A stretch of 64,000 bases of DNA from Acidobacteriota bacterium (GTDB lineage Bacteria; Acidobacteriota; Terriglobia; Bryobacterales; Bryobacteraceae), in contig JAPKZB010000087.1 in the NCBI GenBank assembly GCA_026393985.1, positions 18,556 through 82,555 on the forward strand, in the 5' to 3' direction. The position numbers and the translations under genes were made by a program. Below, one piece after another: positions 1 to 64,000 of the stretch. Within the stretch, counting starts at the first letter, position 1. Every line of letters begins with the position of its first letter. A model generated the notes under the pieces. That model had not been told where the DNA came from. It searched no databases and was given only the letters and a program-made list of their open reading frames with translations.

Positions 1-1
1 T

Positions 2-289
2 CTGGGGCAGTCGGCGATCTCGACCGGGGACAACTTTTTTGACCTGGGGGGGCACTCGCTGCTGGCGGTGCTGCTGGTGACGCGGGTGCAGGAGGAGTTT
101 GGCATGGAGCTGTCGATGGACGATGTCTACTCGGCCGATACCACGCTGGCCAAGTTGGCGATGATTGTCGAGACGCAGCAGTTGCGCACGTATGACCCGG
201 CGGAGGTAGCGGCGGTGATTCGCGAAATTGAGACGTTGTCGGAAGAAGAGGTCCGGTTGGAAATCTCCCGCCTATGCGCGTTCTTTTAA
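2..289 (+). CDS. 3' end of a nonribosomal peptide synthetase (peptidyl carrier protein domain), truncated by the window start
   Basis: Reading frame open from base 2: LGQSAISTGDNFFDLGGHSLLAVLLVTRVQEEFGMELSMDDVY..., with the canonical phosphopantetheine motif DxFFxLGGHSL. Confidence 0.9.
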   Translation: MGQSAISTGDNFFDLGGHSLLAVLLVTRVQEEFGMELSMDDVYSADTTLAKLAMIVETQQLRTYDPAEVAAVIREIETLSEEEVRLEISRLCAFF

Positions 290-3200
290 CTTCCAATGCT
301 TCGTACGAGCCGCCGCGGGGCGGTTCGACGCGGAGCAATCTGATTTGGCTTGAGGCGCTGGCGGCGGCGGGGCATGCGGTGCGGGTGGTGTGCCCGGCGC
401 ACGACGAGGCGGGCGAGACGACGCGGCGGGGGATTGCGATTTTGCGGGTGCCGGAGTTGACGCGGCACGTGGAGCGGTTGGCGGCGGAGATCGAGACGTG
501 GAAGCCGGACTGGGTGCTGGTTTCGAGCGAGGACCTGAGCCACGTGCTGCTGCGGGAGGCGTTTCGCGTGGCGCCTGGGCGGTTGATTTTCGTGGCCCAC
601 ACGCCGCAGTTTCTGCCGTTCGGGCCGGAGAGCTGGTACCCGGACGCGGCGGCGACGGTGCTGGTGCGGCAGGCGCGGGGCGTGGTGGTGATTGGCCATC
701 ACATGGCGGGTTACGTGCGGGAGCACCTGGGGGTGCGGCCGGTGGTGATCCATCCGCCGATCTACGGGACGGCGCCGTGGCGGAGGCTGGGGCGGTTCGC
801 GAACCGCTATGTGCTGATGGTGAACCCTTGCGTCGTGAAGGGCGTGACGGTGCTGGCGAGTCTGGCGCGGCGGATGCCGCAGCTTGAGTTTGCCGCGTTG
901 GCGGGATGGGGCACGACGGCGGCGGACCGGGCGCTGCTGCGCGATTTGCCGAACGTGACGCTGCTTGAGACGGTGCCGGATATTGAAGACGTGCTGGGGC
1001 AGGCGCGGCTGCTGCTGATGCCTTCGCTTTGGTACGAGGGCTTCGGGCTGATTGCGATGGAGGCGATGCTGCGGGGCTTACCCGTGGTGGCGTCGAATTC
1101 GGGAGGCCTGGCCGAGGCGAAGGCGGGGACGGGGTATGTGATCCCGGTGCAGCCGATTACGAACTACCGGGCGGAGTTCGACGACAACCACATGCCGCGG
1201 CCCGTGGACGTGGAGCAGGACCTGACGCTGTGGATGGCGGCGATTGCGGAGCTGACCACGAACGAGACGGCGTGGGAGGCCGAGGCGGCGCGGTCGCGGA
1301 CGGCGGCCGAGCGGTTTGTGGGGGCGCTCGATGCGCGGGATCTGGAGCGGTATTTGCAGTCGCGGCGGAAGCTGCGGGTGCTGTTGGCGCATAACTCGCT
1401 TTACTATCCGTCGGCGGGGGGCGGGGACAAGTCGAACCGGCTGCTGATGGAGGCGCTGGCGGCGCGGGGGCATCAGGTGCGGGTGGTGACGCGGGTGGAG
1501 TCGTTTGGCGAGGCGGACCACGCTGCGTATTTAGAGGCGCTGGCGTTGCGGGGGGTGAGCCCGGCGGTGGGGGAGAGTGAAGTTAGCTTTTCGCTGCGCG
1601 GCGTCGACGTACGGACGTTGACGCGGAGTCCGTTGTGGCGCCCTTACTTCCAACAGCAGATTGACGATCTTGATCCGGACGTGATTGTGACGTCGACGGA
1701 TGACCCGGCGCAGCTGTTGTTTGACCTGGCGGTGCGGACGCCGCGGGCGCGCGTGGTGTATCTAATCCGGGCGACGATTGCGGTGCCGTTTGGGCCGGAT
1801 AGCTCCGGGGTGAATGCGGAGCGGACGCAGTGGTTGGCGCAGGCGGACGGGGTGGTGGGGGTGTCGCACTACGTGGCGGGTTATGCGCGGGAGCATGGGG
1901 GATTGACGCAGGCGATTCACGTACCGATTTCGCTGCTCGAGCCGGGGCCGGCGCCGTTGTTGGGCCGGTTCGATAACCCGTATGTGCTGATGGTGAACCC
2001 GTGCGCGGTGAAGGGAATTGCGATTTTGCTGGGGCTGGCGGACGCGATGCCGGAGGTGACCTTCGGGGCGGTGGCTTCGTGGGGCACGACGCAGGAGGAC
2101 CTGGCGGAGCTGGCCAAGCGGCCGAACATCCGGCTGCTGCCGCGGACCGACAACATTGACGAGCTGCTCGCGCAGGCGCGGGTGACGCTGGTGCCTTCGG
2201 TGTGGGCGGAGGCGCGGAGCCGGATGGTGCTCGAGAGCCTGTCGCGGGGCGTGCCGGTGTTGGGCGCCAACGTGGGCGGGCTGCACGAGGCGATGCTGGG
2301 CGTGCCGTATCTGCTGCCGGTGAACCCGGTGACGACGTACCGGGGTACGGTGGACGAGCACATGGTGCCGGTGGCGGAGGTGCCGCCGCAGAATCTGGAG
2401 CCTTGGATGGAGGCTCTGCGGCGGTTGACGACGGACCGGCGGCATTGGGAGAAGCTCTCGGCGTTGTCGCGCGAGAAGGCGCTCGCCTACATGGAGAACC
2501 TGACCGTGCTGCCGTTTGAGGCTTACTGCGAGAGTTTGCAGCATGTGGACAAGCGCGGGGTGGCGGCGCGGGGCCCGGAGGCGGGGCCGCTGGTGGGGCT
2601 GAGCCCGGATCGGCGGCGGCTGCTGGAGCTGCGGCTGCGGGAGCGGGCGGCGTGGATGCCGGTGGTGCCGGCGAGCGGGCGGCGGGTGTTTTGCTTTCCG
2701 TGGGCGGGGGCGGGGCCGCTGGCTTACCGCGGGTGGCAGGAGCGGCTGGGGGCGGAGTTCGCCGTGATCCCGATCCGGCTGCCGCAGCGGGAGTGGGCCG
2801 GGATTGATGAGTTAGTCGAGCAGTTGGCGCGGCAGGTGAAGCCGCTGCTGACGGCGGACGCGGTGTTTTTCGGGCATTCCATGGGGGCGGGGCTGGCGTT
2901 TGAAGTCGCGCGGCGGGTGGCGCCGGGGCGGCTGGTGGTTTCGGCGGCGCGGGCGCCGAAGTTTCGGATCGGCTACGTACCGCCGGCGGAGCCGAGCGAC
3001 GCCGAGTTGCTTGCGCAGTTGGAGCGGCTGGGGGGTGCGCCGAAGGAGCGGCTGGAGGCGCTGCTGCCGGCTTTCCGGCGGGATACGCGGCTGTTCCGGC
3101 GGTGGGTGTACGCGCCGGGCGAGCCGTTGGCGATGCCGGTGGTGGCGCTGGGCGGGGAGGAAGATCCGCAGGTGACGGCGGAGCATCTGGCGCCGTGGGC

Positions 3201-3309
3201 CGAGGTGACGACGGCGGCCTTTGCGCTGCGGACGTTCGCCGGGGGGCACTTTTACTTCCAGACCGGCAGCGCGTTTTTCGGCGAGCTGGCGGCGATGCTC
3301 CGCGACTAG
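274..3309 (+). CDS. Trifunctional fusion: two tandem GT4-like glycosyltransferase domains plus a C-terminal type II (GrsT-like) thioesterase
   Basis: Paralogous halves MRVLLTSNASYEPPRGGSTRSN... and LRVLLAHNSLYYPSAGGGDKSN..., each with YVLMVNPC.VKG and an EX7E motif (EGFGLIAME, EARSRMVLE). Then FCFPWAGAG...GHSMGA...GGEEDPQV...GGHFYF, a type II TE triad. Overlaps the NRPS end by 16 bp. Confidence 0.85.
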   Translation: MRVLLTSNASYEPPRGGSTRSNLIWLEALAAAGHAVRVVCPAHDEAGETTRRGIAILRVPELTRHVERLAAEIETWKPDWVLVSSEDLSHVLLREAFRVAPGRLIFVAHTPQFLPFGPESWYPDAAATVLVRQARGVVVIGHHMAGYVREHLGVRPVVIHPPIYGTAPWRRLGRFANRYVLMVNPCVVKGVTVLASLARRMPQLEFAALAGWGTTAADRALLRDLPNVTLLETVPDIEDVLGQARLLLMPSLWYEGFGLIAMEAMLRGLPVVASNSGGLAEAKAGTGYVIPVQPITNYRAEFDDNHMPRPVDVEQDLTLWMAAIAELTTNETAWEAEAARSRTAAERFVGALDARDLERYLQSRRKLRVLLAHNSLYYPSAGGGDKSNRLLMEALAARGHQVRVVTRVESFGEADHAAYLEALALRGVSPAVGESEVSFSLRGVDVRTLTRSPLWRPYFQQQIDDLDPDVIVTSTDDPAQLLFDLAVRTPRARVVYLIRATIAVPFGPDSSGVNAERTQWLAQADGVVGVSHYVAGYAREHGGLTQAIHVPISLLEPGPAPLLGRFDNPYVLMVNPCAVKGIAILLGLADAMPEVTFGAVASWGTTQEDLAELAKRPNIRLLPRTDNIDELLAQARVTLVPSVWAEARSRMVLESLSRGVPVLGANVGGLHEAMLGVPYLLPVNPVTTYRGTVDEHMVPVAEVPPQNLEPWMEALRRLTTDRRHWEKLSALSREKALAYMENLTVLPFEAYCESLQHVDKRGVAARGPEAGPLVGLSPDRRRLLELRLRERAAWMPVVPASGRRVFCFPWAGAGPLAYRGWQERLGAEFAVIPIRLPQREWAGIDELVEQLARQVKPLLTADAVFFGHSMGAGLAFEVARRVAPGRLVVSAARAPKFRIGYVPPAEPSDAELLAQLERLGGAPKERLEALLPAFRRDTRLFRRWVYAPGEPLAMPVVALGGEEDPQVTAEHLAPWAEVTTAAFALRTFAGGHFYFQTGSAFFGELAAMLRD

Positions 3310-3326
3310 TGATAGGCTGAGGCGAG

Positions 3327-4721
3327 ATGCTGGCGCTGTTGCCAATGCTGCTGTGGACCGGGCCCGAGGTCACGCTGCTGGGCGGACCGTCGCGGGATGG
3401 GCGCGTGCTGTCGAACGTGCAGGCGCCGTCGCGGGACCTCGTGCTGTATGACGTGGCGGCGAAGCAGGCGCGGACGGTGGCGGCGGCCGAGGGGGGCGAG
3501 TACGCCTACTTTTCGATTGTCTCGGCCGATGGGAAGCGGGTGGCGTATGCGTGGAAGAACCGGGAGGGCTTCTATGAGCTGCGCGTGGACGGGCGGACGG
3601 TGTACCGGAACGAGGAAGCGGGCTTCGTGCAGCCGTGCGCGTGGAGCCCGGACGGCCAGGCCGTATTGACGCTGCTGTTCCGGCGGGACAATACGAGCCA
3701 GATTGCGATGGTGCCGCTCGCGGGGGGCTTGCCGCGGGTGCTGAAGTCGCTGGCGTGGGTGTATCCGAAGCGGATGGATCTGTCGGCGAATGGGAAATGG
3801 ATCGTGTATGACACGCTGGCGGGCGGGGAGCGGCGGTTGTATGTGCTGGCGGCGGACGGGTCGGGGGAGCGGATGGTGGGGGAGGGGGTGTTTCCGCTGT
3901 GGCGGGCGGACGGGCGGCGGGTGGTGTACGCGGTGGGCGAGGATTTGTGGGAGTTGACGGTGGAGACCGGGGCGCGGCGGCGGCTGCGGGAGGGATTGGG
4001 GCGGTTTCTGCCGCTGGGGATGACCGCCGGGGACGTGCTGGTGTACGGGGTGCGGGCGGGCGGCACGGAGGTCTACTACGGGGCGCGGCAGCGGGCTTCG
4101 CTGCGGTTTCCGGGGCGGAACGCGGCGCCGGCGTGGAGCCGGGACGGGAAGTGGCTGGCGTTCGTCTCGCGGCGGGGGGAGGAGAATTTCGGCGAGGAGG
4201 CGCGGGTGCTGGTGGTGCGCGAGATGGCGTCGACCGTGGAGCGGGAGATTGACCCGGGCCTGGCGCTGGTGGACGCGCCGGCGTGGAGCGGGGACGGGCG
4301 GCGGCTGCTGGTGCGGGGGGCGGACCGGCAGGGCCGAGCGGGCGTGTTTGTGGTGGACGTGGCGACGGGGAAGGTGACGCCGGTGGAGCGGGAGGCGGGC
4401 TTTGAGCCAGGGCTGTTCCGGGCGGCGTGGGGGGAGGGCGATACGATCTGGGTGCAGCGCGGGACGGAGCTGCGCAACGGGGAGCGGGTTTACCGGGAGG
4501 TGCGGGCGTTTGCCGTGCAGGGGAAGCGGCTGGCGGTGCTCTATAGCAATGGGCGGCTGGAGGTGGATGGCGAGGAGCGGGGGACGAGCAGTGCGCGGGA
4601 GATTGTCTGGCGGGGAGAGAAGCTGGTGGGCGGCGGGGCGTATGATGCGAGCGGGGAGCGGGAGGCGTGGACGGAGTCGGACGCGCGGAACGAGATCTGG
4701 CAATGGGAGCTGCCGCGATGA
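3327..4721 (+). CDS. TolB-like/PD40 WD40-type beta-propeller protein
   Basis: Repeated blades such as CAWSPDGQAVL, PAWSRDGKWLAFVSRRG and PAWSGDGRRLLVRG. Confidence 0.75.
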   Translation: MLALLPMLLWTGPEVTLLGGPSRDGRVLSNVQAPSRDLVLYDVAAKQARTVAAAEGGEYAYFSIVSADGKRVAYAWKNREGFYELRVDGRTVYRNEEAGFVQPCAWSPDGQAVLTLLFRRDNTSQIAMVPLAGGLPRVLKSLAWVYPKRMDLSANGKWIVYDTLAGGERRLYVLAADGSGERMVGEGVFPLWRADGRRVVYAVGEDLWELTVETGARRRLREGLGRFLPLGMTAGDVLVYGVRAGGTEVYYGARQRASLRFPGRNAAPAWSRDGKWLAFVSRRGEENFGEEARVLVVREMASTVEREIDPGLALVDAPAWSGDGRRLLVRGADRQGRAGVFVVDVATGKVTPVEREAGFEPGLFRAAWGEGDTIWVQRGTELRNGERVYREVRAFAVQGKRLAVLYSNGRLEVDGEERGTSSAREIVWRGEKLVGGGAYDASGEREAWTESDARNEIWQWELPR

Positions 4722-5587
4722 GCGCGTGGTGGCTGGCGGCGATTGTGACGGTGCCGTTGGGATTGGATCAACTGATTCCGGCGCCGGCGGAGAACCCGCT
4801 CGAGCCGGGGCGCGTGAAGCGGGGGCGGGAGCTGTTCTTCGATAAGCGATTGTCGAGGGACGGGACGGTGGCTTGCGCGACGTGCCATGATCCGGCGCGG
4901 GGGTTTGCCGATGGCGCGGCGCGGGCGGTGGGGATTGGCGGGCAGGTGGGGCCGCGGCGGAGCCCGCGGATTGTGAACCGGGCGTATGGGAAGACGTTTT
5001 TCTGGGACGGGCGGGCGGCGACGCTCGAAGAGCAGGTGGTGCAGCCGATTGCGAATCCGGTTGAGATGGGGATGCGGGTGGAGGACGCCGCGGCGCGCGT
5101 GGGGTTGACGCGGGAGGAACTGGTACGGTCGCTGGCGAGTTACGTGCGGACGATTCTGGCGGGGGATAGCCCGTATGACCGGTTTATCGCCGGGGACCGG
5201 GGGGCGTTGACGGCGGAGCAGCAGGCGGGATTGAAGCTGTTCCGGGGCAAGGCGAACTGCGTGGCGTGCCATTTGGGTCCGAATCTGACGGATGAGGAGT
5301 TTCACGCAACGGGGCCGGTGGGGGCGGACCCGGGGCGCTTCGAGGTGACGCGGCGGGAGGGGGACCGGGGGGCGTTCAAGACGCCGTCGCTGCGGCAGGT
5401 GGCCGAGACACCGCCGTATTTGCACGACGGGTCGAAGGCGAGCTTGGAGGAGGTGGTCGAGTTTTATGACCAGGGGAAGGGAAGCGACCCGGAGATCCGG
5501 CCGCTGGGGTTGACGGCGGAGGAGAAGCGGCAGTTGGTGGCGCTGCTGCGGGCGTTTACGGGACGGGTGCAGGAGGGGTGGCCGTGA
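4718..5587 (+). CDS. Diheme cytochrome-c peroxidase / MauG family protein
   Basis: Two CxxCH motifs (CATCH, CVACH), GRELFFDKRLSRDGTVACATCHDPARGFADG, FKTPSLRQVAETPPYLHDGS. ATGA overlap with the upstream gene gives the start at 4718. Confidence 0.88.
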   Translation: MSAWWLAAIVTVPLGLDQLIPAPAENPLEPGRVKRGRELFFDKRLSRDGTVACATCHDPARGFADGAARAVGIGGQVGPRRSPRIVNRAYGKTFFWDGRAATLEEQVVQPIANPVEMGMRVEDAAARVGLTREELVRSLASYVRTILAGDSPYDRFIAGDRGALTAEQQAGLKLFRGKANCVACHLGPNLTDEEFHATGPVGADPGRFEVTRREGDRGAFKTPSLRQVAETPPYLHDGSKASLEEVVEFYDQGKGSDPEIRPLGLTAEEKRQLVALLRAFTGRVQEGWP

Positions 5588-6339
5588 TTGGGCTGCTGCT
5601 GGCCTTTCAGTTGTGGCAGCCGGTGGATTGGCGGGCGCTTCTGCCGCTGTACGAGGCGCGGGCGACGAATGAAGCGGGGGTGCGGGATCTCTCGCTGTTT
5701 CTGCTGCGCGAGCAGCAGTGGGCGCTGGCGGAGCCTTGGGTGCGGCGGCTGGACGATGCCGAGATGCTGGCCGATTGCCTGGCGGCGATGGGGCGGAATG
5801 CGGAGGCCGAGGCGGAGTATGCCAAGGCGCCTTCGACGCGGGCGCTGGCGCGGCGGACGGAGTTGACGGGGGATCCGCAATATCTGGAGCAGGCGGTGCG
5901 GCGGGAGCGGAAGCCGGGCTACCTGAACGATCTGGCGCTGCTGCTCAAGGGTTCGGCGCGGGCCGAGGGGCTGCTGCGGGAGGCGCTGGCGGCGCAGGAG
6001 AAGACGCTGGGGCCGCTTCATCCCGAGGTGGGGACGACGCTGAACAATCTGGGCAGTGAGCTGTTTGCGCAGGGCAAGCTGGGCGAGGCGGAGGCGGTGC
6101 AGCGGCGGAGCCTGCGGGTGCTCGAGACGGCGCTGGGGCCGCGGCATGTGCGGACGGGGTTGGGGGCGAGCAACCTGGCGGATGTGCTGGCGGCGGTGGG
6201 GAAGCCGGCCGGAGCCCACTATGAGCAGGCGTGGCGGATTTTCAACGCGCAGCTGGGACCGCGGCACCCCTGGACCGTAGAAGCGGCAGCAGCGGCTTCC
6301 GCGGCGCGTACACCCCAATCCAATGGTTTGAAAAAGTAA
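5578..6339 (+). CDS. Tetratricopeptide repeat protein
   Basis: TPR-like segment LLREALAAQEKTLGPLHPEVGTTLNNLGSELFAQGKLGEAEAVQRRSLRVLETALGPRHVRTGLGASNLADVL; GTG start overlapping the upstream gene. Confidence 0.75.
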   Translation: MAVIGLLLAFQLWQPVDWRALLPLYEARATNEAGVRDLSLFLLREQQWALAEPWVRRLDDAEMLADCLAAMGRNAEAEAEYAKAPSTRALARRTELTGDPQYLEQAVRRERKPGYLNDLALLLKGSARAEGLLREALAAQEKTLGPLHPEVGTTLNNLGSELFAQGKLGEAEAVQRRSLRVLETALGPRHVRTGLGASNLADVLAAVGKPAGAHYEQAWRIFNAQLGPRHPWTVEAAAAASAARTPQSNGLKK

Positions 6340-7132
6340 GCTGGGGGCTGGCGGCGACCTTGGGCATGTGGCAGGACTCGCAGGCTTGGCCGGCGGGGAG
6401 CTTCGTCGTGTGGCGCACGGCGGGGTGACAGTTGGCGCAGGTGGATTTTGCTTCGCCCGAGTGAGCGTCGTGGCAGGTGGTACAGCTCAGGGCGCCTTTC
6501 TGAAAGCAGGCGCTTTGGGAGAGGGAGACGGGTTGGTGGCGGACGTTCCAGGGGTCCTGCCAGTTGATGTCTTCGCCGGGTTTGGGGGGCTGGCGGTGGC
6601 AAGAGCCGCAGAGGTCGTTGAGGCCGGCGGGGTTGAGGATTTTGGGGTTGAGGAGTTGGCTGTGCTGGGCGCCGGGCCCGTGGCAGGCTTCGCACTGGAC
6701 GCCGTGCTCGGCGGGTTCGACGCCCTTTTCGGGGGTGAAGCGGAGGGCGCCGGTGGAGTGGCACTGGAAGCAGCGGAGGATCTGGGCGCCGGGATCGAAG
6801 ACGCGGTATTTGACGCCTTGCGGGGTGGTGTGGCCGGGGGTGAGGGCTTTGGAGTTGGGGGTGGTGTACTGCGACAGGCCGTGTTCGAGGTAGTGGTCGG
6901 GGTCGAGGCGGGAGACGGGGGTGGTGGCCTGGCGACCGGCGCCGAACAGCCAGAGGTCGTTGCGGCGGGAGAGGGCATAAGAATGGGCCGAGCTTTTCTG
7001 CGCGGCCCATTGGGGTTGATGACATTTGGCACAGGCCGCCGAGCCGGTGAACTGGGCGGCGGCCGGTACGAGAAACAGGCTAGAAAATAATGCGGCCTGA
7101 ATACTGAAGCTGACGGCCAAAGAATCCTCCAC
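6242..7132 (-). CDS. Multiheme (7 CxxCH) c-type cytochrome
   Basis: CAKCH, CFQCH, CEACH, CGSCH, CTTCH, CANCH, CESCH with an N-terminal signal-like segment. 3' end overlaps the convergent TPR gene by about 98 bp. Confidence 0.85.
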   Translation of the reverse strand: MEDSLAVSFSIQAALFSSLFLVPAAAQFTGSAACAKCHQPQWAAQKSSAHSYALSRRNDLWLFGAGRQATTPVSRLDPDHYLEHGLSQYTTPNSKALTPGHTTPQGVKYRVFDPGAQILRCFQCHSTGALRFTPEKGVEPAEHGVQCEACHGPGAQHSQLLNPKILNPAGLNDLCGSCHRQPPKPGEDINWQDPWNVRHQPVSLSQSACFQKGALSCTTCHDAHSGEAKSTCANCHPAVRHTTKLPAGQACESCHMPKVAASPQLTFSNHWIGVYAPRKPLLPLLRSRGAAVPAAR

Positions 7133-10100
7133 GCTGGGTGACGACGCGACCGAAGGTGGGCGAGTTCACGTTGAGATCCGGGTCGGACCCGAAGAAGCTA
7201 TTGGCCACATTGTACGCCTCCATGCGGAGTTCAAACTTCACCTTTTCGGTGATGGGGAACTCTTTGGCGAGCGTGGCATCGAGGTTGAGCGTGTTCGGGC
7301 CGACCAGTTTCGGATACTGGAAGGGGTTCGACCGGCGGGTGAAGGCCGGCAGGATGGCGAACTTCGAGGTGTCGAACCAGCGGCTGCGGGTTGGATTCTC
7401 GATGGTCGGGTCGCCGCTGGCGAGTAGGCCACCGAAGCGGAGGAAGAGACCCGTGTTGTAGGTGAACAGCGGGGCTACGGACCATCCGCCGAAGGCGAGG
7501 TCGACGGCCTTGGGCGCGCTGGCCATGAAGCGGCGGCCTTTGCCGAAGGGGAGTTCGTAGATGGCGGCGCCGGTGAGCCGGTGTCGGGCGTTGCGCGCCG
7601 GCTGGAAGGTGAGGGTGCGGGTGAAGTAGTCCTGCTCGTCGTAGAACTCTTCGTTGCGTTCGCGGTTGTAGTTGTAGCCGATGGTGAAGTTGAAGCCATT
7701 AGCGAAGGGCCGCTGGAACTGCATCTGGAGCGAGCGGTAGTAGTTGCGCGCGCCGGCGTTCAGGGTTTCGTTGAGGTCGCCGTACTGCGGGTAGGGGCGC
7801 AGGAGCTGGCTGACCGGAAGGTTCGCCTGGGTGCGGAGCTGGCCGGGGAACTTATCGGCGCCGAGCACGTTGAAGAACGGGTTGGGAACCGATTGGGTGA
7901 CGGCGGTTTTGACGTTGTAGCCGATGCGGGGGTCGATTTGGTTGAGGTTGTAGGTGTAGGGCTGGTTCCGTCCGGTGTTCATGAAGAACGTGATGTCGGC
8001 GAGGATCTGGCCGGGGAGTTGCCGCTGCAGCGAGACGTTGAAGCGGTAGTTGACGCCGGGGGTGAAGTCCTGCTGATACCAGGTGGCGGGGGCGCCGAGG
8101 TTGGTGTAGCGGCCGAGGGTTTTGCCGCTGACGGGAACGAGGCCTCCGGGGAAGGGGTTCGACAGGCGCTGCTGCGGGACGCCCTGGATTTCGGCGATCG
8201 AGTTGCTGGTGGCGTCGAAGCCGGGCAGCGGGACGGAGCCGAGAATGTTGAGGCCGTCGGTGAGGGTGGCCGGAACGATGTAGCGGGCCCAGCCGATGCG
8301 GAGGGCCGATTTATCGTTAATGCGGTAGGCGATGCCGGCGCGGGGCATGAGGAGCGTCCTGGGGGCGTTCCAGCTGCCGCGATTGTTCGAATCGGTGAAG
8401 ACCCAGGCGCCGTTGTAGATGGGGGCGGCGGTGCGGAGGGCGGAGACGGCGGCGGGCATGCGGGGAGCGTTGGCGCCCTGGAACTCGGGGATGGGACTGG
8501 TGAGGTCGAGGAAGCGGGAGAAGCGGTCTTCGGGGTCGGTCATCGGTCCGAAGTATTCGTAGCGGATGCCGAGGTTGAGGGTGATGCGCTGGGTGAGTTT
8601 GTAGTCGTCCTGCACGAAGAGCGAGTAGAAGTTGACCTGAGGGCGCTGGATTGGAATGGAACTGAAGTTGGAAGATCCATTCATGGCGCCGAGCAGCATG
8701 GTGGCCCAGCCGTCGCCGGAGAGGTTGACGTTGGGGTTCAGGAATGTGTTCGCCGTGACGGCGGGAACGAAGCTGAAGACGGGCGGCCGGGGCCGGGAGG
8801 CGACCACGTTTTCGCGGCGGTACTCGCCGCCGAACTTGACGTAGTGGCTGCCGATGTTCTTAGACATCTTGGCTTCGACGTTCCAGGATTTCGGCTCCTG
8901 ATACCAGTAACCGGTGCGGCCGAGGGTGGTGTTGGAGCCCTGGGTGACGTTGACGCCGGGGTAGTAGATATCGGGCAGGCCGCCGAGGTAGGGCTTGTAC
9001 CAGGCGTTGCCGGGCCAGAACTTATCGAGGTCAGACTCTTTGAGGGTGGCCGAGGGGACGCCGAAGGAGTCGACGATGGCGTTCGAGGCGCCGCGGATGT
9101 TGAGCACGGTGCTGGAGTTCAGGGCGTAGACCATGTCGCCCGAGAAGCTGAGCGAGTGGCGCTTGGAGCCATCCGGGGGTTGGGCCTTGGAGCCGCCGGT
9201 GTAGTCGTCCTGTGCGGTGAAGGTGCGGAACTGGTTATAGCGGCCGAAGAATTTGAGTTTGTCGGTGGCGTTGTAGTCGACGCGGTCGCTGAGGTTCCAG
9301 TAGCGGAAGCGGTTGGCGAAGCCGGCGATGAAGTTATTGACCTGCGTGGGGCCGGTACCGGGGCCATTGGGTTTCCAGAGGTCGTTCATGATGATACGGG
9401 AAGTCGGGTCAATGCGATTAGCCGGAATCACGTTGCCGGCAAAGGGCATGCGGCTGGCGACGCCGTTGGTGACGGTGGTGGTGTAGGGGTCGAAGATGGT
9501 CCGCTGGGCGCCGGCCGTGTTGAGCGACCGGGAGAAGTCGCCGGTGCGTTCGAGATCGGTGGGCAGGGTGTTGAAGGTGCTGCGCGGCTCAATGGTGCGC
9601 CAACCTTCGTAGGAGACGAAATTGAAGAGTTTGTTCTTCTTGATGGGGCTGCCGAGGGTGGCGCCCCAGGTGTTCTGCCGCGTGAGGTTGGCGCGTTGTG
9701 TGATGCGGTCGGCGAGCGCGTTCAAGGCAGGGTTGCGGCCGAGATAGTAGGCGGTGCCGTGATAGTTGTTCGTGCCGGACTTCATCGAAACGCTCAGCAC
9801 GCCGCCGGCGGAGTGGCCGAATTCGGCGTCAACGGCGTTCTGCTGGAGGTTGACCTCCTGCACGGCGTCCATGGGGGGCGTGTAGGAGGACTTCTGGCCG
9901 GTCATGGACGGGGAGCCGTCGAGAATGATGTCGTTTTTGGTACTGGTGTTGCCGCCGACGTCGAACTGGGAAGCGGCCCAGTGGTGGAAGGGGCTCTGTT
10001 CGGTGGAGGAGCGGATGACGGTGGCCGGGTTCAGGCTGACCAACAGGAAGGGGTTCCGATGGATGATCGGGAGGTTGTTGGTCATCTTGGTGTCGAGGGT

Positions 10101-10502
10101 GAGGCCCATGGTCGAGGTGTTGAACTGGACGGCGACGGGGGTGGCTTCGACGGTGATGGATTCTTTGGTGGAACCGGCTTCGAGGCGGGAGTCGACGGTT
10201 ACGTCGGCGCGGGCCTGCACGAGAATGTTCTTCTGGACGAACTTGCGGAATCCGGCTAACTCGACGGTGAGGGTGTACTTACCGGGCAGGACAAGGTCGA
10301 AGATATACTGGCCGGTGGCGTTGGAGACCTGCGTGGACTGAATATTCGTGTTGTCGTTCTGGAGAACGACCGTGGCTCCGACGATGACGGCGTCCGTGGC
10401 GTCGGTGACGCGACCCTGGACGCGGCCGCGCGTATCCTGCGCGAGCAGCGGAAGCGAGAACAGGGCCATTAAAATTACTAAATGGCTTCTGGTGTGTAAC
10501 AT
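7080..10502 (-). CDS. TonB-dependent receptor with N-terminal carboxypeptidase-regulatory-like domain (Oar-like)
   Basis: MLHTRSHLVILMALFSLPLLAQDTRGRVQGRVTDATDAVIVGATVVLQN...; plug-like SPFHHWAASQFDVGGNTSTKNDIILDGSPSMTG; C-terminal beta-barrel to GRIIF. AGGAGG just upstream of the ATG at 10502. Confidence 0.88.
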   Translation of the reverse strand: MLHTRSHLVILMALFSLPLLAQDTRGRVQGRVTDATDAVIVGATVVLQNDNTNIQSTQVSNATGQYIFDLVLPGKYTLTVELAGFRKFVQKNILVQARADVTVDSRLEAGSTKESITVEATPVAVQFNTSTMGLTLDTKMTNNLPIIHRNPFLLVSLNPATVIRSSTEQSPFHHWAASQFDVGGNTSTKNDIILDGSPSMTGQKSSYTPPMDAVQEVNLQQNAVDAEFGHSAGGVLSVSMKSGTNNYHGTAYYLGRNPALNALADRITQRANLTRQNTWGATLGSPIKKNKLFNFVSYEGWRTIEPRSTFNTLPTDLERTGDFSRSLNTAGAQRTIFDPYTTTVTNGVASRMPFAGNVIPANRIDPTSRIIMNDLWKPNGPGTGPTQVNNFIAGFANRFRYWNLSDRVDYNATDKLKFFGRYNQFRTFTAQDDYTGGSKAQPPDGSKRHSLSFSGDMVYALNSSTVLNIRGASNAIVDSFGVPSATLKESDLDKFWPGNAWYKPYLGGLPDIYYPGVNVTQGSNTTLGRTGYWYQEPKSWNVEAKMSKNIGSHYVKFGGEYRRENVVASRPRPPVFSFVPAVTANTFLNPNVNLSGDGWATMLLGAMNGSSNFSSIPIQRPQVNFYSLFVQDDYKLTQRITLNLGIRYEYFGPMTDPEDRFSRFLDLTSPIPEFQGANAPRMPAAVSALRTAAPIYNGAWVFTDSNNRGSWNAPRTLLMPRAGIAYRINDKSALRIGWARYIVPATLTDGLNILGSVPLPGFDATSNSIAEIQGVPQQRLSNPFPGGLVPVSGKTLGRYTNLGAPATWYQQDFTPGVNYRFNVSLQRQLPGQILADITFFMNTGRNQPYTYNLNQIDPRIGYNVKTAVTQSVPNPFFNVLGADKFPGQLRTQANLPVSQLLRPYPQYGDLNETLNAGARNYYRSLQMQFQRPFANGFNFTIGYNYNRERNEEFYDEQDYFTRTLTFQPARNARHRLTGAAIYELPFGKGRRFMASAPKAVDLAFGGWSVAPLFTYNTGLFLRFGGLLASGDPTIENPTRSRWFDTSKFAILPAFTRRSNPFQYPKLVGPNTLNLDATLAKEFPITEKVKFELRMEAYNVANSFFGSDPDLNVNSPTFGRVVTQRGGFFGRQLQYSGRIIF

Positions 10503-10560
10503 AAACCCTCCTAAAGATCCGGGCATTACATCACACAGGGTCCCTCGAAGACAAGTCGGC

Positions 10561-11616
10561 TTACGGTTTGCGGGGCGGGCGGCGGCGGGGCATAGGGCAT
10601 TGGGAGATGCGCATCGGGTTGGGCATGGCCGGCAGGCCGTCGTCGAGCTCCCAGGGGGTGATTTGGCGCAGGGCTTCGGCGACGGTTTGGACGCTGCCGC
10701 AGGGGACGCCTGCCGTGTTGAGCCGCTGCTGCCAGTCGGCGCGGGTGCGGGTGAGGAACAGGGGGGCCAGCAGAGGGAGTAATTGGTCGCGGTGTTGCAC
10801 GCGGAGGGCGTTGCTCGCAAAGCGGGGGTGGGCTTTCCAATCCGGCCGCTCCATGACGTCGCAGAAGCGGAGCCAGAGGCGTTCATTGGGGACGCCGACG
10901 GCAAGTTGGCCATCGGCGCAGGTGAAGACCTGATAAGGAACGATGCTGGCCAGACCGAGGCCGGCGGGCGCCGGGTCGACACCGGCCAGCAGCGCGGCCG
11001 AGGTGAGCGGCGACATCCCGGCGAGCAGGCTTTCAAACAAGGATACGTGAATCCGGGCACCTTCTCCGGTGCGCTCGCGGCGGAACAGCGCCGCGAGAAT
11101 CGCCTGGCTGGTGAAGAGCGAGGCGAGGACGTCGGCGACGGGGAAGGAGGTTTTACCAACGGTGTTCCCGGGCAGCGCGCTGGTGTGCATCAGGCCGCTG
11201 AGGGCCTGGATCATCAGGTCGTAGCCGGGCTGCGGAGAATCCGGGCCGAAGCCGCTCACCGAGGCGTAGATCAGCGCAGGCTGCGTCAGTTGCTCGTAGC
11301 CGAAGCCGAGGCGGTCCATCACGCCGGGGCGGAAGTTTTCGACGAGCACGTCCGAGTCGGCAATGCGGGCGCGGACGGCGGCCGCGTCGGCTTTGAGATC
11401 GAGCGCGATGCTGGTCTTATTGCGATTCAAACCCAGCCAGTACGTGCTGTCGTCGCCGTGGAAGGGCGGGCCCCATTGGCGCGTTTCGTCGCCGGCGCCG
11501 GGCTCTTCGACCTTGGTCACTTCGGCGCCGAGGTCGCCCAGCATCATCGTGCAGAACGGCCCGGCCACCGCCCGGGTAAGGTCGAGCACCCGGATGCCCG
11601 CTAGCGGCAGACTCAT
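10561..11616 (-). CDS. CaiB/BaiF family (class III) CoA-transferase
   Basis: MSLPLAGIRVLDLTRAVAGPFCTMMLGDLGAEVTKVEEPGAGDETRQWGPPF...LVENFRPGVMDRLGFGYEQL. Confidence 0.9.
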   Translation of the reverse strand: MSLPLAGIRVLDLTRAVAGPFCTMMLGDLGAEVTKVEEPGAGDETRQWGPPFHGDDSTYWLGLNRNKTSIALDLKADAAAVRARIADSDVLVENFRPGVMDRLGFGYEQLTQPALIYASVSGFGPDSPQPGYDLMIQALSGLMHTSALPGNTVGKTSFPVADVLASLFTSQAILAALFRRERTGEGARIHVSLFESLLAGMSPLTSAALLAGVDPAPAGLGLASIVPYQVFTCADGQLAVGVPNERLWLRFCDVMERPDWKAHPRFASNALRVQHRDQLLPLLAPLFLTRTRADWQQRLNTAGVPCGSVQTVAEALRQITPWELDDGLPAMPNPMRISQCPMPRRRPPRKP

Positions 11617-13119
11617 ACCGCGGAGGGCTCGGGGCCGGGGGGCAGCAGGGAGACCGGAATGAGGTAGCCTCGCTGCAGCAACCCGCGCAGGATCGGCAGC
11701 GCGGCTTCGACAATTTCGGCGAAGCTGACGCCCACGGCGTCGCCCATGGCGGCGACCAGTTCCCGCAGGGGGACGGTCCCGTCGCAGCGGGCGAGCAGCC
11801 CGGCGGTGTACTGATCGATGCGCCCGCTGTAGGGCAGCGGCTCTTCGAGAAAGATCTCCGCTTCGGTCGACGACCAGCGGCTACCCACCTGCTGGTAGAC
11901 GTGGCGCATGCGGGCGGCGCTGGCGAGCTGGTAGGGTTGGTCGAGCAGCTCGTCTACCGTAGCTTGGTGGAGCAGCGTGTGGATCGCGAATAACTGCAGC
12001 AGCGTTTCTCCCCAACGGCCGCGGATCACCGGGGGCGCTTCGTCGATGTACAGCCAGTTACCGCCGGCGCGCTTGCGTAGAACGACGAGTCCGGTTTGGA
12101 TCCCGGTCATTAGGAGATCGTCGTAGTAGTCCAGCCAGCGATTGTAGGTGCGGTGGAACTCCTCGGGGGAAAGGTGGGCGCGGTAGGCGCGCAGCCAAGA
12201 CATGGCGTAGGATGGCAGGTCCTCTCCCTTGCTCGTCGAAACCCACACATCGCACCCGCTTCCGGCCGTCCATTGTTTGAGCCGGTCGTGCGGCTCAGCG
12301 CCTTGCACCATGGCCCACTCGCAAATAATGATGGCGATGCCGCCGTCGGCCAGATAGTTGCTGGCGTTGCGGATGACGGTTTCAGTAACCCGGTCGGCGC
12401 CGAGGCCGCCGTCGCGGTAGTGGAACTCCGACTCTGGCGAGATGACAAAGGGAGGGTTGGAGATGATCAGGTCGAACTTTTCTCCCTCGACGGCGGCATA
12501 GAAGTTCGACAGCCGGAAATCGATGTTGCCGGTCCGGTTCAAGCGGGCGGCCAGGCGGCCGAGGCTCAACGCGCGGGGGTTGATGTCGAGGCCCACCACC
12601 TCGTCGCAGTGCGTGGCGAGGTGGAAGGATTGAAACCCACCGCCGCAGCCGACGTCGAGAGCGCGACGGTAGTGGCGGCGGGGCGCGGCATTGGCCGGCG
12701 CCAGCGAGCTGGTGCCCATACCCATGACCAGGTATTTGCCCACCGGCGCGAGTTTGGCCGCGACGGGGTCGTAGACGATATAGAAGCCGCGTACCGGCTG
12801 GATGATCACCGGGCAAGCCAGCCCCTGGGGTGTTACCCTCAGAAGGCCGCCGGCGGTGAGCGCGGCGACCAGGCTTTCGCCGAACATTTCGGCCACTGAT
12901 TTCTCGGCTACCGGAGCGGAGAGCAGAAAGAGCCCGAAGCACCATCGGCGCCGCGCCTTCTGCGGTGGCATTTCCGTTCAGGCCGGCCGGCAGAATGGCC
13001 TCGACCGACTTTTCGCGATAGCTGACCCGGTCGAACACCTCCCGCAGCGCGTCGAGCGTACGCGGGTCGAGGCGGGCAAAGGGATCGAGTATGGCTTCTG
13101 TGGTCATCCGGGTATCCAT
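11613..13119 (-). pseudogene. SAM-dependent methyltransferase (HemK/small-domain type) interrupted by an apparent +1 nt frameshift at about 12933-12935
   Basis: Main frame 11613-12971 contains RALDVGCGGGFQSFHLA and DLIISNPPFV. The N-terminal part MDTRMTTEAILDPFARLDPRTLDALREVFDRVSYREKSVEAILP...VLR lies in another frame. Removing one G joins them as VLRLFLLSAPVAEKSVAEMFG. Confidence 0.7.
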
Positions 13120-13216
13120 TCTTCCCTGATCACTCGCGCGAATGACGGAAAAAGTCCGTCGAGGGAAACGCTGATGGGGTCATGTTACACCTTCCGCATG
13201 TATAATCGGGAGCGCC

Positions 13217-14716
13217 ATGGCGAAAACTGCAATGCCTGAAGTATTTCTGGATGTCGATCCGCTGCGGCGTTCGACCGCGCGGCCGGAGCCCGACGCGCCA
13301 TTTCATATCTTAATTTTGGGGGATTTTTCCGGACGGACGAGCCGGGGGGTCGTAGAGCCGTTGACCGGGCGCCGCCCGTTGGCTGTCGATCGGGACGAGA
13401 TCGACACCGTGATGCGGAGTCTAAACATCCAGTTGCGCCTTCCCCTGGGCGCCGATGGGGCCGCGGCTGACCTGGCGATCGCGGAACTCGACGACTTTCA
13501 TCCCGATCGCATCCTGGCCACGCAGCCGCTGTTTGCCGCCCTGCAGCAGATGCGCCGGCGTCTCGAAAATCCGGCGTCGTTCCGGGCCGCTACCGACGAG
13601 ATTCTGGGTGGCTTGGCGAAACCACCCGCGCCGCCCGCCGCGGCGCCGGAGGCCGGCATCGTAACCGGCAGCCTGCTCGACGCGATCGTCGACGGTGCCG
13701 AGCCCGCTCCGCAGCCCACCGCCCGGCGAAAGCCCGCCGATGCCCTGCTGGCCTACGTGCACGACCTGGTGGCTCCTCATCTCGAACAAACCAAGGACCC
13801 GCAGCAGAAGGCGCTGCTGGCTGACTTGGACGAGACGATCGCCGGGCAGATGCGGGCGCTTTTGCACCAGCCCCAGTTTCAGGCCCTCGAAAGCTCCTGG
13901 CGAGCGCTCGATTGGCTGGTGCGCCATACCGAAACGGATTCGCAGCTGCGGCTTTACCTGCTCGATGTCAGCAAGGCGGAGTTGATTGCCGACCTCGCCA
14001 CGGCCAGCGACTTGCGGACGACCGCCTTGTACCGGTTGTTGGTAACGCAGCCGACGGAGGGGGAACCCTGGTCGCTGCTGGGCACCGATCTGTACTTCCG
14101 GCCCTGGATCGACGAGATCGAACTGTTCGCTCGGTTGGCCATGATTGCCGACCAGGCTGGAGCGCCGCTGCTGTCGGGGGCGGACCCGTCGGTTCTGGGC
14201 GTGAAAAGTTCCGAGGATCTGCGGCACACCGAGGATTGGGAAGAGGGTGACCCGCTTTGGCGCGAGATGCGGCAACTGCCCGAGGCGCGGCGGATTGGTT
14301 TGGCCCTGCCGCGGTTCCTGGTCCGGTTGCCCTATGGCAAGCTATCGAATCCCGTTGAGCGGTTCGCCTTCGAGGAGATGCCGAACCGCACTTCGATGCA
14401 TGCCGGATACCTGTGGGCCAATCCCATGTATGCGTGTGTGCAACTTACCGCGCACGCCTTCGCCGTCAACCGTTGGCAGATGCGCCCCGGGCAGTTTCAG
14501 AACATCGACGGATTGCCATTGCACGCTTATGTGGACTGTGGCAGCCCCGAGGTGAAGCCCTGCGCCGAGGTGCTCCTGACCCTGCAGGCGGCCGAACGGA
14601 TGATCGCTCAGGGTCTGATGCCGCTTTTAACCATGAAGGGAACCGATACGGTCCGTGTGGGCATGTTTCAGTCGATTGCGGATCCGCCGGCACCACTCGA
14701 AGGGCGGTGGCGGTAA
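13217..14716 (+). CDS. Orphan type VI secretion-type contractile sheath protein, TssB-like N-terminus fused to TssC-like domain
   Basis: N-terminal PFHILILGDFSGR; TssC-like FQALESSWRALDWLVRHTETDSQLRLYLLDVSKAEL, LPYGK...FEEMP, GYLWANPMYACVQL, GLPLHAYVDCG. Confidence 0.75.
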   Translation: MAKTAMPEVFLDVDPLRRSTARPEPDAPFHILILGDFSGRTSRGVVEPLTGRRPLAVDRDEIDTVMRSLNIQLRLPLGADGAAADLAIAELDDFHPDRILATQPLFAALQQMRRRLENPASFRAATDEILGGLAKPPAPPAAAPEAGIVTGSLLDAIVDGAEPAPQPTARRKPADALLAYVHDLVAPHLEQTKDPQQKALLADLDETIAGQMRALLHQPQFQALESSWRALDWLVRHTETDSQLRLYLLDVSKAELIADLATASDLRTTALYRLLVTQPTEGEPWSLLGTDLYFRPWIDEIELFARLAMIADQAGAPLLSGADPSVLGVKSSEDLRHTEDWEEGDPLWREMRQLPEARRIGLALPRFLVRLPYGKLSNPVERFAFEEMPNRTSMHAGYLWANPMYACVQLTAHAFAVNRWQMRPGQFQNIDGLPLHAYVDCGSPEVKPCAEVLLTLQAAERMIAQGLMPLLTMKGTDTVRVGMFQSIADPPAPLEGRWR

Positions 14717-14761
14717 CCGGCGGGGGATCCGTTTCGCTGTATACTAGGATGAAAGTTCTTA

Positions 14762-15148
14762 ATGAATCAATCTGACAGAAAGAAGTTCCACGCGATGCTA
14801 CTCGCCAAGCAGATCGAGTTGCAGAACCGGCTGGCTCGCCGTGATGACCTGGAGGTTCAGGTATCACCGGACGAATTTGATGCGCGGCTACAGTTGGTAG
14901 ACCGGGAGTTTCAAAGCGGCCTGCTCCATCAGACGGCGTTGGATCTTCGCGAAGTTCGGGCCGCGCTCGTCAGAATTGACGACGAAAGCTACGGTATTTG
15001 CGCCGAGTGCGACGAACCGATCTCTTCTCTCCGCCTGCAGGTGATCCCCTGGGCCAACTATTGCGTCAAGTGCCAGGAGCAGATCGAGATGGAAAAACAA
15101 CTCGAAGATCTCGACGAACGACCGCAGGAGTTAGTTCCGAGCGAGTAA
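14762..15148 (+). CDS. DksA/TraR-family C4 zinc finger protein
   Basis: YGICAECDEPISSLRLQVIPWANYCVKCQEQIE (CxxC...CxxC). Confidence 0.88.
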   Translation: MNQSDRKKFHAMLLAKQIELQNRLARRDDLEVQVSPDEFDARLQLVDREFQSGLLHQTALDLREVRAALVRIDDESYGICAECDEPISSLRLQVIPWANYCVKCQEQIEMEKQLEDLDERPQELVPSE

Positions 15149-15179
15149 CTCTGACAGGATACTCGCCCGGCCCGGATAG

Positions 15180-16514
15180 TTAGTGACTGAGCCGGATCTG
15201 CTCGCCCTGTTGCAGACCGCTCAGGATCGAGGCGTGGGTGTCATTGGTCAAGCCAACGGTAACTTGGCGTGCCGCGAACCCCTGGCTGCTCTTGACGTCG
15301 ACAAACGCTTTGCCATCCTGCTGGTAGAGGGCCTGCCGGGGAACAACCAGAGTGTTCTTTACCTGATCGAGAACTACGTCCGCCGAGCCGGATAGGTCCG
15401 GAATCAGTCGGGAATCGGAACCTTCGATGGCGAGCTTGAGCGGAATGCTCCGGATGTAAGGATTCTGCCGCCAACCGCCGGTGGCAATGGCTCCAATGCT
15501 GAAGACTTTTGCCTTCATCACCATACCGGGGAAGGCATCGAGGCGGATCTCGGCCGAATATCCCAGCCGGAAATCATCACTTTCGGCTTGGTTTATCTTG
15601 GTCTCAAGCATCATGCTGCTCGGATTGACAACTTTCATGAACGGCTGACCCGGTGTGACCTGATCGCCCTGTTCAATCGTGCGCATGGAACTGCCGCCCC
15701 AGACCGACTGCAACACCGCCAAGCCATCCATCGGAGCGCTGATTACAAAGCGCTTGACATCGGATTCGTGACGGGCCAGATGGCGCTTGTGCCGCTCCAG
15801 GGTAAAGTTGAGGATCGCCAGCTCAGAAGCCTGCAACTTCTTCGTGTTTTCGAAGTCCGACTGCAACTGCTTGTAGCGGGCCTGCGCCTCTTCGAAGGTG
15901 AGCTGCAGGAGTTGGCGCTCCACCTCGGTGCGCACTTCGGCGGCGGAAGCCTCCAGTCGTGCCTTGTCGAGATCAGCCTTGGCCACGAGGACCGTCTGCT
16001 CCAAGTTTTTCCAGTCAATCTCCAACTCCGCCTTGCGCTTCCGCACATCGGCCAGAGCGGCTTCAACCGTATCCTTTACGTCGTCAATATGGTCCTGCAG
16101 ACTCTGCCCATCAATCCGCGCAATCACGTCACCCTGTTTGACCATCGCGCCCGAACTGACCATGCTGAGGAGAACCATGGGGCGGTTGCCCTCCGGCCCC
16201 CGGATCATCGGGGCGGTGATGGTTGCAAAGTTCTTTGCCGCCGTCGTGCCTGCAATGCGGGTGCGCTTTTCGAGGGCGCCTCGCTCAACTACCGTCGTCG
16301 GAATGACCACGGCAACCGTCTGCGCCTTCTTTGCCTCGAGCGGTTTATAGCCAAACTCGTAGCCGACCCATGCCGCTCCAGCCACCAACGCCACGATCAG
16401 GAATGGTTTCCAGCGGCCTCCGGCCGGAGCATCGGGAGGGGGGAGAGCCGGAGCCAGTTTGGCCGGTTGGCCAGACGGGGTCGGTTGGGGAGTGGGGTTC
16501 AGTATCGCCGACAT
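15180..16514 (-). CDS. HlyD-family/RND efflux periplasmic adaptor subunit
   Basis: One TM helix followed by a barrel-sandwich/coiled-coil pattern: SSGAMVKQGDVIARIDGQSLQD...LAVLQSVWGGSSMRTIEQGDQVTPGQPFMKVVNPSSM. Confidence 0.85.
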   Translation of the reverse strand: MSAILNPTPQPTPSGQPAKLAPALPPPDAPAGGRWKPFLIVALVAGAAWVGYEFGYKPLEAKKAQTVAVVIPTTVVERGALEKRTRIAGTTAAKNFATITAPMIRGPEGNRPMVLLSMVSSGAMVKQGDVIARIDGQSLQDHIDDVKDTVEAALADVRKRKAELEIDWKNLEQTVLVAKADLDKARLEASAAEVRTEVERQLLQLTFEEAQARYKQLQSDFENTKKLQASELAILNFTLERHKRHLARHESDVKRFVISAPMDGLAVLQSVWGGSSMRTIEQGDQVTPGQPFMKVVNPSSMMLETKINQAESDDFRLGYSAEIRLDAFPGMVMKAKVFSIGAIATGGWRQNPYIRSIPLKLAIEGSDSRLIPDLSGSADVVLDQVKNTLVVPRQALYQQDGKAFVDVKSSQGFAARQVTVGLTNDTHASILSGLQQGEQIRLSH

Positions 16515-16718
16515 AATTATGTTCACCAACGCCTTCCATCCAGATTAATCGCGTAGAGCAACCGCGGACGCACGGCTTCCCAGGGGACGACGCCTGAAAC
16601 CCAGCGAAGGTTACGCCCTCTTCAGATTATCACCCGGACTACGAACATGGCAGGGGGTAAAGTTTTCCGCGGGGTTGGTCGATATCTCACCAGGATCAGG
16701 GTTACCGGAGTTTTGTTT

Positions 16719-17642
16719 ATGCGCCATCTCAGCATCGGAGTGTTCTTTCCCGCGGCCCTCGTCTGTTGGGCGGGCGAGGGCCGCGTGTTGCCGCCCCCTT
16801 CCGTGGACGTGGCGCTGGAGCCGGAGAGTGGTCATCTGCTGGCGGTGGAGGGTGTGGCGGGACGTTTGAGTTTGGGGCGCCGGATTTGGGATGGCCCGGT
16901 CGAGTCGGTATGGCCGGCGGGATCGCGGGCGCTGGTGCGCAGCGCGGCCGGCTGGCAGCTTCTGACCTGGAATGAATCCCGGACCGTTACCGCTGTGCTG
17001 GACCTTGGATTTCAGGATTGGGTCGCTCCGGTCTGGAACGCCCGGGCTTCGGCCTGGCTCGCCTGCGGCGAGGGGGGTGGATACTGCGGCATTTACCGGG
17101 TGGAGCAGGGTAGAAAGGTGCGGGAGATTCGGCTCGCCGGCGGCTTACGGGCGCTCAGTTTGTCGGACGACGGGATCGTCGCGCTTCTTGGCCAGCAGGA
17201 TCGTGCCGTGCTGTGGCGCGAGAATGACGACCTGGTTCCCGTGGCGACCGGCGAAAGCATCTTGGGCGCTTTTGCCCCGGGTGGCGGCCGGCTGGCTACG
17301 ATCGATTCAGCGGGCACCCTCGCGTTCACGGAGGTTAAGAGCGCCGCCTCGCGCCAGGTGGAGGCTCCGCCGGGCGCGGTCGGACTGGTTTGGTCCAGTG
17401 TGGTGGGGGCTGGGGCTCTTCTGGTGACCGTTCATGGTTCCGGCGAGATCCGCCAGTGGGATGAGCAGGCCATGGAAGTGTTCGCCGGCAATTGCGGATG
17501 TCAGCCGACGGGGGCCTGGATCGCCGGGTCGGGTTTGGTGCGGCTGCATGACTCGCTCAAGCACATCACTCACTTTCTCGATTTCGAGCGGGGCGAAGCG
17601 GCATTTACCCTACTGCCCGCGTTCGCGCCGGAGGTCCGCTGA
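16719..17642 (+). CDS. Secreted WD40-like/beta-propeller hypothetical protein
   Basis: MRHLSIGVFFPAALVCWAGEG signal-like start; repeated beta-propeller-like segments. Confidence 0.55.
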   Translation: MRHLSIGVFFPAALVCWAGEGRVLPPPSVDVALEPESGHLLAVEGVAGRLSLGRRIWDGPVESVWPAGSRALVRSAAGWQLLTWNESRTVTAVLDLGFQDWVAPVWNARASAWLACGEGGGYCGIYRVEQGRKVREIRLAGGLRALSLSDDGIVALLGQQDRAVLWRENDDLVPVATGESILGAFAPGGGRLATIDSAGTLAFTEVKSAASRQVEAPPGAVGLVWSSVVGAGALLVTVHGSGEIRQWDEQAMEVFAGNCGCQPTGAWIAGSGLVRLHDSLKHITHFLDFERGEAAFTLLPAFAPEVR

Positions 17643-20600
17643 TGCCGGTCAGTCATCGCAAAGATGTCTTGGCGGAGGAGCGGGAGTTCTCCCGGAGTCT
17701 TCTCGCGCTGGCCGGCGCCGTCGAAGAGTGCAGCTCGGGCCAGTCGCCGCTGAAGGCTGAGGGCGAACCTGTCGCCGAACCCGTCAAAGGGCTCTTTAAA
17801 CAGCCGGGCCTCTTGTTGGCCCTCCTGGCGGTTCTGGCCGGTGGGCTTGCCTATCCTCAACCAATGGCAGGTCAGGCGATCCGCGATCTGCCCGGTTTCA
17901 AATCGCGCACGGTGCCACGTAACGATGACGGGTCCGGTCCCTTCGTGCCGCTGCCCTTCCCGATTAATTTTTTCGGCCGCCTGCGGGCCGGTTGCTGGGT
18001 GAACAACAACGGCAACATCACCTTCGACCGGTCGCTGTCCACCTACACACCGTTTGGTCTTGAGAGTACTCGCACCGAAATCATCGCGCCGTTTTTTGCC
18101 GATGTGGATACCCGCGGCGTGCGGTCCCGGTTGGTGACCTTTGGCGAGGATAAGGTTAACGGTCGCCAGGCCTTTGGAGCCAACTATCTGGACGTCGGGT
18201 ACTTTGCCAGTCATGACGACAAGCTGAACCGCTTTCAGGTCATTTTGATCGATCGTTCCGATACTGGATCCGGCAATTTCGATGTTGAGTTCAACTACGA
18301 GCGGATTGTTTGGGAAACGGGCGATGCCTCGGGTGGCTCGGGTGGATTTGGTGGGGTTCCGGCCTCCGTTGGCTGGTCCAACGGATCCGGCCAACCCGGA
18401 ACCAGTTTTCAATTGCCGGGTTCGCTAAGCTCCGGTGCGTTTCTCGACAGCGGTCCCCAAGCGCTCGCACGGCGCCGTTTGAATGTCCCGGTCATCGGCC
18501 GTTATCTGTTCCGGGCCCGCGATGGGCAGTTGAGTCCCGGCTTGCGCATCACCTCGGGCAGCCAACTGCCGAATGGACGGATTGGTGCGGCCTACTCCGC
18601 AGTCTTAACGGCCGAGGGTGGCTCCGGATACCAGTGGAGCCTTCTGCCCGATCCGGGCCAGTCCCTGCCTGGCCTCTCCCTCTCCCCGTCCGGGGTTCTG
18701 AGTGGCACGCCGACGGCGGTTGGTGTTTATCAATTTACCGTGCGGCTGACCACCCGCATCGAGGGGGTCGAGGAGACCTTAGCGCAACGGATAACCCTGG
18801 AAGTCCTGCCGGCAACGCTGCAGATTCTGAGCGGTACCTGCCCGCTGCCCGAGGCGACCGAAGGCTCCATCTACCGGCAAACGCTGCGTGCCGCCGGGGC
18901 GCCCGGCCCGTATCTCTGGTCCTGGGGCGAGAACGGCATGAGCCCGGTGGCTGGTCTGCAGTTGAGTGAGGATGGGGTATTATCGGGTACCCCGGTGACG
19001 GCCGGGTCCTATAATTTTATAGTCCGAGTAGCCGGTAACCCGCGGTCCGACGTGGAACCAGCCTCCCGCGCTTGTTCGTTGAACGTCCGGCCTCGCCTCA
19101 CGCAGTTGACCGTGGCTTCCTGTCCGGCGGCATCGGGCACCGCCGGCGTTGGCTACGACGAACTGGCCCAGGCCAGTGGCGGATTGACGCCGTACCGGTG
19201 GACGGCCTTCGGTGCCCTGCCTCCGGGCATCGGCCTTTCCGGGGATGGGAGATTCGCGGGCATCCCGGCAGTGTCCGGACGCTTCGTCTACGCTCTTGAG
19301 GTGAATGACGCGCTGGGCCGCACCAGCCGATTGACGTGCGACCTCACTGTCGAGGAGCCCGCTTTGAATCTGGAAACAGCCTGTCCGCTGGCTTCGGTTG
19401 AGACCGGACAAGCCGTGCGGATTGCTTTAGAAGCCTCCGGTGGAGCGGCGCCATACTCCTGGAGCGCCGTCGGAAGCCTACCTCCCGGTCTGGTCGTAAG
19501 CCCGGACGGCCAATTACAGGGCACTCCCAACGCCGCCGGGGCGTTTCAATTTCAGATCGTTGTCCGGGACCGCGATGGACTGGGCGCGGGTAAGCCTTGT
19601 GCGATGGGGGTGCGCCGGGCGCCCTTGAGTATCTCCTCCTGTCCACTGCCGCCGGCCCAACTCGGCCGGTCGTTCGAAGCGGCGCTCGCCAGCGAAGGAG
19701 GCGTGGCGCCCTACGTCTGGACGGCGAGTGGCGCGTTGCCGGCCGGATTGACCCTCAGCTCGGAGGGTCGCTTGAGCGGTATCCCGGTTGCCCCGGGCAC
19801 TGCCGTGTTCACCGTTGCGGTCCGCGACGGCAACGGGATCCTAGCCACCCAACAGTGTGAGCAGTTCGTCACCCCCAAGCCGCTCCGGCTCCTTGGTGAC
19901 TGTCCGTTTCCCCCGGCTGCGGTGGGTTCCTTCTACCGGACGCAGGTGATCCCCGATGGCGGCGTCCCACCTTACCGCTTCCGCTCTGAGCGTCAGCTGC
20001 CGTCGGGCCTGGCTCTCGGCACTGACGGTTGGATCTCGGGTACCCCGCAGGTGCCCGGCAAAGCCGATCTGACGGTCCTGGTGGAGGATGCTCGCCGTGC
20101 CGCCGTCAGCCGCACCTGCTCGCTGACGGCGGAGTTGCCGCCGGTCACCGGCTTACGCCTGTCGGGGATGCCCGCCCTTGTCACGCCCGCCGGTGGCAGC
20201 ATTCCCCTGGTGGTGCAGTTCGATCGGGCGTATCCTCTTGCCGTCGGTGGTACCTTGGCGCTTGAAATGCAGCCCGACACGGGCGCCGGGGACGCCCTGG
20301 TCAATCAGGCCGATCCCGCCGTGGTGTTTGCCGCCAATGGCCGCCGCCAGCTCAGCTTCTCACTCGCCGCCGGGCAGCGGCAGTTTGCCGCCACCATTGC
20401 CGGGCCGGGTACGGTTGCCGGTTACCTCACCGCGCGGGTCAGTCGGCTTGAAATTGCCGGCCAGTTGCAGCCGGCGGCGCCCGGGGCGGCCAGAACCACC
20501 GTGCCGCGCACCGCGCCCCAGTTGACCGACGCCTGCTACACCGGAACTGCCGGGCAATTGGCCTTGCGTGTCGCCGGCACGAGCTCGACGCGCGATCTCA

Positions 20601-20833
20601 CGGCCATCTCGGTGGTCCTGAACGGCGCCGAGGTGAAAGACTTGAACATCGCCACCTACGCAGCCGAGTACTTTTCGAGCGAACTCAGCATCCGTACCGG
20701 AGGCGCCTTCCAACTCGAGATCCCCCTCCCGGTGCCCCCTTCGACCAATCTCTTCCGCGTCGACTCGCTCCGCGTCTCTCTAGGGAACAAAGTAGGTTCC
20801 TCGGGAGAAAGGGCTGCCCGGGCCTGCAATTAA
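17642..20833 (+). CDS. Nidogen-like (NIDO) domain plus six tandem putative Ig (He_PIG-type) modules; secreted or surface protein
   Basis: NIDO-like NFFGRLRAGCWVNNNGNITFDRSLSTYTPFGLESTRTEIIAPFFADVDTR. Repeated module GG..PY.W...G.LP.GL.LS.DG.L.GTP...G...F. Start overlaps the upstream stop (TGATG). Confidence 0.8.
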   Translation: MPVSHRKDVLAEEREFSRSLLALAGAVEECSSGQSPLKAEGEPVAEPVKGLFKQPGLLLALLAVLAGGLAYPQPMAGQAIRDLPGFKSRTVPRNDDGSGPFVPLPFPINFFGRLRAGCWVNNNGNITFDRSLSTYTPFGLESTRTEIIAPFFADVDTRGVRSRLVTFGEDKVNGRQAFGANYLDVGYFASHDDKLNRFQVILIDRSDTGSGNFDVEFNYERIVWETGDASGGSGGFGGVPASVGWSNGSGQPGTSFQLPGSLSSGAFLDSGPQALARRRLNVPVIGRYLFRARDGQLSPGLRITSGSQLPNGRIGAAYSAVLTAEGGSGYQWSLLPDPGQSLPGLSLSPSGVLSGTPTAVGVYQFTVRLTTRIEGVEETLAQRITLEVLPATLQILSGTCPLPEATEGSIYRQTLRAAGAPGPYLWSWGENGMSPVAGLQLSEDGVLSGTPVTAGSYNFIVRVAGNPRSDVEPASRACSLNVRPRLTQLTVASCPAASGTAGVGYDELAQASGGLTPYRWTAFGALPPGIGLSGDGRFAGIPAVSGRFVYALEVNDALGRTSRLTCDLTVEEPALNLETACPLASVETGQAVRIALEASGGAAPYSWSAVGSLPPGLVVSPDGQLQGTPNAAGAFQFQIVVRDRDGLGAGKPCAMGVRRAPLSISSCPLPPAQLGRSFEAALASEGGVAPYVWTASGALPAGLTLSSEGRLSGIPVAPGTAVFTVAVRDGNGILATQQCEQFVTPKPLRLLGDCPFPPAAVGSFYRTQVIPDGGVPPYRFRSERQLPSGLALGTDGWISGTPQVPGKADLTVLVEDARRAAVSRTCSLTAELPPVTGLRLSGMPALVTPAGGSIPLVVQFDRAYPLAVGGTLALEMQPDTGAGDALVNQADPAVVFAANGRRQLSFSLAAGQRQFAATIAGPGTVAGYLTARVSRLEIAGQLQPAAPGAARTTVPRTAPQLTDACYTGTAGQLALRVAGTSSTRDLTAISVVLNGAEVKDLNIATYAAEYFSSELSIRTGGAFQLEIPLPVPPSTNLFRVDSLRVSLGNKVGSSGERAARACN
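18530..20130 (+). repeat. Six tandem ~85-90 aa Ig-like modules (protein-level repeat)
   Basis: Manual alignment of the six modules; modules 2-6 carry a conserved N-terminal and C-terminal Cys pair. Confidence 0.75.
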
Positions 20834-20871
20834 TCAGGAAAAAACTACCGACATCTAGGCACTCTTGCTGA

Positions 20872-20900
20872 TTGGGCACTTGGCGCTTTCTTTCTACAAT
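20872..20900 (+). promoter_or_regulatory. Sigma70-like promoter TTGGGC-17-TACAAT
   Basis: -35-like 20872-20877, -10-like 20895-20900, 17 bp spacer, upstream of the 65-aa HTH gene. Confidence 0.5.
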
Positions 20901-20909
20901 CAAAGAAAG
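20886..20909. promoter_or_regulatory. Perfect inverted repeat CTTTCTTT-N8-AAAGAAAG overlapping the -10 element (candidate operator)
   Basis: Left arm 20886-20893, right arm 20902-20909, 8-nt spacer. Confidence 0.5.
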
Positions 20910-20932
20910 ATCAAAGCCAAGGAACCCCTTTC

Positions 20933-21130
20933 ATGCTAGCTACTCGAGCATTCAAGTCCTATTATTCGGAATCCGAAGCTGCGGAAGCTTTGGGCGTTTC
21001 GATCGAGCAATTCCGCTCTCTCGTTCGCACCCATGTCGCCCATTCTGAAGAGGAGCAGCAGATGATCCCCTCGACCACCTTCCAGCCCTCGGACCTCGTT
21101 ATCCTGCGGCTTCTCGCCAACCTCCGATAG
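20933..21130 (+). CDS. Small (65 aa) MerR/HTH-like putative DNA-binding protein
   Basis: MLATRAFKSYYSESEAAEALGVSIEQFRSLVRTHV resembles the N-terminal HTH of MerR/excisionase-like proteins. Confidence 0.55.
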   Translation: MLATRAFKSYYSESEAAEALGVSIEQFRSLVRTHVAHSEEEQQMIPSTTFQPSDLVILRLLANLR

Positions 21131-21148
21131 CGATACAATAGCGGGGTT

Positions 21149-22054
21149 ATGGCGAAACTCGGCTTTCTCGGATTGGGCATCATGGGTTATCCCATGGCCC
21201 GGCATCTTCTCGACGCGGGTCACGATGTGGCCCTTTGGTCCTACTCGACCTCCAAGGTCACCGACTTGGCCCAAGGCCGGTCTAACGCTCGCCCCTGCGT
21301 CACTCCCAAAGAGGTGGCAGAGAACGCAGATTGCGTCTTCCTGATTGTCGGCGACACCGCCATGTCGGAAGCCGTTATCTTCGGCCCCAACGGTCTGCTC
21401 GAAGGCGCCAAGCCTGGTACCGTCATTGTCGATGCCTCCACGGTTGCCCCCTCCTACAGTCGCTCCGCAGCAGAACGCTGCAATGCCAAGGGCGTCGAGT
21501 TCCTCGATGCGCCCTGCACCGGCTCCAAGCCCGGCGCCGAAGGCGGCACTTTAACCTTTATGATCGGCGGCGACCAGAACGTCTTCGCCGCCGTCAAGCC
21601 CTACTTCGAACCGATGGGCAAGCAACTGTATTACTGCGGCGGACCCGGCCTGGGCATGAACGCCAAGCTCACCCAGAATCTGATCCTGTCCAACCTCCTG
21701 CAGGCTTTCAACGAAGGCATGGTGCTCGCCACCAAGGCCGGCGTCGATCCCGACCTCATGGTCGATATCCTGAGCAACTCCGCCGCCCGCAGCGGATTAA
21801 TCTCCTTCAAGGCCCCCTACGTCTTCCGCCGCGACTTCTCCACTAATTTTTCCGTCAAATGGATGCACAAGGACATCGGCCTCATGCTGGACTCGGCCAA
21901 AGAGATCGGCGTACCCCTCCCGCTCACGGCTTTAACCCAGCAGATGTTCCAGGCCGCCATCTCGCTCGGCTCCGGCGATGAGGATATCTGCAGCACAATC
22001 AAGGTCTTAGAGGGAATCGCCGGCGTCGAAGTGAAGAGCAAGACGAAGGCGTAG
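21149..22054 (+). CDS. NAD(P)-dependent 3-hydroxyisobutyrate dehydrogenase-family oxidoreductase
   Basis: MAKLGFLGLGIMGYPMARHLLDAGHDV; FLDAPCTGSKPGAEGGTLTFMIGG; GMNAKLTQNLIL. Confidence 0.9.
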   Translation: MAKLGFLGLGIMGYPMARHLLDAGHDVALWSYSTSKVTDLAQGRSNARPCVTPKEVAENADCVFLIVGDTAMSEAVIFGPNGLLEGAKPGTVIVDASTVAPSYSRSAAERCNAKGVEFLDAPCTGSKPGAEGGTLTFMIGGDQNVFAAVKPYFEPMGKQLYYCGGPGLGMNAKLTQNLILSNLLQAFNEGMVLATKAGVDPDLMVDILSNSAARSGLISFKAPYVFRRDFSTNFSVKWMHKDIGLMLDSAKEIGVPLPLTALTQQMFQAAISLGSGDEDICSTIKVLEGIAGVEVKSKTKA

Positions 22055-22086
22055 GCCGCCGTCTCCATTTTTTCAGAAAAAAACTC

Positions 22087-22115
22087 TTGCGATTCCAAAA
22101 ATCATATTCTAATAT
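22087..22115 (+). promoter_or_regulatory. Sigma70-like promoter TTGCGA-17-TAATAT
   Basis: In an AT-rich intergenic patch upstream of dxr. Confidence 0.45.
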
Positions 22116-22175
22116 TGAAAGTAAGACGGGGGGGCAACTCCCACCAAAGCGAGACTAACCTCAATATAGACCCCT

Positions 22176-22224
22176 GAAGCATCCCTCCCGTCGCCCTTCG
22201 GGGTTCCTTCTCTCCCGGTGCTTC
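22176..22224 (+). other. Structured leader candidate (stem-loop) upstream of dxr
   Basis: GAAGCA(t)CC...GG TGCTTC outer stem with an inner CCC-TTCG-GGG hairpin. Confidence 0.4.
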
Positions 22225-22275
22225 CGACCTCCGAACTTCTCCTAACCGAGTGATACGATAGAGTTGTCTGCTTGG

Positions 22276-23433
22276 ATGAAGACCCTCACCCTACTCGGAT
22301 CGACTGGTTCGATCGGCACCAGCACCCTCGACGTTGTCCGGCGCCGTCCCGACGAGTTTTCCGTCTATGCCCTCGTCGCCGGAACCAACCTGGACCTGCT
22401 GGTCGAACAGATTCGCGAATTCGCTCCCGCCGTGGCCGTCGTCGCCACCGCCGATTTGTGTGACGAACTGGCCCGCAAACTCTCTGCCGCCGGCGTACGA
22501 CCTCCAGAACTGACCCACGGCGCCGCCGGACGTCTCGCTGCGGCCATCGCCCCAGAGGTCGACATCGTCATGTCCGCCATCGTAGGCGTTGCCGGCCTCG
22601 AGGCGACCTACGAGGCCGTGCGCCGCCGCAAAATCATCGGACTGGCGAATAAAGAGGTCCTCGTCGCCAGCGGCCAACTCGTCATGGCCGCCTGCCGCGA
22701 AGCCGGTACCGAGATGATCCCGGTCGATAGTGAGCACAACGGCGCCCACCAATGCCTACGCGCCGGCCGTCGGGACGAGGTCACTAAGCTGATTCTCACG
22801 GCATCCGGCGGTCCGTTCCGCCGCACCCCGCAGGCCGACCTCGAGAAGGTCACCGTCGCCCAGGCCCTCAACCACCCCACCTGGAAAATGGGCCAGCGCA
22901 TCACCATCGATTCGGCCACCATGATGAACAAAGGCTTCGAAGTCATCGAAGCCTGCTGGCTCTTCGATTTCCCCCCGGCCGAAGTCGAGGTCGTCGTCCA
23001 CCCGCAGTCTTCGATTCACGCCATGGTGGAGTACAACGACGGCTCCGTCATCGCGCAGGTCTCCGCCACCGATATGCGGATGCCCATTCAGTACGCCCTT
23101 ACCTACCCCGCCCGCGCCTCCGCCCCCGTGCCCCGCATGGACTGGAAAACCGCCCGCACCTGGGAGTTCGAACCCCCGGACCTCGACCGCTTCCCCCTGC
23201 TCGCCCTCGCCTACGCTGCCCAAACCGCCGGCGGGTCCGCCACCTGCACCTTGAACGCCGCCGACGAAGTCGCCGTCGAAGCCTTCCTGGCCGGCCGGAT
23301 CTCGTTCCCAAGCATCGCCCGCATCGTCAGGGAAACCCTCGAAAAGGTACCCAATCGCACCCCCCGCACCGTCGAAGAGGTGCTCGAGATTGATTGCGCC
23401 AGCCGCCAGATGGCCCGCGCACTCGTAGGATAG
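22276..23433 (+). CDS. dxr: 1-deoxy-D-xylulose-5-phosphate reductoisomerase
   Basis: LTLLGSTGSIGTSTLDVVR; LANKEVLVASGQLV; PVDSEHNGAHQCL; LTASGGPFR; WKMGQRITIDSATMMNKGFEVIEA. Confidence 0.97.
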   Translation: MKTLTLLGSTGSIGTSTLDVVRRRPDEFSVYALVAGTNLDLLVEQIREFAPAVAVVATADLCDELARKLSAAGVRPPELTHGAAGRLAAAIAPEVDIVMSAIVGVAGLEATYEAVRRRKIIGLANKEVLVASGQLVMAACREAGTEMIPVDSEHNGAHQCLRAGRRDEVTKLILTASGGPFRRTPQADLEKVTVAQALNHPTWKMGQRITIDSATMMNKGFEVIEACWLFDFPPAEVEVVVHPQSSIHAMVEYNDGSVIAQVSATDMRMPIQYALTYPARASAPVPRMDWKTARTWEFEPPDLDRFPLLALAYAAQTAGGSATCTLNAADEVAVEAFLAGRISFPSIARIVRETLEKVPNRTPRTVEEVLEIDCASRQMARALVG

Positions 23434-23441
23434 CCAACTCT

Positions 23442-24773
23442 ATGGTCTTCTTTCAAAACGTCTGGTGGGTCCTCGTCCTGCTGGGCATCATGATCCTCAT
23501 TCACGAACTGGGTCATTACTGGGCCGCCCGCTACTTCGACGTCCGCGTCGAAGCCTTCTCGTTCGGCTTCGGTCCCCGCCTGTTCGGCTTCCGCCGCGGC
23601 GAGACCGATTTCCGCGTATCGCTGATTCTGTTCGGCGGCTACGTCAAGATGACCGGCGAACAGGCCGCCGATGAGGACTCCCCCGATGGCGCCGCCGCCG
23701 ACCCCCGCAGCTTTCTCGCCAAACCCCGCTGGCAACGCATGATCATCGCCTTCGCCGGTCCCGCCATGAACATCCTGCTGGCCCTCGTCTTGCTGACCGG
23801 GCTCTTTGTCTACCGCTACCCGAAAATCGTCGGCGCCGACGGCCCGGCCGTCGTCGGCTTTGTCGCCAAGGACTCGGTTGCCGCTAAAGCCGGCGTCCTC
23901 CCTGGCGACCGCATCGCCCGCTTCGACGATATCGCCGACCCCACCTGGGAGGACGTAACCATCGCCGAAGTAGCCGCCACCAACCGCCCCGTCCCCGTCG
24001 TCCTTGTGCGCGGGTCCGGGCAGGTCATCGTCACGGTCACCCCGGCCCTCGATGAACAGATCGGTGTCGGCTCCCTCGGCTGGGCCGCGCAGCATGAGAT
24101 TCAACTCGGCGGCGTCAGTCCCGATATGGAAGCCGCCCGCGTCGGCCTACGGGCCGGCGATCTGCTGGTCGCCCTCGACGGTGTCGCCCTGCGCTCCACG
24201 CAGATGCTGCTGTCCCTGCTCAAAGAGGGCCAAGGTACACCGGTTGACCTCACCTACAGCCGAAACGGTGAAATCCGCAAGGCGCAGGTGACGCCCCGCG
24301 CCGTCGGCGAGGGCGACGCCAAGCGTTACATGCTCGGCGTCCAGCTCTCTCCCCGTGTCACCTTCGTCTCCCTGCCCTTCGCCGAAGCCCTCCGCGAATC
24401 GGCCCGCCAGAACTACCGCAGCGCCGGATTGATCGTCCAGTTCCTCCGCGGCATGGTCGAGCGCCGCATGTCTCCCAAAAACCTCGAAGGACCCGTCGGC
24501 ATCGCCCGGCTCAGCGGCGATGCCGCCCGCGAAGGCCTCGCCTCCTTCGTCGGCCTCATGGCCGCCGTCAGCCTGAACCTGGCTATCTTTAACCTGCTGC
24601 CAATCCCGATCCTCGACGGCGGCACCATCCTCATGCTTGCCATCGAGATCATCATGCGCCGCGATCTGAGTCTTCAGGTGAAGGAGACCGTCTTCAAGCT
24701 CGGCTTTGTTTTCCTCATCATGCTCGTCGTCTTCGTCCTTTATAACGACATCTCCAAACTGCTACCCGGCTAG
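23442..24773 (+). CDS. rseP: RIP metalloprotease (site-2 protease) RseP, with PDZ domains
   Basis: ILIHELGHYWAARYF (HExxH), FGFGPRLFGFRRGETDF, NLLPIPILDGG. Confidence 0.95.
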   Translation: MVFFQNVWWVLVLLGIMILIHELGHYWAARYFDVRVEAFSFGFGPRLFGFRRGETDFRVSLILFGGYVKMTGEQAADEDSPDGAAADPRSFLAKPRWQRMIIAFAGPAMNILLALVLLTGLFVYRYPKIVGADGPAVVGFVAKDSVAAKAGVLPGDRIARFDDIADPTWEDVTIAEVAATNRPVPVVLVRGSGQVIVTVTPALDEQIGVGSLGWAAQHEIQLGGVSPDMEAARVGLRAGDLLVALDGVALRSTQMLLSLLKEGQGTPVDLTYSRNGEIRKAQVTPRAVGEGDAKRYMLGVQLSPRVTFVSLPFAEALRESARQNYRSAGLIVQFLRGMVERRMSPKNLEGPVGIARLSGDAAREGLASFVGLMAAVSLNLAIFNLLPIPILDGGTILMLAIEIIMRRDLSLQVKETVFKLGFVFLIMLVVFVLYNDISKLLPG

Positions 24774-24802
24774 AACCTGAGTCTCCCCTGCTAAAATATT
24801 GC

Positions 24803-24831
24803 TTGACAATGGATCGCGCAGATTCAATACT
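24803..24831 (+). promoter_or_regulatory. dnaK promoter TTGACA-17-AATACT
   Basis: Perfect -35, 17 bp spacer, 4/6 -10; located 36 bp upstream of the dnaK ATG. Confidence 0.6.
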
Positions 24832-24867
24832 TGTAGTACACTAAAGCAGGAGGCAAAAGTTCTAGTC

Positions 24868-26781
<1,914 letters not shown>

Positions 26782-26797
26782 CGACCAGTCACGGAAC

Positions 26798-26825
26798 GGC
26801 GGGGCCGCTGCTGAGCGGCCCCGCC
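26798..26825 (+). terminator. Perfect 12-bp GC hairpin between dnaK and dnaJ (no U tract; attenuator or processing hairpin)
   Basis: GGCGGGGCCGCT-gctg-AGCGGCCCCGCC. Confidence 0.55.
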
Positions 26826-26838
26826 TCCGAGGTGTGCC

Positions 26839-27999
26839 ATGCCGGAACGCAAAGACTATTACGGCACCTTGGGTGTCGAAAAGAAAGCATCGGAGGACGA
26901 GATCCGGAAGGCCTATCGCCGCCTCGCCCGCAAGTATCATCCCGACCTCAACCCCGGCGACAAAGCCGCCGAAGACAAGTTCAAAACCGTTCAGGAAGCC
27001 TACGACATTCTCAGTGAGCCCAAAAAACGGGCCATGTTCGATCAGTACGGCTTCTACTCCGATAGCGGCGTCCCGCCCGGCGGACCGCCTCCCGGCAGCG
27101 GCCCCGGCATGGGCTTTGAAGGCTTCGATTTCTCCGACTTCGTCAACCAGCAGGCCGGCCGCCGCTCCCCCCCCGGTGCCGACACCGGAGGCCGCTTCAG
27201 CGACATCTTCAGCCAGTTTTTCGGCGGCCGCTCCGGCGCTCAGCCCCAGCAGCCCGAAAAAGGCGCCGATCTGGAATACACCCTCAACATCGACTTCTGG
27301 CAGGCGATTCGCGGCACCCAGGTGCGTTTAAGCATCTCTCGCCAGGAGTCCTGCGCCACCTGCCACGGCTCCGGATCCGCCGGTGGCAACATCGCCTCCT
27401 GTCCGGAGTGCAACGGCACTGGCCAGGTCAGCCAGACCGCCGGCGCCATGAAGTTCAACCTCAGTTGCACCCGCTGCAACGGCGCCGGCCGCCTCCGCAA
27501 CGTCTGTCCGGGCTGCCGCGGCGAAGGCCGCACGGCGAACATGGATTCGGTTGAGGTTCGCCTCCCGGTCGGTGTCGCCACCGGCTCGCGCCTGCGCGTA
27601 GCAGGGAAGGGAAACGCCGGGCGCATGGGCGGCCCGGCCGGCGATCTCTACATCACGGTGCGCGTCGAAGAGCACGCCTTCTTCAAACGAGACGGCGATA
27701 CCATCGAAATCAAAGTCCCCGTCACGGTCCCAGAAGCCGTCCTCGGCGCCAAGATCGAAGTGCCCACCATCGACGGCCGGGCCATTCTCAAAATTCCCCA
27801 GGGCACGCAGAACGGCCAGAAGTTCCGCCTGCGCGAAAAGGGAGTCCCCAACTCCCGCAAGGATTCGCGCGGCGATCAGATTGTCGAAGTCGTCCTCCAG
27901 GCCCCGCCAGCCAACGACGAGCGCACCCGGGAACTGCTGCGGGAACTCGCCACGCAGTATCCGCCAGACCCCCGTAGCGAGTTGTGGACCAAGGTATAA
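26839..27999 (+). CDS. dnaJ: Chaperone DnaJ
   Basis: J-domain DYYGTLGVEKKASEDEIRKAYRRLARKYHPDLNPGD; four CxxCxG-type zinc repeats. Confidence 0.97.
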   Translation: MPERKDYYGTLGVEKKASEDEIRKAYRRLARKYHPDLNPGDKAAEDKFKTVQEAYDILSEPKKRAMFDQYGFYSDSGVPPGGPPPGSGPGMGFEGFDFSDFVNQQAGRRSPPGADTGGRFSDIFSQFFGGRSGAQPQQPEKGADLEYTLNIDFWQAIRGTQVRLSISRQESCATCHGSGSAGGNIASCPECNGTGQVSQTAGAMKFNLSCTRCNGAGRLRNVCPGCRGEGRTANMDSVEVRLPVGVATGSRLRVAGKGNAGRMGGPAGDLYITVRVEEHAFFKRDGDTIEIKVPVTVPEAVLGAKIEVPTIDGRAILKIPQGTQNGQKFRLREKGVPNSRKDSRGDQIVEVVLQAPPANDERTRELLRELATQYPPDPRSELWTKV

Positions 28000-28018
28000 A
28001 GGTAGAAGGCCAACGCGG

Positions 28019-28471
28019 ATGCCGAAACGGAACAAAGCTGCCTACATGATCTCGGCCGTCGCCGAGCAGTACAATCTGCATCCCCAGACCCTCCGCATGT
28101 ACGAGCGCGAAGGCCTGTTGAAACCCTCCCGCAGCGACGGCAATACCCGCCTCTATACCGAGGACGATGTCGAGCGCCTCGAAGTCATCCTCCAACTCAC
28201 CCGCGAACTCGGTGTCAACCTCGCCGGAGTGGAAATCATCCTCAACATGCGGGAAAAAATGGAGGAAATGCAGCGGCAGATCGAACAGTTTGTCGCCTCG
28301 CTCAACTCAGAAATCGCCCAGCGCGTCCGCCAGCCCGCGCCCGGTCCGGATTCGCAGGCGCTCGTCCCCGTGATCAGTGTCGCTTCCCTCGTCCGCGTCG
28401 AATCGGAATCCGCTCCGGTCGAGCCCGCCCCGGCCGAGTTCCGAGTCCGCCGGAAGAAAGTCACCCTCTAG
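28019..28471 (+). CDS. hspR: MerR-family heat shock repressor HspR-like
   Basis: YMISAVAEQYNLHPQTLRMYEREGLLKPSRSDGNTRLYTEDDVERLEVILQLTRELGVNLAGVEIILNM, directly downstream of dnaK-dnaJ. Confidence 0.9.
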   Translation: MPKRNKAAYMISAVAEQYNLHPQTLRMYEREGLLKPSRSDGNTRLYTEDDVERLEVILQLTRELGVNLAGVEIILNMREKMEEMQRQIEQFVASLNSEIAQRVRQPAPGPDSQALVPVISVASLVRVESESAPVEPAPAEFRVRRKKVTL

Positions 28472-28493
28472 CCCCGATACAATAGTAGTCTTC

Positions 28494-30143
28494 ATGCGGA
28501 TTGCCTTGGGGCAGATCAATACCACGGTTGGCGACCTGGTCGGGAACGCCAGCTTAATCCTGCGCTATGCGCGGCGCGCGGCCGAAGGAGGCGCCGAAGT
28601 GGTCGTCTTCCCGGAGTTGGCGCTCACCGGCTATCCCCCCCAGGACCTCCTCGAACGCCCCGCGTTCCTCGAAGCCGCCGAAGCCGAACTCAACCGCCTC
28701 GCCGTCGAAGCCGCCCCCCTGCGCATCGCCATTCTCTGCGGCACCGCCGAAGTTGCCCCATGCAACGAGGGAAAACGGGTCTGGAACACCGCCGCCCTCC
28801 TCCAACGCGGCAAAGTCCTCTTCCGCCAGCACAAAATGCTGCTCCCCACCTACGATGTCTTCGACGAGCAGCGTTACTTCCGCCCCGCCGAAAACCAGTC
28901 CCTCGCCACCATCGGCACCACCCCCGTCGCCATCACCATCTGCGAAGACGCCTGGAACGACCAGCACTTCTGGCAGAACCGGCTCTATCAACGCGACCCT
29001 GTCGAAGAGCTCATCGGTGCCGGCGCCAAAGCCATTCTCTCCATCAACGCCTCGCCCTACCACCTCGGCAAACGCGCCCTCCGCCAGCAGATCTTCTCCG
29101 CCACCGCCCGCCGTTATCAAACTCCCCTCGTCTACGTCAATCAGGTCGGCGGCAACGATCAGTTAATCTTTGATGGCTCCAGCTTCGCCATGGACTCGAC
29201 CGGCAAAATCATCGCCGCCGCCTCCAGCTTCTCTGAAGAACTCATCTTCGCCAACTTCCATACCGGCACCGGCGACCTCCACGCCTCCCATCCCGAAGAG
29301 ATCGACGCCGTCTACCAAGCCCTCGTCCTCGGCACCCGCGACTACTTCCGCAAAACCGGCTTCCGCAAAGCCCTCCTCGGCCTCTCCGGCGGCATCGACT
29401 CCGCCCTCGTCGCCTGCCTCGCCGTCGAAGCCCTCGGCAAGGAGAACGTCACCGGCGTCGCCATGCCCGGACCCTACTCCTCAGACCACTCCCTCACCGA
29501 CGCCCACGCCCTCGCCGCCTCCCTCGGCATCTCCTGCCCCACTGTCTCTATCAACCAAGCCTACGCCGCCATGCTCGATACCCTCGGCCCGGTCTTCGCC
29601 GGTGCCCCGCCTGACGTCACCGAAGAAAATCTCCAATCCCGCCTCCGCGGCCTCACCCTCATGGCCCTCTCCAACAAAACCGGCGCCCTCGTGCTCACTA
29701 CCGGCAACAAAAGCGAAACCGCCGTCGGCTACGCCACCCTCTACGGCGACATGTGCGGCGGCCTCGCCGTCATCAGCGACATCCCCAAAACCCAGGTCTA
29801 CGACCTCTGCCGCGTCGCCAACCGCCGCCTCGCCAACGCCATCCCGGAATCCGTCTTCGTCAAGCCCCCCTCAGCCGAACTCCGCCCCGACCAGAAAGAC
29901 TCCGACTCCCTGCCCGAGTACCCCGTCCTCGACGCCATCCTCGCCCTCTACGTCGAACAGATGGTCTCCCCCGCCCGCATCGCCGAAAAGCTCAACCTCC
30001 CGCTCACCCTCGTCCGCGATGTCACCCGAAAAGTGGATCGAAACGAATACAAGCGCCAACAGGCCGCGCCCGGCCTCAAAGTAACCACCAAGGCCTTCGG
30101 CTTCGGCCGCCGCCTTCCCATCGCCCAGGGGTATAGCGAATGA
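28494..30143 (+). CDS. nadE: Glutamine-dependent NAD+ synthetase
   Basis: N-terminal nitrilase domain MRIALGQINTTVGDLVGNA...; C-terminal GLSGGIDSALVACLAVEALG. Confidence 0.96.
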   Translation: MRIALGQINTTVGDLVGNASLILRYARRAAEGGAEVVVFPELALTGYPPQDLLERPAFLEAAEAELNRLAVEAAPLRIAILCGTAEVAPCNEGKRVWNTAALLQRGKVLFRQHKMLLPTYDVFDEQRYFRPAENQSLATIGTTPVAITICEDAWNDQHFWQNRLYQRDPVEELIGAGAKAILSINASPYHLGKRALRQQIFSATARRYQTPLVYVNQVGGNDQLIFDGSSFAMDSTGKIIAAASSFSEELIFANFHTGTGDLHASHPEEIDAVYQALVLGTRDYFRKTGFRKALLGLSGGIDSALVACLAVEALGKENVTGVAMPGPYSSDHSLTDAHALAASLGISCPTVSINQAYAAMLDTLGPVFAGAPPDVTEENLQSRLRGLTLMALSNKTGALVLTTGNKSETAVGYATLYGDMCGGLAVISDIPKTQVYDLCRVANRRLANAIPESVFVKPPSAELRPDQKDSDSLPEYPVLDAILALYVEQMVSPARIAEKLNLPLTLVRDVTRKVDRNEYKRQQAAPGLKVTTKAFGFGRRLPIAQGYSE

Positions 30144-32638
30144 GAACTCTTCTCCTCACCATCAGCGGCACCCTCCTTGCCGCCTTCCTCCTCGTCTCCC
30201 AGTCCGGCGTCACCGAACGCGTCGGCCCCCGGCCCGATGGCGCTTTCCTCCTCAACAGCGGCGCCCTCCTCACCCCCGCCGGCCGCCAGCAGGCCACCGA
30301 CACCTTCCCCATGGCCTCCGCCCTGTCGCCCGACAAGCGCTGGCTCCTTGTCCTCCACGGCGGCTATAATCCCCCCGCCGTCGTCGTCTTCGACGCCCAG
30401 TCCATGGCCGAAAAAAGCCGCGTCAACCTCCCCGACGCCTGGCTCGGCCTCACCTTCTCCCCCAACGGCAAAATGGTCTACGTCGGCGGCGGCAGCCAGG
30501 CCAACGTCCACGAACTCAGCTTCGACCCCACCGCCGGCGCCCTCCAACTCCTCCGCTCCATGCCCATCGTCCCCGCCGCCGACCGCAAGCACACCGACTT
30601 CATCGGCGACGTCGCCCTCTCCCCCGATGGCCGCCTCGTCTACGCCGCCGCCCTCTTCCAAAACGCCGTCCACGTCATCAACCCCCAGTCCGGCCGCGTC
30701 ATCGAAACCTGGAAAACCGGCCGCCGCCCCTACCGCATCCTCTTCCACCCCGACGGCCAAAGCTTCTTCGTCTCCCACTGGGCCGACGCCTCCGTCGGCC
30801 ACTACGCCGCCAATACCGGCGTCCGCCTCGCCCTCCTCCGCGCCAGCCAGCACCCCACCGACATGCTCTGGAGCAGCCGCCAGCCCGACGCCGACGAAGG
30901 CGACGCCCCCAAACTCGCCGGCCGCCTCTTCGTCACCAACGGCAACGCCAACTCCGTCACCGTCATCGGTGTCAACGACAGCAACACCGCCACGCCTCTT
31001 GAATCCATCAACGTCTCCCTCTCCCCCGAACAGCCCGCCGGCATGACCCCCAGCGCCCTCGCCCTCAGCCCCGACCAGAAGCAGCTCTACGTCGTCTGCT
31101 CGGACGCCAACGCCGTCGCCGTCGCCGATATCAGCCGCTCCCGCAGCCGTGTCCGCGGCTTCATCCCCACCGGCTGGTACCCCCTCGCCGCCCGCGCCCT
31201 CGATTCCCAACTTCTCGTCTTCAATGGCCGCGGCCCCCGCAGCTACCCCAACCCTAAAGGGCCCAACCCCACCCTCCGCCCCGCCCCCGTCCACCAGGGC
31301 AACGTCGCCGTCGAATACGTCGGCCGTCTCCAGCGCGGCTCGGTCTCCCTCATTCCCCCCTTCGACGACGAACAACTCGACAAGTGGACCACCACCGTCC
31401 GCCAGAACCTTCCCTACGAAGACCGCCGCCTCTTCCTCGCCCACTCCAACACCACCCTCGCCCCCGTCCTCCCCGTCCGTCCCGGCGATCCTTCCCGCCT
31501 CGAACACGTCATCTACATCGTCAAAGAAAACCGCACCTACGACCAGGTTCTCGGCGACCTCGGCAAAGGCAACGGCGACCCCTCCCTCACCCTCTTCCCC
31601 GAACGCGTCAGCCCCAACCACCACAAACTCGCCCGCGAGTTCGTCCTCCTCGACAACTTTTACGTCTCCGCCGACGTCTCCGCCGACGGCCACAACTGGA
31701 CCACCGCCGGCATCGCTCCCGACTACGTCCAGCGCATGTGGCCCAACAGCTACGCCGGCCGCCGCCAACACTACGACTACGAAGGCGGTGAACCCGCCGC
31801 CCTGCCTCCCGCCGGCTACCTCTGGAACAACGCCCTCGCCGCCGGACGCACCGTCCGCAACTACGGCTACTTCGTCGAAAACACCCCGCTCAAGGACGTC
31901 ACCGGCTCCACCCCCCACGTCAAACTCGTCCGCGACCCCGCTCTCCTGCCCCACACCCATCACCCCTACCGCGGCTTCGATATGGACTACCCCGACGTCG
32001 AACGCGCCAAAACCTTCCTCGCCGATCTCGCCAACCTCGAAGTCGCCGGCAAGTTCCCCCACCTCTCCGTCGTCCGCCTCGGCAACGATCACACCAGCGG
32101 CCTCGCCGCCGGCAAAATCTCCCCCCTCGCCGCCATGGCCGACAACGACTACGCCCTCGGCCTCATCGTCGAAGGCCTCTCGAAAAGCAAATTCTGGGAG
32201 AAAATGGCCATCTTCGTCATCGAAGACGACGCCCAGAACGGCCCCGACCACGTCGACTCCCACCGCTCCCCCGCCTTCGTCATCTCCCCCTACACCAAAC
32301 GCGGCGCCATCGACAGCTCGTTCTACAACACCACCTCCATGCTCCGCACCATCGAACTCATCCTCGGTATCCGCCCCATGACTACCTTCGATGCCGGCGC
32401 CCGCCCCATGACCGGCGCCTTCCAGCTCACCCCCAACGTCAGCGCCTACTCCGCCGAAAAGCCCCGCTACCCCCTCGACGAACGCAACCCCGGCCAGGGC
32501 GCCCTCGCCGCCCGCTCCGCCCGCATGGACTTCGACGAAGCCGACGAAATCGACGACGACGAACTCAACGCCATCCTCTGGGCCGCCCTCAAAAAGACCC
32601 CCTACCCCGTCCCCGTGCGCAGCTACTTCGGAAAGTAA
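30140..32638 (+). CDS. Bifunctional YncE-like beta-propeller / alkaline phosphatase-superfamily phosphoesterase
   Basis: Propeller N-terminus FSPNGKMVYVGGGSQANVHELSFD; C-terminus HVIYIVKENRTYDQVLGDLGKGNGDPSL...DNFYVSADVSADGHNWTTAG. Confidence 0.85.
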   Translation: MRTLLLTISGTLLAAFLLVSQSGVTERVGPRPDGAFLLNSGALLTPAGRQQATDTFPMASALSPDKRWLLVLHGGYNPPAVVVFDAQSMAEKSRVNLPDAWLGLTFSPNGKMVYVGGGSQANVHELSFDPTAGALQLLRSMPIVPAADRKHTDFIGDVALSPDGRLVYAAALFQNAVHVINPQSGRVIETWKTGRRPYRILFHPDGQSFFVSHWADASVGHYAANTGVRLALLRASQHPTDMLWSSRQPDADEGDAPKLAGRLFVTNGNANSVTVIGVNDSNTATPLESINVSLSPEQPAGMTPSALALSPDQKQLYVVCSDANAVAVADISRSRSRVRGFIPTGWYPLAARALDSQLLVFNGRGPRSYPNPKGPNPTLRPAPVHQGNVAVEYVGRLQRGSVSLIPPFDDEQLDKWTTTVRQNLPYEDRRLFLAHSNTTLAPVLPVRPGDPSRLEHVIYIVKENRTYDQVLGDLGKGNGDPSLTLFPERVSPNHHKLAREFVLLDNFYVSADVSADGHNWTTAGIAPDYVQRMWPNSYAGRRQHYDYEGGEPAALPPAGYLWNNALAAGRTVRNYGYFVENTPLKDVTGSTPHVKLVRDPALLPHTHHPYRGFDMDYPDVERAKTFLADLANLEVAGKFPHLSVVRLGNDHTSGLAAGKISPLAAMADNDYALGLIVEGLSKSKFWEKMAIFVIEDDAQNGPDHVDSHRSPAFVISPYTKRGAIDSSFYNTTSMLRTIELILGIRPMTTFDAGARPMTGAFQLTPNVSAYSAEKPRYPLDERNPGQGALAARSARMDFDEADEIDDDELNAILWAALKKTPYPVPVRSYFGK

Positions 32639-32643
32639 CCCGC

Positions 32644-34659
32644 ATGGCCCAAATCGATCTCTGCTTCGTCTGGCACATGCACCAGCCTTTCTATAAGGAT
32701 CTGGTCACCGGCGAATACAAACTGCCCTGGACCCGCCTCCACGGCCTCAAAGACTACTACGGCATGGTGGAGATCCTCGCCGCCTTCCCCTCCGTCCACC
32801 AGACTTTTAACCTCGTCCCCTCCATGGTCGCCCAGCTCGACGAGTACGCCGCCGGCGCCGCCGAAGACCCCTTCCTCCGCCTCGCCCTCAAGCCCGCCGA
32901 AGAGCTCACCGAAGCCGACCAAGCCTTCCTCCTCCGCTACTTCTTCCAGGCCAACCTCGCCCGGATGGTCTACCGCTACCCCCGCTACGGCGAACTCTAC
33001 GAACTCAGCCTCAAAGCCGGCCGCTTCTTCGGCGTCCAGGAGTTCCGCGACCTGCAAATCCTCTCCCAAATCGCCTGGTTCGACGAAATCTTCCTCGCCG
33101 CCGACCCGGAAATTCGCGATCTGGTGGCCAAAGGCCGCCACTTCTCCCTCGCCGACCAGAAACTCATGGGGCGCAAACAGCTCGAAATCCTCGGCCACGT
33201 CGTCCCCGTCTACGCCAAATACGCCGCCACCGGCCAGATCGAAGTCTCCACCACCCCCTACTACCACCCCATTCTCCCCCTCCTGTGCGACTCCGATATC
33301 GCCGCCGTCGCCCACCCCCACGTCCCCCTCCCCACCCCCTTCCGCTACCCCGAAGACGCCCGTCACCAGCTCCTCACCGCCCGCGACTACATGCAGAAGC
33401 GGCTCCACCTCACCCCCCGCGGCCTCTGGCCCTCGGAAGGCTCCGTCTCCGACGAAGCTCTCCTCCTCGCCGCCGACTGCGGCTTCGAATGGTTCGCCAC
33501 CGATAACGGCGTCCTCGCCCGCACCCTCGGCCGCGCCGCCGGCGCCGCCGAAACCTACCGCCCCTATCTCTGGCAGCACCAGGGCCGCCAACTCCACTGC
33601 CTCTTCCGCGATCACTACTTAAGCGACCTGGTCGGCTTCGTCTACTCGAAAATGGCCCCCGAAGAAGCCGCCGACCACTTCCTCGGCCGCATCCGCGAAA
33701 ACTGCAACGGCCGCGACTCCCTCGTCCCCATCATCCTCGACGGCGAAAACGCCTGGGAGTACTTCCCCGAAAGCGGACGCGAATTCCTCCGCCAACTCTA
33801 CACCCGCATCGCCGCCGACCCCGGCATGCAGGCCGTCACCGTCAGCGAAGGCATCGCCCGCCACCCCGCCCACACCCTCGACCGCATCTTCCCCGGCTCC
33901 TGGATCAACGCCAACTTCGATATCTGGATCGGCGCCGACGAAGACAACCGCGCCTGGGAGTATCTCCGCCTCGCCCGCGCCGCCTTCGACCAACACAAAG
34001 ACAACGTCACCCCCGAACAGCGCGACCTCGCCTACGAAGAGATCCTCATCGCCGAAGGCAGCGACTGGTGCTGGTGGTACGGCCCCGAACACGAATCCGC
34101 CAACCGCACCGAGTTCGATCAACTCTTCCGCGACCACCTCGCCAACGTCTACCGCGCTCTCGAACTCCCGCCCCCCGCCGAACTCTCCCGCCCCATCCTC
34201 CGCCTCGAGTTCCTCGAACACCACCACCTCCCCACCACCCACATCCAACCCACCCTCGACGGCCAGATCAGCAGCTACTTCGAATGGATGGGCGCCGGCG
34301 AATACCACGTCGACCAGCGCCAGGGCGCCATGCACGGCGGCCGCGTCGGCCTCCAGCAACTCCTCTACGGCACCGACGGCCAACGCATCTTCCTCCGCTT
34401 CGACTTCGACCCCCTGCCCGACTGCACCCACCTCGAAATCCGCATCAAAGCCGGCGACGCCGAAACCACCCTCCCCCCCGGCCGCTTCGCCGTCGGCCGC
34501 ATCGTCGAAGCCGCCGTCCCCCTCGCCAGCCTCGCCCTCGCCCCCGGCTCCCTCGTCCGCTTTCAAGTCTTCCTCTGGCTCTCCGGACTCCCCGTCGAAT
34601 CCCTCCCCCGCCAGGGCACCTTCGAATTGGATACCCTTACCCACAAAGACTGGAACTGA
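32644..34659 (+). CDS. Glycoside hydrolase family 57 protein (amylopullulanase/glucanotransferase type)
   Basis: MAQIDLCFVWHMHQPFYKDLVTGEYKLPWTRLHGLKDYYGM; GLWPSEGSVSDEAL; ILDGENAWEYFPESG. Confidence 0.88.
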   Translation: MAQIDLCFVWHMHQPFYKDLVTGEYKLPWTRLHGLKDYYGMVEILAAFPSVHQTFNLVPSMVAQLDEYAAGAAEDPFLRLALKPAEELTEADQAFLLRYFFQANLARMVYRYPRYGELYELSLKAGRFFGVQEFRDLQILSQIAWFDEIFLAADPEIRDLVAKGRHFSLADQKLMGRKQLEILGHVVPVYAKYAATGQIEVSTTPYYHPILPLLCDSDIAAVAHPHVPLPTPFRYPEDARHQLLTARDYMQKRLHLTPRGLWPSEGSVSDEALLLAADCGFEWFATDNGVLARTLGRAAGAAETYRPYLWQHQGRQLHCLFRDHYLSDLVGFVYSKMAPEEAADHFLGRIRENCNGRDSLVPIILDGENAWEYFPESGREFLRQLYTRIAADPGMQAVTVSEGIARHPAHTLDRIFPGSWINANFDIWIGADEDNRAWEYLRLARAAFDQHKDNVTPEQRDLAYEEILIAEGSDWCWWYGPEHESANRTEFDQLFRDHLANVYRALELPPPAELSRPILRLEFLEHHHLPTTHIQPTLDGQISSYFEWMGAGEYHVDQRQGAMHGGRVGLQQLLYGTDGQRIFLRFDFDPLPDCTHLEIRIKAGDAETTLPPGRFAVGRIVEAAVPLASLALAPGSLVRFQVFLWLSGLPVESLPRQGTFELDTLTHKDWN

Positions 34660-34666
34660 ACAACTT

Positions 34667-35593
34667 ATGAACGTCTCCTGGCACGGCGTCTACCCCGCCC
34701 TCACCACCCAATACCGCCCGGACCTCTCGGTCGACCTCCCCGCCACCGCCGCGCACCTCGAAAAACTCATCGCCGCCGGCATCCACGGCGTCATCCTCCT
34801 CGGCAGCGTCGGCGAAAACACCGCCCACGAATATGAAGAAAAATTAATTATCCTCCGCGAGCTCAAAGCCGTCGTCGCCGGCCGCATCCCCGTCCTCTCC
34901 GGCGTCGCCGAAAACACCACCATGGTCGCCGCCCGCTTCGCCCGCGACTGCGAAAAGCTCGGCCTCGACGGCCTCATGGTCCTCCCCGCCATGATCTACA
35001 AAGCCGACCGCCGCGAAGCCAGCGCCCACTTCCGCACCGTCGCCCAGTCGAGCGGTCTGCCCGTGATGATCTACAACAACCCCCCGGCCTACTACGTCGA
35101 CATGCCCCCGGACGCCTTCGTCGAACTCGCCGAAGAGCCCACCATCGTCGCCATCAAGGAGTCCTCGGACAATGTCCGCCGCATCACCGACCTCCGCAAC
35201 GCCGTCGGCCGCCGCTTCATTTTGTTCAGCGGGGTGGACGACCTGGTCCTCGAAAGCGCCCTGCTCGGCGCCGAAGGCTGGGTCTCCGGCCTCGTCAACG
35301 CTTTCCCGGACGAGAACCGCGTCCTCTGGCAGTTAGCCCAACAGGGCCGCTGGGCCGAGGCTCGCGAGCTCTACCAGTGGTACACCCCGCTCCTCCACCT
35401 CGACACGAAGATCAAGCTCGTCCAGTACATCAAGCTCTGCATGGCCGAAGTCGGCCTCGGCTCGGAACTCACTCGCCCGCCCCGCCTCCCCATCGCCGGC
35501 GCCGAAAGAGAGGAGGTGCTCGGCATCATCCGCCACGCCCTCACCCACCGCCCCGATCTCACCCGCTACGCGCACCCCCATGCGAACGATTGA
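34667..35593 (+). CDS. DHDPS/DapA-family lyase; by context a candidate pyrroline-4-hydroxy-2-carboxylate deaminase
   Basis: [74 protein letters not shown]. Context is epimerase plus dehydrogenase subunits. Confidence 0.85.
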
Positions 35594-35867
35594 CGTCATC
35601 GACTCCCACACCGGTGGCGAACCCACCCGCCTCGTCCTCGCCGGCGGCCCAGACCTCGGCCCCGGCTCCATGGCCGAACGCTTGGCTTCGTTTCGCAAAA
35701 CGCACGATCGGCCCCGCCGCCCCGGCCTCACCCCCCATGCCAACGATTGACGTCATCGACTCCCACACCGGCGGCGAACCCACCCGCCTCGTCCTCGCCG
35801 GCGGCCCCGACCTCGGCTCCGGCTCCATGGCCGAACGCCTGGCTTCGTTTCGCAAAACGCACGATCG
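35576..35867 (+). repeat. Tandem duplication, 157-bp period, two copies of the 5' end of the epimerase gene (about 135 bp nearly identical)
   Basis: ATGCGAACGATTGACGTCATCGACTCCCACACCGG...CGCAAAACGCACGATCG (35580-35710) versus ATGCCAACGATTGACGTCATCGACTCCCACACCGG...CGCAAAACGCACGATCG (35737-35867). Confidence 0.95.
35580..35750 (+). pseudogene. Truncated duplicate of the 4-hydroxyproline epimerase 5' end, encoding a 56-aa mini-ORF
   Basis: [56 protein letters not shown]. Confidence 0.8.
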
Positions 35868-36639
35868 CTTCCGCGCCGCCGTCGTCAACGAGCCCCGCGG
35901 CTCCGACGTCCTCGTCGGCGCCCTGCTCTGCGCACCCGTCGACCCCACCTGCGCCGCCGGCGTCATCTTCTTCAATAACGTCGGCTACCTCGGCATGTGC
36001 GGCCACGGCGCCATCGGTCTCGTCGTCACCCTCGCCCACCTCGGCCGCATCTCCCCGGGCCGGCACCGCCTCGAAACCCCGGCCGGCGAAGTCGCCGCTA
36101 CGCTCAATCCCGACGGCTCGGTAACCATCGCCAACGTCCCCAGCTACCGCGCCGCCCAAACCGTCGTCGAAGTCCCCGGCGTCGGCCTCGTCGCCGGCGA
36201 CATCGCCTGGGGCGGCAACTGGTTCTTCCTCTCCCACTGCCCCGGCCTCGGTCCCGTCGACGCCCTCACCGAATACGCCTGGGCCCTCCGCCAAGCCGTC
36301 AACAACCAAGGCTACCCCGAAGTCGACCACGTCGAACTCTACGACGGCAACCGCAACTTCGTCCTCTGCCCCGGCAAAGCCTACGACCGCTCCCCCTGCG
36401 GCACCGGCACCAGCGCCAAACTCGCCTGCCTCGCCGCCGACGGCCTCCTCGCCCCCGGCGAAGTCTGGGTCCAGGAAAGCATCATCGGCAGCCGCTTCCA
36501 CGCCACCTACGAAGCCGCCGGCGACCGCATCCTCCCCACCATCACCGGCACCGCCTTCGTCACCGCCGAAGCCCGCCTCCTCATCGACGACCGCGACCCC
36601 TTCGCCTGGGGCTTCGGCCCGCCCCCCGCAACACCGTGA
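35737..36639 (+). CDS. Proline racemase-family 4-hydroxyproline epimerase
   Basis: [49 protein letters not shown]. Confidence 0.93.
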
Positions 36640-37697
36640 CCACCGACGTCCTCATCGCCGGCGCCGGCATCGTCGGCGCCGCCCTCGCCGCCGCCTTCCG
36701 CGCTGAGGGCGGCAAGTGCCTCGTCGTCGAGCCGGACCTCGTCGGCGGCGGCGCCACCGCCGCCGGCATGGGCCACGTCGTCGTCATGGACGATTCGCCC
36801 GCCCAACTCGCCCTCACCGCATACTCCCGCCGCCTCTGGGACAACCTCGACCTGCCCTCCAACGTCGAACGCGAACACCGCGGCACCCTCTGGGTCGCCG
36901 CCGACGCCGAAGAAATGGCCGAAGTCGCCCGCAAGCACGCCCTGTTTCCCGCCAGCGAAATCCTCGACGAACGCGCCCTCTACGCCGCCGAACCCGAACT
37001 CCGCCCCGGCCTCGCCGGCGGCCTCCTCGTCCCCGGCGATAGCGTCCTCTACGCTCCCTGCGCCGCAGCCTGGCTCCTGCGCCTCACCCCCGTCCGCTAC
37101 GCCGCCATCGCCGAACTCACCCCGGACGGCGCCCGACTCTCCGACGGCACCACCGTCTCGGCCGGGCTCACCATCCTCGCCTGCGGCGCCGGCATTACCC
37201 GCCTGCTCCCCCAACTCCCCATCAAACCCCGCAAAGGCCACCTCGCCATCACCGACCGCTACCCCGGCTTCCTAAACCATCAGCTCGTCGAACTCGGCTA
37301 CCTCAAAAGCGCCCACGGCCACAGCGCCGAAAGCGTCGCCTTCAACGTCCAGCCCCGCTCCACCGGGCAAATCCTCATCGGCAGCTCCCGCCAATACGGC
37401 GACGAGAGCCCGGGCATCCGTCCCGAACTCCTCTCCCGCATGCTGCGCCGCGCCGTCGACTACATGCCCCGGCTCAAAGACCTGCAAGTCATCCGCACCT
37501 GGACCGGCTTCCGCGCCGCCACCCCCGACAGCCTCCCCCTCATCGGCCCCGTCACCGACCGCCTCTGGGTCGCCGCCGGCCACGAAGGCCTCGGCATCAC
37601 CACCTCGCTCGGCACCGCCGCCCTGCTCCTCGACCGCCTCCTCGGCGATCCCCCCGCCATCCCTCCCGAACCCTATCTCCCGGACCGCTTCGCATGA
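36636..37697 (+). CDS. FAD-dependent (DAO-family) oxidoreductase, candidate D-hydroxyproline dehydrogenase subunit
   Basis: [34 protein letters not shown]...; GTGA overlap with the upstream gene. Confidence 0.88.
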
Positions 37698-37858
37698 TCC
37701 CCGTCACTCGCAACAGCCCACCCCCCGTCCTCGCCCCGATGCACCCGCCGCGTCCCACCCGCCGGAGTGCGCCGCATGATCTCACCCGCAACAGCCAACT
37801 CCTCGTCCTCATCCCAACGATTTCCCCCGCGTCCCACCCGCCGGAGTGCCCCGCATGA
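37694..37858 (+). repeat. Degenerate tandem duplication (~82/79 bp units) upstream of the 2Fe-2S gene, containing a 54-aa mini-ORF
   Basis: Three ATGATC starts (37694, 37776, 37855) separated by units sharing CGCAACAGCC...CCTCG...CGCGTCCCACCCGCCGGAGTG..CCGCATGATC. Confidence 0.85.
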
Positions 37859-38088
37859 TCTCCCTCACCGTCAACGGCCAGCCCCTCACCGTTCCCCCCG
37901 GCACCACCGTCGCCGCCGCCGTCATGCGCATCCAGCCCGCCTTCCGCCGCTCCGTCACCGGCGAATCCCGCGGCCCCCTGTGCGGCATGGGAATCTGCAT
38001 GGAGTGCCGCGTCACCCTCAACGGCCACCCCCACGAGCGCTCCTGCCAGCTCCTCTGCGCCGCGGGCATGGAGATCACCACCCCATGA
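37855..38088 (+). CDS. (2Fe-2S)-binding protein, candidate gamma subunit of a hydroxyproline dehydrogenase
   Basis: MISLTVNGQPLTVPPGTTVAAAVM...GPLCGMGICMECRVTLNG. Confidence 0.88.
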   Translation: MISLTVNGQPLTVPPGTTVAAAVMRIQPAFRRSVTGESRGPLCGMGICMECRVTLNGHPHERSCQLLCAAGMEITTP

Positions 38089-39212
38089 CCCGCACCCTCG
38101 TCATCGGCGGCGGCCCCGCCGGCCTCGCCGCCGCCTGGGCCGCCGCCCAGTCCGGCCAAGCCGTCACCCTCCTCGACGACAACCCCGCCCTCGGCGGTCA
38201 AATCTGGCGCGGCCACATCCCCGCCCGCTACCGCCGCTTCCTCGATCCCCGCATCACCGTCCAAACCGGCGTCCAGATCCACTCGGCCTCCCAACTCCCC
38301 CCCGCCGACCGCATCATCCTCGCCACCGGCACCCGTGAACTCTTCCTCCCCTTCCCGGGCTGGACCCTCCCCCACGTCCTCGGCGCCGGCGGCCTCCAGG
38401 CGCTGGTCAAGGGCGGCCTCCCCATCGCCGGCAAACGCGTCGTCGTCGCCGGCTCCGGGCCCCTGCTCCTCGCCGTCGCCGCCTACCTCCGCCGCCGCGG
38501 CGCCAAAATCCTTCTGGTCGCCGAACAGGCCCCCTACCCCCGTATCGCCGCCTTCACCCGCGGCCTCTGGCGCCACCCCGCCAAGCTCCTCGAAGCCGCC
38601 CAACTCGGCTTCGGCCTCCGCTACCGCCCCGACTCCTGGCCCCTCCGCGCCGACCCCGGCTCCGTCACCCTCCAGGGTCACGGCGTCCTCCGCTGCGACT
38701 ATCTCGCCTGCGGCTTCGGCCTCGTCGTCAATACCGAACTCCCCGAACTCCTCGGCTGCCGGGTGGAGAATGGCCGCGTCCTCACCGACCCCGACCAGCG
38801 CACCACCGTCCCTCACATCTACTTCGCCGGCGCCGGCAGCGTCGACCGCTCTCTCCTCGAAGGCCAGATCGCCGGCTTCGGCCCCGCCCGCGGCCGCGCC
38901 CTCCACGCCGCCCGCGCCGCCGCCGTCACCTTCGACCGCTGCATCGACATAGCCTTCGCTCTCCGCTCGGAGCTCTTGAGCCTCACCACCCCGGAAACCA
39001 TCGTCTGCCGCTGCGAAGACGTCCCTTTCAGCGCCATCTGGCCCCAGCGCGACTGGCGCTCGGCCAAGCTCCAAACCCGCTGCGGCATGGGCCCTTGCCA
39101 GGGCCGCATCTGCGGGCCCGCCCTCGCTCACCTCTGCGGCTGGCCGGCCGCTTCCGTCCGGCCGCCCATCTTCCCCACCCGCCTAGAGAACCTTCTCGAT
39201 CTCCGGGATTAA
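38085..39212 (+). CDS. NAD(P)/FAD-dependent oxidoreductase with C-terminal BFD-like [2Fe-2S] region, candidate alpha subunit
   Basis: MTRTLVIGGGPAGLAAAWAAAQSGQAVTLLDDNPALGGQIW...; ETIVCRCEDV...QTRCGMGPCQGRICGPAL. Confidence 0.88.
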   Translation: MTRTLVIGGGPAGLAAAWAAAQSGQAVTLLDDNPALGGQIWRGHIPARYRRFLDPRITVQTGVQIHSASQLPPADRIILATGTRELFLPFPGWTLPHVLGAGGLQALVKGGLPIAGKRVVVAGSGPLLLAVAAYLRRRGAKILLVAEQAPYPRIAAFTRGLWRHPAKLLEAAQLGFGLRYRPDSWPLRADPGSVTLQGHGVLRCDYLACGFGLVVNTELPELLGCRVENGRVLTDPDQRTTVPHIYFAGAGSVDRSLLEGQIAGFGPARGRALHAARAAAVTFDRCIDIAFALRSELLSLTTPETIVCRCEDVPFSAIWPQRDWRSAKLQTRCGMGPCQGRICGPALAHLCGWPAASVRPPIFPTRLENLLDLRD

Positions 39213-40088
39213 CTCCGCCGCCGTCATCTTACCCGGATGATACATCCGGACCACGCCGGCCTTGTCGATCAGCACCAGCGTCGGCGAGGTCGACGAGCCG
39301 TATAACTTAAAATTCTCGTTGCTCAAGGGCGCCGGCACCCGCGTGAGATCCGGGTAATACTGCGCCCGCACCTTCTCGATATACGGCACCTCCACCGTCG
39401 GCCCCGCGTCCTCGCCGTTGGCCACATAGCCGTAGGTCTGCGTCGGAGCCACAATCTGCAGCGCCGGGTACTTCGCCTTCAACTCGGTCAGCACCGGACC
39501 CTGCTGCTTACAGTCGCCGCACCAGTGCGCCCAGAAGAAAAGCACCACCGGCTTGCCCTTCAGTCCCCCGAGCGCCGGCAGCTTCGGGCCAGACAGACAC
39601 CGCGCCACATCCAGCGCCGGCGCCGGCTTGCCCACCAGGCTCAGCAGATGGATGTTCTTCTGAATCCGCGTCCGAATCGACGTAGTGTAGTAAGTCTTCA
39701 ACTCCCGGTTCAGCATGGCGAGCGCCTCGCTCAGCCGCCCCGTGGCGGCCAAGGTATGTCCCTCCACCTCAATCGCCGCCCCCAGCGCCAGCGGCACGCT
39801 CTTCTCGGCGTCAAGCGGCCGTTTCTTCAACTCCCCCTGCACCAGCCGCCGTGTCTCGGCCGAGTAGGCCGCCGCCTTGTCCCACATCTTATTGGCCTGC
39901 GCCCCGCGCCCCAGCCACGAGTAGGCTTCCACATACTCCGGCGTCACCCCGTTCTGCTTCCGATACGCCTCCAGCACCCGCTCGCCCCCGGCGAAATCCT
40001 TCGCCGCCAGAGCCCCGCGCACCGCCGTCACCAACTGCGCCGGCGCCAGCCCCGCCGCCATCAACATCACCAGAACAAGCCGCATCAT
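39183..40088 (-). CDS. TlpA/thioredoxin-like redoxin-domain secreted protein
   Basis: VVLFFWAHWCGDCKQQGPVLTELKAKYP (WCxxC); N-terminal signal peptide. 30-bp convergent overlap with the upstream neighbour. Confidence 0.85.
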   Translation of the reverse strand: MMRLVLVMLMAAGLAPAQLVTAVRGALAAKDFAGGERVLEAYRKQNGVTPEYVEAYSWLGRGAQANKMWDKAAAYSAETRRLVQGELKKRPLDAEKSVPLALGAAIEVEGHTLAATGRLSEALAMLNRELKTYYTTSIRTRIQKNIHLLSLVGKPAPALDVARCLSGPKLPALGGLKGKPVVLFFWAHWCGDCKQQGPVLTELKAKYPALQIVAPTQTYGYVANGEDAGPTVEVPYIEKVRAQYYPDLTRVPAPLSNENFKLYGSSTSPTLVLIDKAGVVRMYHPGKMTAAELIPEIEKVL

Positions 40089-40098
40089 AACTTAGAGC

Positions 40099-41130
40099 CT
40101 AACTCAGATTCCGCAGCCATTGGATCGACGCTTCGAGGTCCTCCCGCTCCTTGGCCGCGGCCAACTCCTTGGCCACCGCCGGACGCGCCGCCAGCGGCTT
40201 CCCCTTCTCGGCCAGCGCCGCAAACCGCGCAAACTCCCACGCCGGCGTCGTGCGAAACGCCTCCCAGAACTTCGGATCGAGATACGGAAACGGCCGCGTG
40301 CCGGTGACGATAATCTCGAGCGACAGCGCCTTGCCCGGGCACAACTGCGCAAACCTCTTCACCCACCCGCCGATGTCCACATTGCCCTCGCCCATCCGCG
40401 TCCACTGCATCGCCGCGCCCTCCGGCGTCCGCCACACGGCCGAATCGCGCACGTGGCTCGTCAGCACGTAGGGCGCCAGCGTCTCGAGCGTCAGATGCGG
40501 ATCTTCAATCGCCCAGGTCGGATTGCCCGAATCGATGCAGGCGCCCACCACGTCCCGCCCCGCCTCCTCGATCAGCATCTTCAACTCCCGCGCCTGCAGG
40601 TCCCCGCCGTGGTTCTCGACAGCAATCCGCTTGCCCGCGTCCATCGCCCGCGTCCGCACGGCCCGCAGCGTCTTCACCGTATTCTCGATGCTCTGCGCCA
40701 GCGGCGTCTTACTCGCCCGGTCGCGCCAGTCGCCCAGCACGCAGCGTACGAGCGGCGCCTCCACCACCTTGGCCGCCTCAATCATCCGCTTCAACTGCTC
40801 CTCGGCCGTGCCCTGCGCCGCGTCAAACCGCGCCGCCGTCGGGCAGATCGACAGCATGCCGATCTCGAGCTCAATCCCTAGCCGCCGCGCATGGTCCCGC
40901 ACTTTTTCAAGATGCGCTCTTTCTAGACCCCCCAGAAAACGGATCTCGGAAAAATGGACTACCTTCGCCCCCTGCCGCGCACAGTAATCGAGCAGCTCAA
41001 ACGGACTCCAGCCCTGCGAGCGCAAGCTGAACAGGTCGATGCCGAACTTGGCCGGAAACGCGCTGCCGGCGGCCAGCATCGGCGCTGCGGCCAGACCGGC
41101 CTGAAAGGAACGTCGGGACACCATACTCAT
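40099..41130 (-). CDS. Tat-exported sugar phosphate isomerase/epimerase (xylose isomerase-like TIM barrel)
   Basis: MSMVSRRSFQAGLAAAPMLAAGSA; IAVENHGGDLQARELKMLIEEAG; ACIDSGNPTWAIEDPH. Confidence 0.8.
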   Translation of the reverse strand: MSMVSRRSFQAGLAAAPMLAAGSAFPAKFGIDLFSLRSQGWSPFELLDYCARQGAKVVHFSEIRFLGGLERAHLEKVRDHARRLGIELEIGMLSICPTAARFDAAQGTAEEQLKRMIEAAKVVEAPLVRCVLGDWRDRASKTPLAQSIENTVKTLRAVRTRAMDAGKRIAVENHGGDLQARELKMLIEEAGRDVVGACIDSGNPTWAIEDPHLTLETLAPYVLTSHVRDSAVWRTPEGAAMQWTRMGEGNVDIGGWVKRFAQLCPGKALSLEIIVTGTRPFPYLDPKFWEAFRTTPAWEFARFAALAEKGKPLAARPAVAKELAAAKEREDLEASIQWLRNLS

Positions 41131-42116
41131 TAGCCTCGCAAGCATCCGGCGATCTCGGCAAGCCGCTCGACGGGTTGCTCCGGATGCATTCGATAATATA
41201 GCCTCCCCGTCGTCGCCGCGCCCAGCGCCGTCAGCCACCCCTCGGTGTGCTCGGGCGATCCTTCCACCCGCAGCAGCGCGCCGAACTGCCGCGCCATCTC
41301 CTGCATCTGCCGCACCTCGGCGCCCAACTCCGCCGGCACCCGCACGGTAATCGCCTGCACCGCCACGTCCTCATCGCGCACCCGCCGTAGGATCACCCGC
41401 ACCTCCTCGGCCGTCCCCGGCGTCCCTTCCTGCAGATTCAAATTGATGTCGAGAAGCCGTGACTCCCGCCGCAACGCCACCGCCCCGGCCAGGTCTGTGG
41501 CCTCCCGCCGCGTTACGCCCAGCGCGCTGTAGCCATCCCGCCAGCCATGCCGCGCCGCCGCCCACGTCAACTCCACCCCGGCCTCGGTTTCAAACGCCGC
41601 CACGTTCACGCCGTACTTCCGGATCACGGCCCGGAACTGGGCAAACGCGGCGTCCGGCGCCCCCACGGCGGCCACCAGCAGCGACTCGCTCCCCTGCGGC
41701 CGCGGCTGAATCGTCCGGTCCAGCCGTTCGGCGTAAGTCTTGATCGCCTCGATGTGCGACGGTCCAAACGGAATCGCATTGACCACCACTTCGACCCCGC
41801 CGGGCGTGCGCATCCGCCCGATCAGCGTCGGTTTGGGAAACAGCGCGCTGGCCGGAGATGCCTCCGAGGCAATGTGCAGCAGCCAGGGCTCCTTGGCGTC
41901 CACGGCAACGTAAACGGTACGTGGCGCGCTCGGGTCGGCGGTCAGCGACCACGGCAGCACCGTAAAGCTGGCGAGTGACAACGAATGCAGGCGGGCTGCC
42001 AATTGGTGCCGTGCGGCGTCGGTAACCGGCCCGCGGCCCGCCACCTGCAGCACCAGATCCGCCAGCGCCGCCGCGTCGGCCGCCCGCACGGGAAGAGTCA
42101 GCGGCACGGCATTCAT
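41130..42116 (-). CDS. Conserved hypothetical protein
   Basis: Uninterrupted ORF in a same-strand gene run; stop/start overlap with the downstream gene; no family confidently recognised. Confidence 0.6.
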   Translation of the reverse strand: MNAVPLTLPVRAADAAALADLVLQVAGRGPVTDAARHQLAARLHSLSLASFTVLPWSLTADPSAPRTVYVAVDAKEPWLLHIASEASPASALFPKPTLIGRMRTPGGVEVVVNAIPFGPSHIEAIKTYAERLDRTIQPRPQGSESLLVAAVGAPDAAFAQFRAVIRKYGVNVAAFETEAGVELTWAAARHGWRDGYSALGVTRREATDLAGAVALRRESRLLDINLNLQEGTPGTAEEVRVILRRVRDEDVAVQAITVRVPAELGAEVRQMQEMARQFGALLRVEGSPEHTEGWLTALGAATTGRLYYRMHPEQPVERLAEIAGCLRG

Positions 42117-43009
42117 AGCGGCAGCTTCTTGAGATACTCGCGGAACGGGCCTCCCAGATCGAAACGCTTCAAGGCAAACTCCACCGTTGCCTGCAGAAAA
42201 CCCAGCTTGTCGCCGGCGTCAAAGCGTTTGCCTTCAAACTTGAAGCCGTAAATGGGCCGGCTGCGCAGCAGATGTTTGAGCGCGTCCGTCAGCTGGATCT
42301 CGCCCCCCTTGCCCGGCTCAATCGACTCGATCGAGGTAAAGATCTCCGGCGTCAAAATGTAGCGGCCGATAATCGCCAGGTTCGACGGCGCCTCCTCGGC
42401 CTTCGGTTTCTCCACCAGATTGCGGATCCGGAACAGCCGCCCACTCCCCCCTTGGTGGTCAATCGGCTCGGCATCCACCACGCCGTAGGCCGAAATGCTC
42501 TCTCGCGGCACCTCCATCAGTGCCACCACCGAGGCCCCATAAAACTCGTAGATATCGCTCATCTGCCGCAAACACGGAATCTCGGCATCGATGATGTCGT
42601 CCGAAAGCACCACCGAGAACGGCTCATTGCCCACCAGTTCCTTGGCCCGCAGCACGGCGTGGCCCAGGCCGAGCGCCTCTTTCTGCCGCACGTAGCTCAC
42701 ATCGATCATGTCCGAAATGCTGCGCACCTGCTGCAGCAGATCTTTCTTCCCCTTCGATTCAAGCAGGTGCTCCAGCTCAAAGCTGACGTCGAAATGATCC
42801 TCAATCGCGCTCTTGCCCCGTCCCGTGACGATGATGATGTTGCTCATCCCCGAGTGCAGCGCCTCTTCGACGCCATACTGGATCAGTGGCTTGTCCACTA
42901 GAGGCAACATCTCTTTGGGCATCGCCTTCGTCGCGGGAAGGAATCGGGTTCCCAATCCGGCAGCGGGAAAAACTGCCTTGCGTGGTTTCGCAATCATTTG
43001 ATTTTTCAT
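42113..43009 (-). CDS. galU: UTP-glucose-1-phosphate uridylyltransferase
   Basis: KAVFPAAGLGTRFLPATKAMPKEMLPLVDKPLIQYGVEEAL; EALGLGHAVLRAKELVGNEPFSVVLSDDII. Confidence 0.96.
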   Translation of the reverse strand: MKNQMIAKPRKAVFPAAGLGTRFLPATKAMPKEMLPLVDKPLIQYGVEEALHSGMSNIIIVTGRGKSAIEDHFDVSFELEHLLESKGKKDLLQQVRSISDMIDVSYVRQKEALGLGHAVLRAKELVGNEPFSVVLSDDIIDAEIPCLRQMSDIYEFYGASVVALMEVPRESISAYGVVDAEPIDHQGGSGRLFRIRNLVEKPKAEEAPSNLAIIGRYILTPEIFTSIESIEPGKGGEIQLTDALKHLLRSRPIYGFKFEGKRFDAGDKLGFLQATVEFALKRFDLGGPFREYLKKLPL

Positions 43010-43154
43010 CTCCTCATTTCTGACCTGATCCGGGTTTGGGCTTTTGCAGGCGAATGGCACAGTCGGTACTGGTACGAATCCCGCCGCAGTACTTACCAAA
43101 AGTGCAATTGCATCCCGGCACTTGGCCCCGCACACTATAGTAACTTCCCCGCGC

Positions 43155-44507
43155 ATGGAGAAATCGGAAAACCATCTTTGGCCCTCCCGTGAGGTCGCAC
43201 GGCTCCTCTCACTCGTCGAGGCCGACCGGCGTTACTACGAGGATATCCTGACGGTCTTGCCCGTCCCGGTAGCCATTGTGAAAGCCCACGGCCAGTTCGT
43301 TTCGGCCAATCGCGCCTTTCTGCGGCAGCACCAACTCACGATCACCGAACTCGGCGCCCTGTCGCTCCCGCGCGTCCTGCCCGCCGTATCGCCCGAGCCC
43401 GGCGTCCACGGCGACTGGCACCTGCTCCGTATCGAACGCTGGGACGATGAAGCCTCCGACCTCGTGCTGGTGCACTGTCCGGCTGCCGTTGCGGCGGAGA
43501 CGCCCGCGGCCGGAGCGGCCCTCACGGCCTTCGCTCTGCAGGAGGCCGCCACCCTCGCCTCGGCCAAACTGGCGGGCCGCGTGCTTCACGAAGCCAACAA
43601 CCTGCTCATGGTCCTCTCCGGCTACGGCGAAGAGATCCTCGACGCCCTGCCCCCGGCCAGCCCCCTGCGCGAGGACATGCGGGAGATCCTGCGCTCCACC
43701 GACCGGATCAAAGGCATGTCCGCCCAACTGAATTCCCTCGCGGCCCCCCCCAAAGCCGTCCGCACCTCCTTCGATCTTCCTGCGTTTCTGCGGGCCGTCT
43801 CCGCCCGGGAGCCCGGTCTGGCGCTGACGAGCGCGCTCCCGTCGCTCAGCGTGACCGCCGACCGCAGCCACCTCGAGCAGGTCTTCCTTACCCTACTGCG
43901 CTACGCAGCCCGGCCTGTGCAAGTTTCCGTCCAGTCTCGGGAGGCCGTAGTCCTCTCCGGCCTGCCGGGCTCGCTCGCCGAGGACCTGGAGCTGCTCAGT
44001 CCGGCGGCCCGGGCCTCTAATGGCGCGCTCTCGGCCGTGCCCGCCCTCCTGCTGGCCTCGCGCGTCCAGTGGCGCGTTCTCCTGGTGGCCGGCGAATCCT
44101 CGCTCCACCTCGCGTTTTCAAACGATGCGGTCAGCGCCGGCCCCGCCAAGCGCATTCTGGTTGTGGACGACGAAGAAGGCATCCGCACGCTGGTCCGGAA
44201 GGTGTTGGAGCGCCAGGGCTTCCAGGTCAGCGAGGCCGAATCGGGCGCCGCGGCCCTCGGCTTGCTCGAACGCGAAGGCGCGGCCTACGACCTGCTGATC
44301 AGCGATATGATGATGCCCGGCATGGATGGCCGCACGCTGGCCGGCCGCATCGCCCAACTGCGGCCCGGTATCCGCACCCTGTTCATGTCCGGCTACACCG
44401 ACGACGCCGAGGTGCAGTCCGGTCGTCTCCCCGCCGGAACCGGCTTTCTCCCTAAGCCCTTTCCGCACTCGGCACTGGTCGATGCCGTCAACCGCCTATT
44501 GGCCTAG
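43155..44507 (+). CDS. Degenerate hybrid histidine kinase (PAS-like, HisKA-like) with C-terminal response regulator receiver domain
   Basis: RVLHEANNLLMVLSGYGEEI phosphoacceptor-like helix; receiver ILVVDDEEGIRTLVRKVL...DLLISDMMMPGMDG...FLPKPF. ATP-binding N/G boxes not recognisable. Confidence 0.75.
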   Translation: MEKSENHLWPSREVARLLSLVEADRRYYEDILTVLPVPVAIVKAHGQFVSANRAFLRQHQLTITELGALSLPRVLPAVSPEPGVHGDWHLLRIERWDDEASDLVLVHCPAAVAAETPAAGAALTAFALQEAATLASAKLAGRVLHEANNLLMVLSGYGEEILDALPPASPLREDMREILRSTDRIKGMSAQLNSLAAPPKAVRTSFDLPAFLRAVSAREPGLALTSALPSLSVTADRSHLEQVFLTLLRYAARPVQVSVQSREAVVLSGLPGSLAEDLELLSPAARASNGALSAVPALLLASRVQWRVLLVAGESSLHLAFSNDAVSAGPAKRILVVDDEEGIRTLVRKVLERQGFQVSEAESGAAALGLLEREGAAYDLLISDMMMPGMDGRTLAGRIAQLRPGIRTLFMSGYTDDAEVQSGRLPAGTGFLPKPFPHSALVDAVNRLLA

Positions 44508-45098
44508 CACCACCCGCCGTTCCTCAATCCGCCACGGCCTCGTGAACAGCCGCCGCAGTGCCTCGCTGTAGATCCGATGTTCCTCGGTCAAAATTCGCCC
44601 CGCCAGCGTCTCCGCCGAATCGCCATCCTCCACCGCCACCGCCGCCTGCAACACAATCGGCCCGTGGTCGAGCTCTTCATCCACAAAGTGCACCGTGCAG
44701 CCGGCGACCTTCACCCCATAGGCAAACGCCTGGTGCTGCGCATCCAGCCCGGGGAAGGCCGGCAGCAGCGATGGATGGATGTTCAGAATCCGCTGCGGGA
44801 ACGCCCGAATGAACCCGGCGCTCAAAATCCGCAGATAACCGGCCAGGATCACCCAGTCCACCTCATGCTCGCGAAGAGCGGCTTCGAGACGCCTGTCGTA
44901 CTCTTCGCGGTCCATACCTCTCGAAGGCAGGGACAGCGCCGTGAAACCCCGTTCCCGCGCCGCCGCGAGGCCAGCTGCCCCGGGCCGGTTCGAAATCACC
45001 ACGGCGATCTCCGCCGGCACCCGCCCCTGCTCGATCTGATCGGCAATCGCCAGAAAATTCGAGCCGCGGCCGGAGAGAACAATCCCCAGTCGGGTCAT
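44496..45098 (-). CDS. purN: Phosphoribosylglycinamide formyltransferase
   Basis: MTRLGIVLSGRGSNFLAIADQIEQG; LAGYLRILSAGFIRAFPQRILNIHPSLLPAFPG. Confidence 0.96.
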   Translation of the reverse strand: MTRLGIVLSGRGSNFLAIADQIEQGRVPAEIAVVISNRPGAAGLAAARERGFTALSLPSRGMDREEYDRRLEAALREHEVDWVILAGYLRILSAGFIRAFPQRILNIHPSLLPAFPGLDAQHQAFAYGVKVAGCTVHFVDEELDHGPIVLQAAVAVEDGDSAETLAGRILTEEHRIYSEALRRLFTRPWRIEERRVVLGQ

Positions 45099-46135
45099 AC
45101 GTAGCGCACGCGCGCGCCGCGCCGCACCGGGTCCACTCTCCCGATGACAAAGCACGGCTCACCCATCGCCTGCAGTGCCCCCATCGCCTTGGTCGCCTGC
45201 TTGGCGCCCACGCACAGAATCATCCCTACTCCCAGGTTGAACGTCCGGCGGTAATCCTCGTCCGGCACATTCCCAAGTTCGCGCATGTGTGCAAACAGCG
45301 GCGGCACCTGCCAGGAGTTGAGTTCAATCGTCGCGCCCAGACCCTTCGGCAGCATCCGGGGCGTGTTATCGCTGATGCCGCCCCCCGTGATGTGCGCGGC
45401 GCCTTTCAGTAGTTTAGCCTTGAGCAGACCCTGTATGGCCTTCAGATAACTGCGGTGAACCTTCAGTAACGCATTAGCTACCGTGCCGCCCAGCGCGTCA
45501 ACATGCTGATCCGGCCGGTAACCGGCCACATCAAACAACAGCTTCCGCGCCAGCGAGTAGCCATTGGTATGCAAGCCCGTCGAGGGCAGGCCGATCAGAA
45601 CATCCCCGGCCTCGATGCTTTTGCCGTCCAGCATCTTGTCCCGCTCCACCGCGCCCACAATGAACCCGGCCAGATCGTACTCTCCCGGCAGGTACATCCC
45701 GGGCATCTCGGCCGTCTCCCCGCCGATCAATGCACAGCCATTGGCCTTGCATCCGCGGGCGATACCCTTTACAACATCACCGGCAATGCGCGCTTCCAGC
45801 TTGCCCACCGCAAAGTAGTCAAGGAAGAACAGCGGCACCGCACCCTGCACCGCGATATCGTTGACGCAGTGGTTGACCAGGTCCTCCCCCACCGTGTCAT
45901 GCCGCCCCGTGACAAAGGCCACCTTCAGCTTCGTGCCCACCCCATCAGCCGAACTGATCAGCACCGGCTTCTTCCAACCCTGCAGCAGATAGCCGGCGCC
46001 AAAAGCGCCGATGTCCGTCTTTACGGAATCGGTAAACGTCTTACGGGCGTGGGAACGGATCAACGCTACCGCTCGATCGGCTTCGTCAATATCCACTCCC
46101 GCGTCTTTGTACTCAATCGGTTTCAAACTTGCCAT
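45095..46135 (-). CDS. purM: Phosphoribosylformylglycinamidine cyclo-ligase
   Basis: YKDAGVDIDEADRAVALI; SSADGVGTKLKVA; LIGGETAEMPGMY; HITGGGISDNTPRMLP. Confidence 0.97.
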   Translation of the reverse strand: MASLKPIEYKDAGVDIDEADRAVALIRSHARKTFTDSVKTDIGAFGAGYLLQGWKKPVLISSADGVGTKLKVAFVTGRHDTVGEDLVNHCVNDIAVQGAVPLFFLDYFAVGKLEARIAGDVVKGIARGCKANGCALIGGETAEMPGMYLPGEYDLAGFIVGAVERDKMLDGKSIEAGDVLIGLPSTGLHTNGYSLARKLLFDVAGYRPDQHVDALGGTVANALLKVHRSYLKAIQGLLKAKLLKGAAHITGGGISDNTPRMLPKGLGATIELNSWQVPPLFAHMRELGNVPDEDYRRTFNLGVGMILCVGAKQATKAMGALQAMGEPCFVIGRVDPVRRGARVRYV

Positions 46136-46169
46136 GCGATACGGAAACTTCTAGGGTACCGTATACCCG

Positions 46170-46493
46170 CTAATCGACAAAACCACGCCAGGCGTTCCCC
46201 CGCTCATCCCGCAGCAGAATCGCATGACCATCGGAAATCCCGGACATGGTGGACCCCTTCGGACTGCGGAATCGGTAGCGCGTGATACCACCATCCTGCA
46301 TCTCTGCCGTGCCCGCCCACTCCATGCCGTACTCGTCCCGTAGTCGGACTACGCCCTCAATGCCGAATCCCGTTAACTTCGCCTGTCCGCGGACATTCTC
46401 AAACCGGTAACAGCCGTCGCCCATAGACGAACTCTTCCTTGAGCGCTTGTAGATCATACTGAGAATTGTCCAGATATCCTGCCCGTACTGCAA
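46170..46493 (-). CDS. Hypothetical protein (start uncertain, possibly 46424)
   Basis: ORF MGDGCYRFENVRGQAKLTGFGIEGVVRLRDEYGMEWAGTAEMQDGG..., balanced composition. Confidence 0.45.
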   Translation of the reverse strand: MQYGQDIWTILSMIYKRSRKSSSMGDGCYRFENVRGQAKLTGFGIEGVVRLRDEYGMEWAGTAEMQDGGITRYRFRSPKGSTMSGISDGHAILLRDERGNAWRGFVD

Positions 46494-46528
46494 TAAGGCA
46501 AAGCCCTACGCCAGCTCAAGCGTTCCCC

Positions 46529-47521
46529 TTAGATCATCTTCGGCCGAATAACCCCCACCCCCACGCTCGCCAGTTCGCGCCGCAACAGCTCCAACTGCCC
46601 CTCGCTCTCGTACAGCCCCACAATCGCCCCCCCGGAACCAGCAAAGTTGGCCGATACCCCGCACCCCCGCGCCACCCGAATCATCTCCAGGTTCCCGGCG
46701 CCAATCTCATACAACTTCGTCCGCAGATCAAAGTTGGCATCGATCAACGCATGCAGTCGCGGCCGGTCGCCCGCTAAGATCGCCGCCCGCCCCTGCTCAG
46801 CGTAGGACGCCCAGGTTCGCATCGCTTCGACCACCTCCGGTTCTCCCCGCCGCCAGCGCTCCCGGATGTTGTTGTGAAACAGTTCGGTCCCTTCGCTGAG
46901 CGAAGTTCGGTAGGCAACATAAACCTTATTGAGAAGCGCCGGGTCCAGCGGTTCGTAATAGCCATAACCCTGGCGTTTCATGAGGGCTTCTTCGAAGTCC
47001 ATGTAGACCAGGCCGCCGTAGGCCTGAATCACGCGATCCTGCAGCCCGGCGCTCACTCCCAGTTCGCGCGTCTCGGTCTCGAGCACCAGGTTGGCCTGGA
47101 TCGGCGCCGGTATCTCGATGGCGTAGTACTGCATCAGAGCGCGGAGCGCCGCCGTGATAATCGCGCTGCTGCCGCCCATGCCCAACCGCAGTGGCACCGT
47201 CGATTCATACTCCAGCGTGAAATTGCGCTCAGGCAGTTCGAACCCGTTCTCCTTGCAGTAGTCCATAAAGCGGACAATTAGCGCCTGCACAATCCGAATA
47301 CCGCCGTAGTAACCTCGCCAACGGGTGGAGGTATAAAGATCGTCCAGGCTCTCAAAAACAGGGAGATCGGTCTTGGCCGGCTTTATCTCCAGCCGCGCAC
47401 TCGGATAGAGCAGCACGCGCGCCCGGAAGTTTCGCACCAACAGCGAGATTGTTTTACCGAAATACCCGTCGCTGGGATTACCGAGCAGGCCGGCGCGGGC
47501 GTAAGCATAGGTCTCGATCAT
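46529..47521 (-). CDS. GHMP-family sugar kinase (glucuronokinase/heptose kinase-like)
   Basis: ARAGLLGNPSDGYFGKTISL; STVPLRLGMGGSSAIITAALRAL; ANFAGSGGAIVGLYES. Confidence 0.88.
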   Translation of the reverse strand: MIETYAYARAGLLGNPSDGYFGKTISLLVRNFRARVLLYPSARLEIKPAKTDLPVFESLDDLYTSTRWRGYYGGIRIVQALIVRFMDYCKENGFELPERNFTLEYESTVPLRLGMGGSSAIITAALRALMQYYAIEIPAPIQANLVLETETRELGVSAGLQDRVIQAYGGLVYMDFEEALMKRQGYGYYEPLDPALLNKVYVAYRTSLSEGTELFHNNIRERWRRGEPEVVEAMRTWASYAEQGRAAILAGDRPRLHALIDANFDLRTKLYEIGAGNLEMIRVARGCGVSANFAGSGGAIVGLYESEGQLELLRRELASVGVGVIRPKMI

Positions 47522-47584
47522 CTGGCCTCTCATGATCCCCCGGCCGACCCACGCCACGCAACCGGCCGGGCATACTGGAATCCT

Positions 47585-48079
47585 ATGCGTGCTCTTCTCC
47601 AGCGGGTTCTCCGCGCCGATATCAAGGTCGATGGGGTAGTCACCGGGTCCATCGGCCCCGGTCTGTTGGTATTCTTAGGCGTCGGACAGGGCGACTCCGA
47701 GCAGGATGTTGACTACCTGGTCGACAAAATTCTGCACTTGCGAATATTTTCTGACGAAAACGGCCGCATGAACAGAAACCTTTGCGAGATATCGAACGCC
47801 ATCCTAGTTGCCTCGCAGTTCACCCTGTATGCCTGCACCAGACGGGGAAGAAGGCCCGGCTTTGACCTCGCCGCTCCGCCCGACTTAGCCCGTCGCCTCT
47901 ACGAATGCTTTCTCCAGCGCGCAGAGGCGGCCGGGGCCAAGGTGCAGTCCGGAGTCTTCCAGGCTCATATGTCCGTCTCTTTGGTCAATGATGGTCCGGT
48001 GACAATTTTGATTGACTCGCTTGACAAAACAGGATCAAAGCTTGACAAAACGAAGGTTAAGATCGAACCTAATAACTAA
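47585..48079 (+). CDS. dtd: D-aminoacyl-tRNA deacylase
   Basis: MRALLQRVLRADIKVDGVVTGSIGPGLLVFLGVGQGD; LVASQFTLYACTRRGRRPGF. Confidence 0.95.
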   Translation: MRALLQRVLRADIKVDGVVTGSIGPGLLVFLGVGQGDSEQDVDYLVDKILHLRIFSDENGRMNRNLCEISNAILVASQFTLYACTRRGRRPGFDLAAPPDLARRLYECFLQRAEAAGAKVQSGVFQAHMSVSLVNDGPVTILIDSLDKTGSKLDKTKVKIEPNN

Positions 48080-48083
48080 TAGT

Positions 48084-48395
48084 ATGGCTAAAATAAACCT
48101 GCTCGTCGACAATGTCGCGCTGTACGAAGCGGCTCTAGAAGGTTTGGAGCTGCAAAAACAGCGCATCGAGGAACAGATCCGGCAAGTCCGGGCTGTCCTG
48201 AGTGGCCGGAAAGGCACCACCGTTCCGTCGGATGCAGCGCCTGCCGCTGCCGCAACCGAAAAAAAGAAGAAAGTTAGCGCTGCGCCTTCTGCCAAGAAGC
48301 CGCGGAAGCGGGTCCTCAGTGAAGAGGCCCGTCAACGCATCGCAGCCGCTCAGAAGAAGCGTTGGGAATCCTTCCGCGCTGCGCAGAGCAACTAA
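48084..48395 (+). CDS. Small basic hypothetical protein with KRVLSEEARQRIAAAQKKRWESF motif
   Basis: N-terminal coiled coil plus Lys/Ala-rich linker plus a basic helix; candidate nucleic-acid-binding protein. Confidence 0.6.
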   Translation: MAKINLLVDNVALYEAALEGLELQKQRIEEQIRQVRAVLSGRKGTTVPSDAAPAAAATEKKKKVSAAPSAKKPRKRVLSEEARQRIAAAQKKRWESFRAAQSN

Positions 48396-48409
48396 GTTTC
48401 TTCTGCCTC

Positions 48410-49129
48410 TCAAACCCTCTCAACCACGCGCCAGCGATAGCGGGAACCCAACTCGGTAACCATGCCGCTATCGCTCACGCGTCCGTCTCTCAGAAACACG
48501 CCCCGCTCCGTGGTAGCCTCCGCAAAGTCCATATCGTGTGTTGCGATCAACTTAGCCTGCGGCAACTCGCCCAACAGCGCGATCAGTTCTCTCTGCCCCG
48601 GCGGATCGAGAAACGTCGTTGGTTCGTCCAACACCAGAATTGCCGGCTCGAGAATCAACACCCCGGCCAGCGCCACCCGCTTCTTCTCCCCCGCGCTAAG
48701 TTGAAACGGTGCCCGGTCGCGCAGCTCTCCGATTCCCAGTCGGTCCAGCATCCCCTCGGCCCGCACCCGCGCCTCCTCGGCGCCCATCCCCCGCTGCCGC
48801 AGGCCAAAGGCCACGTCCTCCCACACCGTCGGCATAAACAACTGATCATCGGAGTCCTGAAAGATCAGCCCCACCTGCTCTCGGATCCGCCCCATCGTCG
48901 CCGTCGTTAACTCCTCGCCCGCTACCGTAATGCGCCCCTCGCCCCGCAACAGCCCGTTCAGGTGCAAAAGCAGCGTCGTCTTACCCGAGCCGTTGGCGCC
49001 CAGCAGCGCCACACCTTCCCCGGCAGCCACCGACAGATCCACCCCGGCCAACGCTTCCCGGCCATTGGCATAACGGTGGCGCAACCCCTCCACCCGCAAG
49101 ATCGTCTCCGCTCCTATCTTCTCCGCCAT
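48410..49129 (-). CDS. Energy-coupling factor-type ABC transporter ATPase (CbiO-like)
   Basis: Walker A LLGANGSGKTTLLLHLNGLLRGEG; LSAGEKKRVALAGVLILEPAILVLDEPTTFLDP. Confidence 0.9.
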   Translation of the reverse strand: MAEKIGAETILRVEGLRHRYANGREALAGVDLSVAAGEGVALLGANGSGKTTLLLHLNGLLRGEGRITVAGEELTTATMGRIREQVGLIFQDSDDQLFMPTVWEDVAFGLRQRGMGAEEARVRAEGMLDRLGIGELRDRAPFQLSAGEKKRVALAGVLILEPAILVLDEPTTFLDPPGQRELIALLGELPQAKLIATHDMDFAEATTERGVFLRDGRVSDSGMVTELGSRYRWRVVERV

Positions 49130-49160
49130 AGCCTGCTCTCCATTCTACTTGCCGGACCAT

Positions 49161-49185
49161 CCGTGCGAGACCGACCGTGCGAGAC
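49161..49185 (+). repeat. Short tandem direct repeat CCGTGCGAGAC x2 (14-bp period) at the acpS start
   Basis: ccgtgcgagaccgaccgtgcgagac. Confidence 0.7.
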
Positions 49186-49587
49186 AATAAGAGCGTGATT
49201 CTCTCTGTTGGTACCGACCTCGCCGAAGTTCCTCGCATTGCCCACGCCCACGACCGCTTCGGAGACCGCTTCCTCCACCGCGTCTTCACCCCCGGCGAGA
49301 TCGCCTACTCCCTCCGCAAAGCCAACAAACACGAACGCCTCGCCGCCCGCTTCGCCGCCAAAGAGGCCCTAATGAAGGCCATCGGCACCGGACTCACCCA
49401 CGGCGTCACCTGGCAGGACATCGAAATCGTTAATCTGCCCTCCGGCAAGCCCACCCTCCGCCTGACCGGCCAGGCCGCCCGCCACGCCGAACGCCTCGGC
49501 ACCCGCCAAATCCATCTCTCCCTCACCCACACGGCCGCCTACGCCATGGCCGTCGTCATTCTCGACGATCAGGCCCCGGCTATCTGA
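49177..49587 (+). CDS. acpS: Holo-[acyl-carrier-protein] synthase (start may be GTG at 49195)
   Basis: SVGTDLAEVPRIAHAHDRFGDRFLHRVFTPGEIAY; AARFAAKEALMKAIGTGL; LSLTHTAAYAMAVVI. Confidence 0.93.
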   Translation: MRDNKSVILSVGTDLAEVPRIAHAHDRFGDRFLHRVFTPGEIAYSLRKANKHERLAARFAAKEALMKAIGTGLTHGVTWQDIEIVNLPSGKPTLRLTGQAARHAERLGTRQIHLSLTHTAAYAMAVVILDDQAPAI

Positions 49588-50212
49588 CCGCCGCTCCGCT
49601 CTTACTCGCCGGCCGTAGCTGAGCCTCTTCCAGCCGCTTAGCTTGTTGATAGGTGTAAATCATCCGATGGATCACGGTCAGATTCGCCAAAATGGCAATT
49701 ACCCACAACACCGGCGCCATGCGGTCAAACAACGCCCCGATGATCAACAGCACCACCCGTTCCGGACGCTCCGCAAAGCCTACTTTACACTGCGGAATCG
49801 TATTCTCCGCCCGCGCCCGCGTGTAGCTCACCATCACCGATCCGGTCATCACCACCGCCGTCAACACCACATAGAAAAACCGGTCAATCGAGGCGTAGTA
49901 CACCAGCAGGCCCATAAGTAGGCCTAAATCCGAATACCGATCGAGTACGGAATCAAAAAAACCGCCAAACATCGTAACTTGGTTCGTATGACGAGCTACC
50001 CGCCCATCCACCATATCGAACAGCCCCGCCCCTAGCACCACCAATCCCCCGGCGAAAAATTCGCCCCGGCCCAACAACACCGCCGCATAAACATTAATCA
50101 GCAGACCAATGAAGGTCAGCATATTCGGATGGATTTTCGAAAGGGCCAAGCCCCGGACGATCAACAGAATGATCCGGTTACAGGCCTGCCCGATGGCGCG
50201 CGTTACGGTCAT
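49580..50212 (-). CDS. CDP-alcohol phosphatidyltransferase family protein
   Basis: LGAGLFDMVDGRVARHTNQVTMFGGFFDSVLDRYSD (DG...AR...G...D...D). Confidence 0.92.
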   Translation of the reverse strand: MTVTRAIGQACNRIILLIVRGLALSKIHPNMLTFIGLLINVYAAVLLGRGEFFAGGLVVLGAGLFDMVDGRVARHTNQVTMFGGFFDSVLDRYSDLGLLMGLLVYYASIDRFFYVVLTAVVMTGSVMVSYTRARAENTIPQCKVGFAERPERVVLLIIGALFDRMAPVLWVIAILANLTVIHRMIYTYQQAKRLEEAQLRPASKSGAAVR

Positions 50213-50218
50213 TGGAAT

Positions 50219-50695
50219 TTAGCCCTCCAGAGTCTCACCGTGGATGGTGACAATCCGCACTACTTCGTATTCCAGCGCCCCGCCGGGAACCTGAATCTTG
50301 ATCTCCTCACCCACCCGCCGGTTCAGCAGACCCCGCCCAATCGGCGAACTCGTCGACACCATGCCCTGCTTGGCGTCAGACTCCTCGCTCGTCACCAACC
50401 GGTACTCAAGCTCCACCGATTTGATGATGTCATACACCACCACCGTCGATCCAAACCCCACCCGGTCCTTCGGGACCTTCGTCAGATCGATCATCGACAG
50501 CTCCGCCAATCGCTTCTGCAACTGGCCCAACCGGGCATTCACCAGCCCCTGCCGCTCCTTGGCCGCATGATACTCCGCGTTCTCGCTCAAATCGCCCAAC
50601 TCCCGGGCACGCAGGATCTCCTTGGGCAACTCGTTGCGGAACTCGTACTCGAGCGCCGCAATCTCTTCCAACAGTTTTTTCTTCAGGGCTTCCAT
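50219..50695 (-). CDS. greA: Transcription elongation factor GreA
   Basis: ARELGDLSENAEYHAAKERQGLVNARLGQLQKRL; SPIGRGLLNRRVGEEIKIQVPGG. Confidence 0.95.
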   Translation of the reverse strand: MEALKKKLLEEIAALEYEFRNELPKEILRARELGDLSENAEYHAAKERQGLVNARLGQLQKRLAELSMIDLTKVPKDRVGFGSTVVVYDIIKSVELEYRLVTSEESDAKQGMVSTSSPIGRGLLNRRVGEEIKIQVPGGALEYEVVRIVTIHGETLEG

Positions 50696-50773
50696 GGAGA
50701 CAACGTCCGGTAAAAATCGGTCTTTTCAGTATACTCCTGCCGCCGCCCGCGAACCGCAGACTACAATTCTCCC

Positions 50774-50833
50774 CTACAGGCCAGTCCCCCTACAGGCCAG
50801 TCCCCCTACAGGCCAGTCCCCCTACAGGCCAGT
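50774..50833 (-). repeat. 16-bp minisatellite, four copies, spanning and repeating the stop codon of the subtilase gene
   Basis: CTACAGGCCAGT(CCCC) at 50774, 50790, 50806 and 50822; on the coding strand ACT GGC CTG TAG GGGG repeated. Confidence 0.95.
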
Positions 50834-53143
50834 AATGTAGGCCCGCGCCTCCGCCGCCCCGCACCGGATCAGAAATACGTTGTCCACGTCCCGTCCCGGT
50901 CCCAGGCGCACCTTCACCTGCACCAGCCCCGGCGCCAGTCGCGGCACCCGCTGCACCTCCACTACCGCGCCCCCGCCCTCTTCCACAATCACCCGTGGCT
51001 CCTCGCTTATCGCCGCCACCCCAATCGCGTCTGTCGTCACAAACCACAGATCCAGAGTCGAACCCGCCTCGGCCTCGGCTGTTGGATAGGGCAGAAAGGT
51101 GATGTTGGCCGCCTCCGGCCGCGGCACCCCGTACCAATAGGGAATCCGGATTACCTCCTCTCCGCTTTCCGCTCGGCGAATCAGGAGCCGGCCAAAATGC
51201 GCCCCCGCCCCCAACCCGCCCGGCCAACTCAGCCGCAGCCGCGTCGCGCTACCCGCCGCCAGATCAAACTCGGCCGGCTCCACCACCGGAACGCCTCCCT
51301 GGCCCGACTCCACCACCGCCGTGAAGCGCCCCGCCTCCTGGCCGATGTGCTCGATGGCGATCTCCGCCGCCCCCGGACCGCCGGCGCCGCCCGTGCCCAG
51401 GCTCAGCACCGCAGGCTCCGCCGTCAGCGGACTATCCAACGCCCGCAGCAGATCCAGCCGTCCCGCCCCTACCCGCTGTGGCACGTCATCGGTATCGTCC
51501 AGCCTCCTCGCCGGCGCCGTCGCGTTGATCAGCAGCGATCGGTACTGCCGGGCGCGAAAACCCGGTCTCGCCTGCTTGAGAACGGCGTAGGCCCCCGCCA
51601 CGAGCGGCGCAGAAAAACTCGTCCCCCCCATAATCCGATATCCGCTCGGGTCATAGACCGCCCCCCGCGGCTCCGCCGTCCCCGCCGCCGTGGCCAAAAA
51701 CTGCCCCACCGCCACCACATCCGGCGCAATCCGCCCTTCAATCGTCGGCCCGCGCGAGGAAAACCCGCTCAAAGGCGTCCCCGGCAAGGGAAACGCCACC
51801 GTCGGGAAAAAGCTCAGCCGCACCGCGGTATCCGGAACCTCCTGCAGCCGCCGCTTCAACCAGAGACCGTTCGCAAAGCCCACCATCAAGGCCGGCAACC
51901 GGGCGTCGCCCACCCCCATGGGGAACGGATCAGGGTCCAGGCCATGCGTGTACACCACCGCCGCTATCGCCCCCGCCGCCTCGGCATTTATCAGCTTCTC
52001 ACTGAACAGGCAGGTCCCCCGCAGAATCAGCACTACCGCCCCGCGCAAAGCGTCTCCCGCCAGCGGCCCGCATGCCAGGCCCGAAGGGTCTGTCACGCTC
52101 ACATCCACCAGCCTACCCGGCACCGGCTCCCGCGGCCGCGCCCCGCTCGAGGCGACCGCCACCAGGTTCTCTCCCCCTTCAATTGACACTGCCTCAGCAA
52201 ACGCCCGGTTGTTCCGGATCGCCCCCACGGCGATCCCCACCCCGGCCACCGTCGGCGAATCCACCGAAGCGATATCGGGTCCCTCGTTGCCCGCCGCCTT
52301 CACCACCATCACCCCCTTCTCCACGGCCCGTTTCACGGCATCGGCCAGCGGATCAATCTCCTCGCGAAACGGCGGGTTGAAGCCCAGGCTCAGGTTCACC
52401 ACGTCCATTCCGTCGGCCACCGCATCGTCCAGCGCCTGCAGCAGCGCCGCTGAACTCCCTCGCCTTCCCTCCACCCCGCCAAACACCCGGTAGGCCCCCA
52501 GCCACGCCCCCGGCGCCGCCCCCGCCATCTCCCCGTACGGACTCCGCACCCGCGCCCCCGCCGCTACCATCGCCACCGCCGTCCCGTGCCCCGCGCCATC
52601 GACCATCGACTCCGGCGTCCGGTTCAGCGCATCGTAGCTCCGCTGCACAATCACCTTGCCGTTGGTTGCCTCCCGGAACGCCTCGTTCGAGACCTTCGGA
52701 AAACCCTCGGGCGCCTGCATCCCTTCCCCCAGAAACGCCGGGTGCCGGGCGTCGATACCCGTATCGAGAATCCCGATCTTGATGCCCGCCCCCGCCTTTC
52801 CCGCCTCCGGCAGCCGCTCCCACGCCGCCCGAATCTGGTGCAGCTCCACCGCCCGGTCCAGACTCGTCCGCAGCTCCACCACCGGCGTCACCCGCCGCAC
52901 CCCCGCCATCCGCCCCAACTCCTCGCCCGCCGCCGACTCCACCACCAGCGCGTTCGCCACCACCTGCACCCGGCTCCGCACCCGGTGCCGCGTCCCCATC
53001 GCCCGCGCCACCCGGTCCTGCGCCGCCCGCCGCGCCGCCACCGTCGCCCGCGGGCCCTCCGTCAGTTCGACGATATACCAATTGGGAACAATCTGCGCCC
53101 CCGCCAGGGCGGGCAACAGCCAGATCATCAGGAAACGCAGCAT
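50822..53143 (-). CDS. S8-family (subtilisin-like) secreted serine peptidase with PA-like insert
   Basis: IKIGILDTGIDARHPAF; GHGTAVAMVAAG; GTSFSAPLVAGAYAVLKQ; MLRFLMIWLLPALAGAQ signal peptide. Confidence 0.93.
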   Translation of the reverse strand: MLRFLMIWLLPALAGAQIVPNWYIVELTEGPRATVAARRAAQDRVARAMGTRHRVRSRVQVVANALVVESAAGEELGRMAGVRRVTPVVELRTSLDRAVELHQIRAAWERLPEAGKAGAGIKIGILDTGIDARHPAFLGEGMQAPEGFPKVSNEAFREATNGKVIVQRSYDALNRTPESMVDGAGHGTAVAMVAAGARVRSPYGEMAGAAPGAWLGAYRVFGGVEGRRGSSAALLQALDDAVADGMDVVNLSLGFNPPFREEIDPLADAVKRAVEKGVMVVKAAGNEGPDIASVDSPTVAGVGIAVGAIRNNRAFAEAVSIEGGENLVAVASSGARPREPVPGRLVDVSVTDPSGLACGPLAGDALRGAVVLILRGTCLFSEKLINAEAAGAIAAVVYTHGLDPDPFPMGVGDARLPALMVGFANGLWLKRRLQEVPDTAVRLSFFPTVAFPLPGTPLSGFSSRGPTIEGRIAPDVVAVGQFLATAAGTAEPRGAVYDPSGYRIMGGTSFSAPLVAGAYAVLKQARPGFRARQYRSLLINATAPARRLDDTDDVPQRVGAGRLDLLRALDSPLTAEPAVLSLGTGGAGGPGAAEIAIEHIGQEAGRFTAVVESGQGGVPVVEPAEFDLAAGSATRLRLSWPGGLGAGAHFGRLLIRRAESGEEVIRIPYWYGVPRPEAANITFLPYPTAEAEAGSTLDLWFVTTDAIGVAAISEEPRVIVEEGGGAVVEVQRVPRLAPGLVQVKVRLGPGRDVDNVFLIRCGAAEARAYITGL

Positions 53144-53153
53144 CCCTACTCCT

Positions 53154-56100
53154 CTAGCGAACCGGCAGCGAGGCCGTCTTCGCAGCCACTCCATTCATAG
53201 TAATCACAACCGGCTGAATCCCCGCCGGCACGTCCATGGGGACCAGCGCGTTCACCTGATACAAACCCACAAATCCCGGCGCCAGACCGGCAAACAGTAC
53301 CGTCGCATTCCGTCCCCCAATCGTCACCTGCGGCGCAATCCGGCACGTGGCCAACGGCGAGGACGGCGCCGCCTCCCCCGTCGCCGGCTGATTGTCCACC
53401 GGCCCCAAGCCGTTGGCGTACATCTGCACCACCTCGCCCCGCGCCACCGGCGCCGCACTCGTCACCAACTGAAACCCCTGGTTCAACGCCGCAATCAGCT
53501 GCCGTCCGCTTCCGGCGTCTGTATACTCAAAAAACGCCGGCGATACTTCGTTCAGCACCACCGTCAGCCGCGCACTCGAATACAACCCGTTGCTGACCTT
53601 CAATTGCACCTGCGACTGCCCGGCCAGCTCCCACGGCACCTGCACGTTGATTTGCCCCGGGCTCACAAACGAGATCACCCCCGGAAAGCTCCGGTTGGTC
53701 TGCCCCGGCACATCGAAGCCCACGCTCACGTCCGCCAGCGAGAGCGGCAGATAGTTCGTTCCAAATACCCGCGTCTGATCGCTAAACGAAGCCCCGAACA
53801 GCGAAATGTAGGACCCCGGCGCCAAACCCCGGCCCAGCTGCCCGCTCGCCGCGTTTACAATCCCGTCCGCCCGCAACGCCGGCTCCTGCACCACCCGCCC
53901 CCCAAACGTAACCTTCGGATCCCCGCCGCTGACGGGCTCCACCGAGAACCGGTGGTCCCCCAGCGCCGAACCCACCACCACCCGGGCCTCGGCAATCCCC
54001 AGCTCATCAGTCGCCTCCGTCGCTTGGTTAATCGTACCCCCGGTCTCGGCGCGAAAACGAACCCGCAGGTTCGTCACCGGCGCCCCGAACTGATCCACAA
54101 ACTTCGCCGTCAGCCGGTGCTGCCGCCCCGGCGCCCGCGTAAACCCGTCGCCCTCCAGAGCAAACGCGTTGAAAGCGACATTGTCACTCACCACGTAAAG
54201 GTAGGGAATCCGCAGCGCCGTCTCTCCCCCCTCCACCCGGATCACGCCCTCGTACAGGCCCGCCCGCGGACGCGTACCCTCGAGACGCAGCGTAAACACC
54301 GCCTCCTGCCCCGCACCCGCCGTCGCTGAGGCCGCGCTGAGCGTCACCCGCGCACTGGCATCCGTATCCCGCGGCACCACCGTCAGCCGAAGATTCGCCG
54401 CCGCCGTTGCCTGATTCCGCAGCCGCAGCGTCCGCGTCACCGGAAACGGCGAACTCGCCGTCACCTGTCCAAACGACACCGTCGCCGGGCTCGCCAGCAC
54501 CGTCGCGCGCAACGCGCTCGCCGCATCCAGTTTCCCCGCGCCCATCGCCACCGCCCGCGCCTCCATCGCCCGACCTTGATAGTCAAAATCCGTCACCCGC
54601 GGATCCGCCGTGTTCACCACCGCCGATTTCAGCCCCGCCGGCGCTAGCCCGGGATTCCGCTGCTTGACCAGCGCCACCGCCCCGGCCACCATCGGCGCTG
54701 AAAAACTGGTCCCCTCCACGCTCCGGAACCGCGAAACGTCGAACATATCTCCGTTCGGGTCGTAGTTCTGCGTCGCCGCGTAAACATCGGTGCCCACCGC
54801 GACAATCTCCGGCTTCACCAGCGCATCGCCAATCGAAGGACCCTGCGAACTGAAAATCGCCGTATCGTCCGCCGTCGCCTCCACCGCCCGCAGCGCGGCG
54901 TCAAAACTCACCCGCGCCCCCCGGTTGGCCGCCACGTACTCCTTCAATCGCAAGCCGTCCCGGTTGCCGATCATCGCCAGCGGAATCGTCGTGCCCTCTA
55001 AGCCGGTAGCCACAAACACCGCGTTGCTGCTCTGCTGATAGACAATCACCCCCACCGCGCCCGCCCGCTGCGCGTTCGTCAGTTTCTGTAAGAAGGAGCA
55101 CTCGCCACGCACCACCAGCGCCACGGCATTCGTTAAAGCCCCGGCGCCCAGCCCGCTGCACCCCACCCCCGTCGTATCGAGCGTCGCCACGTCCGTCACC
55201 GGCTCCGGACCCGCCCCGAACGTCTGCGCCCCGTTGCCCAACCGCGCGTCAATCTGCCGCAGATTCGCGGGCCCGTTCTCCACCCGCACCGTCTGCAGCA
55301 GCACCCGGCTATTGGTCGTCGCCCCCACCGTAATCGCCGAAGGCGCGCTGCCCGGCGAGGCAATCGTGTTCCGCGCCGGCACCTGCGCACCGATGTCGCC
55401 ATCGTTGCCCGCACTCACCACCACCGTCATCCCGGCCCGCGTCGCGTTCTCCACCGCCTCCACCTGCAAATCGCACGCCGCCTGCCCCTGCTTGCCGCAA
55501 ATCGATCCCCGGTCGTTCGGACTCCACACCGCTGCCTGCCCCAAACTCAGCGAAACAATGTCCATCCCATCGGCGAGCGCCGCTTCCATGGCCCGCAAAA
55601 CCGTGAAATCGTCTGAAAAGTCATTGATGCCCGGCGAACCAAAGACCTTGTAGTTGCCCAGGTAGGCCTTCGGCGCCACCCCCGTCACCCGCCCACCCGG
55701 CCCCTGCATCGCTCTTCCCGCCGCCAGCATCGCCGCCGCCGTCCCGTGGCCCACCCGGTCCCGCGGCGTCAAATCATCCGGCCGCGTATCATCCGGGTAG
55801 CTGTAAACGAGCAACTCGACAAAACTCCGCGCCGCAATCACCTTCGTGCTCGTGAAGTTGCACGCCGCGCCGGAGCACTTCGGGTATCCCACCGGCATCG
55901 TCAGCCCCGGGTCCTGCAACGTCGGATGGGTGTGGTCGATCCCCGAGTCGATGATCCCGATCTTCACCCCCGCCCCCGCACTGGTCTCCCCGCCGGCGAT
56001 CGCCCACGCCGCCGGCACCCGCGCCAAGTCCGCCGCCGGCTGGTCCAGGCGCTTGTAGCGCCGCAGCCGCTGGACATACTTCACCCCGGGCAACCCCCGC

Positions 56101-56336
56101 AGCTCCGCGGCCTGCTCCTCGCTGGCCTCGAGGAATACGGCGTTGACGAGCGTCTCGGTCGCCCCCATCTCCCGGACCTTTATCCGGCTGAAGTTCCGGC
56201 GCAGGCCGTTCTGGGCTTCGAGCACCCGGCTTCTTCCGGCCCTCGCCACCGCAACCGGAGGCTCCTCGAGAACCACGGCGTAGCGTTCCTCGGCAAAAGC
56301 AGCGGCACTGGCGGCCAAAAGCAGCAGCAATCTCAT
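53154..56336 (-). CDS. S8-family serine peptidase with PA-like insert and C-terminal Solibacter-type (TIGR03437-like) domain
   Basis: VKIGIIDSGIDHTHPTL; GHGTAAAMLAAG; GTSFSAPMVAGAVALVKQ. C-terminus GIVNAASGQLGRGLAPGSYISLFGASF...PGQINVQVPWEL...YANGLGPVDNQPATGE. Confidence 0.92.
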   Translation of the reverse strand: MRLLLLLAASAAAFAEERYAVVLEEPPVAVARAGRSRVLEAQNGLRRNFSRIKVREMGATETLVNAVFLEASEEQAAELRGLPGVKYVQRLRRYKRLDQPAADLARVPAAWAIAGGETSAGAGVKIGIIDSGIDHTHPTLQDPGLTMPVGYPKCSGAACNFTSTKVIAARSFVELLVYSYPDDTRPDDLTPRDRVGHGTAAAMLAAGRAMQGPGGRVTGVAPKAYLGNYKVFGSPGINDFSDDFTVLRAMEAALADGMDIVSLSLGQAAVWSPNDRGSICGKQGQAACDLQVEAVENATRAGMTVVVSAGNDGDIGAQVPARNTIASPGSAPSAITVGATTNSRVLLQTVRVENGPANLRQIDARLGNGAQTFGAGPEPVTDVATLDTTGVGCSGLGAGALTNAVALVVRGECSFLQKLTNAQRAGAVGVIVYQQSSNAVFVATGLEGTTIPLAMIGNRDGLRLKEYVAANRGARVSFDAALRAVEATADDTAIFSSQGPSIGDALVKPEIVAVGTDVYAATQNYDPNGDMFDVSRFRSVEGTSFSAPMVAGAVALVKQRNPGLAPAGLKSAVVNTADPRVTDFDYQGRAMEARAVAMGAGKLDAASALRATVLASPATVSFGQVTASSPFPVTRTLRLRNQATAAANLRLTVVPRDTDASARVTLSAASATAGAGQEAVFTLRLEGTRPRAGLYEGVIRVEGGETALRIPYLYVVSDNVAFNAFALEGDGFTRAPGRQHRLTAKFVDQFGAPVTNLRVRFRAETGGTINQATEATDELGIAEARVVVGSALGDHRFSVEPVSGGDPKVTFGGRVVQEPALRADGIVNAASGQLGRGLAPGSYISLFGASFSDQTRVFGTNYLPLSLADVSVGFDVPGQTNRSFPGVISFVSPGQINVQVPWELAGQSQVQLKVSNGLYSSARLTVVLNEVSPAFFEYTDAGSGRQLIAALNQGFQLVTSAAPVARGEVVQMYANGLGPVDNQPATGEAAPSSPLATCRIAPQVTIGGRNATVLFAGLAPGFVGLYQVNALVPMDVPAGIQPVVITMNGVAAKTASLPVR

Positions 56337-56410
56337 AATTCCCTCGACGCTCCCCGGACTCCGTTCGTTTCAAAACCCCGTGTTATCATAGCGTTTAGGA
56401 GTTCATCGAT

Positions 56411-56653
56411 ATGGCCGCAAAACCCGCATTCGCTACTGGCGCACAAGTAGAACATCCCAAATTCGGCCTCGGCAGCGTGGTCCTGTGTACCGAAGATCAC
56501 ATCACCATCAAGTTCGACGATAGTGGCGAAAAAAAGTTCGTCCTCTCGATCGTCCTGCCGAACCTGACCAAATCGAACCGGACCCCTCCGCCGGAAAAGA
56601 AGCGCGCCGCGCGCAAAAAGGCCGCCCCCGCTGCTGCTGCCGCCGCGGAATAG
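56411..56653 (+). CDS. Small protein with PcrA/UvrD C-terminal Tudor-like fold and basic Ala/Lys tail
   Basis: GAQVEHPKFGLGSVVLCTEDHITIKFDDSGEKKFVLSIV resembles the G..V.H..FG.G.V...V.F...G.K.. motif. Confidence 0.65.
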   Translation: MAAKPAFATGAQVEHPKFGLGSVVLCTEDHITIKFDDSGEKKFVLSIVLPNLTKSNRTPPPEKKRAARKKAAPAAAAAAE

Positions 56654-56654
56654 C

Positions 56655-57962
56655 TCACTTCCCGATACAGAACGTCGAAAAGATCCGGTTGAGGATGTCA
56701 TCCGCGGTGGTCGCTCCCGTCACGGCGTCGAGCGCCCAGAGCGCCTCGTAGAGGTCGAGCAGCAGCATCTCGTGGGGCACCCCGTTGCTGGTTGCCTCCC
56801 GCGCCCGCCCCAGCGCCTCCGCCGTTGTGCGGAGTAGTTCGGCCTGCCGTAGCGAAGTGATAAAGGGTGCCTCCAACTCATTGGCGGCAGCGTGGCCAAT
56901 CGCCGTCAGAATCGCCTCCCGCACCTCCTCCACGCCCAGGCCGGTTTGCGCCGAAACCCGCAGGCCCTCCTGCTCGGTGCCCGGCTCCAGGTCGGCCTTG
57001 TTCAGCACCACTAGATGCCGCCCCTGCCGCGCCGCCCGCTCGAGAATCTGCTCATCGTCCGCCGTCAGCGCCACGCTCCCGTCGAGCACCACCATCGTCA
57101 GGTCGGCATCCGCCATCGCCTGCAGGCTCCGCTCGATCCCGAGCACCTCCACGCGGTCCTGCCCCTTCCGGATGCCGGCGGTATCCACGAACCGCACCGG
57201 AATCCCGCCCAGACTCGCCGTCTCCGCCACCAGATCCCGCGTCGTGCCCGGAATTTCAGTCACAATCGCCCGCTCCTGTTCGAGCAGCCGGTTGAACAAC
57301 GAACTCTTTCCCACGTTTGGCCGTCCGACAATGGCCAGCGTCACCCCGCCCTGTACCAGCCGCCCGTAGGCAAAACTCCGCGCCAGGCGGTCGGTTTCGC
57401 AGGCGATCGGCTCCAGGCGCCGCAAAATCTCGGCCGCTGGCGCCACGCTCACATCGTCCTCGGCAAAGTCGATGCCGGCCTCGAGCAGCGCGATCAGTTC
57501 GAGTAACTGCTCCTTCACCGGCCGCACCACCCGCGCCACCGATCCCTCCACCTGCCGCGCCGCCACCCGCGCTTGGTAAAGCGTCTCGGCGTGAATCAGG
57601 TCCCGCACCGCCTCGGCCTGTGGCAGGTCGAGGCGGCCGTGCATCATCGCCCGCAGCGTAAACTCCCCCGGCCGCGCCAGCCGCGCCCCCGCCGCCACGC
57701 ACCGCTCCACCGTGTGGCCCAGAATCACCGGCGCCCCGTGACAGGAGATCTCCACCACATCCTCGCCCGTGTACGAGTGCGGCGCAACGAAGTAGGTAAC
57801 TAACACCGGGTCTAACAGTTTCCGCAGCGTTGCCACCCGCGCCGGACCCAACGCCGCGCCGAGCACCCGCTCGGCAATCGGCCGGGCATCGCTGCCTGAC
57901 AAACGGACTACTCCGATGCCGCCCCGCCCCGGAGGCGTAGCCAGGGCAACAATCGTCTCCAC
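56655..57962 (-). CDS. mnmE: tRNA modification GTPase MnmE (probable GTG start)
   Basis: [57 protein letters not shown]; terminal CIGK. Confidence 0.96.
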
Positions 57963-57972
57963 TTCCGCCCCG

Positions 57973-58617
57973 CTACTCGTCGCGGCGCGGCCGCGGTCCC
58001 CGGCGCGGTCCCCGGTCTCGCCGGTCGCCCCGCTCCTCGCGGCTCCGCTCGGTGGGAGGCGCGCCAAACGGCCGCCGCGGCGGCGGCGGCGGCAGCAGCG
58101 GAATATTCGGCTTCGGCTGCCCCGCCAGGTAGATCACCACCTGCCGGGTTGGACCCGTGCCAAAGCTCTCGCTTGTTAGCGCGGTCTCGCTCCGCAGCGC
58201 CATGTGCACAATGCGCCGTTCCCGTGAAGTCATTGGCGAAAAACGAAATGGTTCGCCAGTTTTTTTTACTCGTTCCGCGGCGGCGAGGGCGCTGAGCCGC
58301 AGTTCTTCCATCCGCAGGATCCGGTAGTCGTTGGCGTCGAAGCAGATCAGCGAATGTTCGTCGGAGGGCACCCGGAGCAACTCGAGCGTTAGATGCTCGA
58401 GCGCCAGCATGAGCTCGGCCCGGTTTTCAAGCAGCATGTCGACGTCCTTGCCGCTGAACTTTACCATCAGATCCGGGTTCTCGATCTCCGGGTGCAGGCT
58501 CGCGCCGGGCGTTACGGTGAAGCCGAGTTCCAAGCCGGCCTTGGCCACCAGATCGCCCAGAAACTGTTCGATGCGCGGACCGTAAGACTCTACCGTGTAC
58601 TTCTTTGCTTCACTCAT
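57973..58617 (-). CDS. jag: Jag/KhpB-like RNA-binding protein (KH-R3H) with Pro/Arg-rich tail
   Basis: R3H-like [39 protein letters not shown], between yidC and mnmE. Confidence 0.88.
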
Positions 58618-58626
58618 CGGCGTTGG

Positions 58627-60333
58627 CTACTTACCCTTTTTTTTCGGGGCGGCCGGCGCCGCCGTCACTCCCGTCGACGGGGTCAGCTGATTGAAAAACA
58701 GCTGCTGGACGATCCCGACGACGTTTCCGGTAAGCCAGTATAACACCAGGCCGCTCGAGGCATTCCAGAACAGAAACGCCATCATTACCGGCATCATGAA
58801 CATCATCATCCGCTGCTGGGCGGGGTCGCCGCCGGTGGAAGGCGTCATCTTCTGCAGATAGATCTGCGAGCCGAGCATCAGCAGCGGCAGAATCCGCAGA
58901 GCAATTGTTTCTGGCCGCGACAGATCCGTGACCCACAGCCACTCGGCCCCTCGCAACTCGGTGGCCACTGAAAGCACTTTGTAGAAGCCGATGAAGAACG
59001 GAAACTGGAGCAGCAGCGGCACGCAGCCGCCGGCCGGGTTTACGTTGTTCTTCTTGTACAGATCCATGATTTCGGTGTTTTTGTCGTTGGCGCGCGGATC
59101 CTTGAGGCCGACGCCTTTGTACTTATCGTTGATGGCCTGAATCTGCGGCTGCAGCAGCGCCATCTTCTTCATGCTCTTCATGCTGCTGAGCTTGAGCGGG
59201 ACGAGCGCGACATTGATCAGCACCGTTACCGCCACAATGGCCCAGCCCCAGTTGCCGCCCGTGTAGGACTGCACCCAGCGCAGCATCGCAAACAACGGGC
59301 GCGCAATCCAGCCAAACCAGCCCCAGTCCACCACGGATTCGAGCCGCGGATCGGTGGCCTTCAGGAGTTCGAGATCTTTCGGGCCCACGTAGAGACCAAA
59401 CTCGTTCCGTCCCGCCGCGCCGACGCCGGCGCCGACAAACGGCAGAAAGTCCTTCGACCCGGCCGGGTAGGGCAGCTTGTCGGTGAATGTTTTGATCTCG
59501 ATCGTCTGACCCGCTTTGGGCAGGAACAGCGCGGCGAAGTAGGCGTCCTGCAGTCCGGCAAAGCGGTAGTTGCCGGCGTTGGTCACGGGACCGCTTTCGC
59601 CGGCGGCGCTTTCGAGCGTCGTGGGATAGTTTTCATTCGGCTCCTGCCGCAGCGAGAACTGCGCCGCGTAGGCCTTATCCACGCTCTGGTCGCCGAAGCC
59701 GCCGCGCCAGAGGAGCAGGTGCGAAAGCGGCGCGCCGTTGACGGTCACATCGCTTTCGACGGCGGTCAGATAGCTCTTGGGCTCGAAGCGGAAGCGCTTG
59801 CGGGCCGAAACCTTGCCGTCGGAGTAGGTGAAGGTGATCGACCGCCCATCGGCGCCCTTTTCAATGGCGAACAAGGCTTTGTTGAGATCGGTTGGCACGC
59901 CCTGGTCCTTCACGTCGTAGGCGAAGGGGCGCAGCCCGATGAGCGTCGTATTGGCGGCCGAAACCAGGTCGAGCGGCCTACCCGTGTTGTCCTTGAAGTT
60001 CTTCAGCACCCAACTGAGGACGACCGCGCCGCGGTTGGCGAACTGGATCCGGTACAGGTTGGTGTCGATGAAGGGGAACTCCTCGCGGGTAGCGAGGGTT
60101 GCTTCGGCCGGGGTGTTGGGTGCTGCTGGCGTTGTTGGCGCGGCCGGAGAGTTTGTCGCCGCTGGCGAAGCGGCTGGCTTAGCGGGGGCCGGGGCTTCTT
60201 TCTTGGCTGGCGGCGGAACCGGCGGCTTGGGAAGCAGATACTGGGAGGCGAAGATCACTACCCCCATCAGGACAAAAGCCAGCAGCAGCCGCTGCTCCAT
60301 CGAGAGCTCTTTTTTGGGGTTTGGATCAGCCAT
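58627..60333 (-). CDS. yidC: Membrane protein insertase YidC
   Basis: MEQRLLLAFVLMGVVIFASQYLL; GNWGWAIVAVTVLINVALVPLKLSSMKSMKKMALLQPQIQAINDKYK. Confidence 0.97.
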   Translation of the reverse strand: MADPNPKKELSMEQRLLLAFVLMGVVIFASQYLLPKPPVPPPAKKEAPAPAKPAASPAATNSPAAPTTPAAPNTPAEATLATREEFPFIDTNLYRIQFANRGAVVLSWVLKNFKDNTGRPLDLVSAANTTLIGLRPFAYDVKDQGVPTDLNKALFAIEKGADGRSITFTYSDGKVSARKRFRFEPKSYLTAVESDVTVNGAPLSHLLLWRGGFGDQSVDKAYAAQFSLRQEPNENYPTTLESAAGESGPVTNAGNYRFAGLQDAYFAALFLPKAGQTIEIKTFTDKLPYPAGSKDFLPFVGAGVGAAGRNEFGLYVGPKDLELLKATDPRLESVVDWGWFGWIARPLFAMLRWVQSYTGGNWGWAIVAVTVLINVALVPLKLSSMKSMKKMALLQPQIQAINDKYKGVGLKDPRANDKNTEIMDLYKKNNVNPAGGCVPLLLQFPFFIGFYKVLSVATELRGAEWLWVTDLSRPETIALRILPLLMLGSQIYLQKMTPSTGGDPAQQRMMMFMMPVMMAFLFWNASSGLVLYWLTGNVVGIVQQLFFNQLTPSTGVTAAPAAPKKKGK

Positions 60334-60338
60334 ATCGG

Positions 60339-60581
60339 TTATTGTCCTGGAACGGGATCAACTCCACCGGGGCAAAACGGATGGCAACGGCCTAAACGGC
60401 GCAAGCCCAGCGCGATGCCGCGCAGGGCGCCGAACCGGGAGATTGCCTCCATCATGTACACGGAGCAGGTAGGGTGAAATCGGCAAGCCGAGGGGAGCCA
60501 GGGCGAGATGCCCAGCTTGTAGAGACGCAGAGCGGCGAGGCAGACGGCGGCGGTGCTGAGCGGGTGGATCACGCGCTGCAT
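60339..60581 (-). CDS. yidD: Membrane protein insertion efficiency factor YidD
   Basis: [59 protein letters not shown]. Confidence 0.96.
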
Positions 60582-60961
60582 CGGGCCAGTACCTTATCCA
60601 GTTCGCGCGCCAGCACGGCAAAATCCGCACCGTAGACGGAACGGCGTGGATTGAACACTATATCGCAGTCCACACTGACCCGGTCGATACGGGAACGCAG
60701 CAATTCTCGCAACCGACGCCGGATCTTATTGCGGACGACCGCCTTGCCGACTGCGCGAGGGAGGGTGATTCCGAAGCGTGGTCCGCTTGCGCGGACAGCC
60801 GAATCCGGTTCCTCACAACGATGCCGCAAGCAGAAAGCCACGAAATAGGTACTCGGATACCGCACCCCTTGATCATAAACCCGGCGAAAGTCGCCGGGTT
60901 TCCGCAAGCGATGGGCAGGGAGGGAACCGTTACTTGGCGGCGCGGACGGCGGGCTCGTCAC
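60569..60961 (-). CDS. rnpA: Ribonuclease P protein component (start inferred, GTG 60961 or ATG 61018, inside rpmH)
   Basis: [22 protein letters not shown]...[28 protein letters not shown]. Confidence 0.92.
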
Positions 60962-61097
60962 TGACGGTGAGCTTCCAACGGCCCCGCGCGCGGCGGCGAG
61001 CCAGTACGGCACGGCCATTCTTGGTTTTCATGCGCTCGCGGAAGCCATGCACTTTGGCACGCTTGCGATTGTTGGGCTGAAATGTACGCTTCGGCAT
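60930..61097 (-). CDS. rpmH: 50S ribosomal protein L34 (absent from the supplied ORF track because it is short)
   Basis: [55 protein letters not shown], 55 aa. Confidence 0.97.
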
Positions 61098-61154
61098 TGT
61101 CTTTTAGATTCCTGTAGGCATAGGCGCACGAACGCACACCCTGTCCAATTTTTC

Positions 61155-61183
61155 ATTATAGGCACAGTTGGTTGGTAACGCAA
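61155..61183 (-). promoter_or_regulatory. rpmH promoter TTGCGT-17-TATAAT
   Basis: Perfect -10 (ATTATA on + at 61155-61160), 17-bp spacer, -35 at 61178-61183. Confidence 0.6.
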
Positions 61184-61187
61184 CCGG

Positions 61188-62123
61188 TCAAGGCGTGAGC
61201 AGCACCTTCAGGCAGCCCTTTTCCCCGGCCCGCGCGAAGGCCTGTTCGGCCTCCCGCAGCGGAAACCGGTCGGCGATCATGGGCTGCAGCAGCAGTTTTC
61301 GGGCTGCGAGCAGGCGCATGGCCGGGGCAAACCGTCCGCAGCGCGACCCGACGAGGCTGATCTCTTTGACGATCACGGGAGCCATGTCGAGGCTGACCGG
61401 TTCGGCCACGGTGGATTTCATGACGACGCGGCCGCGAGGGCGGGTCATGCTGACGGCGGTTGCCAGTCCGGCCGGCGACCCGGTGGCGTCCACGGCGACG
61501 TCGAACTCGCCATCTCCTCCGACCTGCACCCCCAACTGCGCGGCAATGGCCATCTTGGCGGAATGCCGCCCGAACAGATGGACGCGGGCGCCACCGAGGT
61601 GCAGCACCTGGGCGATGAGGAGGCCCAGTTTGCCATCGCCCAGGACGGCGACGCGTTCGCCCCGCAGGCGGCCCAACTGCTCCTGGATCTCGCAAGCGGC
61701 CGCGATGGGCTCGCAAAACACGGCCTCTTCGTCGGGCACCTGGGCGGGGACGGCGAGGAGGTTTTCTTCGGGCAGGGTGAGCCATTCGGCGAAGGCTCCC
61801 GGATGTTTGACGATCCCGAGGACGGTCCGCGCCGGACAGTGTCTTCCGAGGCCTCGCGCGCACCAGTCGCACTTTCCGCAGGCCAGGTTGATCTCGCCGA
61901 CGACGCGCTGGCCGAGCCAGTGCGCGGAGTCGGCCTCTTCGACCACGCCGACGAACTCATGGCCCGGCCGGCCGGCGAAGCTGTAATAGCCGCGCAGGAG
62001 CTCCAGGTCCGTGTTGCAGATGCCGGCCATGGTCATGCGGATCCGGGCGAATCCGCGGGGGCGCCGCGGGCGGCTCGCCTGTTCCACCCACACTCGTTTG
62101 TCGCCGATTCGGACCGCTTGCAC
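61188..62123 (-). CDS. Zinc-dependent alcohol dehydrogenase (MDR superfamily)
   Basis: GICNTDLELLRGYYSFAGRPGHEFVGVVEEA; CGKCDWCARGLGRHC structural zinc site. Confidence 0.9.
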   Translation of the reverse strand: MQAVRIGDKRVWVEQASRPRRPRGFARIRMTMAGICNTDLELLRGYYSFAGRPGHEFVGVVEEADSAHWLGQRVVGEINLACGKCDWCARGLGRHCPARTVLGIVKHPGAFAEWLTLPEENLLAVPAQVPDEEAVFCEPIAAACEIQEQLGRLRGERVAVLGDGKLGLLIAQVLHLGGARVHLFGRHSAKMAIAAQLGVQVGGDGEFDVAVDATGSPAGLATAVSMTRPRGRVVMKSTVAEPVSLDMAPVIVKEISLVGSRCGRFAPAMRLLAARKLLLQPMIADRFPLREAEQAFARAGEKGCLKVLLTP

Positions 62124-62237
62124 CCTTCTATTATCGGGCCATTCCCTGGTGGCCGGATAGGAGGCACGTTGGCCGGTGGGGGTGCGGATGTGGGGGTTGG
62201 CGGGTAGAGGATGGGCCGCTGGTTTGGCGGGTCCTGG

Positions 62238-63716
62238 CTAAATGAGGCGGCTTTGGGGTAACGGTCCGGCCGATTCGGGGAGTCCCAACAGGCTGGGATG
62301 GTCGGTGGTGGCCTGCCAGGCGGCGAGGCCCAGGGCCATGACGAGGTCGTCGTGCTCGGATTGGTGGCCGGCGGTTTCAAAGTGCAGGAGCTCGCGCTCC
62401 AGGATCTCCAGGCCCGGGGCACAGCGCTCCAGCTTGAGCTGCCCCCGCTCAAACAAGAGCTTCAGACGGGTCAACAGATCGCTACGGGGGATGCTCAGGT
62501 AGCTGTCCTTGAGGTGCTTGGCTGTCCGGCCGCTCGAGATACAGACCGGCAGCAGCCGGAGACCGTGCCGCTCGCGCCGGAGTAGTTCGATGACGGCGTG
62601 GCCGTTGCCCGTGGCGTCCACGAGCAGGGTCTGCGGCACTTTTGGCCGGCCGAATTCGCCGTCAAAGCGCTGGGTCGCAGCGCGCACAAAGCCGGGGATG
62701 CTGACGAGTTCCGTATCGAGGGCCAAGCGCGGGGCGTAGCGGACGGTCAGCGTCGGGTGCATGGGGGTTCGCTGCGTGGCCGGGTCCTTGACGCCGTATT
62801 GCCAGGTGAGTTCGAGGACGACTAAGGCGGTATGATCCTGCCGCTTGCCGAGGTCGAGGCCGTAGTAGCGCTCGGTCTTCTCCCATAAGCCGAGGACGGG
62901 AACGGGCGCGTGGTCGATGAGCGCGGCGGCTACCTGTTCGCGGGTCAGCAACTGGAGGCCGTGGCTGATGAAGCGGCAATCATACTCCTGGGCGTACGAG
63001 AGTTCGCCGTGCAAGCGGAGTTCGGAGGCCAGAAAGTCGGGGGTTAGCCGGGGACAGTCCGTGGCGCGGATGGCAAAGCGGGTCCAATCGGCTTGGTGAT
63101 CGTGCCAGATTTCGGCGAATAGGTTGTTGCGGCCATAGGGGGTGGACAGCACCCATAAGTGGCCCTGCGAGACGGCCAGAATGGGCGACAGGGCCCGGTA
63201 AGCCGCGCCGTGGACAAAGGCGGCTTCGTCGATGATGATGAGCGAGGCTTTCGAGAAGCCGCGGACGGAGCGCGCGACCGCCGAACGGGCGACGATGCGG
63301 GAGCCGTTGGGCAGTTGCAACGAGCGAGGATTGTTGCCGTCGCCCCGGAGGGGAAAGTCCAGCTCCGCGGCGAATTCCTTGAGTTTCTGGAGAATTTCGC
63401 CGGCCTGGGTATGGATGGGCGCGACCATGAAGATGAGCGATTTGGGTTGATGGACTGCGATATAGAGTGCGCGCAGGGCCGCGATGGTGCTTTTGCCGAC
63501 CTGGCGGGCGGTTAACAAGATGACCCGGGGGTCGGCGCAATCGAGGATGGCGGCTTGTTGGGGATCCGGAAGGAAGTTGCAGCGCCGGGCGGCCCATTCG
63601 GAGGGTTTGAGCGGCGCCGGCGGGTCGGGCGCCGGGTCCCGGGCTGGCGGACCGGGCGGATGGGCCTCCGGCTTGGCCGACAGGCACCATCGGGGCATCC
63701 ATTCCAGGAGCGACAT
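62238..63716 (-). CDS. Phage-type terminase large subunit-like ATPase/nuclease
   Basis: Walker A LLTARQVGKST; Walker B SLIIIDEAAFV; nuclease-like YYGLDLGKRQDHTAL, VDATGNG, EHDDLVMALGLA. Confidence 0.85.
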   Translation of the reverse strand: MSLLEWMPRWCLSAKPEAHPPGPPARDPAPDPPAPLKPSEWAARRCNFLPDPQQAAILDCADPRVILLTARQVGKSTIAALRALYIAVHQPKSLIFMVAPIHTQAGEILQKLKEFAAELDFPLRGDGNNPRSLQLPNGSRIVARSAVARSVRGFSKASLIIIDEAAFVHGAAYRALSPILAVSQGHLWVLSTPYGRNNLFAEIWHDHQADWTRFAIRATDCPRLTPDFLASELRLHGELSYAQEYDCRFISHGLQLLTREQVAAALIDHAPVPVLGLWEKTERYYGLDLGKRQDHTALVVLELTWQYGVKDPATQRTPMHPTLTVRYAPRLALDTELVSIPGFVRAATQRFDGEFGRPKVPQTLLVDATGNGHAVIELLRRERHGLRLLPVCISSGRTAKHLKDSYLSIPRSDLLTRLKLLFERGQLKLERCAPGLEILERELLHFETAGHQSEHDDLVMALGLAAWQATTDHPSLLGLPESAGPLPQSRLI

Positions 63717-63720
63717 CGCT

Positions 63721-64000
63721 TCAGGCCGCCCGCGGCAGCCGCGGAATTTCGAGGCGGCCGTCGATTGTTTTGCGATTGTCGCGGCGAGCGATGATTTCGA
63801 CTAACTCCTTGTTATTCAGCAGTGTGTCGACCCATTCGGGGGCCCGATAGCTGGGTTCGCTCTGGACGCGGGCGGCATGCTGGATGGCTTGGTCGACCAT
63901 CATGGTCGAGGGAAGTTCGGACTGGTCGGGCCGCATTTCGCGGGCGACGCTGACCGGTTCCGGCGGCACGAGCGGGATATCCCGGCGCAGGGTCCGGAAG
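63721..64000 (-). CDS. Hypothetical protein immediately upstream of the terminase-like gene; frame open to the window edge
   Basis: ...FRTLRRDIPLVPPEPVSVAREMRPDQSELPSTMMVDQAIQHAARVQSEPSYRAPEWVDTLLNNKELVEIIARRDNRKTIDGRLEIPRLPRAA*. Confidence 0.5.
   Translation of the reverse strand, partial: FRTLRRDIPLVPPEPVSVAREMRPDQSELPSTMMVDQAIQHAARVQSEPSYRAPEWVDTLLNNKELVEIIARRDNRKTIDGRLEIPRLPRAA

Follow-up and report, generated by a model that had tools for sequence, protein, structure and literature searches.

Gene arrangement at the locus

The window analysed here is a stretch of 64,000 nucleotides (G000:C73:18556-82555) from the 98%-complete draft genome of a member of the Bryobacteraceae. At its beginning, the end of a carrier-protein gene overlaps an open reading frame with an ATG start (274-3309, + strand), which encodes a 1011-aa protein composed of two GT4-type glycosyltransferase halves (GT1 and GT2) and a thioesterase (TE). 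The features are the following:

1..289, + strand: 3' end of the FkbH-PCP gene, encoding the PP-binding carrier domain and a C-terminal docking-like tail
274..1365, + strand: GT1, GT4-type domain (residues 1-364), with EX7E glutamates E255/E263 (EGFGLIAME)
1366..2550, + strand: GT2, paralogous GT4-type domain (residues 365-759), with EX7E glutamates E646/E654 in EARSRMVLE
2599..2646, + strand: GT2-TE linker helix LSPDRRRLLELRLRER (residues 776-791), resembling linkers beside NRPS condensation domains
2671..3309, + strand: type II-like thioesterase domain (residues ~800-1011), with the triad S869/D964/H992

Domain limits in GT-GT-TE were set by Pfam, alignment and the AlphaFold model. The Pfam models PF13439 and PF13692, both of the GT4 type, matched two stretches of the protein each, and thioesterase PF00975 matched residues 804-997 with 104 bits (cut-off 26.4). 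In the AlphaFold model (mean pLDDT 88.5) three domains were folded, and residues 765-792 formed a weak linker of low model confidence with one helix. Both halves had the attributes of GT4 enzymes, namely matches to the GT4 models, a GT-B fold and the EX7E motif, and Foldseek matched them to MshA, BshA and PimA. The TE domain was matched to BorB, RedJ and RifR. Its sequence is that of a type II thioesterase, with PF00975 and an intact Ser/Asp/His triad; it is, however, not the discrete stand-alone protein typical of this class, since it was fused to GT2 in 20/20 genomes, a count that takes in one genome whose contig stops within the TE. The ratio dN/dS against four close orthologues was 0.06-0.20 in GT1, GT2 and TE alike. 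Purifying selection thus acts on all three domains.

The upstream gene (650 aa, L003:16892-18844) starts 1663 bp before the window and overlaps the GT-GT-TE frame by exactly 16 bp (274-289). An earlier note on this DNA had described this overlap correctly and had taken the upstream gene for an NRPS gene lacking a terminal TE. The latter assignment does not hold. In this protein, an FkbH HAD domain lies between an N-terminal domain and an NRPS-type PP-binding domain (PCP). The FkbH domain scored 229 bits with TIGR01686 (cut-off 146.65) and carried the DxDxT motif of the family; the carrier domain scored 55.9 bits with PF00550 and carried the GGHS phosphopantetheine site of a peptidyl carrier protein, its Ser574 being encoded at window positions 56-58. 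Both GGHS and the HAD motif DCDxTLWxG(V/I)CGEDGP were invariant among relatives. The nearest solved structures were 3slr, a protein with a HAD-IIIC phosphatase domain, and NRPS carrier proteins, among them the PaxA T1-docking-domain complex. A domain search of the 650 residues returned no adenylation or condensation domain, and none of the latter was found in the whole 98%-complete host genome. An upstream NRPS was ruled out on these grounds, and from its domains the gene is assigned as encoding an FkbH-PCP loading protein.

The host genome contains two phosphopantetheinyl transferases (PPTases). Its best PPTase match lies inside the window (49204-49551) and is AcpS-type, in a 151-aa frame. 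The one type I PKS of the genome, which includes a TE of its own, is a single-module highly reducing enzyme of 2440 aa (KS-AT-DH-ER-KR-ACP-TE; L077:7510-14832, G000:C16), followed by an adjoining phosphopantetheinyl transferase. TE-bearing frames of ~2450 aa resembling it occur in three further genomes (G001, G016 and G017). A second, distant FkbH homologue (39%; G000:C10:39297-40382) is common to several members of the genus.

Distribution among relatives

We surveyed 61 genomes of relatives. The GT-GT-TE set was present in 10/19 genomes of the genus and in 10/18 of other genera of the family, and in 0/24 outside the family. It was fused over its full length in 12 genomes and encoded by two adjacent genes, GT1 and GT2-TE, in 8 of the same family. 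These fused and split orthologues ruled out an assembly artefact, and together with the Pfam matches and the AlphaFold model they establish the single reading frame as real. Only partial homologues were found in the 396 genomes sampled across the phylum. The architecture is rare and, over the 61 relatives and 396 phylum genomes, confined to one bacterial family; it is not a common, annotated one, which the earlier note had named as an outcome that would speak against its reading.

The gene order FkbH-PCP, GT1, GT2-TE was kept in 19/20 carrier genomes, the exception (G031) having FkbH-PCP on a separate contig with no GT nearby. Full-length FkbH-PCP was present in 20/20 genomes with the GTs versus 1/41 without them (Fisher p ~3e-15, uncorrected for shared descent within one family). 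No further gene was conserved beside the cassette across genera, and no polysaccharide, flippase or lipid gene was conserved next to it. Since FkbH-PCP and the GTs co-occur and have no other conserved neighbour across genera, the cassette is a self-contained accessory unit of two genes, or three in sister genera. Conserved tailoring genes were considered and rejected: none is family-wide, and the DUF1684, SMP-30 and NUDIX genes upstream are found only in close relatives.

An FkbM methyltransferase adjoins FkbH-PCP in G003 only (L061:12049-12951) and an orphan GT2 in G020 only; in the latter genome, a GT2 copy without TE is followed by the methyltransferase gene (L063:4121-6254). Judging from these neighbours, the product may be O-methylated in some species.

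No close GT homologue was found in 298 Actinomycetota (E<=1e-40) or 349 Pseudomonadota genomes (E<=1e-30). As these sets include no positive control and weaker homologues occur on plasmids, this suggests rarity only. A 3035 bp contig of a Phycisphaerales MAG (L044, JALOQT010000348.1) was ~88% identical to the cassette; mis-binning of a Bryobacteraceae contig is the probable explanation, rather than horizontal transfer.

The two glycosyltransferase halves

GT1 and GT2 are paralogues, as previously proposed, with ~38% identity. In the 13 genomes compared, EGFG...E was present in 13/13 GT1 halves and EARSR...E in 13/13 GT2 halves. The NPCxxKG lysine and both EX7E glutamates were retained in GT1 and in GT2, and HTPQF in GT1 corresponded to RATIAVPFG in GT2. 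The observation that GT2 has EARS in place of EGFG with EX7E kept was correct as a description, but not as a loss: such constancy marks EARSR as an invariant signature of the GT2 clade. Decay of GT2 was ruled out by this conservation and the low dN/dS. In the tree the GT2 clade had a support of 100/100 and the GT1 clade a weaker one of 61/88, which places the duplication before the radiation of the family. The consistent differences between the halves fit two distinct transfers.

Related glycosyltransferases in other assembly lines

Five Chloroflexota genomes (L101-L105) encode a homologous GT with 31-34% identity, whose gene directly follows one with a carrier protein at its end and precedes one with the next carrier and a TE. 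The one such locus annotated with Pfam reads A-PCP, GT, C-A-PCP-TE-MFS, phosphopantetheinyl transferase. In this conserved cluster, for example at L102:3918-13450, the GT comes after the loading module and ahead of the first condensation domain, and the predicted product is a glycosylated dipeptide. In G111, an Acidobacteriota genome, a C-A-PCP-C-A-PCP-TE protein has at its N-terminus a GT domain ~40% identical to GT2.

These proteins resembled the cassette in their helices when compared by eye. The tail of the cassette PCP, LSDEEVRALLAEE, resembled Chloroflexota LSDEEIQALLADE. The cassette GT1 tail LSPEKRALLLERLRKR and the GT2-TE linker listed above were like the Chloroflexota GT tail LPAEQRALLAQRLKQR, and also like LSPERRALLAQRLRQR, found ahead of the Chloroflexota C domain, and LTPEQRALLLQRLRKK of G111. 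Each of the seven split genomes that were read had some form of the GT1 tail, which was missing where GT1 and GT2 are fused. NRPS-like linker helices thus appear to be common to the cassette, the Chloroflexota lines and G111.

On a Streptomyces plasmid, genes for an ACP, a TE, an FkbH (44%), sugar-nucleotide enzymes and two GTs lie side by side; one of these GTs is a GT4 (37%), the other belongs to a different family. The locus (Streptomyces sp. NBC_00441, L086:18560-28000) is near gamma-butyrolactone regulator genes and is likely a secondary-metabolite cluster with related chemistry. For GT2 relatives from three lineages (L087, L090 and L099), no carrier or FkbH was detected in the neighbourhood, which weakens the inferred link to a carrier without removing it. 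At L087:14214-21152, on an alphaproteobacterial plasmid, and at L090:8857-16284, in an Acidobacteriota genome, a GT4 closely related to GT2 is grouped with a WD40 protein, a protein resembling sulfotransferases and a member of a fourth family, a common small cluster judged by eye from translations.

Proposed mechanism and alternatives

FkbH enzymes load glyceryl from phosphoglycerate onto a carrier in known pathways (PMC7489565, PMC8949500, PMC10099666). Given FkbH loading followed by two GTs and a terminal TE, the simplest route would run from glyceryl-S-PCP over GT1 and GT2 to hydrolysis. We propose a stand-alone carrier line yielding a glycosylated, probably diglycosylated, glycerate, and regard the chances of this reading as evenly balanced. 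The PCP would be activated beforehand by a phosphopantetheinyl transferase encoded elsewhere in the genome, and FkbH, going by its family, would charge the PCP at its own C-terminus with the acyl group of a phosphoglycerate, giving a glyceryl thioester. GT1 would then glycosylate a hydroxyl of the bound glyceryl with a sugar nucleotide as donor, GT2 would attach a second sugar, either on the first one or on the other hydroxyl, and the fused TE would hydrolyze the thioester to release the free (di)glycosylglycerate. The glyceryl substrate is deduced from FkbH homology and glycosylation in the carrier-bound state from the architecture; the two sugars and the hydrolytic release are likewise presumed. 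BshA glycosylates malate, a small hydroxy acid, and being among the nearest GT folds it provides a precedent for an acceptor of this kind.

In favor of the carrier line we counted the FkbH and PP-binding domains, the gene order and co-occurrence, the linker helices, the purifying selection, the lack of a condensation domain, the two PPTases and the presence of the same GT type between NRPS proteins in Chloroflexota and at the N-terminus of one in G111. The three GT2 relatives without carrier, the similarity of the TE to type II (editing) enzymes and the unlinked FkbH-PCP of G031 were counted against it. The earlier note had suggested that release is coupled to the (di)glycosylation of a product bound to a carrier. 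This emerged with comparative support as the best-supported mechanism, its NRPS premise having fallen away. Going one step further, with confidence a little short of even, we consider a self-contained, carrier-templated glyco-assembly line whose elongation units are GTs in place of condensation or ketosynthase domains, with NRPS-type docking helices, in an NRPS-free organism.

The main rival reading has the GTs building a sugar chain on a glycan or lipid, onto which the TE, acting as an acyltransferase, would move glyceryl from the PCP. An Aquisphaera plasmid indeed encodes an FkbH-PCP-TE protein next to a glycosyltransferase in an exopolysaccharide-type/exosortase neighbourhood (L088:14950-17961), and G057, another class member of the Acidobacteriota, encodes an FkbH-PCP fusion of similar length (977 aa) that carries one more domain at its C-terminus (L109:7055-9988). 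Throughout the family studied here, however, the TE is joined to GT2, the cassette keeps no polysaccharide, flippase or lipid gene beside it, and the nearest sequences and folds of the TE are hydrolytic type II thioesterases. We hold such decoration by glycerate to be unlikely.

The unusual EARSR context in GT2 and the type II sequence of the TE would suit a different division of labor, in which only one GT acts on glyceryl-PCP, the second has a structural role, and the task of the TE is the editing of mis-primed PCP instead of product release. Retention of the EX7E glutamates and the NPCxxKG lysine in both GTs, the low dN/dS in each and the lack of any other release domain in the cassette speak against this, and it seems to us improbable. 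Least probable is the supply of a glycosylated glyceryl starter to some larger assembly line whose genes lie outside the cassette. Several NRPS products begin with FkbH-loaded glycerate (PMC8949500, PMC8609519), and the host does have the TE-bearing type I PKS with its adjoining PPTase; however, the 98%-complete genome is without a condensation domain, the cassette already includes a TE, and an assembly-line gene is never a conserved neighbour.

Comparison with known systems

The separate parts, i.e. FkbH/PCP loading, GT4 domains and a type II-like TE, are known. For the combination of an FkbH, two GTs and a TE, no description was found in the open-access literature searched. The FkbH/carrier glycerate loaders of tetronate and methoxymalonyl-ACP pathways (PMC7489565) and vioprolide-type NRPS loading modules (PMC8949500, PMC10099666) pair an FkbH-type HAD with a carrier as the cassette does, and a glyceryl thioester is expected. 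In known FkbH systems, however, glyceryl goes into a polyketide or peptide, whereas the sole partners in the cassette are two GTs and a TE. The NRPS-associated GT4s of Chloroflexota and G111 share with the cassette the GT type and the linker or tail helices by carriers, but there a single GT is combined with amino-acid-type loading and true condensation domains downstream.

RedJ, BorB and RifR, which provide the nearest TE sequences and folds and in which the triad is conserved, are discrete proteins, in contrast to the cassette TE, fused to a GT in every relative. The S869/D964/H992 triad of the latter, noted earlier as apparently intact, was indeed conserved. BshA, MshA and PimA have the fold and EX7E in common with the cassette GTs, and the BshA acceptor is also a small hydroxy acid, but identities are ~15-20% and those systems use no carrier protein. 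GpgS, GpgP and DggS, for glucosylglycerate and diglucosylglycerate (PMC4555173), belong to the same product class as predicted for the cassette. The GpgS route glycosylates free 3-phosphoglycerate without carrier or TE, whereas the cassette has GT4 domains, a carrier and a TE.

Conclusions

The cassette uses assembly-line parts without the peptide-building modules that these parts usually serve. If the proposal is true, the logic of carrier-based assembly lines, which covers amide, ester and carbon-carbon bonds, would take in glycosidic bonds as well. With two proteins the system is minimal and would be easy to reconstitute. Glycosylglycerates are known as compatible solutes and as polysaccharide primers, and the cassette would constitute a carrier-bound path to this class. 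Where the same GT type occurs within the NRPSs of other phyla, glycosylated starter units are predicted, which genome mining may miss.
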